Shown: positions 1 to 35,198 of the stretch, piece after piece
Numbering within the stretch: position 1 is the first letter of the stretch
Layout: each line of letters opens with the position of its first letter
Source of the DNA: Desulfobotulus mexicanus
GTDB taxonomy: Bacteria; Desulfobacterota; Desulfobacteria; Desulfobacterales; ASO4-4
Length of the DNA: 35,198 bases
Direction: 5' to 3'
Assembly: GCF_006175995.1 (NCBI RefSeq)
Contig: NZ_VDMB01000005.1
Location: 13-35,210, forward strand
The notes under the pieces: generated by a model
Databases searched by the model: none
What the model saw: the letters and a program-made list of their open reading frames with translations, nothing else
What the model was told of the DNA's origin: nothing
Translations under genes and position numbers: made by a program

Positions 1-2
1 GC

Positions 3-329
3 TACCGATTCCGTTCCGGCGTCGAGGCAACCATGTCCGACCTTGACCGCATGACTGGAATAAAACATCTGCGGATCAGGGGAATGACAAGGGTCAGGGT
101 TGCAGCGGTACTCAAAGTGACAGGATTAAACATCCTGAGGGCAACTGCGTTCAGAAATCGCCTCAAAAGGGTAAAAAGGCGAGGTGAGGGGGCAAACACC
201 CTTAAATTTGCCCTTCATAAGGTTGTCAAAGAGCGCATTTTACATCTACCAGACTCGATTCATCAATTTGTAAGGATATTTTTGTCCCGGAACAATCTTT
301 TCAACTTTTCCTCACAAAATATGGCTTGA
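3..329 (+). CDS. DDE transposase, C-terminal fragment (cut by window edge)
   Basis: The open frame enters from the left edge and reads YRFRSGVEATMSDLDRM, then TGIKHLRIRGM. This is the typical last catalytic block of a DDE-type insertion-sequence transposase, with the third acidic residue in RSGVEAT. About 108 residues are visible before the stop. The tail is rich in Lys and Arg, as is common at transposase C-termini. The frame stays open upstream of the internal ATG at 33, so that ATG is not the real start. The IS family (an IS5/IS1182-like DDE_Tnp_1 group is my guess) cannot be settled from this part alone. Whether the element is intact depends on sequence left of the window. Confidence 0.75.
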   Translation, partial: YRFRSGVEATMSDLDRMTGIKHLRIRGMTRVRVAAVLKVTGLNILRATAFRNRLKRVKRRGEGANTLKFALHKVVKERILHLPDSIHQFVRIFLSRNNLFNFSSQNMA

Positions 330-349
330 GACTTTTTGCGAGTGCATCA
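330..349. repeat. candidate right terminal end of the IS
   Basis: The block GACTTTTTGCGAGTGCATCA lies directly after the transposase stop, where an IS terminal inverted repeat is expected. The partner end would be outside the window, so this is inferred from position only. An AT-rich palindrome (TTTAAAATTTTAAA) follows at about 351-364. Confidence 0.3.
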
Positions 350-422
350 ATTTAAAATTTTAAATTTGATCTTTCAGAAAGTCAAGCTTTTACAGATTGG
401 TATAATTGCCAGAAAACCGAGA

Positions 423-677
423 TTAAAAACCCCCGGTCTCCATAAAATCAGACCGGACCAGAAGGCTGTATACAGGCCCCTCTGGTCTGAGTTCAGACCT
501 GTAAAGGTTCACTCCCAGGAGATTCATGGTAAAAATTTTTCCAAGATCCGGCATAGGGGGCAGAAAAGCACCTTTCACCCGGATTCTCTCCGCTGCCTCA
601 TACACCCTGAGCCTTTCTTCCCCGGAAAAATCCAGAGCCACAAAAAGCCGCTGCATCTCGTAGGTCTTTCCTTTCAT
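423..677 (-). CDS. short protein resembling the N-terminus of ThpR (2'-5' RNA ligase / cyclic phosphodiesterase); possibly truncated
   Basis: This 84-residue protein contains MQRLFVALDF near its start and FTMNLLGV about 40 residues later. The order and spacing recall the N-terminus of the ThpR/LigT RNA 2',3'-cyclic phosphodiesterase family (RLFVALD..., then HLTLKFLGEV). If that is right, the first catalytic His of the HxT motif is replaced by Phe, and the second half of the family (usually about 180 residues, with a second HxT) is missing. An IS end lies about 75 nt beyond its stop, so truncation is plausible. The start could be 677, or 656, which has AAGGAAA about 10 nt upstream. It lies 9 nt after the upstream zinc-ribbon gene, so the two are probably cotranscribed. 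It may equally be an unrelated hypothetical protein. Confidence 0.4.
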   Translation of the reverse strand: MKGKTYEMQRLFVALDFSGEERLRVYEAAERIRVKGAFLPPMPDLGKIFTMNLLGVNLYRSELRPEGPVYSLLVRSDFMETGGF

Positions 678-686
678 GGCATTCGC

Positions 687-935
687 CTACCCCAGAAGCC
701 AGAAAAAAAGGATGAAAAAAACAGCCAGTGCGGCAAAAACAAAAAGCATATGAAGCACATTGCCCCTTATCATGGCTTTTTTTCTCCGGACCAGTTCCTC
801 AAGCTCCCTTTCCGAAAGACCTGAACAATGGGGACAATTCATTTTTGAATCTTCATAAGAAAGTCCGCATCTGCGGCATTGTTTCGGCTGTTTTGACCTG
901 AGCTGCTGTCTGAGCATAATAAGTCTGTCTATCAA
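687..935 (-). CDS. small zinc-ribbon membrane protein
   Basis: This is an 82-residue protein. Near residues 20-37 it has CRRC and CPHC, two CxxC pairs that form a likely zinc ribbon. An Arg/Lys/Glu-rich linker follows, and a C-terminal hydrophobic helix (about residues 60-81, VLHMLFVFAALAVFFILFFWLLG) should anchor it in the membrane with the ribbon in the cytoplasm. The start is read as TTG at 935 because AGGAGG sits immediately upstream, while the next ATG (residue 7) is too far from it. Such ribbon-plus-helix proteins have no fixed function. It heads a probable two-gene unit with the downstream short gene. Confidence 0.6.
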   Translation of the reverse strand: MIDRLIMLRQQLRSKQPKQCRRCGLSYEDSKMNCPHCSGLSERELEELVRRKKAMIRGNVLHMLFVFAALAVFFILFFWLLG

Positions 936-1197
936 AGCCTCCTCCTTTTCCCCTGTTTTCAGGGTAGACTACTGCATAAAAAAATCTAACCGGGTTTATT
1001 CCGCAGCAGATCTTTTCTCTTTGTTTATCATAGCATAAGCTTAGCCTGCAGAAAAACCCGTCAGCAGGGATTTGTGATCGGATGCGGGATGGGGTAAGGC
1101 AACAGGTAAAGCTGCACCATGAATGGTGTAAAAAAATCCTGTTTTGAATGACAGGTAACATAGATATCTACCCGGAAAAAAACTGAAAGGAGCACCC

Positions 1198-1461
1198 ATG
1201 AATCCGGAAAAAATCGTTAGCGGCTTAGGAAAAGAACTGACCGATGCATTGCAGGCCATGGGAAAAACCAAGGATCTCCAGAAAAAAGAAACCTACAGCC
1301 GCATCGTCAAAAACCTGAGTAAATCTCTGGCTTCCTTTTTTGAAATGGCAAGTGATGCGGAATTTTATGGCTATAGTTATGAAGGAAATGATCTTGACGA
1401 TGATGACCTTTATCCCGAAGGCTATAAAGATGAAAATCCGGACAGGGATTGCCCCTTTTAA
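1198..1461 (+). CDS. small acidic hypothetical protein
   Basis: An 87-residue protein preceded by a good ribosome-binding site (GAAAGGAG, 6 nt from ATG). The N-terminal 55 residues are predicted helical (EKIVSGLGKELTDALQAMGKTKD). The C-terminus is strongly acidic (NDLDDDDLYPEGYKDENPD) and ends in CPF. No family was recognised. It stands alone, followed by an intrinsic terminator. Codon use and the ribosome-binding site make it a likely real gene. The function is unknown; a cytosolic protein is expected because there is no signal peptide or membrane segment. Confidence 0.55.
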   Translation: MNPEKIVSGLGKELTDALQAMGKTKDLQKKETYSRIVKNLSKSLASFFEMASDAEFYGYSYEGNDLDDDDLYPEGYKDENPDRDCPF

Positions 1462-1549
1462 ATTTTTCCAAGGAAAGGCTGGTTTTTTCAAAGCAGTGAC
1501 TTCTGCTTATTTTGATTTAAATATCCTCTGTTTTTACCTGCATAAACAA

Positions 1550-1586
1550 AAAAACCCCGGCATCCGTTAAGGACATCGGGGTTTTT
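1550..1586. terminator. bidirectional Rho-independent terminator
   Basis: AAAAACCCCG pairs with CGGGGTTTTT across a loop of about 17 nt, leaving T-runs on both strands. It lies between the plus-strand small acidic gene and the convergent minus-strand MATE gene, so it probably ends both transcripts. Confidence 0.8.
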
Positions 1587-1701
1587 ATTATTTTTTCCTT
1601 AATGACCTTAACGACCTAAATAAAAACAGCCCTTCATAATCTGGACCTCCTGCCTCCAGCACTTCTGGCAAAATTTAAATCAAAGGTAAATCACACAACC
1701 G

Positions 1702-3024
1702 TCATCCCCGTATTTTCAGCTTTTTCATCTCACGAAAAAACAAAAAGAAAATAATGGAGGCAAAAAGCACATTGGACAGGGGCAGAGCCATCCACACCCC
1801 CTGAAGACCTATGATCTTTGGAAGCATAAATAAAAAAGGCAGCTGTATGAACATATTACCAAGGGTTGTCATGGTGGCTTTTTTTGCCATACCCATGGAC
1901 TGGAAAAAACTGGCGGTCAGAACAATGAAGCCATCCAGAAAAAGGGCAAAAAGATGCAGGCGCATCCCAAGGGAAGCTGCGGCGGAAAGCTCAGGATCTC
2001 CGGACACAAAAAACCATACTGCAAGGCCCGGCACCAGCATCACCGTACAGGTCATGATAATACCGACCCCCAGTGCCACAGTCATGGCAAGTCTTACAAC
2101 CTGACGGATGTTTGTGGATTTTTCTGAACCTTTATAAAAACTGACCAGAGGCTGCATGCCACCGGCAACACCTTCGGCAAACATATAGTAAAGTGTGAGC
2201 ACATAGCCTACTATGGTAAAGGCTGCCACCTGCAGGGTGCCGCCGTATGTCATGAAAAGCATGTTATGCAGCAGTACCACAAAACTTATGTAGACATACA
2301 TCAGCATACTGGAAAGACCCGTTGCCAGAACCCTTGCCATTATAATTGGCCTTGGCTTTAAAAATCCCTGCTTCAGTGGTACCCGGGATCTGGTACTGAA
2401 TATGAAAAAAAGGCCCATGGCAATACTTAAGCTTTCAGCCAGCACTGTTGCCACGGCAGCCCCCTTAAGTTCCCACCCAAGGTGCATGATGAAAAGATAA
2501 TCCAGCAGCATATTGGCCACAGCTCCAGTCCCCATGCAAAGGGTTGCAAACCCCGGAGCCCCCAGATTCCTGACCCAGAAAGGAATGGCTATACTGGCCA
2601 GAACAACAGGAGCAGCAAAACCCATCACCCGCAGATAATCCCGGCCAAAAGATGCGACACTGTCTTCTGCCCCCTGCAGGACGAGAAAAAAGGTTGAAAA
2701 ATTTACCAGCATAAGACCAGAAGCCAGGCCCAGCAGCACCAGCGCCCAGATCCCCTGCCCCAGAATGCGGGAAGCCTTCAGAAGATCACCCTCACCCTGG
2801 GCAATACCGCACTGCACGCCTGTACCGATGCCAATCATCATACCAATGGCCAGCAGTATCCCTATCCAGGGCCAGGACATATTGATGGCTGCCAGCCCTT
2901 CGCCCCCCATGGCATGACCGATGAAAATACCATCCACTATCAGATATGTGGCACTGATAAGCAGGGCCGAAACAGAAGGGATGGTGTAGCGCCAGAACAT
3001 TCTCGAAACACTGCCTGATTTCAT
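1702..3024 (-). CDS. MATE-family multidrug / metabolite exporter
   Basis: The 440 residues carry about 12 hydrophobic segments in two repeated halves, the size and layout of MATE (multi antimicrobial extrusion) transporters. The N-terminal stretch FWRYTIPSVSALLISATYLIVDGIFIGH and the following GLAAINMSWPW are the usual first-helix pattern of the prokaryotic MepA/NorM-like branch (ALLISATYLIVDGIFIG). Such proteins export cationic drugs or metabolites across the inner membrane using Na+ or H+ gradients. The coupling ion cannot be told from sequence alone. The gene is single, minus strand, and ends against the shared terminator near 1570. It is divergent from the aldehyde oxidoreductase operon across a 233-nt gap. 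Confidence 0.9.
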   Translation of the reverse strand: MKSGSVSRMFWRYTIPSVSALLISATYLIVDGIFIGHAMGGEGLAAINMSWPWIGILLAIGMMIGIGTGVQCGIAQGEGDLLKASRILGQGIWALVLLGLASGLMLVNFSTFFLVLQGAEDSVASFGRDYLRVMGFAAPVVLASIAIPFWVRNLGAPGFATLCMGTGAVANMLLDYLFIMHLGWELKGAAVATVLAESLSIAMGLFFIFSTRSRVPLKQGFLKPRPIIMARVLATGLSSMLMYVYISFVVLLHNMLFMTYGGTLQVAAFTIVGYVLTLYYMFAEGVAGGMQPLVSFYKGSEKSTNIRQVVRLAMTVALGVGIIMTCTVMLVPGLAVWFFVSGDPELSAAASLGMRLHLFALFLDGFIVLTASFFQSMGMAKKATMTTLGNMFIQLPFLFMLPKIIGLQGVWMALPLSNVLFASIIFFLFFREMKKLKIRG

Positions 3025-3148
3025 TTACCCTCAACCTTTTTTCTGTAATACCCGTACAATCATGTCCAGCGCATCTGTGTCCATGGCAAAAAAAGTCCCG
3101 GACTGACTGCCATCAGGTTCATCCAGAACCTGATTTTATTCTTCATAC

Positions 3149-3177
3149 TTGAATGGTCATATACCTTGTGCAATAAT
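3149..3177 (+). promoter_or_regulatory. candidate sigma-70 promoter for the aldehyde oxidoreductase operon
   Basis: TTGAAT (3149-3154) and AATAAT (3172-3177) are separated by exactly 17 nt and lie about 80 nt upstream of the aor start. The hexamers match the consensus at 4/6 and 5/6 positions. Read by eye only. Confidence 0.4.
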
Positions 3178-3257
3178 TTTCAAGCTGTTGAGGAAAAATG
3201 ACAGAAAGAACCCTCAGGCAGCCTTCCCCTTAGCGACCCATAAAAAAGGAAAAAATC

Positions 3258-5204
3258 ATGAAAGGCTGGTGTGGCCGCATACTGAACGTAGACTTAAGTC
3301 GTGGAACCCTTGAACCGGCGGCACTGAATCCTTTAGATGCCCAACTCTTCATAGGTGGTCGGGGCTTGAACGACAAGGTCCTTTTTGACCGCATCCCTCC
3401 CGGCACAGACCCCCTTGGCCCGGAAAATGTCATCTGCTTTGCTCCCGGCCCCCTTTCCGGTACGGTTCTTGGACTCACCAGCCGTGTAGAGGTCAGCACC
3501 CTCTCTCCCTATAGCGGTATTCTGGGGGACGGTAATGCGGGAGAAAGGCTGGCCCATGTCATGAAACTTGCCGGATGGGATCAGATCAATATCACAGGCC
3601 GGTGTGAAAGGCCCTCCTATCTTTATATACATGAAGATGAGGTTTCCCTCATTCCCTGCCCGGAACACTGGGGTACGGACACATGGGAGTTCACCGAAGC
3701 CATGCGCAATACCCACGACAGGGATATCAGTGTTGCCTGCATCGGTCAGGCTGGAGAATGCCTTGTGCGTTTTGCCTCTGTAATTGTGGACAAATATGCA
3801 TCCGCCGCCAGAGGTGCCGGGGCTGTCATGGGTTCCAAAAATCTCAAGGGCATCGTGGTCCGGGGAAACAGAAAGGTGAAACTGGCCGATCCTGAAACCT
3901 TTAAAGCCCTTGCGAAGGAAGACAGAAATTTCTTTAAAACAGATCCCTTTCAAAAGGGCGTTGCCTCCTGCATAGGTTCCCACCACGGCATCCTCAACTG
4001 GTTTCCTGGCTACCGCAATTACGAGGACTTCTGGGACAGAAGCAAGATTCCTGCGGCCATTCAGCCCGAAGCCTTCAAGGAATACGAGGTCCGTCGCACG
4101 GGCTGCAGAAACTGCACGGTGCAGTGCAAAAACCGCTTTGAAATTCCCAAAGGCCGCCGAGCCGGAGAGCAGGGCGAAGCCATGGAATATGAATGCGTTT
4201 TCTGCCTCGGCACCAACTGCGGCATAACAGACCCTGTGGTGATTATGGAAATGGAAAACCTCTGCGACCGCTATGGTATGGATATAATTGCGGCAGGTAA
4301 CACCATGGCCATGGTCAAGGATCTATTCAATATGGGAGACATCACCATTGAAGATACTGGTGGTCTGGATCTCTCATGGGAAAACGCCGACGATCAGGTG
4401 AAGCTGCTGCACAGAACAGCCCTGCGGCAGGGTTTCGGCAACATTGTGGCAGAAGGTCTTTACCTTGGGGCAAAGATTCTGGGAAAAAGGGCCATGGATG
4501 TCTGTTACCACGTCAAAGGCCTTTCCAGAGGCCCTTATAAATCTGGCATGTTTGCTCTGGCTCACGCCACCAGCACCCGAGGTGCCGATCATCTCAGGGG
4601 GCGGAGCTGGGCCTATGGAGAAAATGACGGCGATCTTTTTTCTAAACTGAAAAGCGAAGGCCGTCTTCCCGCAGACATGGCTGACAACCCCGTATCCGCC
4701 CTCATCGTCTCCGAAAGGGCCTGTACCCTTGCGGACTGCATTGGCCGTTGCAAGGGCGCTGTCAACTCCTGGAGCTGTGCTGTCCCCCTTGTGAACCAGT
4801 ACCCCCTCATGGAAGGGCTGGCCCGTCTCATGACCGCCGCCACAGGTGTTCCCTATACGGAAGAACGTCTGAGCGCAACGGCAGACCGGGTCTATCTTCT
4901 GGAAAAAGCCTTTAACATACGGTGCGGAACCCGCAGGCAGGATGACAGGCTGGTATTGCACAAAGATCTTTTGGGAACGGAGGAGGCTGCAAAGGAGCAG
5001 GAAAAGCACGAAGCTATGCTCACTGCCTATTATGAGGCTTCCGGTCAGGATCTGGTAACGGGTATTCCCACCCGCAGAAAACTGGAAGAGCTGGAGCTGG
5101 GCTTTGTGGCCGATACCCTTGAAAAAGAACTGCCCCTTGAGCCATGGGACGGCCCGAAACCATGGCCCTTAAATGCCTATCCGTCAGGGGAAAAAAGGGT
5201 ATAG
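3258..5204 (+). CDS. aor: aldehyde:ferredoxin oxidoreductase (tungsten/molybdopterin)
   Basis: This 648-residue protein has the usual AOR length. Its N-terminal domain (about 1-210) starts MKGWCGRILNVDLSRG and contains FIGGRGLNDKVLFD and the RGAGAVMGSKNLKGI cofactor-binding block. Domains 2-3 carry the single [4Fe-4S] ligand set: C283, C286 and C290 (CRNCTVQC), and a fourth Cys at 494 or 498 (DCIGRC). The family oxidises aldehydes to carboxylic acids in the cytoplasm with ferredoxin as acceptor, using a bis-pterin W or Mo site. The reverse reaction, acid reduction, also occurs. AAGGA precedes the ATG. It is the first gene of a probable operon with a [2Fe-2S] ferredoxin, a hydrogenase-like sensor and a phosphatase, an uncommon setting. 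The preferred aldehyde is not predictable. Confidence 0.93.
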   Translation: MKGWCGRILNVDLSRGTLEPAALNPLDAQLFIGGRGLNDKVLFDRIPPGTDPLGPENVICFAPGPLSGTVLGLTSRVEVSTLSPYSGILGDGNAGERLAHVMKLAGWDQINITGRCERPSYLYIHEDEVSLIPCPEHWGTDTWEFTEAMRNTHDRDISVACIGQAGECLVRFASVIVDKYASAARGAGAVMGSKNLKGIVVRGNRKVKLADPETFKALAKEDRNFFKTDPFQKGVASCIGSHHGILNWFPGYRNYEDFWDRSKIPAAIQPEAFKEYEVRRTGCRNCTVQCKNRFEIPKGRRAGEQGEAMEYECVFCLGTNCGITDPVVIMEMENLCDRYGMDIIAAGNTMAMVKDLFNMGDITIEDTGGLDLSWENADDQVKLLHRTALRQGFGNIVAEGLYLGAKILGKRAMDVCYHVKGLSRGPYKSGMFALAHATSTRGADHLRGRSWAYGENDGDLFSKLKSEGRLPADMADNPVSALIVSERACTLADCIGRCKGAVNSWSCAVPLVNQYPLMEGLARLMTAATGVPYTEERLSATADRVYLLEKAFNIRCGTRRQDDRLVLHKDLLGTEEAAKEQEKHEAMLTAYYEASGQDLVTGIPTRRKLEELELGFVADTLEKELPLEPWDGPKPWPLNAYPSGEKRV

Positions 5205-5246
5205 TTTTTCAGGCAGGGGTCTTGTGCCCCTGCACACCGAAAGGAC

Positions 5247-5519
5247 ATGCATTTACCAATGGACAATCCTGTGAAACCTGTTCAAACCCTCACCCTCTGC
5301 ATGGGAAGTTCCTGCTTTTCCAAGGGAAACAATCTGAATGCAGCGGCCATTGAAGCCTTTATCCGGGAAAATGATCTCACAGAATCCATCAGCATGCAGG
5401 GCTGCCTCTGTGAGCAGCACTGCAAAAACGGCCCTAATATCACAATAGACGGCGAACTGATCCAGGGAGTTCAGCCGGGAATGATCCATGATCTTTTGGC
5501 CCATAAAATCAGGCGGTAA
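5247..5519 (+). CDS. thioredoxin-like [2Fe-2S] ferredoxin (NuoE/HydB-type small protein)
   Basis: This 90-residue protein has CMGSSC near residue 18 and GCLCEQHC near residues 52-58, the C-x4-C...C-x3-C spacing of the thioredoxin-like [2Fe-2S] fold found in NuoE and hydrogenase small subunits. It carries one electron between partners in the cytoplasm. It starts 42 nt after aor and ends 5 nt before the hydrogenase-like gene, so it is surely in the same operon. AAGGA lies almost against the first ATG (5247) and 13 nt before a second ATG at 5259; both spacings are unusual, so the start is uncertain by four residues. Small proteins of this kind commonly accompany group C (sensory) [FeFe]-hydrogenases. 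Confidence 0.85.
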   Translation: MHLPMDNPVKPVQTLTLCMGSSCFSKGNNLNAAAIEAFIRENDLTESISMQGCLCEQHCKNGPNITIDGELIQGVQPGMIHDLLAHKIRR

Positions 5520-5524
5520 TACCT

Positions 5525-7348
5525 ATGCCCCGAATAAAAAGCCCCATTTATACGGAAAAAACCCGCTGTCAGGACTGCTATAAGTGTATCCGGGAATGCC
5601 CAGTCAAAGCCATCCTTGTGGAAAAGGGCCACGCAATTATCATCCCGGAGCAGTGCGTACTTTGCGGCCACTGTGTTGTGGCCTGCCCCGCCCAGGCAAA
5701 AAAAGTGCGGGATGATCTGCCCCAGGCCCGGCAGATCCTGAAACTGAAACCAAAGGTCATTGCATCTCTGGCTCCTTCCTTTGCCGCTGTATATCCGGAC
5801 ATTGAACCGGGGCAGCTCATTTCGGCTATAAAAGCACTGGGTTTTTACGGCGTTTCTGAAACCGCCATCGGTGCTGATCTGGTATCCGCCAAAATCGCCT
5901 GTGACCTTTCCATGGCAGAAGACAATCCTGAAGCAGACCCAAAGGATCATAGGGAGAGTCTCTACGGATACCGGGTGCAGTTCCGGTCCCAGGAAGCCGC
6001 AGGAGAAAAACCGCCCCTTCACAGGCAAAAACTTTTTTTATCATCGGCCTGTCCTGTGCTTGTGGAATTTATCAAGCACTACATGCCCGAACTCAGCCCC
6101 AGCATTACGGACTGTGCCTCTCCCCTGCTGGCCCATGCAAGGTATCTGAAGGAAAAGTACGGAGAAGAAACGGGCATTGTTTTCATAGGACCCTGCATTG
6201 CCAAAAAAAGGGAGGCCGACACCTGGGATGAGCTGGATGCAGCCATTTCCTTTACGGACTTGAGCCGCTGGCTTGAGGACGAAGGCATTCGTCCGGCTGA
6301 TTATAAGGCAGCCAAAGAAAGCTTTATCCCTGTGAAGGCAGCCAAGGGAAGTCTTTATCCCATTGAAGGCGGTATGATCGCATCCATCCGCAAATATGCC
6401 TCCATTCGGAATGTTCATATGATGAGCATCACAGGACTCAAGGAAATAAGAAAAACCCTTGAAGGCTTCAATCCGGCGGAGTTTTCTGCACCCATTTTCA
6501 TGGAGCTTCTTTCCTGCCCCGGAGGCTGCATTAATGGTCCCGGAATCTGTGACGATACCCAGAGGATTTTTCGCAGAATCCGACTTCTCGATTATGCCAG
6601 TAAAGCCAGAAATACCCTCAGCGAAAAATTGCCCTGCATGCAGGATACCCTTCCTGTGGAAAGAATTGTCCCGGTCGAGCACTCCGAAGAAGAAATTCAG
6701 ACAGCCCTGCGACAGATAGGCAAACGCACCCTTCAGGATGCCCTGAACTGCGGAAGCTGCGGCTATGATACCTGCAAAGCCTTTGCAGCAGCCATGCTGG
6801 AAAACCGTGCCGAAAAAACCATGTGTCTTTCCTATATGAAAACCCTGGCCCAGAACAAAGCCAACGGCCTTATCCGGGCCATACCTGCAGGGGTTGTCAT
6901 ATGTGACAGTCAGCTCAAAATCATTGAATGTAACAGATACTTTGCCAACATGATGGGAGAAGATGTGCTTTCCATGTTTGAAGTCCGTCCCGGCATGGAA
7001 GGTGCCAGCCTTGAAAAAATCACAGACCTTGCCCGTTATTTCAAGGATGTGATTGATCTCAACGGACTGGATCTTGTGAACAGGGAGGTTCGGGAAGGGA
7101 AAAAAATCTTTCATCTGACCATCTTTTCCATAGAAAAGGGAGAAAGTGCCTGCGGTGTACTGCAGGATGTGACGGCACCCCAGATTCAGAAATCCAGGGT
7201 CATCGATGAAACAAGGCGGGTTATCAATAAAAACCTTAAAGTGGTTCAGAAAATCGCCTTTCTTCTGGGTGAAAATGCCGCTGAAACGGAAGCCATACTT
7301 AACTCCGTAATAGAATCCTTTTCAGGGGACGAGGACAGCGACCTATGA
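5525..7348 (+). CDS. hydS: sensory (group C-like) [FeFe]-hydrogenase homologue with 4Fe-4S and PAS domains
   Basis: The 607 residues hold, in order: two [4Fe-4S] ferredoxin motifs (C15-C18-C21-C25 and C44-C47-C50-C54); an [FeFe]-hydrogenase H-cluster domain (about 75-370); a further four-Cys FeS domain (NCGSCGYDTC, then C about 16 residues on, near 408-440); and a C-terminal PAS domain (about 450-560, IPAGVVICDSQLKIIECN). The H-cluster motifs are SSACP (C176), GPCIAKK (C224) and SCPGGCING (C331, C335), so all four cluster ligands are kept. The proton-relay Cys of catalytic enzymes is Ala175. Together with the PAS domain this fits the putative H2/redox-sensing group C enzymes rather than a bulk catalyst. 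The next gene, a PP2C phosphatase, overlaps by 4 nt and is the expected output partner. Confidence 0.88.
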   Translation: MPRIKSPIYTEKTRCQDCYKCIRECPVKAILVEKGHAIIIPEQCVLCGHCVVACPAQAKKVRDDLPQARQILKLKPKVIASLAPSFAAVYPDIEPGQLISAIKALGFYGVSETAIGADLVSAKIACDLSMAEDNPEADPKDHRESLYGYRVQFRSQEAAGEKPPLHRQKLFLSSACPVLVEFIKHYMPELSPSITDCASPLLAHARYLKEKYGEETGIVFIGPCIAKKREADTWDELDAAISFTDLSRWLEDEGIRPADYKAAKESFIPVKAAKGSLYPIEGGMIASIRKYASIRNVHMMSITGLKEIRKTLEGFNPAEFSAPIFMELLSCPGGCINGPGICDDTQRIFRRIRLLDYASKARNTLSEKLPCMQDTLPVERIVPVEHSEEEIQTALRQIGKRTLQDALNCGSCGYDTCKAFAAAMLENRAEKTMCLSYMKTLAQNKANGLIRAIPAGVVICDSQLKIIECNRYFANMMGEDVLSMFEVRPGMEGASLEKITDLARYFKDVIDLNGLDLVNREVREGKKIFHLTIFSIEKGESACGVLQDVTAPQIQKSRVIDETRRVINKNLKVVQKIAFLLGENAAETEAILNSVIESFSGDEDSDL

Positions 7349-8574
7349 TCCATATGCCAGCGGCAGAAAGCTTTATTGAAGTGGATCACCATCAGATTTT
7401 CAAGTACAGGGAAGGTGCCGGAGGAGACACCTTTTTATCCCAGAAAAATGAAAGCGACGGCAGGGTTATTACTGTCCTTTCCGATGGCCTTGGCTCCGGC
7501 GTCAAAGCCGGTGTGCTTTCCACCCTTACGGCCACCATGGCGCTGAAATTTGTGGCTTCCAATATCCCCATCAAACGGGCAGCCAGAACCATCATGAACA
7601 CCCTGCCGGTCTGCAGGCTCCGGGAAATCAGCTATGCCACCTTTACCATAGTGGATATAGAGCCGGGGCTGCAGGTAAGGATGATGGAATTTGATAATCC
7701 GGGCTATCTTCTTATCCGGGACAATCAGCCCATGACCCCTGAAAAAAATGCCATCATCATTGAAAGAAAAAATAAAAAAGCCGCTCCTCCGCACAATACC
7801 ACCATGTTTTATTCCAGCTATCAGGCCCTGCCCGGAGACCGGCTGGTCTTTTTTTCGGACGGAGTTACCCAGTCCGGTATGGGAAGCAAGGGCTTTCCCT
7901 TTGGCTGGGGAGAAGAAAGGGTGAAAGATTTCATACTGGAAAAAGTCCGTACTGCACCTTCTGTCAGTGCACGGGAACTGGCCAGATCCATTGTGCAGCA
8001 GGCGCTTTTCCATGATCAGTATCAGGCAAAGGATGACATCACCTGCGGTGTCATCTACATCCGCAGCCCAAGGGATCTGCTCATTGTCACAGGCCCCCCC
8101 ATGAATCCGGACCATGACAGTGAGATGGTAAGGCAGTTCACCGCCTTCAGCGGATCGAGAATTATCGCAGGCGGCACCACGGCGGGTATCATATCCCGTC
8201 AGCTTGGCAAGCCCTGTCGCACTGATGTGAAAAATCTGGATCCTGTAATTCCGCCGGTCTCGGAAATGGAAGGTGCGGATCTGGTGACCGAAGGAATCAT
8301 TACCCTTGGCAGGGTGGCGGAGATTCTGGAACAGCGGACCAACATAGTTACGGGCACCATTGCTTCCAATTCTAAGCAGAATGCGGCTGACCGTATCATT
8401 GATATGATCATCAACCATGACCGCATCGTATTTCTGGTGGGCACGAAAATAAACGAAGCCCACCAGGATCCCAATATGCCAGTAGGGCTGGAAATACGAA
8501 GGAACATCGTCAAAAAAATTCAGGGCCTTCTTACGGAACATTACCTGAAAGAGGTCAGCATCCATTATCTTTAG
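7345..8574 (+). CDS. SpoIIE/PP2C-type serine phosphatase, output partner of the hydrogenase-like sensor
   Basis: A 409-residue protein. Residues about 20-250 form a SpoIIE-like PP2C phosphatase domain, with the metal-binding acidic motifs LSDGLGSG, FFSDGVTQSG and KDDITCG. The remaining 160 residues (from RDLLIVTGPPMNPDHD) contain a Gly-rich GGTTAGIISR segment and form a second domain that I cannot name. The enzyme should remove phosphate from Ser/Thr of a target such as an anti-sigma-factor antagonist; no such target lies in the window. ATGA overlap with the upstream gene indicates translational coupling. PP2C phosphatases next to group C [FeFe]-hydrogenases are a known arrangement. It ends 2 nt before the convergent next gene. 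Confidence 0.88.
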   Translation: MIHMPAAESFIEVDHHQIFKYREGAGGDTFLSQKNESDGRVITVLSDGLGSGVKAGVLSTLTATMALKFVASNIPIKRAARTIMNTLPVCRLREISYATFTIVDIEPGLQVRMMEFDNPGYLLIRDNQPMTPEKNAIIIERKNKKAAPPHNTTMFYSSYQALPGDRLVFFSDGVTQSGMGSKGFPFGWGEERVKDFILEKVRTAPSVSARELARSIVQQALFHDQYQAKDDITCGVIYIRSPRDLLIVTGPPMNPDHDSEMVRQFTAFSGSRIIAGGTTAGIISRQLGKPCRTDVKNLDPVIPPVSEMEGADLVTEGIITLGRVAEILEQRTNIVTGTIASNSKQNAADRIIDMIINHDRIVFLVGTKINEAHQDPNMPVGLEIRRNIVKKIQGLLTEHYLKEVSIHYL

Positions 8575-8576
8575 GC

Positions 8577-9440
8577 TCAGGCAAGGGGTGCCGTACCCGT
8601 CAGACGCACGGCCCTGTCATGGATTTCCATGATTTTTATCGCTTGAGAAAGGACCTCTTTTTTCCCGAAATCTCCTATAAAATCGCAGATTCTGAATCCT
8701 TCATCCTTTTGCCGGTAGATTTCCTGCCAGCTTCTGTATTCCCTTTCCTTTGCTTCATCTTCCCAGGGAAAGGACGAAGGAGGTTTCGGAGAGCCGCATC
8801 TCCATGGCTTGGAGGTCAGCCTTGCCCGGAAACACTCCTGCTTTCGGGTCAGCACCTGATACAGGGGATCGGCATTCAGGCCTTTAAGTATTCTCTCCGT
8901 TTCCTCTGAGGCGGGGGCAAAGAGTTTTCCCGTAAACAGGAGGCGCAGCCCTTCCTTTGTTCTGTAGAGGCGAAAGCCATAATCCGGATTCTGCCGTGAC
9001 CACTCTTTTACGGAGGCAATGGCTTTCTCGGCAGGAGCTTCCTTTTTTTCACCAATACTTCTGCCGAAAAAAAGCCTGCGCAGCCATTCCATAAAACCTG
9101 CAGATTCAGCTTTGGGAAAATCCACATCCACAAAAAGCACCTGAGAACAATTAAGGATTTCGGCACCGTAGCGGTTGCGGGTAATCACAGCAAGCTGCTT
9201 TTCTCCATCAAATATTTCCCCAAGGATCTCTTCTTTGACGGGCATATCATGGTATTCGTAATGATCCGGCCTTTCACCGCCCATCAGGCGGTTGAAGATG
9301 CGTCCGGCCCTGGCTGTGGCCTCCTTTGCCGCTTCTGCCGGAGAAACAAAGGACCAGCCCGAAGCCGTTATGCTGTGGGATTGGCCATGGGCATCTTTCA
9401 TTTTCTGACTTTTTTTTACCCAGTAAGGCGGAATTTTCAT
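8577..9440 (-). CDS. conserved hypothetical protein with a VDVDF motif
   Basis: A 287-residue, apparently cytosolic protein with a clear ribosome-binding site (GGAGGG, 5 nt before ATG). No family was named with certainty. Visible landmarks are VLFVDVDFP (about residue 105), GFRLYRTKEGLRLLFT (about 172-187) and a Cys/Arg-rich CFRARLTSKPWRCGSP (about 220-235). The hDhD pattern followed by a basic glycine segment is loosely like the catalytic core of archaeo-eukaryotic-type primases, but the His of motif II is not seen, so I do not assign that function. It is a single gene, convergent with the phosphatase and divergent from the 576-residue protein gene. Confidence 0.7.
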   Translation of the reverse strand: MKIPPYWVKKSQKMKDAHGQSHSITASGWSFVSPAEAAKEATARAGRIFNRLMGGERPDHYEYHDMPVKEEILGEIFDGEKQLAVITRNRYGAEILNCSQVLFVDVDFPKAESAGFMEWLRRLFFGRSIGEKKEAPAEKAIASVKEWSRQNPDYGFRLYRTKEGLRLLFTGKLFAPASEETERILKGLNADPLYQVLTRKQECFRARLTSKPWRCGSPKPPSSFPWEDEAKEREYRSWQEIYRQKDEGFRICDFIGDFGKKEVLSQAIKIMEIHDRAVRLTGTAPLA

Positions 9441-9722
9441 TTTTACCCTCCATAAATGTAAGAATACATGCCATACTCACAACCCGGAAGTGACGCATCT
9501 TCTTTTTCTGATCCTGATGATCACCTTTTTTAGGCCATACTTTTTTTGAAACATAAAAAAACTGTAAGGGGCAGGCCCTGGATTTTCCCTAGGGCACCCG
9601 TAAAGGGTATCTTGTGCAATACAGGGCCGTAAACCTTTCGCAGGGGCAGATCCTGCCAGAAAACAGTGGCTGAGTCAGGCTGGAAATCATCAGATGATTA
9701 ATTATAACATGGAGCCTCAATA

Positions 9723-11453
9723 ATGAAAAAAAATGTGATCTTTTTTGCCCTTCTTGTTGTCAGTCTTTCGGGCTTTGCAGCCTGGTATCTAATGAAACAC
9801 CCTGACCCGTCGGACGGCCCCCATATAGCCTCTGTGCTGCCTGCGGACACCCTGCTGCTTTTAAGTATCAACAATGCCGCAGAACAGATGGAAGAATTCA
9901 GAAACAGCCCCCTGGCAAAGGCCATTAATGGCATTGATCTGGAAGCCAGCCTTGAAAGGGCAGGCTTTCCCTACCTTATTCCCGATGAAATGACGAACTA
10001 CAGGGAGTGGCTTTCTTTAAAATGGAATCAAAAAATATTTAACAGTATTTTTGGCAGGGAAGCTGCTCTGGCCATTCTGCCGGAAGCTCTGGCTTTTATG
10101 ACTCCCTACGCAGAACCTGAAGATATGCTTAAGGGAATAGCCATAATTGCACGGCCTGTACAGGGAGCTACCCTTGTTTCTTTTATCAGCCCCTGGGCAC
10201 CCGGTCTCGATGTTTTAGAAATTGCCCCCCATGGGGATATAAAAATCCGGCAGATCAACCTTGAAAACGGTATGGAGCTTTTTACCAGCGACAGAGAAGG
10301 CCTTATGCTGGGAGCCTTTCACCTGGAAACCCTGAAACGGATGCTGGATGCTTCTTCGGGCAGCATTGCCCCGCTGGAAAAGAATAAAAACTTTGCCTCC
10401 ATGGAAAAAGCCCTGGGCGATGGGCCAAGAACCCTCTCCTTTTATATGGATTTTGCCACAGCACTTCCCCTTGTGGATGAAAAACTGGCCTCTTTTGCCA
10501 AATCCGGTGATGTGAGCGACTGGAATGATATCAGAAAAATGCTTCAGGGGTTTAAAAATTTCGGTTATGCAAGATTCAATGATGGAACAGAAATCAGAAG
10601 GTCTCTGGGCAGAGCTGGCATGGACAAAAAGGAACTGGATCCGGATCTTCTGGCTCTGATGGAAAGACCCGCGCGCAAACCAGAGCCTCTGTGGATGGCT
10701 CCTCCTGAAACGGAGCTTTTTTTCTGGAACGGCAGCTTTGACCTTGAGTATACCATCCAATCAATCCTTGAAGACCCTGAAGATCAGTCAGCCTTCCGTA
10801 CGGCCTTTGAAATGCAGACCGGTATCCTCTTTGAGGATCTCATCAACAGCCTTGGTCATGAAATGGCTTTCATCATGACAGGAGCTGATGAGGACAGCGT
10901 ATTCCCCCTGCCCCGGCTTGCCATCATGCTGGAAAGCCAGTCCCCTGAAATTCTTACAAGCCTCATGCAGAACCTCGTCAATAAGGCAGAAGCTGCATCC
11001 GGGATCCCCCTCAATCTTCAGTCTCGCATCATAGAAAGTGTTGAAATCACACAGGTTCAGATTCCCATGGGTGAAGACATTCAACCCGGCTGGGCAACAA
11101 TGGGAAAATATTTCGTTTTTGCCCTGCACTGGGAAAGCATTGCGGACATGGTTCGGGCAGAAAGCTCCGGTATCAATCTTGTTTCCGATGATCTGTTTCA
11201 GTCTGTGGACAAGGGTTTAAGCGGAAAAAACAAATCTGTTACCTATGTCCGGTCCGAAGCTCTTATGGATACGGTTCTCGCCCTGGCCATGTGGCAGGCA
11301 ACCAATCTTGCAGGCGGCAACACCCATGTACTCGTGTCCGAGATCTTTGAACCTCTGCTGGAAGGCCTTAAAATGTACAGGGCCTCCGGCAGCCACGGAT
11401 ATACCGAAAAAGGGGATGCCGTTTTCCAGACCTTTACCCGTATTCAAAAGTAA
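9723..11453 (+). CDS. membrane-anchored exported protein, DUF3352-like
   Basis: A 576-residue protein with one N-terminal hydrophobic helix (residues 4-22, VIFFALLVVSLSGFAAWYL) without a clear cleavage site, so it is probably anchored with the body in the periplasm. The following SVLPADTLLLLSINN, a long mixed alpha/beta body, and repeated blocks about evaluating an error-like FGREAALAIL / LGHEMAFIM pattern resemble DUF3352-type proteins, whose function is unknown. GGAG lies 8 nt before the ATG. It is monocistronic: a hairpin follows the stop and the next gene has its own leader. The family call rests on the PADT...L.S/D start and overall shape, so it is moderate. Confidence 0.7.
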   Translation: MKKNVIFFALLVVSLSGFAAWYLMKHPDPSDGPHIASVLPADTLLLLSINNAAEQMEEFRNSPLAKAINGIDLEASLERAGFPYLIPDEMTNYREWLSLKWNQKIFNSIFGREAALAILPEALAFMTPYAEPEDMLKGIAIIARPVQGATLVSFISPWAPGLDVLEIAPHGDIKIRQINLENGMELFTSDREGLMLGAFHLETLKRMLDASSGSIAPLEKNKNFASMEKALGDGPRTLSFYMDFATALPLVDEKLASFAKSGDVSDWNDIRKMLQGFKNFGYARFNDGTEIRRSLGRAGMDKKELDPDLLALMERPARKPEPLWMAPPETELFFWNGSFDLEYTIQSILEDPEDQSAFRTAFEMQTGILFEDLINSLGHEMAFIMTGADEDSVFPLPRLAIMLESQSPEILTSLMQNLVNKAEAASGIPLNLQSRIIESVEITQVQIPMGEDIQPGWATMGKYFVFALHWESIADMVRAESSGINLVSDDLFQSVDKGLSGKNKSVTYVRSEALMDTVLALAMWQATNLAGGNTHVLVSEIFEPLLEGLKMYRASGSHGYTEKGDAVFQTFTRIQK

Positions 11454-11466
11454 AAATCGGGGAGCC

Positions 11467-11494
11467 CCAGGGTAATCATATAAGGTTACCCTGG
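11467..11494 (+). terminator. hairpin after the DUF3352-like gene
   Basis: CCAGGGTAA pairs perfectly with TTACCCTGG over a 10-nt loop, 14 nt after the stop. There is no run of T after it, so it may be a weak terminator or an mRNA-stabilising hairpin. Confidence 0.4.
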
Positions 11495-11685
11495 CAGCCG
11501 TTTATCAGCCATATCAGCAAAGGCGGGCATCCAGAATTAAGAGTACTGGATTCCCGTTTTTGTGGTAAATACTGCACTAAAAAGTAAAAAGGGGTCTCTT
11601 TTTCTCTATGTCCTCTCTCCCTCAAAAAAACGGTGAACAAAACAGCACCGTTCTGTCCATATCTAAAAAACAATCAGGAGCTGTC

Positions 11686-12198
11686 ATGAATTCAGAAAAG
11701 GAAGAAAAGAAAAAGCAGGATGCCCTGCTCCAGCAGGAAATAAGGAGCAGCAGAAAATTTTCCATGGCCGAAGCCATAGGCAGAGAAGGCGGCCATTTCA
11801 TGAAAGGGCACAATCCTGTGCCTGCCATTGATCAGCTGGTTGCAAAACTCAATGGGTTTATACAGGATAACACCCGTGACGCCTCAAGAATACTTATATC
11901 CGTACTTCAGGAAAGGGTAAAAAATAACAGTCTTGCCCTTTCAGAACAGGCAGAAAAACCCTTTACATTTCTCCATGGGCTGATTCGTTCATATCTGGAG
12001 CACCCCGAACGTTTATATGAGCTCACCCGTCAGGCAGATATCAAGTGGGGACAGATCAACAATGAAAAACCCTATTTCCAGAAGCCCGGTGAACAGCCCC
12101 ACCCCGATGATGAATATTCCCATGAAAGCGTAGCTGCAAGGCTTAAGGATCTGCTGGAAACCATTGAAGCCCGGATGGAAGAGGAGGATGAAGGCTGA
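11686..12198 (+). CDS. hypothetical cytosolic helical protein
   Basis: About 170 residues from the ATG at 11686, chosen because AGGAG lies 5 nt upstream; the frame is open back to 11608, but without such a site. The sequence is highly charged and predicted mostly helical. It starts MNSEKEEKKKQDALLQQEI and ends in an acidic tail EARMEEEDEG. It includes FLHGLIRSYLEHPERLYELTRQADIKWG. No family was recognised, and there is no signal peptide or membrane helix. It ends about 48 nt before the convergent end of the sodium-pump operon. Confidence 0.6.
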   Translation: MNSEKEEKKKQDALLQQEIRSSRKFSMAEAIGREGGHFMKGHNPVPAIDQLVAKLNGFIQDNTRDASRILISVLQERVKNNSLALSEQAEKPFTFLHGLIRSYLEHPERLYELTRQADIKWGQINNEKPYFQKPGEQPHPDDEYSHESVAARLKDLLETIEARMEEEDEG

Positions 12199-12216
12199 GC
12201 AGGCAGAAAAGCCTGC
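12199..12216. terminator. short hairpin between convergent genes
   Basis: GCAGGC and GCCTGC form a 6-bp stem with a six-nt A-rich loop, exactly in the gap between two convergent genes. There is no clear T-tract on either strand. It may be a weak bidirectional stop. Confidence 0.3.
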
Positions 12217-12245
12217 CGCCCCCTGAAAGACTCGCAGCACATTCT

Positions 12246-13373
12246 TCAGGAAAGAAAACTCCATAAAACCCCGGCCGCAATGGCAGAACCGATTACCCCT
12301 GAAATATTGGGGGCCATGGCATGCATTAACAGAAAGTTCCCCGGATCTTCCTGCTGGGCCACATGATGCACCACACGGGCTGAATCCGGCACGGCAGATA
12401 CCCCTGCAGCACCAATTAAAGGATTGATCTTGGTTTTTAAAAAAAGATTCATGAACTTTGCAAAAAGAAGCCCGCAGGCCGTTGCCACGGCAAAACTGGC
12501 TGCTCCCAGTACAAAAATCCCTATGCTTTTTGCATTAAGAAAAACATCCGCCTGGGTACTGGCCCCGACGGTTACGCCCAAAAGAATGGTAACCGTATCG
12601 ATGATAACCGTGCGGGCTGCCACAGCCAGACGATCCGTGACAACTGCTTCTTTAAGGAGATTACCCAGAAAAAGCATACCCAGCAGAGGTAAGGCCGCAG
12701 GGGCTATAAAACAGCACATGAGAAGCCCTATGATGGGAAAGAGGATTTTTTCCTTCTGGGAAACTTTCCTTGGCTCTTCCATGCGGATGCAACGCTCTTT
12801 TTTAGTGGTAAGAAGCTTCATGACGGGCGGCTGTATCACAGGAACGAGCGCCATATAGGAATAGGCAGCAATGGCAATGGGACCGATGAGATCAGGGGCA
12901 AGCATGGACGTAAGGAAGATGGCCGTGGGACCGTCCGCACCGCCTATAATGCCTATGCTGGCTGCTTCAAAGGGAGAAAAGCCTAAGGCCAGAGCACCAA
13001 GAAAGGTAAGAAAAATACCCGTCTGTGCAGCTGCCCCCAGCAGCATCAGGGAAGGTCTTGCCAGAAGGGTGGAAAAATCCGTCATGGCTCCGATGCCAAG
13101 GAAAATCAGTGGCGGATAAATGCCGTGGGTAACGCCCATGTAAAGGTAGCCCAGAACGGAGCCTTCTTCATAGATACTCAGGCCCAGTCCATGGAATACA
13201 GGTATATTCCCCATGAGAATACCGAATCCTATGGGAACCAGCAAAAGGGGTTCATAGCGCTTGACTATCCCCAGATAAATAAACACAAGCCCCACACAGA
13301 TCATAAAAACATGGAGAATATCAATCATGTAAAAGCCTGTATTAGTTAAAAAATCCAGCAGCAGCGGGATCAT
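12246..13373 (-). CDS. oadB: sodium-ion-translocating decarboxylase beta subunit (OadB/MmdB/GcdB)
   Basis: A 375-residue integral membrane protein with about 9-10 helices. It contains GIIGGADGPTAIFLTS, the conserved OadB region that holds the essential Asp of the Na+ channel, and a C-terminal GVSAVPDSARVVHHVAQ...LMHAMAPNISGVIGS block. In the family this subunit decarboxylates carboxybiotin and couples this to export of Na+ (usually two) across the inner membrane. The start MIPLLLDF (13373) was chosen over an upstream in-frame ATG because the 48 extra residues overlap the previous gene and are not membrane-like; a weak AAGAGA precedes it. It is the last gene of the six-gene operon. Confidence 0.92.
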   Translation of the reverse strand: MIPLLLDFLTNTGFYMIDILHVFMICVGLVFIYLGIVKRYEPLLLVPIGFGILMGNIPVFHGLGLSIYEEGSVLGYLYMGVTHGIYPPLIFLGIGAMTDFSTLLARPSLMLLGAAAQTGIFLTFLGALALGFSPFEAASIGIIGGADGPTAIFLTSMLAPDLIGPIAIAAYSYMALVPVIQPPVMKLLTTKKERCIRMEEPRKVSQKEKILFPIIGLLMCCFIAPAALPLLGMLFLGNLLKEAVVTDRLAVAARTVIIDTVTILLGVTVGASTQADVFLNAKSIGIFVLGAASFAVATACGLLFAKFMNLFLKTKINPLIGAAGVSAVPDSARVVHHVAQQEDPGNFLLMHAMAPNISGVIGSAIAAGVLWSFLS

Positions 13374-13416
13374 ATCTCTTCTTTCATTGTCAGTCGTTGA
13401 TTTATACTCCGGCAGT

Positions 13417-13914
13417 TCAGGCCAGCAGTGCCCTTCGCCCTTTTTTTGCCGGATATTCTCCACCTTGAACAAGCCGTTCAAAGGCTGCCTTCTCCCAGTT
13501 ATAAAAACCACTGCCATCGGGCTTCAGCACTCCGGTACGCACAAGATCCGCCAGAATGGCATGGCAACGGGCAACGCCTCTTTTTTCCGCCTGTTCAAGA
13601 AGGCCCGGCAGAGACAAAGGAGATCCCATGCTTTCCGCCAGCAGAGCAAAGCTGCCACAGGCTTCCTGAAAACCAGCAAAGCCTTTTAAAGAAGGAGTTT
13701 CAGTCCGGTCGTGAGCTGAATCCTTTTCTGAGGCAAGCACCGTTTCCTTTGCAGGCTTACGGTCTTTCCGGGCTTCAAAAAAGGCAAGGATGCGATGCAG
13801 GCGGGAAATACTGAAAGCCAGGAGGCTCAGACAGGTGAAAACAATTAGAATACCGAGAAAAGCCATTTCCCAGCCATTATGGCTGGCAATGGCATCCAGA
13901 CCGTACTCAGGCAT
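13417..13914 (-). CDS. oadG: OadG-like gamma subunit with an extended C-terminus
   Basis: About 165 residues. One N-terminal membrane helix (about 18-40, AFLGILIVFTCLSLLAFSISRLH) follows MPEYGLDAIASHNGWEM, the pattern of gamma subunits that anchor the carboxyltransferase to the Na+ pump. Usual OadG proteins are about 80-120 residues. Here a charged linker leads to an extra compact domain (about 100-155, LLEQAEKRGVARCHAILADLVRTGVLK) that looks like a winged helix, with YNWEKAAFERL after it. The start at 13914 has GGGGAGGG just upstream and overlaps the preceding gene by 8 nt. Function as gamma subunit is inferred from topology and operon position. Confidence 0.7.
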   Translation of the reverse strand: MPEYGLDAIASHNGWEMAFLGILIVFTCLSLLAFSISRLHRILAFFEARKDRKPAKETVLASEKDSAHDRTETPSLKGFAGFQEACGSFALLAESMGSPLSLPGLLEQAEKRGVARCHAILADLVRTGVLKPDGSGFYNWEKAAFERLVQGGEYPAKKGRRALLA

Positions 13915-14386
13915 TCTTCCCTCCCCTGCTGAAATCCTCGTCCACAAAAATTTCTCCGCTGTTTTTTTGGGCCTGTCTCTGGTTCAGATAGGCCTGAATA
14001 CTGCGGTGAATCCGGTCTGCAAAACGGGGATGGTCTTCCAGCATCCTGTCTCTGCCGGAGCGGTACAGGGCCATAAGGGAACCATCGGTCAGGGCCAGGG
14101 CCTTTGCCGTATAACGGCCCTGGTTCAGCATGGCATTCATGCCGATAACTTCTCCACTGCCATGCAGGGTAAAGGCACTTCCATCGGGAAAGGCCATCAT
14201 GTAATCACCTGATATGGTGATATAAAGCGTTTCCGCCCTTCTTCCCCAGCGGATAATTTCCTCACCTTCCCTGACCCGGAAAATCTGCATATATGCAGCA
14301 AGGATTTCAATGGATTCAGGACTTACCCGTTTTAAAAGGGGCAGGGTTTTCAGAATACGCACCATGGTATCAGAAAGCGCAAGCAC
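13907..14386 (-). CDS. single cyclic-nucleotide-binding-like (CNB) domain protein
   Basis: A 159-residue protein that is little more than one CNB fold: LLKRVSPESIEILAAYMQIFRVREGEEIIRWGRRAETLYITISG is the usual beta-roll entry. The phosphate-binding cassette is GEVIGMNAMLNQGRYTAKAL (about 85-105), with the expected Arg before a small residue. No helix-turn-helix or membrane segment follows, so it is not a Crp-type regulator. The start is GTG at 14386, preceded by AGGAG; the next ATG is seven codons in. It lies between the biotin carboxyltransferase gene (11 nt) and the gamma subunit gene (8-nt overlap), which suggests it acts on or with the complex. Whether it binds cAMP, c-di-GMP or nothing is unknown. 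Confidence 0.8.
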   Translation of the reverse strand: MLALSDTMVRILKTLPLLKRVSPESIEILAAYMQIFRVREGEEIIRWGRRAETLYITISGDYMMAFPDGSAFTLHGSGEVIGMNAMLNQGRYTAKALALTDGSLMALYRSGRDRMLEDHPRFADRIHRSIQAYLNQRQAQKNSGEIFVDEDFSRGGKNA

Positions 14387-14397
14387 AAAAATTCTCC

Positions 14398-16341
14398 TTA
14401 TCCGATACGGCAGAGAACCGCATCCTTGGCAACGGAATCTCCGCTTCGTACACAGAGATTCAGGATCACTCCTGAAACCGGAGCGACAAGGGCGTTTTCC
14501 ATTTTCATGGCCTCCAGAATCACCACCGTTTCACCGGCCTTAACACTGTCCCCTTCCTTTTTCCTGAAGGACACAACCATGCCCGGCATGGGAGCCACAA
14601 GGGGGGTTCCCTCATCTCCGTCATTTGAGGGAGCAGGAATGGAACCAGGGGCTTTTTTCACAAAGTTTGTATTGCCTGTTTCCCTGATAGTATTTTTTTC
14701 TGTGGCGGGTGGTGTCAGGGGAAAGGCATGTCGAATCACCGGTGCTCCTCCCACTTCGTCCACATCCACCTCATAATAGGTATCATCCACAAAGACATTA
14801 AAGGTACGGATATAGGGACTTTTTTCCGGCACTTTCTCAGGTTCTGTGATTTTATGTTCCCCTGCCAGAATCCGGATCATCCGTTCCCGTATTTTCATTG
14901 CCTCTTCCAGAGTCCGGGGCAGGGTATATTCAGGAGGTGTTTCCTTGCCGTATTTCCAGCGCAGAAAACGTTTACCTGTCGCAGGGAAAAGGGCGCAGAG
15001 AAGCTCATCCTCTATATCTGCAGCCAGCCCCCGCAATTCTTCTCTCACCCTAGGCAGCTCAGGTTTCAGGGCTTCTCCGGGACGTTCCCGTAAAGGACGC
15101 ACACCCCTTGGATGACCCTCAAGGGCTTTTTTTCTTAAGGCAGCATCCAGAGGGCCGGGCGGTTCACCGTAAAGACCTGCACAGAAATCCCTTACCTGAG
15201 CAGAAAGCATTCGGTAGGATTCCCCCTCCGTATCAAAAAGCACATTGTTTACGGCCTGGGTTCCCAGAATTCGGGTCACGGGCTTGACCAGGGGCGGATT
15301 ACCCATATCCCTGCGCACCCTTTTCAGTTCTCTGAAAACAGCATCCAGCCGGTCTTCACCCCCTGTTTCTTCCAGCTGACGTTTCAGATCAGCCTCCATG
15401 CCTCCGGGAAAACCGTGTATCAATGCAGTGGTGTCCATGGGTGTTGTGCTGCCGCCATAGAAATGCCAGTACTTGGGAAGAATCTCCTCTTCGCTGAGCC
15501 GGTTCAGGGCGGCTATTCTTTCAAGATCAAGCCCCGTATCCCTATCTCCTCCCTTCAGGGCAGCGATGAGAGGTTCCACGGCCCCATGGCTGCTTCGCAT
15601 GGCAAAGGGAGCAAGGCAGGTATCCGCGCCATCAGCACCAGCCTCCACAGCGGCAAAAAGGGAAAGGGGGCCAAAGCCTGCAGTGGCATGGGTATGGATG
15701 TGAAGGGGCAGGGAGATGGCCGCTTTAAGACCAGCCACCAGCTTTCGGGCCTCTCCGGGCATGAGAAGCCCCGCAGTATCTTTGATCAAAAGGGAGTGGG
15801 CTCCCATATTTTGAAGAACAATGGCTTTTTTCAGATAATAATCCAGGGTGTAGAGGCTTTCTTCTTCCGGATGTTCTGAAGTCCGGCTGTAACAGATACA
15901 TCCCTGAAAGTGGCCACCTGCCTGCAAAACACTTTCTCCGGCAACCTGAAGATTGCGCAGATCATTCATGGGGTCAAAGAGCCTGAAAACCTGAATTCCG
16001 TTCTCATGACTCCGCTCCACAAAGGCCCGGACCACATCGTCTGCGTAGCAGCGTTCCCCTGCAAGGTGCTGCCCCCTGAGCATGCAGGCCATGGGGGTTT
16101 TTCTGAAATACCGTTTCAGGCTGCGAATGCGTTCCCAGGGGTCTTCATTCAGCTCCCTGTGCATCACGTCAAAGCCAGTCCCGCCCCAGACCTCCACGGC
16201 CCAGAAGCCCACATCATCCATCAGCGCAGCCATGCGCACCATATCGGCCGTGCGGCCCCGTCCCGCATAAAGGCACTGAAAACCATCCCGCAGGCTCACA
16301 TCACAGATGGCCAGAGGTTTCTGATTCATAACCGGTTCCAT
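14398..16341 (-). CDS. oadA: 5S-type carboxyltransferase fused to biotin carboxyl carrier (OadA / transcarboxylase)
   Basis: Of 647 residues, about 8-470 form the pyruvate/oxaloacetate carboxyltransferase barrel and tail, and about 570-647 a biotinyl domain with EAMKMEN (biotin Lys613, 34 residues from the end). A Pro/Glu/Ala linker joins them. Metal-site residues are present: D19 in LRDG, K187 in LLIKDTAG (the lysine carbamylated in the 5S family), and H216/H218 in HIHTHATAG. The usual RDAHQSL is RDGFQCL here, a change next to the active site. The family transfers CO2 between oxaloacetate/pyruvate and biotin in the cytoplasm. AAGGAG precedes ATG. With the acyl-CoA subunit, small subunit and Na+ pump it forms one operon. 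Confidence 0.9.
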   Translation of the reverse strand: MEPVMNQKPLAICDVSLRDGFQCLYAGRGRTADMVRMAALMDDVGFWAVEVWGGTGFDVMHRELNEDPWERIRSLKRYFRKTPMACMLRGQHLAGERCYADDVVRAFVERSHENGIQVFRLFDPMNDLRNLQVAGESVLQAGGHFQGCICYSRTSEHPEEESLYTLDYYLKKAIVLQNMGAHSLLIKDTAGLLMPGEARKLVAGLKAAISLPLHIHTHATAGFGPLSLFAAVEAGADGADTCLAPFAMRSSHGAVEPLIAALKGGDRDTGLDLERIAALNRLSEEEILPKYWHFYGGSTTPMDTTALIHGFPGGMEADLKRQLEETGGEDRLDAVFRELKRVRRDMGNPPLVKPVTRILGTQAVNNVLFDTEGESYRMLSAQVRDFCAGLYGEPPGPLDAALRKKALEGHPRGVRPLRERPGEALKPELPRVREELRGLAADIEDELLCALFPATGKRFLRWKYGKETPPEYTLPRTLEEAMKIRERMIRILAGEHKITEPEKVPEKSPYIRTFNVFVDDTYYEVDVDEVGGAPVIRHAFPLTPPATEKNTIRETGNTNFVKKAPGSIPAPSNDGDEGTPLVAPMPGMVVSFRKKEGDSVKAGETVVILEAMKMENALVAPVSGVILNLCVRSGDSVAKDAVLCRIG

Positions 16342-16362
16342 GATTCTCCTTAAAAATTACAG

Positions 16363-16560
16363 TCAGGATTTCCGCTGCATATACTGAGCCGTCTGCATCT
16401 GATCCATGCGTCCGGCCGTACTCCAGATATTTTTAGGCTGCTTTCCGGCAGGACGCTGGGGGCTGGCACCCAGACGCCGCAGGGCAGCCGCCTCTCCATC
16501 CCTGATACAGGCCATGACCGCAGCCATGGCCGCAGCCATCTTCTTCTGTTCTTCCATCAT
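16363..16560 (-). CDS. small accessory subunit of the decarboxylase/transcarboxylase (MmdD/MmdE-like)
   Basis: About 65 residues. The N-terminus is Met/Ala-rich and helical (MMEEQKKMAAAMAAVMACI). The C-terminus has NIWSTAGRMDQM followed by QRK, which resembles the W..AGR...M..R end shared by delta/epsilon-type small subunits of methylmalonyl-CoA decarboxylases and some OadG relatives. The frame is open to 16629, overlapping the upstream gene by 20 nt. I prefer the ATG at 16560 because AAGGA lies 9 nt before it. In the family such peptides help tie carboxyltransferase and biotin carrier to the membrane complex. Assignment rests on the C-terminal motif and the neighbours. Confidence 0.6.
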   Translation of the reverse strand: MMEEQKKMAAAMAAVMACIRDGEAAALRRLGASPQRPAGKQPKNIWSTAGRMDQMQTAQYMQRKS

Positions 16561-16609
16561 GGGCAAAAATTCCTTCAGGTGACAGGTTTTCCACTCCCCA
16601 CTTCCCACT

Positions 16610-18163
16610 TTATAATGGGATATTACCATGCTTTCTGGCAGGCTTCTGCACCCGCTTGGAACTCAAAGCCTCTAAGGCTCCAATGATACGGGGCCGGGTT
16701 TCCGAAGGCTGGATCACCGCATCCACATAGCCTCTCGAAGCGGCAATCCAGGGATTGGAGAACAGGGATTCATAGGCTTCCATTTTTTCCCTTCGGGTTC
16801 TGGCAGGGTCCGGTGCTTCCCTGATCTCCCTGCGATGGATGATATTGGCCGCACCTTCGGCCCCCATCACGGCAATCTCCGCCGTGGGCCAGGCAAAAAC
16901 CATGTCTGCCCCCAGATGCTTGGAGCTCATGGCAATGTAGGCTCCGCCATAGGCCTTGCGGGTAATGAGCAGAATTTTCGGTACCGTGGCTTCCACATAA
17001 CTCCAGAGGAGTTTGGCCCCATGCCGGATGATACCACCCCACTCCTGGCTGCTGCCCGGCAGAAAACCCGGTACATCGGCAATGGTGATGAGGGGAATGT
17101 TAAAGGCATCACAGAACCGGATAAAGCGGGCCGCCTTGTCCGATGCATCAATATCCAGACAACCCGCCATGACGGAAGGCTGATTGGCAATAACGCCGGT
17201 GCTTCTTCCGTTCATGCGTACAAAGCCCGTCACAATATTGGGAGCAAAAAGCGGCTGGGTTTCAAACATCTCTCCGCCATCGGCCAGAAGTCCGATGAGG
17301 GTACGCACGTCATAGGCGGCATTGGCCGCATCGGGTATCAGACTGTCCAGGGCCGGTTCCACCCGAAAGGGGTCATCCCCCAGATCCTTTACGGGCGGAT
17401 CTTCCATATTATTGGAGGGAAAATAGGTGAGAAGCTCCCGGATGCCCTCAATGGCGGCCATATCCGAATCCACGGCAAAATGGGCTACCCCGCTTTTCAC
17501 CGCATGGGTCATGGCCCCGCCAAGGCTTTCAAAATCAATCACTTCGCCTGTTACGGACCGGATAACGTCCGGACCTGTGATGAACATGTAACTGGAATTC
17601 TTCACCATGAAAACCCAGTCCATCATACCCGGAGAATATACGGCCCCGCCCGCTGTGGGACCCATGATGGCGCAGATCTGGGGAATCACACCCGAAGCAT
17701 CGGCATTGCGGGTAAAAATCTCCCCGAAGCCCGCCAGAGCATCCACCCCCTCCTGAATCCGGGCTCCACCGGAATCATTCATACCCACCACAGGCGCTCC
17801 AGCCTTCAGGGCCAGATCCTGCACCTTGGTAATTTTTTTGGCATGCATCTCTCCAAGGCTGCCGCCCCTTGCCGTAAAATCCTGAGCATAGGCAAAGACC
17901 GGTCGGCCATCCACCAGGCCATGGCCTGTGATCACGCCATCTGCCGGGATAAAGGTGTCTTCCATACCAAAATGGACGCAGCGATGGGTGACTAAAGCAT
18001 CCAGCTCCTGAAAGGTGCCGGGGTCAAAAAGATGAAAGAGCCTTTCACGGGCCGTTAGTTTTCCCTTTTCCTGATGCTTTCGTACCGCATCTTCACCACC
18101 CATTTTCAGGACTTCATTTTCACGGAGCTTCAGCTCACGCAGTTTTTCAATGGTACGGCTCAT
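16610..18163 (-). CDS. mmdA: methylmalonyl-CoA carboxyltransferase/decarboxylase, 12S / MmdA-type subunit
   Basis: About 517 residues, the normal length of propionyl/methylmalonyl-CoA carboxyltransferase subunits, with N and C crotonase-like halves. Landmarks are GKLTARERL, the oxyanion-hole regions around SGGARIQEGVDALAGF and GPTAGGAVYSPG in the first half, and ITIADVPGFLPGSSQEWGGIIRHGAKLL and ITRKAYGGAYIAMSSK in the second. It moves CO2 from (S)-methylmalonyl-CoA to biotin in the cytoplasm, or the reverse as propionyl-CoA carboxylase. Genome context with OadB and small subunits favours decarboxylation or transcarboxylation. The start MSRTIEKL (18163) has GGGGGAG 6 nt upstream; an in-frame ATG eight codons earlier lacks one. 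It is the first gene of the operon. Confidence 0.92.
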   Translation of the reverse strand: MSRTIEKLRELKLRENEVLKMGGEDAVRKHQEKGKLTARERLFHLFDPGTFQELDALVTHRCVHFGMEDTFIPADGVITGHGLVDGRPVFAYAQDFTARGGSLGEMHAKKITKVQDLALKAGAPVVGMNDSGGARIQEGVDALAGFGEIFTRNADASGVIPQICAIMGPTAGGAVYSPGMMDWVFMVKNSSYMFITGPDVIRSVTGEVIDFESLGGAMTHAVKSGVAHFAVDSDMAAIEGIRELLTYFPSNNMEDPPVKDLGDDPFRVEPALDSLIPDAANAAYDVRTLIGLLADGGEMFETQPLFAPNIVTGFVRMNGRSTGVIANQPSVMAGCLDIDASDKAARFIRFCDAFNIPLITIADVPGFLPGSSQEWGGIIRHGAKLLWSYVEATVPKILLITRKAYGGAYIAMSSKHLGADMVFAWPTAEIAVMGAEGAANIIHRREIREAPDPARTRREKMEAYESLFSNPWIAASRGYVDAVIQPSETRPRIIGALEALSSKRVQKPARKHGNIPL

Positions 18164-18176
18164 ATATTCTCCCCCG

Positions 18177-18211
18177 TTACAGCACAATACTGTAAATTTA
18201 TTCCATTACAG
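18177..18211 (-). promoter_or_regulatory. triple TTACAG/CTGTAA operator-like site before mmdA
   Basis: TTACAG (18177-18182), CTGTAA (18190-18195) and TTACAG (18206-18211) alternate in orientation. The first two make a 19-bp palindrome with a 7-nt centre, starting 14 nt upstream of the mmdA start. A dimeric repressor or activator of the operon could bind here. The regulator is unknown. Confidence 0.4.
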
Positions 18212-18774
18212 CAAAAATCTGACGCAGATACCGGAGCGATAAGCTCTTCAGGCCACCTTGCTTAAGAGGTTCCAGCGAAAACGCGCTTCTGTACATATCA
18301 TGATACGGCTTCTGTCATCTACTTCATTTCAGCAAAAGCATGAGCAGGAACCGGAACAGGGCATGTAGCAGATTATGTGCCATAAGCAGAGTCTTTAGAG
18401 TTGGAAAAGATCTGTTTTATCTGTGTAAGGCCTGAATGCAAAAGATTATGGGGCTTTGTGCAGCTTATCTTAAGAAAAATACGGGATGACCAGTAGGCCA
18501 GTTTTTCCGGGGCATTATGCACTTAAGGTGTAGCTTGGTACACTCCGTGTACAGTGGAAAATCAATTTAATCCCGGAAAGCAGGACTTTTCTGCACCGTG
18601 GAACAACACAGATAAGGGAGAAAGCCAAGTTTGGGAAATTAAAACCATGGCAGGCTACAGGGAAGATGAAAAGTATTTTTGCCGTGACAAATTTTTGTTG
18701 ACCTTGATAAATCGGTTCAGTAATCATAATAAGGTTGTAAAACAGAAATTTGAATTTCATAAGGATTTTATACC
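18212..18774. other. intergenic region without a convincing gene
   Basis: About 560 nt between the divergent mmdA operon and the ABC operon. Short open frames exist on both strands, but none has a good start site or protein-like sequence. The only clear structure is a perfect palindrome, GTACAC-TCC-GTGTAC, at 18538-18552. TTGACC at 18698-18703 could be part of a promoter for the next gene, but no good -10 box was found at the right distance. Confidence 0.5.
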
Positions 18775-19089
18775 ATGCCTTACAAAAGCCTTTTTTTAAG
18801 CCTTATCCTTTTTGCAGCAGTACCTCTGGTTCATGCCCACAGGGCCATGGTGCTGTGCAGTGACAACGGCGACAACACCATCACCTGTCAGGGAGGTTTT
18901 TCCGACGGATCTTCCGCCGCAGGCGTAACCATGCGCATAGAATCCACGGACAACAGGGTTCTGATGCAGGGGCGCATGGGAGAAGATTCCGAATTCACCT
19001 TTGAAAAACCCCGTACCTCCTTTGTGGTGGTCTTTGATGCAGGAGCCGACCACCGCGTCACCCTTCCCGGAAGGCAGATTACCCGATAA
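18775..19089 (+). CDS. small secreted protein, first gene of the ABC operon
   Basis: A 104-residue protein with a clear signal peptide (MPYKSLFLSLILFAAVPLVHA, cleavage after HA near residue 21). The mature part is an all-beta type sequence with two Cys (residues about 28 and 38) that could form a disulfide, and with GVTMRIESTDNRVLMQG and FVVVFDAGADHRVTLPG. It recalls short periplasmic beta-sandwich proteins that accompany metal-transport ABC systems, but I cannot name the family. Its TAA overlaps the next gene's ATG (TAATG), so it is translated with the ABC ATPase gene. Start codon spacing is poor (AAGG about 12 nt upstream). Confidence 0.7.
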   Translation: MPYKSLFLSLILFAAVPLVHAHRAMVLCSDNGDNTITCQGGFSDGSSAAGVTMRIESTDNRVLMQGRMGEDSEFTFEKPRTSFVVVFDAGADHRVTLPGRQITR

Positions 19090-19967
19090 TGAACGCCATA
19101 GAAGTAAGTAAGCTCTGCCACCGGTACAAGGGGAAAAGCGTTTATGAAGATCTCAGCTTTTCCGTTCCCAGAGGCTCCGTATGCGGGCTTCTTGGTAAAA
19201 ATGGTCAGGGCAAGACAACCCTTGTGAACATCCTGATGGGCTTTCTCAAACCCGTATCAGGCCGCTGTCTGGTTCTTGGAGAAAACTCCCACAGCCTTTC
19301 TCCTTCCTTAAGAAAACGGGTGGGCCTTCTCCATGAAGGACATCAGGCCTATGAATTCATGACCATCGCCCAGACGGAAAAGTTCTTTTCACGGTGGTAT
19401 CCGGACTGGAACCGGGACATCTTCTATGACCTTGTGAACCGGATGGGGCTTTCGCACCGCCATAGGGTCGGTCAGATGTCCTGTGGTCAGCGTTCACAGG
19501 TGGTGCTGGGTGTAATCATGGCCCAGAATCCCGACCTTTTAATCCTTGATGATTACAGTATGGGTCTGGATGCGGGCTACCGCCGCCTCTTTCTGGATGT
19601 TCTCCATGATTTTGTGGCTTCCGGAGACAAAACCGTTTTTGTGACCAGCCATATTGTTCAGGATCTGGAGCAGCTGGTGGACACCCTTCTCTTTCTGGAT
19701 CAGGGCCGCATCACCAAAACCCCCTTAAAAGACTTCATGACTTCCTTTAAAAAATTCACCTTCACCGCTGAAGATGGGCAGGTCCTCCAAAAAGATACTG
19801 TCATCACCGGCCTTGAGCAGCGCGGAAACCGGATCACTCTCTACACCTATGCGGAGATGGACGATCTGACAAGCCACCTTGCGGGGCTTGGCATCCGTCT
19901 TAAAGATCTTCAACAAAGCCCCATGAGCCTTGAAGACGGCTTCATCGGACTGATGGGAAAATACTGA
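19089..19967 (+). CDS. ABC-type ATPase
   Basis: A 292-residue protein. Walker A is GKNGQGKT (residues 36-43), the signature is SCGQ (131-134, in place of SGGQ), Walker B is LLILDDY (150-156) and the H-loop is TSHIV (H188). The catalytic Glu after Walker B is Asp155. The N-terminal 220 residues are the nucleotide-binding domain; a 70-residue beta-rich C-terminal extension follows. It is coupled to the secreted protein gene by TAATG and separated from the permease gene by 1 nt. Together with the next two genes it makes an inner-membrane ABC system of the CcmA/NosF-like exporter or assembly type; the substrate is unknown. Confidence 0.9.
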   Translation: MNAIEVSKLCHRYKGKSVYEDLSFSVPRGSVCGLLGKNGQGKTTLVNILMGFLKPVSGRCLVLGENSHSLSPSLRKRVGLLHEGHQAYEFMTIAQTEKFFSRWYPDWNRDIFYDLVNRMGLSHRHRVGQMSCGQRSQVVLGVIMAQNPDLLILDDYSMGLDAGYRRLFLDVLHDFVASGDKTVFVTSHIVQDLEQLVDTLLFLDQGRITKTPLKDFMTSFKKFTFTAEDGQVLQKDTVITGLEQRGNRITLYTYAEMDDLTSHLAGLGIRLKDLQQSPMSLEDGFIGLMGKY

Positions 19968-19968
19968 T

Positions 19969-20640
19969 ATGTGGCAATCTCTCTTTATGAAGGAATGGCT
20001 CAAGCTCCGCTGGTACTTTGCAGCGGCCCTTCTGGTAAATCTTGGTGTATGTATGAAAATACTCCTCGATATTCGCCAGCTGATCCAGATGGAGCACGGC
20101 GAGATGGTCTGGTATCAGGCCATTCACCTGCACACCCTTTTTTATGATCCCCTGCGTTATCTGCCCTTGATCACAGGGCTTGTGCTGGCCGCAGCCCAGT
20201 TCATGCCGGAAATTTCCGGCCGGAGAATGAGAATCTCCCTGCACCTTCCCATGGATCAGAACCGTATGCTTTTCTTATGTCTCCTTGCGGGTCTTTTTCA
20301 CCTCGGAGTTCTTGCGGTACTGGATCTGCTGCTCACGGCAGGGATTCTTCTCTGGTATTTTCCCCGTGAGCTGGCTTTGGCTTCTCTCCCCACCCTTTTG
20401 CCATGGATTAACGCCGGACTCATCGCCTATCTTGGGGCCGTGCACCTTCTCCTTGAACCTTCCTGGCCCCGCAGGGTCTTTTATGCCCTTGTTTTCACGG
20501 CCCTTAGCTCCCTGCACTTTGCAGGCAGCGGCTATGGCTGGCTGACACCGGCCCTGCCCTTTTTCCTTCTCCTTTCGCCTCTGGCCCTTCTGAGCGTTCT
20601 TGATACGGGCCGCAGATTCCGTCAGGGAGGTGTATCATGA
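19969..20640 (+). CDS. ABC transporter permease-like membrane protein
   Basis: A 223-residue protein with about six hydrophobic segments, the size of the small ABC-2-like permeases. It begins MWQSLFMKEWLKLRWYFAAALLVNLGV, where MKEWLKLRW is the typical amphipathic entry of ABC-2 membrane subunits. A long cytosolic or periplasmic loop (about 30-60) follows the first helix. The gene starts one base after the ATPase stop and ends with an ATGA overlap into the next gene, so all three are translated together. It forms the membrane channel for the ATPase. The substrate is not deducible. Confidence 0.85.
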   Translation: MWQSLFMKEWLKLRWYFAAALLVNLGVCMKILLDIRQLIQMEHGEMVWYQAIHLHTLFYDPLRYLPLITGLVLAAAQFMPEISGRRMRISLHLPMDQNRMLFLCLLAGLFHLGVLAVLDLLLTAGILLWYFPRELALASLPTLLPWINAGLIAYLGAVHLLLEPSWPRRVFYALVFTALSSLHFAGSGYGWLTPALPFFLLLSPLALLSVLDTGRRFRQGGVS

Positions 20641-21878
20641 TACTGAACCGCTTCTCTAGGTGGGCCACCCGCATACTCGCAGTGATTGCCATTTTTTTTA
20701 CCCTGCCCGCCCTTTTTGATAAAATCTGGACCCAAAAGAGTGAAGCCCCCCTTGTCTTTTTCAGTCCTGTGCAGAAGGATTTTGTCTATCAGAAGTCCCT
20801 CGGCGGCCATCAATTCATGTATGCGGATGAAGGGGGCAGGGTATTTGACCGTGGGGCCTTTGAGGATCTCCTGCCCTTTGTCTATTTCCGCAATTACGAG
20901 CTGAGAAACGAAGGCCCCCTTACGCTTGGGGGACAGATTTTTGACCGGGAAACCATCCGCAGTCAGCGTCAGTCCTTTGAGATCAAAGCCAGAGATTTGA
21001 AGGGCAGACGGCCGCAGATTGACCTTTATCCCCTCTTCAATAACGATCCCGGCATTGCCATGATCCCCTTTCCCGAAGATGTCTTCCGATTCACGGAAAA
21101 CGGCATGGAGTTTATCAATGCCGACACTAACCGCAAAGATGAGGCCCTTTCAAAGTCTTTTACGGAAAGCCTGAAGGAAAAGGGCTTTGCCTTCCCCGCC
21201 ACCCTCATCAGCGGCAATCCCACCAACCTCAAGCCCTTTGATGAGGGATATTTTGTGAAGGACAGCCAAGGCGGGGTTTTTCATATCCGCAGGGTAATGG
21301 ATCAGCCGGATATCCGGAAAACGACCATTCCGGCGGACATGGGGATTCTTGATATTGCGGTATCGGAAAACCAGAGGCGGGAATTCTACGGTATTCTCAT
21401 GACAGAAAAGGGAGAACTTTTTCTCATTGCCTGGGACAGTTATGCACTGATTCCCCTGCCCTTCGATGGCTTTGACCCTCGGCGCATGGATGTGAAGCTT
21501 CTCGTCAATCCCCTTTACCGCACCCTGATCCTCACGGGAGAAGACAGGGTGCATGCCACTGTCATGGATACGGAGTATCAGCCCCTGAAATCCTTCACCC
21601 TGCCCTTTTCCCAGACGGGTTCAGAGATGGCCGGGAATGCTAAAGATTTTCTTTTTCCCTTCACCTTAAGCCTTGAAAGCCCCTGGCAGAATCAGGCCAG
21701 CTTGCAGCTTCAAAAGGGCAGCCTCTGGTCTTTTGGGGGGATTGTCCTTGCAATGATTCTTTATCTCATTTTTTTAAGAAGAAAAGGGCCTTTCCACCGC
21801 CATGGGGGGGAGTTCGGCTTTCTCATGCTTACGGGGCTTTTCGGGCTGCTGCCCCTGCTTTTTGTAAGGGAAAACTGA
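20637..21878 (+). CDS. membrane-anchored periplasmic protein, DUF4857-like
   Basis: A 413-residue protein with one N-terminal helix (about 12-28, ATRILAVIAIFFTLPAL), a long soluble part (about 30-355) expected in the periplasm, and two C-terminal helices (about 362-378 and 393-410, GIVLAMILYLIFL and FLMLTGLFGLLPLLFV). The soluble part reads like a beta-propeller or beta-rich sensor (repeated GELFLIAWD, HATVMDTEY). The layout and the neighbouring ABC genes match proteins annotated DUF4857; this is recall from family context, not a search result. It probably forms a complex with the ABC proteins. The start overlaps the permease stop by 4 nt. Confidence 0.72.
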   Translation: MILNRFSRWATRILAVIAIFFTLPALFDKIWTQKSEAPLVFFSPVQKDFVYQKSLGGHQFMYADEGGRVFDRGAFEDLLPFVYFRNYELRNEGPLTLGGQIFDRETIRSQRQSFEIKARDLKGRRPQIDLYPLFNNDPGIAMIPFPEDVFRFTENGMEFINADTNRKDEALSKSFTESLKEKGFAFPATLISGNPTNLKPFDEGYFVKDSQGGVFHIRRVMDQPDIRKTTIPADMGILDIAVSENQRREFYGILMTEKGELFLIAWDSYALIPLPFDGFDPRRMDVKLLVNPLYRTLILTGEDRVHATVMDTEYQPLKSFTLPFSQTGSEMAGNAKDFLFPFTLSLESPWQNQASLQLQKGSLWSFGGIVLAMILYLIFLRRKGPFHRHGGEFGFLMLTGLFGLLPLLFVREN

Positions 21879-22209
21879 AAAAACGATTTCATGAAAAAAA
21901 TAAGGTCAGAGAGAAACCTTTGGCTTCAGGCCCTGCCGTTACCTTTGCGGTGGTAGCGCAGCAGAACCGCATAAACCTGATCCATAAGCGTGAGATTTGG
22001 TTCGGGTCTGAAATTCGTCCCTTTTTCCATGTTTTGGCCTCTGATATCAGGATAAATGGAAACTTTGATTTTTTTCTTGATAGACGGACAAAGGCGGGAT
22101 AGGGTTTTTTATGTTTTACCCTTGAATACCAGAATAAACGGAAAATTTTCCGGATATAGGGACGGCTAACATGGAAAATTTCCACTTATTGCATTGCTAG
22201 AGGAAGATT
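21879..22209. other. left border of the accessory island, no convincing gene
   Basis: 331 nt with no supported coding region. It contains an imperfect direct repeat (ATCAGGATAAATGGAAACTTT near 22047 and ACCAGAATAAACGGAAAATTT near 22128; 17 of 21 bases agree). It has GGCTAAC near 22165, but no full attC or attI fold was found. Base use becomes more A+T-rich from here. Confidence 0.45.
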
Positions 22210-22818
22210 ATGGAAGCAATTTTAGTTTTTATAGGCTTTCTAGTGGGACAGTTCCTACCTTCCTATCTTCGTGAAAAAGGCAAAAACCTAGCTACGAAAG
22301 AGGATGTTGAACGAATAACCCGAAACGTTGAGGCCGTGAAGGCCGAGTACAGCGAGAAACTACAAGAATTAATACACCAGAATAATTTACTCCTCGAACA
22401 GGCTAAGGGTCGCCAACAGCTAAGATTCGCCGCTGTAGAGAAAAGATTACAGGTTCACCAGGAAGCATACTTGTTGTGGAGACAGATGATATCCAAGGTT
22501 CATAGCGAGGAAAATGCGGACGTCGTCATGGCCTGCCAAGATTGGTATAACGTCAATTGTCTTTATTTGGACCAAGCATCACGAGCTGCTTTCCGCAGCG
22601 CATATAGTGCGCTGGCAATTCATCCAACTTTGCTGGCTGCTAGAGAAAATGATGAGAGTATCAAGCGTAATTTTATGGATGTTACGTCCGCTGGAGAGGC
22701 GATTGTTAAGGGTGCAGAACTACCGTCGTTAGGTGAGAATGAGTATGAGCTAATCGCTCGGGACCAATCCTCTAACAATTTAAGGAAAGGTACACCGGAA
22801 AGCGGTGCCCCTTCTTAA
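22210..22818 (+). CDS. membrane-anchored coiled-coil protein encoded by an integron gene cassette
   Basis: A 202-residue protein with one N-terminal hydrophobic helix (residues 4-16, ILVFIGFLVGQFL). A long predicted coiled coil follows (about 25-95, with ATKEDVERITRNVEAVKAEYSEKLQEL) and then a helical body with WYNVNCLYLDQASRAAFRSAY. The TKEDVERIT..VE.VK..Y block occurs in many small membrane proteins of mobile elements, all of unknown function. Its stop codon lies inside a canonical attC site, the hallmark of a cassette gene. Codon use (many TTA, CTA, AGA) differs from the flanking chromosome. AGGAAGATT before the ATG is an acceptable ribosome-binding site. Confidence 0.7.
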   Translation: MEAILVFIGFLVGQFLPSYLREKGKNLATKEDVERITRNVEAVKAEYSEKLQELIHQNNLLLEQAKGRQQLRFAAVEKRLQVHQEAYLLWRQMISKVHSEENADVVMACQDWYNVNCLYLDQASRAAFRSAYSALAIHPTLLAARENDESIKRNFMDVTSAGEAIVKGAELPSLGENEYELIARDQSSNNLRKGTPESGAPS

Positions 22819-22829
22819 CAGCGTTAGCT
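22770..22829 (+). mobile_element. integron attC recombination site
   Basis: Sixty nucleotides fold like a classical attC. The R'' box CTCTAAC (22770-22776) pairs with R' GTTAGCT (22823-22829) over five bases. L'' TTAAGGA (22780-22786) pairs with L' TTCTTAA (22812-22818), with one G-T pair. AA (22787-22788) is extrahelical, followed by GG/CC and an apical stem CACCG/CGGTG with a five-nt loop. The unpaired spacers are asymmetric, as attC strand choice requires. No integrase gene is in the window. Sites of this kind mark gene cassettes inserted by site-specific recombination. Confidence 0.85.
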
Positions 22830-22845
22830 TTTTCGGAGAAAATGG

Positions 22846-23766
22846 ATGTATTCCACGAAGTATGGAAAGACAATTAAGCTATTTCTGATGGATGCTGATC
22901 CTGATGGAAGGATGATTTGTGAGCTATCGAACTGGAACGGAAAAGCATATCGAATACCACGTGGAAAGGTTAAAGATTGCTCAGACAGACAAGATTTAAA
23001 AGGAACTTCTGTTTATCTCTTGTTTGGTCGCGCTGAATCCTCCACTTCAAAGCCAAAAGCTTATATAGGCGAAGCTGAAAATGCCTATTCTCGTCTCGTT
23101 CAGCATGTGTCTGAAAAGGAATTCTGGAATGAGTCCGTTGTATTTATAAGCAAAGATGAAAATCTCAATAAAGCTCACATCAAGTATCTGGAATCCCGTC
23201 TTTATGAAATTGCCACTTCTGCAGGAAGGTACGATATTCAAAACGGAAATACTCCGACACGAAGTTCTATTTCTGAGTCCGATCAGGCAGAAATGGAAGA
23301 GTTTATTGAGTATATAAAAATTCTAATTAACACAATGGGTTTCAAAGTCTTTGAGCCACTAATTAAAACTGAATCGAACTCTCAGGAGCCTGATGAGTTT
23401 TTCTTCGTGAAGGGTGCCAGAGGTGCAGATGGTCGCGGGAAAAGAACATCGGATGGATTTGTTGTATTTTCTGGTTCCAAAGTAGCTATTGATACAGTTC
23501 CGTCATTTCCAAAGGGTTTCAATGCTCTTAGGGACGAGCTAATTGACAATGAAATTATTGTCAAAGAAGGTGCGGATTTGGTCTTGGCATCTGATTATCT
23601 TTTTAGCAGTCCATCGGCGGCAGCCGCTGTAATCATGGGGCGGAGTGCAAATGGGTTGATTGAATGGAAGAACTCCAAAGGCAAAGAACTGAAATCTGTT
23701 GAAGAGACTGAAATATCAAAAGCTAACAAGTCAATGCAGCTGATCGCTGACGCGTCGGCAGATTGA
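22846..23766 (+). CDS. GIY-YIG nuclease-like protein with a C-terminal DUF4357-like domain
   Basis: A 306-residue protein. Residues about 53-130 (GTSVYLLFGRAESSTSKPKAYIGEAEN, then LESRLYEIA) match the GIY-YIG fold order: a VYLL strand, a KAYIGEA strand with the expected Gly, and a helix with Arg and a late Glu. The C-terminus holds MGRSANGLIEWKNSKGKEL (about 265-284), the signature of DUF4357 domains often fused to such nucleases. It starts just after the attC, with GGAG 7 nt before the ATG, so it may be a second cassette gene, though no attC follows it. Proteins of this type are common in genomic islands; the DNA target and role (defence or repair) are unknown. Confidence 0.75.
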   Translation: MYSTKYGKTIKLFLMDADPDGRMICELSNWNGKAYRIPRGKVKDCSDRQDLKGTSVYLLFGRAESSTSKPKAYIGEAENAYSRLVQHVSEKEFWNESVVFISKDENLNKAHIKYLESRLYEIATSAGRYDIQNGNTPTRSSISESDQAEMEEFIEYIKILINTMGFKVFEPLIKTESNSQEPDEFFFVKGARGADGRGKRTSDGFVVFSGSKVAIDTVPSFPKGFNALRDELIDNEIIVKEGADLVLASDYLFSSPSAAAAVIMGRSANGLIEWKNSKGKELKSVEETEISKANKSMQLIADASAD

Positions 23767-23786
23767 GACGTTCTTACAAAACATCA

Positions 23787-23833
23787 CCTTGACAAGGCGT
23801 ACGCTATGCCGTACCGTTCATAAAAAGTCAAGG
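23787..23833 (+). promoter_or_regulatory. promoter and operator of the toxin-antitoxin pair
   Basis: TTGACA (23789-23794) and TACCGT (23812-23817) are 17 nt apart. Between and over them is an imperfect palindrome of GTACG/CGTAC half-sites (about 23797-23815), the usual target for YefM-type autorepression. CCTTGAC at the left and GTCAAGG at the right form a second 7-bp inverted repeat. Confidence 0.5.
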
Positions 23834-23840
23834 AGGTACT

Positions 23841-24083
23841 ATGATAATATTATCAGCAACAGAAGCCCGTTCAAATCTTTACAGGCTTATTGATCAGGCA
23901 TCGACATCCCATGAGCCTGTCATTATTACAGGCAAAAGAGGAAACGCTGTGCTTCTCTCAGAAGAAGACTGGAAAGCAATTCAAGAGACCCTGTTTCTTC
24001 TGAACATTCCAAATATGCGTGAATCCATTCTGGAAGGGCTTGAAACTCCAATAGGCGATTGTAATGAGGAACTTGACTGGTGA
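23841..24083 (+). CDS. yefM: antitoxin of the Phd/YefM family
   Basis: An 80-residue protein. The N-terminal half (MIILSATEARSNLYRLIDQAS, then EPVIITGKRGNAVLLSEEDW) is the DNA-binding YefM/Phd fold. The tail (NIPNMRESILEGLETPI) is the toxin-wrapping helix. It neutralises the following YoeB toxin and, with it, represses the shared promoter. AAGGAGG lies 5 nt before the ATG. GTGA overlap with the toxin gene fixes the ratio of the two proteins. Length and order are those of the family. Confidence 0.95.
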   Translation: MIILSATEARSNLYRLIDQASTSHEPVIITGKRGNAVLLSEEDWKAIQETLFLLNIPNMRESILEGLETPIGDCNEELDW

Positions 24084-24343
24084 GCTGGAAGGTTGTCTTT
24101 ACAAAACAAGCTCAGAAGGATGCTAAAAAAATCTCCTCATCTGGCCTGAAATCAAAGGCAGAAGATATCCTTGGGGTATTGAAACAAAATCCCTATCAAA
24201 CGCCACCGCCTTACGAAAAACTTGTAGGTGATTTATCCGGTGCCTGTTCACGAAGACTGAACATACAACACAGAATTGTTTACCAAATCCTCAATGATGA
24301 AAAAACAGTCAAAGTCATTCGAATGTGGACCCACTACGAATAA
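24080..24343 (+). CDS. yoeB: YoeB/Txe-type mRNA-cleaving toxin
   Basis: An 87-residue RelE-superfamily ribonuclease that cuts mRNA on the ribosome. E46, R65, H85 and Y86 match the catalytic Glu, Arg, His and Tyr of Escherichia coli YoeB. RRLNIQHRIVYQI and VKVIRMWTHYE are the family's signature ends. The start is GTG at 24080, inside the stop region of the antitoxin gene. All key residues are present, so it should be active when the antitoxin is lost. It lies in the accessory island and probably stabilises it. Confidence 0.95.
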   Translation: MSWKVVFTKQAQKDAKKISSSGLKSKAEDILGVLKQNPYQTPPPYEKLVGDLSGACSRRLNIQHRIVYQILNDEKTVKVIRMWTHYE

Positions 24344-24356
24344 ATGGAAGAATAAT

Positions 24357-24419
24357 GGGTTGCAGGCGATAGCATCCGATGTTGCTCCGGCAAGCCCTGA
24401 ACCATGGCTTGGGCAACCC
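24357..24419 (+). repeat. nested inverted repeat after the toxin gene
   Basis: GGGTTGC (24357-24363) pairs with GCAACCC (24413-24419). Within this, CAAGCC (24391-24396) pairs with GGCTTG (24406-24411) over a 9-nt loop. No T-tract follows. It fills most of the gap between yoeB and msrB and could be an RNA structure, a weak terminator or a remnant of a mobile-element end. It does not fit the attC rules. Confidence 0.45.
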
Positions 24420-24462
24420 GACACAGACGTGAATACCACAGAAGTCCATCAAGGAGGATCAA

Positions 24463-24912
24463 ATGAATCCTTATAATAAATCCGACACTGCCATCGCCGC
24501 CCTGACTCCGGAACAGTTCCGTGTGACCCAGCAAAACGGCACCGAGAAACCAGGATCGGGCGAGCACCTTGATAATACCGAGCCGGGCATCTATGTGGAT
24601 ATCGTTTCGGGCGAACCACTGTTTGCGTCATCAGACAAGTTTGAGTCGGGTTGCGGTTGGCCAAGCTTTACCAAACCCATCGAGCCTGCCTATATTCATG
24701 AGCTGAAGGATGTCAGCCATGGCATGGTGCGAACCGAAGTTCGCTCGGTTCATGGCGACAGCCACCTGGGGCACGTGTTTCCCGACGGCCCCAGGGATCG
24801 AGGTGGTCTGCGTTATTGCATCAATTCTGCTTCGCTGCGCTTCATCCATCGCAATGACATGGAAGCAGCGGGCTATGGGGACTACCTCAATCAGGTGGAG
24901 GACAGGTCATGA
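24463..24912 (+). CDS. msrB: peptide-methionine (R)-S-oxide reductase
   Basis: A 149-residue MsrB. The catalytic Cys is C119 in [10 protein letters not shown] and the likely resolving Cys is C64 in [16 protein letters not shown] is the substrate-site loop. The two CxxC zinc pairs found in many MsrBs are absent, so this is the zinc-free form. It reduces the R epimer of methionine sulfoxide in oxidised proteins in the cytoplasm, with thioredoxin as donor. AAGGAGG lies 7 nt before the ATG, and the stop overlaps the msrA start (ATGA). Its G+C-rich codon use differs from the A+T-rich genes just upstream. Confidence 0.95.
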
Positions 24913-25415
24913 CACAGGAACGCGCTGTTCTGGCGGGTGGCTGTTTTTGGGGGATGCAGGATCTGATTCGCAAGTTGCCGGGGATTGAGGCCACCCGGGT
25001 GGGTTACACCGGCGGTGATGTTCCCAACGCCACCTACCGCAACCACGGCACCCACGCCGAGGCCCTTGAAATTCTTTTCGATCCGGAGAAAATTTCCTAT
25101 CGCCGCATTCTGGAATTCTTTTTCCAGATACACGATCCCACAACCACTCACCGACAGGGTAATGACCGGGGACCGTCCTACCGCTCGGCAATTTACTATC
25201 TTAACGAGACGCAGAAGAAAGTTGCCCTTGACACCATCATGGATGTGAATGCCTCGGGATTATGGCCGGGCAAGGTGGTAACGGAACTCGAACCTGCAGG
25301 GGATTTCTGGGAAGCAGAGCCCGAGCATCAGGATTATCTTGAGCACTATCCCAACGGCTACACCTGCCATTACCCACGTCCGGACTGGGTACTGCCAAAG
25401 CGCGAACGTGAGTAA
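24909..25415 (+). CDS. msrA: peptide-methionine (S)-S-oxide reductase
   Basis: A 168-residue MsrA with the nucleophile C12 in GGCFWG, and VGYTGG and [12 protein letters not shown] further on, all typical. It reduces the S epimer of methionine sulfoxide and complements MsrB. No C-terminal resolving Cys pair is seen, apart from one Cys in the late YTCHYPRP, so recycling may be of the short type. It is coupled to msrB by a 4-nt overlap and ends 4 nt before the convergent phosphopantetheinyl transferase gene, the right edge of the island. Confidence 0.95.
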
Positions 25416-25419
25416 GCAG

Positions 25420-26220
25420 TTAAATTTTGACTGAGGCTGAATAAAGCTGAAATCCTGTCAATTCATCCTTCCCGTACAGAAGACTCAGAAGGTGGCCCCC
25501 TTCGATATCCGCTGTCCAGCAGGACACACCAGAAACATCCTTTCCGTGCACCCGCATCCCTTCTGGCAGAATTTCAAGCTTTTTCAGGGGCAGATGAAAG
25601 CCCTGCCCCACAAGCTTCAGTCCCGCCTCCTTTAAAGTCCAGTGACGGAGAATCTCCCTTTCGGGCTTTCCGGAAAGAAAGGCCCATTCTTCTTCGGAAA
25701 AAGCCATACGCCTTAAAGCTTCTGTGTCCCGCTTTCTGTCCGGCTCCAGATCCAGACCCAGCGTCCCCCCTTTTTCAAGGACAATACCAGCTACTGCATA
25801 ATCGCCGCCATGGCTGATGGAAAGGGCATATCCGGGAAAATCCGGAAGAAAAGGAACGCCTTTTTCCGTATTCTCGACCCCGATGGATGCCATAGGTCTG
25901 TCCGGACATAAAAAAGCCTGTACGAGTTTTTTGACGGCCATGCGGCCACAAAGCCACTCCATCTGCCTTTTGGCAGCGGCAAAGCCATGGAAACGGGCTT
26001 TTTCTGATTCTGAAAAACCTTCAGGAAAAGCTACTTCCGGAACAAAAAGTTTTTTCCGGGTTCTCCACGCAGTCCACTCCCCTTCTTCGGAAAAAAGTGC
26101 TGCTACTGTATCCGGAATGCATACCAGATGCAGAGCCACGGGAATACTCTCTAAGCGAAAGGGAAAAGAAGATGCCCGAAGGCTCAGGGGACGGGGCTGC
26201 CAGAAATTTACAGGGTTCAT
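25420..26220 (-). CDS. 4'-phosphopantetheinyl transferase, Sfp type
   Basis: A 266-residue protein of Sfp length. Magnesium and CoA-binding motifs are GLDLEP (about 154-159) and WTLKEA (about 193-198), with ALSISHGGDYAVAG (about 130-143) before them. It transfers the phosphopantetheine arm of CoA to a Ser of acyl- or peptidyl-carrier proteins in the cytoplasm. No carrier protein or synthase is in the window, so the partner is elsewhere. It is a lone gene. The ribosome-binding site before ATG at 26220 is weak, and a later start cannot be excluded. Confidence 0.9.
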   Translation of the reverse strand: MNPVNFWQPRPLSLRASSFPFRLESIPVALHLVCIPDTVAALFSEEGEWTAWRTRKKLFVPEVAFPEGFSESEKARFHGFAAAKRQMEWLCGRMAVKKLVQAFLCPDRPMASIGVENTEKGVPFLPDFPGYALSISHGGDYAVAGIVLEKGGTLGLDLEPDRKRDTEALRRMAFSEEEWAFLSGKPEREILRHWTLKEAGLKLVGQGFHLPLKKLEILPEGMRVHGKDVSGVSCWTADIEGGHLLSLLYGKDELTGFQLYSASVKI

Positions 26221-26713
26221 GGGCCATATTCTTTTGCAGTGAGAAAATTAAATGCTTCGGACAGAATTTCTGTTTCCATGGGACAACAGGCACAGGTAAG
26301 CTTTGCGACATCAGGTCTCGTTATTACCATGGGCAGACTTTGCTGTAAAAAAAAACAGAACAGATTTTGTGAAGGAGCAGAGACATATCTTTCTTATCAT
26401 TTACAGGAGAATAAACTTCTGTTTGTCATGGTTTAACTTTTCAAGATCCATTTTTGATAAATTTAATCAGTTTCTCTGTCAATTCCAACATTCGGGCAGA
26501 AAAGCCCTGCAACATATCAATGTCCGTATGAAAGGCTTTCCGCTTTGCCTTTTTTCCGGTATGCAAAAGGTGCAGACTGTCCAGAAGCATCTGGATGGCT
26601 GTGTGCCTGGCATTACGCTTGAAAGATTTATACATTCCAACCTGAAGCGATAACCTGAGCCGCTTTTTGCTGTCAAAGGAAAGGGCGTCCGCATAAAGAA
26701 AGTAGTGAGTGGC
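26221..26713. other. intergenic region with a possible small minus-strand gene or remnant
   Basis: No gene is firmly supported in these 490 nt. On the minus strand 26441-26635 could encode 64 residues (MYKSFKRNARHTAIQMLLDS, ending LTEKLIKFIKNGS) that look like a helical protein. The same frame stays open upstream to beyond 26700 (reading HYFLYADALSFDSKKRLRLS). It lacks a good start signal, so it may be a decayed gene. Confidence 0.35.
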
Positions 26714-28057
26714 ATGGCTGGAAAAAAAACTTATAAAGGAAAAAAAGGAAACGAATCCCCTTATGTGCCGGGGCTTGTGGCCAATGCCGCAGGTGAAATT
26801 TTTGATCTTGAAGGCTATGCTGCCCTTGGCATGTGTGGTGAAAGTCTGCTGCCCCTAAGGGAAAAGGACATGGTTCCCCTGCCCCATGGCAGTGAAACCA
26901 TGCTGCTGCCGGATCGTATGCCCCTTCTGTGGAATATCAGAAAAAAGCGGGTGGAAGTTATGGACGAAAACCCATGGGAGCCGGGTCAGCCCCTCTTTCC
27001 TGTGGCAGCCTTTAATTCTCCGGGCTATGTCATCACCCATCTTCCGGCCTACAGGGAGCGGCAAAACGCAAGGATTCTGCCTCTTTTTGCCTATGGAGCC
27101 GTGGGCTGGTCCAAAAAAGGTTTTGCCTCAGCCGTGTTTCAGGTGGACAGGGAAGACCGGCAGGATCTGCGCTGCATGCCCGTGGAAAAGGTGCAGGAAG
27201 GGGTTCTCAGCATCCGGTCCCTTCTGCCAAAAAACCGGTTGCTCCTGCACATTAAAAACTGTGCCCTGATCTATGGCTGCCCTGCGGCAAAAAACTTTTT
27301 TCTGGGCCGATATGAAGCCCCCCTGCCCACCTCCCGCAGTTGTAATGCCCGTTGCCTTGGCTGCATCTCCCTTCAGGACAACCCCGAGCTTCAGAGCTGC
27401 CAGAACCGCATTGCCTTTACCCCAAGCCCAAGGGAGATAGCAGAAATAGCCCTTCTTCACATAGAAAGGGTGCCGGATGCGGTGGTGAGTTTCGGGCAGG
27501 GCTGTGAGGGTGACCCTCTTCTGGCGGCCCAGGTCATTGAACCTGCCCTGCGGCTGATTCGGGAAAAAACGGACAGGGGCACCCTGAACATGAATACCAA
27601 TGCCAGTCTTCCCGTAGTACTGGATCGGCTTTTTGAGGCAGGTCTGGATTCCATGCGGGTCAGTATGAACAGCGGAAGGGAAGCTGTTTACAATGCCTAT
27701 TTCCAGCCAAAGGGCTATACCTTTTCCGATGTGCTGAAAAGTGTGGATGTGGCTGAAAAACGGGGAGCCCATGTGGCCCTCAATTACCTCAATGTCCCCG
27801 GTGTCAGTGACGGTGCCGAAGAAGCGGCTGCCATGGAACATTTTTTAAAAGAGCACGCAGTTCATCTGATCCAGTGGCGCAACCTCAACTTTGATCCCCT
27901 GCGCTATTACAGGCTGGTGAAAGATGCGGCATCACCGGGTCCGGCCATGGGAATGGTTTCTCTCATCCGCTATTTTCAAAAAACTTTTCCTGAAATGAAG
28001 CACGGGTATTTCAATCCTCCGGTTTCAAAATTTGCCAAAGTATCTTCAAAAAAATAA
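26714..28057 (+). CDS. radical SAM enzyme with an N-terminal domain of unknown type
   Basis: About 447 residues. The radical SAM cluster motif is CNARCLGC (about C210, C214, C217), i.e. CxxxCxxC, with GQGCEGDPLL (about 270) as the likely SAM-binding glycine region and MNTNASLP and SMNSGREAVYNAYFQP as later barrel strands. It should cleave SAM to start a radical reaction on an unknown substrate. The first about 200 residues form a separate beta-rich part ending in LHIKNCALIYGCPAAKNFFLGRYEAPLP. The frame is open to a GTG at 26705; the ATG at 26714 is preferred, though neither has a strong ribosome-binding site. A terminator follows. Confidence 0.8.
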   Translation: MAGKKTYKGKKGNESPYVPGLVANAAGEIFDLEGYAALGMCGESLLPLREKDMVPLPHGSETMLLPDRMPLLWNIRKKRVEVMDENPWEPGQPLFPVAAFNSPGYVITHLPAYRERQNARILPLFAYGAVGWSKKGFASAVFQVDREDRQDLRCMPVEKVQEGVLSIRSLLPKNRLLLHIKNCALIYGCPAAKNFFLGRYEAPLPTSRSCNARCLGCISLQDNPELQSCQNRIAFTPSPREIAEIALLHIERVPDAVVSFGQGCEGDPLLAAQVIEPALRLIREKTDRGTLNMNTNASLPVVLDRLFEAGLDSMRVSMNSGREAVYNAYFQPKGYTFSDVLKSVDVAEKRGAHVALNYLNVPGVSDGAEEAAAMEHFLKEHAVHLIQWRNLNFDPLRYYRLVKDAASPGPAMGMVSLIRYFQKTFPEMKHGYFNPPVSKFAKVSSKK

Positions 28058-28064
28058 GGTTTAA

Positions 28065-28097
28065 AAAAAGCCCTGACCTTAAGGGCCGGGGCTTTTT
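28065..28097. terminator. bidirectional intrinsic terminator
   Basis: AAAAAGCCC pairs with GGGCTTTTT around a loop containing CCTTAAGG, with T-runs on both strands. It separates the convergent radical SAM and YfaZ-like genes. Confidence 0.8.
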
Positions 28098-28121
28098 ATT
28101 TATACCTTTGGCAATGACAGA

Positions 28122-28721
28122 TCAGAAACGGATTTCATAACCAATAAGAAGGTTATAATCATCCTTGCTCCACTTGTATCCCTTGTCTTCAAAGCTTGCG
28201 TAAATTTTCCGGAGATCCACACGGATGGTGGCATTTTTAAGGACGTGGAAGCCAAGACCGCCTCTGGCTTCCCAGTAATAATCTCCGTCCTGCCAGGTCA
28301 GAGGTTTGGGAGAGGCCATGAGCTGTCCATCAATACTTACGGGAATGGGCAGAGGGTTGATGGCTGCATCCAGCTCGTATCCCATGCCAAAAAGAAAGGC
28401 AAGCCCTGTTGCTGTACTGTTCCACCTGGATCTTTTATAGTCAGCATCAATATAATATCCTTTGAAACCAACAATATACCTGATGCCAGGCATGAACTGA
28501 TCATTTTTTACGGCAAGGGTAGCAGCCGCCATTTTATAATCATCATCCTTATAAAGACCTTCTCCGCCCACAACCATAAACCCGTTTCCAGTATCCATAT
28601 CCACCATCAGCGATCCTGCCACAGTAGACTGGTTCACATAGAGGCCAACCCCCATTCCGGCATGGGCAGGTACCCATGCCAGAATCATCATCAGTAAAAT
28701 ACAGATCCCAAAGCGTTTCAT
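28122..28721 (-). CDS. outer-membrane beta-barrel protein, YfaZ-like
   Basis: A 199-residue protein with a signal peptide (MKRFGICILLMMILAWVPAHA, cleavage near 21). The mature part alternates hydrophobic and polar residues in about eight strands and ends IGYEIRF; a C-terminal Phe is the usual outer-membrane assembly signal. The start of the mature part (GMGVGLYVNQSTVAGSLMVD) resembles YfaZ-family proteins, which have no known function. GGAAG lies 4 nt before the ATG. It is a single gene ending at the shared terminator. It indicates a diderm host. Confidence 0.72.
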   Translation of the reverse strand: MKRFGICILLMMILAWVPAHAGMGVGLYVNQSTVAGSLMVDMDTGNGFMVVGGEGLYKDDDYKMAAATLAVKNDQFMPGIRYIVGFKGYYIDADYKRSRWNSTATGLAFLFGMGYELDAAINPLPIPVSIDGQLMASPKPLTWQDGDYYWEARGGLGFHVLKNATIRVDLRKIYASFEDKGYKWSKDDYNLLIGYEIRF

Positions 28722-28799
28722 GCTTCTTCCTTTTCCTGCAGAAAAAAATTAAAATAACAGACCATCAATAAATTAACGACTGTACCAGCAGCTCATCCA

Positions 28800-29312
28800 T
28801 CAGCTGCCTTTCGGCGCTTCCAGGCGTACCACCATGACAGGTACGGGACAGCGGCGGATAACCCCATTGGCCGTACTGCCCAGAAGCAGATCCTCAAATT
28901 TGCTGTGTCCCCGGGTTCCCATCACCACGAGATCATAGCCGCCTTCCATTGCAGTATCAATGATGGTTTTTACTGGGTGGCCCACCTTGACCAGGACATT
29001 CTCACAGGATGCAAGGCAGTCACCTACTTCTTCCTTCAGTTCCCCACAGGTTTCCCTGATGCGCTCCAGCACGGCTTCCTTGGCACTGGCAAGGCGCTCA
29101 TCCGTAAGGGAGCGCCATCGGTCTATCCCAAAATAAAGATCCATGTCAATGCCCGTTGACAGGGTCATTTCCTCATAAATATCCGGCACCACATGGAGAC
29201 TTGTCATCTCTGCCCCATAGCGGCCCGTAAGACTGACGGCATAGCGCATGGCATCCCTTGCGGTTTCAGAAAGGTCTGTGGCGTAAAGAATTTTTTTTAT
29301 GGACTGGTACAT
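28800..29312 (-). CDS. universal stress protein (UspA family)
   Basis: A 170-residue single Usp domain. It begins IKKILYATDLSETARDAMRYAVSL and contains GTRGHSKFEDLLLGST, the G-x2-G-x9-G-S/T ATP-binding motif, followed by VIRRCPVPVMVV. An insert of about 20 residues (LSTGIDMDLYFGIDRWRS) near residue 55 is longer than in the simplest members. Such proteins bind ATP and help in survival under stress or growth arrest in the cytoplasm. AAGGAG lies 6 nt before the ATG. It is monocistronic. Confidence 0.92.
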   Translation of the reverse strand: MYQSIKKILYATDLSETARDAMRYAVSLTGRYGAEMTSLHVVPDIYEEMTLSTGIDMDLYFGIDRWRSLTDERLASAKEAVLERIRETCGELKEEVGDCLASCENVLVKVGHPVKTIIDTAMEGGYDLVVMGTRGHSKFEDLLLGSTANGVIRRCPVPVMVVRLEAPKGS

Positions 29313-29748
29313 GGCAAGCTCCTTAATTAAAGTGTGTTGTTACCTGCTAACCTGCACTACCCATAGCAGAGGCAGAGTACAAAAAGACCATCGGTTTCAA
29401 AAGTTTTTTTTACGATAATTCAGAGAGATTTAGCAGCAGCGCTCTGGATGAATTATCTTTAAGCACAGGATTCACAAATTTTGAAAAGCTCCTCACTTGT
29501 CATTGTAGGAAATAAGTACAGCAAAAATCAAGATCCGTATTCTTCGGGATAAATTTCTTTATAAGGTTTCCATAGCTTTTGATTCCAGAGCCTGTTCAGG
29601 TTTCATAGGAGAAAGAACTTGCCGGGGGAAAAACCATGGGCTTATAAATACACCGTAAGCAGACATGTTCTGCTAAACAGTATAAGACTCTTTCCCCGTC
29701 CGGACAGACATTGGGAATAAGACTCTTTGAAAACGCATTGGAAATATA
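29313..29748. other. intergenic region with short repeats upstream of the HAD gene
   Basis: About 435 nt with no convincing gene. The repeat ATAAGACTCTTT occurs at 29682-29693 and 29717-29728 in the same direction, just before the next start codon. AGCAGA-CATGT-TCTGCT (29658-29674) is an inverted repeat. Both could bind a regulator; nothing else is clear. Confidence 0.4.
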
Positions 29749-30390
29749 ATGAAGAAAACAGGATTTAAAACGATTTTCTTTGATAACGACGGCGTGCTTG
29801 TGGATACGGAAAAATGCTATTTTGAGGCCAATCAGCTGGCCCTGAAAGATTACGGTATCACCATGAGCCTTGAGGATTTTCAGAAATATTTCCTGCGCTC
29901 CTCTAAGGGGATTTATGCCATTCTTGGCGATGTATCGCAGGCAGCTTTTGAAGTCTTCAGAAAAAAAAGAAAGCAGTACCATATGGAACTGCTTGCGGAA
30001 AAACCCATTGCCATACCCGGCGTGGACCGTATACTGCCTCTTCTGGCGGAGCATTTCCGCATAGGAGTTGTAACCAGCTCGGAAAAGGAACCCTTTGAGC
30101 GGATTCACAGGCGTACGGGCTTTGCCCCGTATTTTGATTTTGTTATCTGCAGGGAAGATGTGGAATTTTCCAAGCCCCACCCGGAACCCTACCTCAAGGC
30201 ACTTACCTTTGCGGATTGTAAACCGGAATACTGCCTTGTCATTGAAGATGCCGAAAGGGGATTGCGGGCGGCCCTGGCTGCAGGTCTCTGCTGCTGGGTG
30301 ATTCCCGGCCCCATGGCCTGTGGCGGATCTTTTACCGGTGCGGAGCGTGTTCTTGGCAGTCTGGAAGAAGCTGCTTTCCTGCTGCTATGA
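29749..30390 (+). CDS. HAD-superfamily phosphatase / phosphomutase-like hydrolase
   Basis: A 213-residue subfamily IA HAD protein. Motif I is DNDGVLVDTE (nucleophile D12, acid D14), motif II VVTSSEK, motif III FSKPHPEPY and motif IV VIEDAERGL. A helical cap lies at about 20-85. The family includes phosphoglycolate phosphatase and beta-phosphoglucomutase; the cap alone does not tell the substrate. GGAAA lies 6 nt before the ATG. The 3' end overlaps that of the convergent triple-FeoA gene by 6 nt, so there is no shared transcription with the ferrosome-like cluster. Confidence 0.88.
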   Translation: MKKTGFKTIFFDNDGVLVDTEKCYFEANQLALKDYGITMSLEDFQKYFLRSSKGIYAILGDVSQAAFEVFRKKRKQYHMELLAEKPIAIPGVDRILPLLAEHFRIGVVTSSEKEPFERIHRRTGFAPYFDFVICREDVEFSKPHPEPYLKALTFADCKPEYCLVIEDAERGLRAALAAGLCCWVIPGPMACGGSFTGAERVLGSLEEAAFLLL

Positions 30391-31119
30391 AGCATCTGAT
30401 GCTTCCTGGTTCAGGATCACCCGGATTCTTAGGGCCTGATCCGGCCTGAGATAAAGGCGCAGACCTGTTTTCATCCCCACCACCACCTGATTTCGTCCAC
30501 CATGGCCTATGGGCTGGGCCGGGGTTACGGCTTCAAGGAAAAGGGTTTTTCCCGGTGCAATGGAAAATCCGTCCAGCATGGATAAAGCCCTGCTGCCACC
30601 AATGAGCTGTTTTACGAGAAAGGGTTTGCCCCTTCCTGCCATGGCAAACTGCAGCTCCCGGCCTTCCATTTCGCCCCATATTTTGGTGGCCATACCTTCT
30701 GTGAGTTTAAAATGATCATTGCCCATGCGGATATGATAATTCATGGGTGGTACCCTGTGTTCCATGCGCAGGTTGTCATTTTCCCTTATTCCCAGAATTT
30801 CAAGCCCTTCTGCCAGAGAGCTGCCGCATACAAGGCCCTCCACATGGCCCGTTTCTCCGGGAAGCATTTCCAGAACAGGGGTTTTATGACCGTCATCATG
30901 GTGAACAATCACCTTGGCAGCCATGCCTCCTGCCAGTACCACATGACCTCTGGGGCCGTGTATCCGTACCGGAACAAGGTGAACTTCCTCATCCAGACGC
31001 ATCAGGGAATCTCCTGCATAGATTCCCATGCGGGCAAGACGGTCGCTGAGTATGGCATCGTTAATTTCGGACAGGATCAGGGGCCTGTTACAGGGGGCCT
31101 GATCAAGACTGAAGAGCAT
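30385..31119 (-). CDS. protein of three tandem FeoA-like (SH3-type) domains, last gene of the ferrosome-like cluster
   Basis: A 244-residue soluble protein that divides into three similar beta-barrel units, about 1-75, 85-155 and 160-240. Each has the FeoA pattern of a small loop, (L/M)GI.(A/P/E)GD.L-like turn and a closing strand: RLARMGIYAGDSLMRL, LEILGIRENDNLRM and LDGFSIAPGKTLFL. The first two units end in GGMAAKVIV and EGMATKIWG. FeoA domains are small partners of ferrous-iron transporters and of metalloregulators. The gene starts 17 nt inside the end of the ATPase gene, with its own AAAGGAG, so the two are coupled. A role regulating or docking to the iron ATPase is inferred. Confidence 0.78.
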   Translation of the reverse strand: MLFSLDQAPCNRPLILSEINDAILSDRLARMGIYAGDSLMRLDEEVHLVPVRIHGPRGHVVLAGGMAAKVIVHHDDGHKTPVLEMLPGETGHVEGLVCGSSLAEGLEILGIRENDNLRMEHRVPPMNYHIRMGNDHFKLTEGMATKIWGEMEGRELQFAMAGRGKPFLVKQLIGGSRALSMLDGFSIAPGKTLFLEAVTPAQPIGHGGRNQVVVGMKTGLRLYLRPDQALRIRVILNQEASDAS

Positions 31120-33211
31120 CCTGTTCTCCTTTGTTCATGGCAGCATAGGCCAGAATACCGATGGTTGATGCATTGTGCAGGGCGGCGGAGGTTAGGGTGC
31201 TGATGCGTCCCGTACCCGCCAGAACCAGCAGGGTTGAATTGATACCCACCGCAGACCAGAGGGAATTATGCAGCACCCTTGCCGTGTCCCGGGCAATGCT
31301 TCTTGCCAGTACAAGGCCTTTCAGATCATCTTTCATAAGTATAACCTGGGCCGCATCCCTTGCCAGATCAGCACCTTCGGACATGCAGATGCCCACATCC
31401 GCAGAAAGCAGAGCCGGAGAATCATTCACCCCGTCCCCCACAAAGGCAACCTTTCTGCCTTCTTCCTTAAGCCTCGCCACAATACGGGCTTTGTCCTCGG
31501 GTTTCAGGCCTGCATGAACCTCATCCAGCTCTTTTAACTGATCCGCAACGGCGTGTACAGGTCTCGGCTGATCTCCGCTGAGCATCACAAGGTGATTAAA
31601 TCCTGAAGCTTTCAGGGCTTTCAGGGTGTCTCCAGCTTCGCTGCGCAGGGTATCCCTTAGGGCCATGAGTGCCACAAGCCTTCCTTCCAGAGCCATATAC
31701 AGAAGGGTTTTTCCTTCATCCTGAAGGAGGTCCGCCTTACCATCCACCTGCGTACAGGAAATCCCCTCATCTTCTTCTATGAAGTGGCGGCTTCCAACCA
31801 GTACACGCTTGTCATCCACATAGGCAGAAACGCCGTGGGCCACAATGAAATCCACCTGACTTATGGGCGGCAGGCTGAGATTTTTTTCCCTGGCAGCCTT
31901 CAGAACAGCCCTGGCAACCGGGTGACCGTAATGTTCTTCCGCACCTGCTGCCAGAGCCAGTACCTCATCTTCGGTGAAATCTTCCAAAGGCAGAATATCC
32001 GTAAGTTCCAGAAGCCCGTGGGTTAGGGTGCCGGTTTTATCAAAAATAAGGGTATCCACACTGCCCAGGGCCTCCAGGGCCTGGGCACCCTTTAGCAGCA
32101 CCCCGTTCTGGCCTGCATGGTACATGGCCGTGCGCACGGCCACGGGCGTTGCAAGCTTGATGGCACAGGAATAATCCACAGCCAGTACGGATGCGGCCCT
32201 GGCCGCTGAGCCGGTCAGGGCGTAAACACCAAGACCAATGCCGAAGGTCAGGGGCACCAGCCGGTCTGCCAGAGTATTACTCCAGCGCTGATGGCCGGAC
32301 TGGGTTCGCAGTGATTTTTCCAGAAACTTTCCGATTCGGGCCATGCTGGTTTCCTTGCCCACATTCAGGGCTTCCACCCTCAGCCTGCCTTCTTCAATGA
32401 TACCACCGGAAAGCACTTCTATTCCGGGACGGGCATGGACGGGAGAGGATTCTCCAGTAATGGAACAGGCATTTACGGAAGCTTCGCCGGATATCACAAG
32501 CCCGTCCACGGGAATCATTTCTCCGGGACCGCAGATCACAATATCCCCCACCATGGCCTGATCCGAGTCAATCAAAACCTCGGCACCATCCCTTTCCACC
32601 CTGAGCCGGTCTGCCTGGGGGCGAAGGAGGTTTTTCAGAAGATCATTGGCCTGACGGGTGCTGGATTCTTCAAGGTAGGCAGCCATGGAGAGCATAGCTC
32701 CCACGGCGTTACCCACAAAATAATTTTTCCGGGCCAGAGACATCAGCCTTACGGAAGCATCCAGCACTTCCACCTTAAGGCCTTCAGTGACAAGGGTTTC
32801 AGCACCGTTCATAAGGGTAGGAATGGACAGTGCCCAGGAAAAAGGACCCTGAAGGGATCTGGGCAGAAAGGGGGTTATGGCTGCCGCAAAGGTGCGGGTT
32901 CCCACCTCAAAAAGATCCGGCCCGCTTCCCCGGGGAGCTTCCGGCAGGAATGCCTCATTGGGAAGGTTTTTCAGCCGGATCATAATTTCATCCCGCACAT
33001 CGGCTCCGGGATCATGCTCCACCACAATGGAGCCGGAACCTGTGTTCATGCGCACCTGAAATACAGCGGGAAGGGCGGCAATGAAGGCGGTCACATAGTC
33101 GGGATCCAGGGCAGGATTGGTGAAGACTCTGCTTTTCACACGGAATCTTCCCGGAATGCTGTGTACCACCTGAACAGAGGGATTGTCTGGCATATATCGG
33201 ATTCGACTCAT
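31103..33211 (-). CDS. fezB: P1B-type ATPase of the ferrosome (FezB-like, P1B-6) class
   Basis: A 702-residue P-type ATPase. It has the actuator TGES (252-255), phosphorylation site DKTGTLT (D391), nucleotide-site HP (430-431) and hinge GDGVND (592-597). The metal-site helix has SCA (348-350, DYSCAIKLATP) where Cu/Zn pumps have CPC. SCA marks the P1B-6 group, whose known members make ferrosomes. The N-terminus lacks a CxxC metal domain; it starts SRIRYMPDNP, followed by a basic IPGRFRVKSRVF stretch and a ferredoxin-like HMA remnant. It should move iron across a membrane, in ferrosomes into the vesicle. The start overlaps the upstream 80-residue gene (ATGA) and the end overlaps the triple-FeoA gene. 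Confidence 0.85.
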   Translation of the reverse strand: MSRIRYMPDNPSVQVVHSIPGRFRVKSRVFTNPALDPDYVTAFIAALPAVFQVRMNTGSGSIVVEHDPGADVRDEIMIRLKNLPNEAFLPEAPRGSGPDLFEVGTRTFAAAITPFLPRSLQGPFSWALSIPTLMNGAETLVTEGLKVEVLDASVRLMSLARKNYFVGNAVGAMLSMAAYLEESSTRQANDLLKNLLRPQADRLRVERDGAEVLIDSDQAMVGDIVICGPGEMIPVDGLVISGEASVNACSITGESSPVHARPGIEVLSGGIIEEGRLRVEALNVGKETSMARIGKFLEKSLRTQSGHQRWSNTLADRLVPLTFGIGLGVYALTGSAARAASVLAVDYSCAIKLATPVAVRTAMYHAGQNGVLLKGAQALEALGSVDTLIFDKTGTLTHGLLELTDILPLEDFTEDEVLALAAGAEEHYGHPVARAVLKAAREKNLSLPPISQVDFIVAHGVSAYVDDKRVLVGSRHFIEEDEGISCTQVDGKADLLQDEGKTLLYMALEGRLVALMALRDTLRSEAGDTLKALKASGFNHLVMLSGDQPRPVHAVADQLKELDEVHAGLKPEDKARIVARLKEEGRKVAFVGDGVNDSPALLSADVGICMSEGADLARDAAQVILMKDDLKGLVLARSIARDTARVLHNSLWSAVGINSTLLVLAGTGRISTLTSAALHNASTIGILAYAAMNKGEQDALQS

Positions 33212-33450
33212 GGGGATTTTTTCTTTTTCGGGGTGTAGAGAAGATGATGCCAGGCACTTAAGCCCACCAGCGCAGCACCGGCAGCCACATGAAGACGACG
33301 GGAGTTTTTTGAATTTACCAGACCCGTGACTACTGTTGCTCCCAGACAGAGGGCCAGCCCCAGCTTCACCCTGTCCCTTTTCTTACGGATTTCCCCAGCA
33401 CGGGATACCTTCCCTGCTGTGCTTCTCCCCTGACATTCCATGGGATTCAT
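33208..33450 (-). CDS. 80-residue two-helix protein with membrane histidines, ferrosome-like cluster
   Basis: A short basic N-terminus (1-26) is followed by two hydrophobic helices (about 27-46 LGLALCLGATVVTGLV and 52-71 RLHVAAGAALVGLSAWHHLLY) and a Lys-rich end (TPKKKKSP). H54, and H68-H69 at the other end of helix two, could bind haem or iron; the LH..(A)G.........HH.L pattern recalls half of a cytochrome b-like or DUF4405-like bundle. AGGAGG precedes the ATG. Its stop overlaps the ATPase start by 4 nt, so it is made with the ATPase. No named family is certain. Confidence 0.72.
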   Translation of the reverse strand: MNPMECQGRSTAGKVSRAGEIRKKRDRVKLGLALCLGATVVTGLVNSKNSRRLHVAAGAALVGLSAWHHLLYTPKKKKSP

Positions 33451-33535
33451 GGCTGCCTCCTATAGTCTGCTCAAAATGATTCCCTGCCCTTGAACGATAA
33501 CCCTCTGATAATAAAAAGGGTTGATGGATTGAGCT

Positions 33536-33569
33536 GTAGGGGCAGGCACCTGTGCCTGCCCGCCCCTAC
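33536..33569. repeat. REP-like palindrome inside the cluster
   Basis: GTAGGGGCAGGCAC pairs with GTGCCTGCC..CCCCTAC over a 2-nt loop, with a three-base bulge on the right arm. It lies in the 159-nt gap between the Tyr-rich and the 80-residue genes. No T-tract follows. Sequences of this GTAGGGGC...GCCCCTAC type are common scattered palindromes in bacterial genomes. Here it could trim or stabilise mRNA and so alter the ratio of upstream to downstream products. Confidence 0.75.
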
Positions 33570-33609
33570 GGGAATCCTTTGTTCTCATTTCATTATAATG
33601 ATCAAATAA

Positions 33610-33984
33610 TCAGGATTCCTTCTGGCTCATTTCAGCCCGGATATCATGAATCTGTTCCTTAACTTCCTCTACTCCGCCCTGTACAGCAGACCATATTTTC
33701 ACCACACCGCCCACAAGGGCCTTCTGTATGGTTGGGTTGGTCAGTACAAGGGCGGCAGCAGCCCCCACCACAAAGCCTTTAAGATAGCCGGAATTGCGGA
33801 AATCCACCCAGCTTTCATAGCTGCCCGGTGCCTGGGGTGGATAATAAGCCTGGCCATCGGAATGTACGAGATACTCATTGGGGTCAGCCTGATATCCATA
33901 GGAATAAGCGGTATTATATTCCTGGGGAGCGTAATTATAGCCTGTCTGGGGGTAGTAATAGTAGGGCGTATTATTATGGCTCAT
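33610..33984 (-). CDS. Tyr/Pro-rich protein with a Gly-rich membrane module, ferrosome-like cluster
   Basis: A 124-residue protein. Residues 1-60 are low-complexity and very rich in Tyr, Pro, Gln and Asn (PYYYYPQTGYNYAPQ). Residues 66-90 form a Gly/Ala-rich hydrophobic hairpin or helix (SGYLKGFVVGAAAALVLTNP). Residues 91-124 are an amphipathic helix ending in charged residues (VEEVKEQIHDIRAEM). The middle module matches the C-terminus of the Pro/Gln-repeat protein two genes upstream (KG..VG......LT....KA). The type suggests a protein that binds or shapes vesicle membrane, with the floppy part in the cytoplasm. AGGAG lies 7 nt before the ATG. Called from sequence shape, not from a known family. 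Confidence 0.75.
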   Translation of the reverse strand: MSHNNTPYYYYPQTGYNYAPQEYNTAYSYGYQADPNEYLVHSDGQAYYPPQAPGSYESWVDFRNSGYLKGFVVGAAAALVLTNPTIQKALVGGVVKIWSAVQGGVEEVKEQIHDIRAEMSQKES

Positions 33985-34071
33985 ATTGTTCTCCTGTTCA
34001 TATATGGATCAGAAAGGGACAGGGCTGTATTTCTTAAGAAGCCCCCATGTTGTCCCGTTTTATGTAAGGAA

Positions 34072-34410
34072 TCAGGCCTTTTTGTCGGATACAGCCTTGT
34101 CAGCAAGGTATTTTACACCAATGGTTACGGAAAGAAGCCCCAGGAGAGAAAGGGTGCCCCGAAGCCCCACCGCACTCACGGCTGCTGTTCCAATGGCCGT
34201 TGCTATACCCGTGGTGGCACTTTCCTTAAGCACATCCTTGACAGCTGCTTCCTTTGTTATTTCATCCTCCTTTACCCTTCGGATGTTTTTTGCTGTGGCG
34301 ATGCTGCCTCCCACAAGGGCTCCTGCAGCACCCATGGCCAGGGAGGCTCTGGGCGCAACACCGATGTGCAGGCTGGTCGGGTTTGTGTTCTGCATATCCA
34401 TGCGGCTCAT
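34072..34410 (-). CDS. 112-residue hydrophobic protein of the ferrosome-like cluster
   Basis: Two Ala/Gly-rich hydrophobic stretches (about 24-38, LAMGAAGALVGGSIA, and about 68-100, GIATAIGTAAVSAVGLRGTLSLLGLLSVTIGVKYL) are separated by a charged helix (KNIRRVKEDEITKEAAVKDVLKESA). The plan, two small-residue-rich helices round a charged linker, is like membrane-vesicle proteins such as those of magnetosomes, without proven homology. The N-terminus is Met/Asn/Thr-rich. It starts with an ATGA overlap on the stop of the repeat protein, so both are coupled. Function unknown; association with the iron vesicle membrane is inferred from the locus. Confidence 0.72.
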   Translation of the reverse strand: MSRMDMQNTNPTSLHIGVAPRASLAMGAAGALVGGSIATAKNIRRVKEDEITKEAAVKDVLKESATTGIATAIGTAAVSAVGLRGTLSLLGLLSVTIGVKYLADKAVSDKKA

Positions 34411-35198
34411 AGGTCGGCCTCCTCTTTTGGCTGGGTATTGTTTTCAGATGAAGTTTGTTCTGCTGAAGCTGCGGCACCGGAGAGTCCGGCCAAGCCCTTT
34501 GCCAGCATGGCTTTTGGCGCATCCGTTGTGAAAAGAAGGGTGATACCCGTACCGACCAGGGCCCCTTTCCAGAAGTCTGAACTCACGGTCTGGAAGAAAT
34601 TCATGAAGCCAGAGATATCCGGCTGTCCATTGGCTGCGTCACGGATCAGGCCATAAAGATGACCATAGTGCATGGCCATATCCTGAGGGTTGGGCATCTG
34701 ACCTGCGTGGGCTGTTCCCGGAGGCGGCCCGTAAAAGGGTGCCCCGTTGGGATAGGGAGGTGCATAACCCGGCATGGCGTGGGAAGAAGATGTGGCAGAG
34801 GAACCCTTGCAGCATCCTCCCGCATGTCCGGATTTTTCAGAAGGGCTGGTTCCGGGGCTTTCCTTTGTACCCTGACCGCAGGATGCCTCTTCGGCCTGAG
34901 GAGGGGCTTCTTGGGGAGTCTGGCCTGGCATGGGATATCCCTGGGGAGCAAACTTAGGAGGCTGACCCGGCATGGGATAGCCCTGGGGTGCAAATTTAGG
35001 AGGCTGACCCGGCATGGGATATCCCTGGGGTGCAAATTTAGGAGGCTGTCCCGGCATGGGATATCCCTGTGGTGCAAATTGAGGAGCCTGCCTAGGCATG
35101 GGCTGACCCTGGGGTGCAAATTGAGGAGCCTGACCCGGCATGGGATAGCCCTGAGGTGCAAACTGGGGAGGCTGCTGACCCGGCATGGGATAACCCTG
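34407..35198 (-). CDS. Pro/Gln-rich repeat protein with a C-terminal membrane module (5' end beyond window)
   Basis: At least 263 residues; the frame is open through the right edge as repeat sequence (QGYP before the first visible Met), so that Met is unlikely to be the start. Residues 1-95 (from the Met at 35186) are tandem 14-residue units of the form QGYPMPGQPPKFAP. A Ser/Gly region with C103 and C125-C126 (GGCCKG) and a second Pro/Gly/Tyr region follow. The C-terminus (204-231, SDFWKGALVGTGITLLFTTD) is the same hydrophobic module as in the Tyr-rich protein. Tyr-, Pro- and Gln-rich repeats with cysteines suggest a flexible, possibly condensing, cytoplasmic arm on the iron vesicle. First visible gene of the cluster. 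Confidence 0.75.
   Translation of the reverse strand, partial: QGYPMPGQQPPQFAPQGYPMPGQAPQFAPQGQPMPRQAPQFAPQGYPMPGQPPKFAPQGYPMPGQPPKFAPQGYPMPGQPPKFAPQGYPMPGQTPQEAPPQAEEASCGQGTKESPGTSPSEKSGHAGGCCKGSSATSSSHAMPGYAPPYPNGAPFYGPPPGTAHAGQMPNPQDMAMHYGHLYGLIRDAANGQPDISGFMNFFQTVSSDFWKGALVGTGITLLFTTDAPKAMLAKGLAGLSGAAASAEQTSSENNTQPKEEADL
34902..35198 (-). repeat. seven 42-nt tandem repeats coding 14-residue units
   Basis: Seven near-identical in-frame units of 42 nt (one with an extra codon) run to the window edge. Three central units are almost the same at protein level (GYPMPGQPPKFAP). More copies probably lie beyond the edge. Such arrays change copy number by slippage or recombination. Confidence 0.9.

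Follow-up and report, generated by a model that had tools for sequence, protein, structure and literature searches.

Gene content and organization of the locus

The window analyzed here, a stretch of 35,198 nucleotides from Desulfobotulus mexicanus, closes with six genes on the - strand that occupy its final 4.8 kb (Table 1). Within the window, three gene boundaries are overlaps (17, 4, and 4 bases) and two are gaps (159 and 87 bases), and the run extends upstream past the window edge. Read in the direction of transcription, the part outside the window comprises feoA, feoB, a gene for a 72-aa Cys-rich protein, one for a secreted-looking 111-aa protein, a DUF4198 gene (178.6 bits), and a second P-type ATPase whose TM4 carries CPC, after which the order continues into the window with the repeat scaffold, MamC-like, FezA-like, FezC-core, FezB, and triple-FeoA genes. 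A first-pass annotation, made from the letters of the window, had described an SCA-type ATPase without CxxC accompanied on the same strand by small proteins and an FeoA-domain protein in overlapping or adjacent genes, and this description holds for every gene that it named. Gene content, order, family relations, and the co-occurrence patterns given below are direct observations.

Table 1 Features of the gene run at the end of the window, with the evidence used to name each one.
Feature	Position in window	Strand	Evidence
Triple-FeoA protein, 244 aa	30385-31119	-	Pfam FeoA and AlphaFold2 model
FezB-type P1B ATPase, 702 aa, SCA in TM4	31103-33211	-	Motifs and tree group
FezC-core protein, 80 aa, two-histidine	33208-33450	-	Weak DUF4405 match and profile match to long FezC-type proteins
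FezA-like protein, 124 aa, Tyr-rich N-terminus	33610-33984	-	Profile match to DUF6110/FezA-type
MamC-like protein, 112 aa, Gly/Ala, three predicted helices	34072-34410	-	NCBIfam NF038051 and co-occurrence
Repeat scaffold, C-terminal 263 aa of 494	34407-35198	-	Repeat analysis and profile match of FezA-like anchor

The ATPase belongs to the FezB group

The TM4 segment of the ATPase reads VDYSCAIKL, an HNxxT motif lies close to its C-terminal end, its HMA_2 match (27.2 bits) stays below the cut-off of 30, and its N-terminal domain has the Arg-rich stretch PGRFRVK and no CxxC. It carries the two features expected of the ATPase in a fez cluster, SCA in TM4 and an Arg-rich N-terminus replacing CxxC, and does not have the combination expected of Cu, Zn, or Co P1B pumps, namely a CPC or SPC motif with a CxxC metal-binding domain; ATPases of the former type are presumably those labeled P1B-6. 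Phylogenetically, 73 ATPases were collected, of which a quick tree retained 54 and a careful tree 46 (19 and 27 dropped, respectively), with G132, G164, G139b, and G197b in neither tree and G243 and G001 missing from the careful one. In the careful tree the window ATPase and 28 others share one branch with support of 98/97, and this FezB group (29 of the 46 rows) leaves out every CPC pump in the tree, including the second ATPase of the locus itself; the reference FezB set was defined by gene context, the characterized FezB proteins of D. magneticus, C. difficile, R. palustris, and S. putrefaciens being absent from the tree. A grouping with Cu, Zn, or Co pumps, which the first-pass annotation had named as evidence that would speak against its ferrosome reading, was therefore not seen, as the trees place the ATPase apart from the CPC pumps.

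The SCA motif alone is not diagnostic, because an SCA pump from Longimonas (L101) falls outside the FezB group, and within the group TM4 varies to SCV, GCA, and ACA, with DYACP in two proteobacterial members. The group itself splits into two halves, each with support of 100/99: one holds Desulfovibrionaceae-like and clostridial proteins, with a FezA-type gene near FezB, and the other holds the window protein together with those of Rhodobacter capsulatus, Hahella, Vibrio, Azospirillum, Cereibacter, Arcobacter, and a gammaproteobacterium. Orthologues at 90 and 95% identity occur in both other genomes of the genus, homologues at 50-51% identity in two (G049, G053) of 55 other genomes of the order searched, and FezB-type matches at E 1e-150 or better in 16 of 247 sampled genomes of the phylum, a count based on at most four scored candidates per genome.

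FezA-like and FezC-core neighbors

The 124-aa protein continues from its Tyr-rich N-terminus into a Gly-rich hydrophobic helix and an EEVKEQIxD tail. Profiles of its family matched the DUF6110/FezA-type profile with a probability of 91.1, placing a FezA-like membrane protein near FezB, and the last 100 aa of the repeat scaffold matched the profile of the Tyr-rich FezA-like family with a probability of 98.2. Pairwise probabilities of this kind lack a database calibration, so pairs drawn from the small families served as controls (n = 6); these gave probabilities of 0.3 to 8.6. Within the other tree half, DUF6110 matched at 140 bits in L062 and at 22.7 bits, below the cut-off of 26, in L051. Clostridial loci of that half have a DUF6110/FezA-type gene preceding FezB, as in C. 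difficile, whose FezA we take to be of this DUF6110 type. According to an excerpt of PMC12574912, FezA and FezB of C. difficile are needed for ferrosomes and are Fur-repressed.

The scaffold gene, cut by the window edge, encodes 494 aa in full (whole gene at L003:420-1904) and consists of Pro/Gln/Gly/Tyr repeats followed by the FezA-like C-terminal anchor; its repeat unit is 45 bases long and present in 11.4 copies, and the assembly has four single Ns within the repeats. A repeat scaffold had been recognized at the outset, although from a truncated frame that concealed its real length. Scaffold N-termini (12 measured) contain 37-56% Pro+Gln+Gly+Tyr, compared with 22% in L003 frames of at least 300 aa. 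Scaffold-profile matches in G049, Azospirillum, Arcobacter, and the gammaproteobacterium BB4 correspond to the FezA-like gene, with no scaffold.

The 80-aa protein belongs to a family in which His54 and His68, 14 residues apart, are invariant in 11 aligned members, and an invariant His pair with the same spacing occurs in the C-terminal half of seven longer FezC-type proteins. Between this family and that C-terminal half the profile probability is 94.8; the protein's own match to DUF4405 (E 0.011) lies below the cut-off. From the profile match and the invariant His pair, we identify this histidine two-helix protein, on sequence grounds, as a FezC core and hence as the FezC- or DUF4405-like member of the run. 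FezC is described in the accessible part of PMC10979944 as a heme b-binding, ferrosome-associated cytochrome and a relative of DUF4405. The accessory proteins had at first been listed as unrecognized, a label that no longer suits the histidine protein or the Tyr-rich protein, as both are recognizable as fez components.

These neighbors bear on whether the locus could be an iron-efflux or metal-resistance operon, in which the ATPase would export Fe2+ or another metal and the small proteins would be its subunits or chaperones, with no organelle involved. A pump by itself cannot separate storage from efflux, and the second ATPase has CPC, as ordinary P1B pumps do; however, the FezB-type gene stands next to genes of the FezA-like and FezC-core families, relatives of which are described as necessary for ferrosomes or associated with them in the excerpts of PMC12574912 and PMC10979944, and a large membrane-anchored repeat scaffold would be unexpected in a simple efflux operon. 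We consider efflux improbable. The ferrosome reading, by comparison, has both the FezB-group placement (98/97) and the FezA-like and FezC-core neighbors on its side.

A protein with three predicted FeoA domains

Pfam FeoA matched the 244-aa protein at 42.9 bits (cut-off 23) in two stretches, and when its thirds were scored apart, the first gave E 0.007, the second E 2e-6, and the last no match. The AlphaFold2 model (pLDDT 90) has three copies with the same strand and helix order, so that the predicted structure shows a third FeoA copy. Foldseek returned no PDB match to this model at E 0.001, and FeoA structures took ranks 1, 3, 5, 6, and 7, the best at E 0.007. The triple FeoA of the first-pass annotation is thus borne out by the predicted fold, although Pfam itself detects two stretches only.

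Conservation across loci

Profiles were searched against 41 loci and against 65 control loci around other P1B ATPases, each 4 to 20 kb, with the rows of the locus under search excluded from the profile. The loci had initially been grouped by their gene order. The controls are 65 of 80 loci among the matches listed for generic P-type motifs, all outside the FezB group and its cyanobacterial sister, and are a sample rather than a census. Window-type loci numbered 20, comprising 13 from the same phylum (three of them from one genus) and seven proteobacterial or campylobacterotal ones, with the G127 fragment excluded.

FezA-like genes were present in all 20 window-type loci and MamC-like genes in 19; in the remaining one, the contig of G049 ends before the gene would be reached. 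True scaffolds occurred in 16/20 and the short FezC core in 15/20, and the triple FeoA in 11 of the 13 same-phylum loci and in 0/7 of the others. G265 has a single-FeoA match at E 4e-4. In the other half, every locus had a FezA/DUF6110-type gene (18/18) and no locus a MamC-like, scaffold, or triple-FeoA gene (0/18), and the two cyanobacterial loci had none of these genes. None of the 65 controls had a MamC-like protein, scaffold, FezA-like protein of either kind, short FezC core, or triple FeoA; the long FezC profile matched 3/65, this profile having an HMA_2 part and also matching ATPase N-termini. The association exceeds chance: further genera have the gene set, and its core of MamC-like, FezA-like, and FezB genes extends to other phyla (Alpha- and Gammaproteobacteria, Campylobacterota), with 0/65 among controls. 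Failure of the neighbors to recur beside fezB-like genes had been proposed at the outset as grounds for rejecting the ferrosome reading, and the opposite was found.

FeoB accompanied 7/20 window-type loci, compared with 2/18 of the other half and 1/65 controls; of the 13/20 window-type loci without FeoB, some end at contig ends. This distribution bears on a compartment for another metal, such as Mn, Co, or Cu, to which the iron genes would be chance neighbors. Iron is the putative substrate here, and a single locus holding two P-type pumps with different TM4 motifs leaves room for another metal, yet the FeoB frequency exceeds that of the controls and FeoA domains belong to the locus itself, and we regard a compartment of this kind as very improbable.

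A MamC-like protein tracks one half of the FezB group

The 112-aa protein, whose family relationship had been overlooked in the first-pass annotation, matched NCBIfam NF038051 (MamC) at E 1.4e-15 and 57.3 bits over 84 of the 97 profile positions, without reaching the equivalog cut-off of 100 bits. At E 0.01, NF038051 matched 12 of the 15 members of the first MamC-like alignment. Matches of this kind were found in 10/247 sampled genomes of the phylum, in none of them above the equivalog cut-off. The predicted structure has three helices at low confidence (pLDDT 68), and a PDB sequence search with the protein gave no match at E 10. Mere Gly/Ala composition was considered as the source of the NF038051 match and rejected: none of the remaining proteins that the locus has in the window gave such a match, the other small families scored a probability of only 0.3 to 8.6 against the MamC-like profile, and NF038051 matched in just 10/247 genomes.

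By tree halves, the MamC-like gene was present in 8/8 genomes with a FezB of the window's half (G000, G072, G211, G219, G225, G226, G266, G267) and in 0/8 genomes having only a FezB of the other half (G071, G132, G139, G164, G197, G243, G287, G293), G132 and G164 being assigned to that half by gene order instead. The other MamC-like genomes are G265, in which MamC-like, scaffold, FezA-like, and FezC-core genes accompany two other ATPases, with no FezB in the stretch read, and G127, with a solitary MamC-like frame. In G225 the MamC-like and FezB genes sit on two short contigs. A neighbor of the second FezB copy in G053 bears a faint MamC resemblance (E 0.04).

The strength of the MamC match (E 1.4e-15) would suit a magnetosome-like or reduced magnetosome system producing a crystalline iron mineral, and we searched the same genomes for the magnetosome-associated MCR (magnetochrome) domain (PF18509). 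It was not found in G000, G001, G002, G049, or G053, in a search without a positive control of its own. Across the 247 sampled genomes MCR matched in seven, five above the cut-off and G000 not among them, with 31 candidates scored in genomes having many. None of the eight genomes with both MamC-like and FezB genes had a match, nor did the other two MamC-like genomes, so that the MamC-like gene of these genomes probably does not belong to a magnetosome cluster; because so few genomes have MCR, this non-overlap is no statistical evidence by itself. A magnetosome-type system at this locus is, in our estimate, hardly probable.

Proposed function

Ferrosomes are tiny membrane bags that serve as bacterial iron stores, and magnetosomes are magnet-making organelles. 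Taken together, the content, tree placement, and conservation of the cluster at the window end point to a ferrosome-type (fez) locus that probably makes an iron-storage vesicle, to which we assign a probability of about 0.8. From these relations we infer the transported metal, the vesicle, its mineral, and a role for each accessory protein. The adjoining FeoAB would provide Fe2+, which FezB would move from the cytoplasm into a vesicle derived from the inner membrane. Helices of the FezA-like protein, together with the scaffold's FezA-like anchor, may pack into and shape the vesicle membrane, leaving the Pro/Gln/Tyr-rich tails on the cytoplasmic face, where they could cluster or coat vesicles. 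The FezC-core protein may dimerize around heme and set the redox state of the stored iron, and the triple-FeoA protein could act as a cytoplasmic iron-responsive adaptor tuning the pump. A Fur-box scan gave no site better than in shuffled sequence. MamC is held to contact or seed the mineral in magnetosomes; similarly, the MamC-like protein would sit in the vesicle membrane and touch or seed the iron mineral with the charged loop between its hydrophobic helices.

We posit that the locus names ferrosome candidates for a mineral-contact protein, a vesicle scaffold, and an iron-sensing adaptor. To our knowledge, ferrosomes and magnetosomes have been treated as separate iron organelles, and a MamC-family gene that tracks one FezB half across several phyla offers a concrete, testable link between them. 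The excerpt of PMC12713370 mentions both ferrosome and MamC and draws no link between them. Proteins of the MamC family may have been ferrosome proteins first, one half of the ferrosome family using a MamC-like mineral-contact protein, so that magnetosomes and ferrosomes of this kind would share an organelle-membrane protein by descent; magnetosome MamC would then derive from a fez cluster, or recruitment would have run in the opposite direction. We hold this idea tentatively, at somewhat less than even odds.

Comparison with known systems

The cluster is a variant of the known fez type. With the Desulfovibrio/Clostridioides-type fez cluster (FezA-FezB-FezC) it has in common a FezB-group ATPase, a FezA-like helix, and a FezC core in one run; it differs in that its FezB lies in the opposite tree half, its FezA-like protein has a Tyr-rich tail, its FezC core is without the HMA_2 part, and further genes encode a MamC-like protein, a scaffold, a triple-FeoA protein, and a second ATPase. 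Compared with magnetosome MamC, the 112-aa protein shares most profile positions but scores below the equivalog level, in a host genome without an MCR match. The 244-aa protein has the domain family and predicted fold of the usual FeoA, whereas it carries three domains per chain and runs with FezB; the usual single-domain FeoA adjoins FeoB upstream in the same locus.

In Rhodopseudomonas palustris CGA009, six fez genes (RPA2333-2338) make ferrosomes according to the part of PMC12016538 that treats them, and the excerpts found on these locus tags do not give their products. An Azospirillum plasmid cluster of the window's half also has six genes, which are consecutive and encode a long FezC-type protein with HMA_2, a small HMA_2-like protein, a hypothetical protein, a MamC-like protein (own match weak, E 3e-5), a FezA-like protein, and FezB. 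By analogy, RPA2333-2338 perhaps belong to the same half with Azospirillum-like content, and because both clusters have six genes, MamC-like genes may already belong to studied clusters; the MamC match of the 112-aa protein is new in this analysis, with no claim to priority. Relative to the six-gene cluster, the triple-FeoA and second ATPase genes are, among the loci fetched, found only in those of the window's phylum.

Variation among ferrosome-type loci

In the ATPase tree, two cyanobacterial P1B ATPases (L089 and L097) were sister to the FezB group, the clade that holds the pump of the window. The SCA stretch is replaced by DFMTG or DFVTG in these cyanobacterial ATPases, one of which has an HMA_2-like neighbour and another that is faintly FezA-like. 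At locus L159 (G265:C288), positions 3138-10160, MamC-like, scaffold, FezA-like and FezC-core genes are accompanied by two non-FezB ATPases, and FezB was not found within the stretch read; this is perhaps a ferrosome-type locus whose pump has been replaced.

The place held by the Pro/Gln repeat scaffold in other loci is occupied by a ferritin-like protein at L058 (Arcobacter) and L069 (a gammaproteobacterium), with a weak rubrerythrin/DUF2202 match for the L058 protein, and this position suggests an iron-oxidising enzyme at the vesicle. Within the window, a GC-rich palindrome spotted by eye separates the FezC-core and Tyr-rich genes and is possibly a REP-like element or an attenuator. The repeat tract of the scaffold gene (L003) holds four single Ns; the assembly may show a collapsed or variable number of repeat copies.

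Coordinates of features at the window and comparison loci
Feature	Locus	Position
GC-rich palindrome	window	within 33451-33609
Single Ns of the scaffold repeats	L003	1212-1296
Ferritin-like protein	L058	7339-8022
Ferritin-like protein	L069	6922-7668

Genomes with several FezB genes

Genome G053 carries two FezB modules (L016 and L017, contig C37) with about 6 kb between the FezB frames; three kinds of P-type ATPase accompany the paired modules, which adjoin FeoB, TonB-receptor-like and AraC-type genes. Both kinds of fez cluster occur in the single genome G219 (L043 and L051), one per half of the FezB tree. FezB-like genes in tandem and the magnetochrome domain MCR, our magnetosome marker, were found together in G139 (contigs C105, which is L047, and C109), perhaps a magnetotactic bacterium with ferrosomes.
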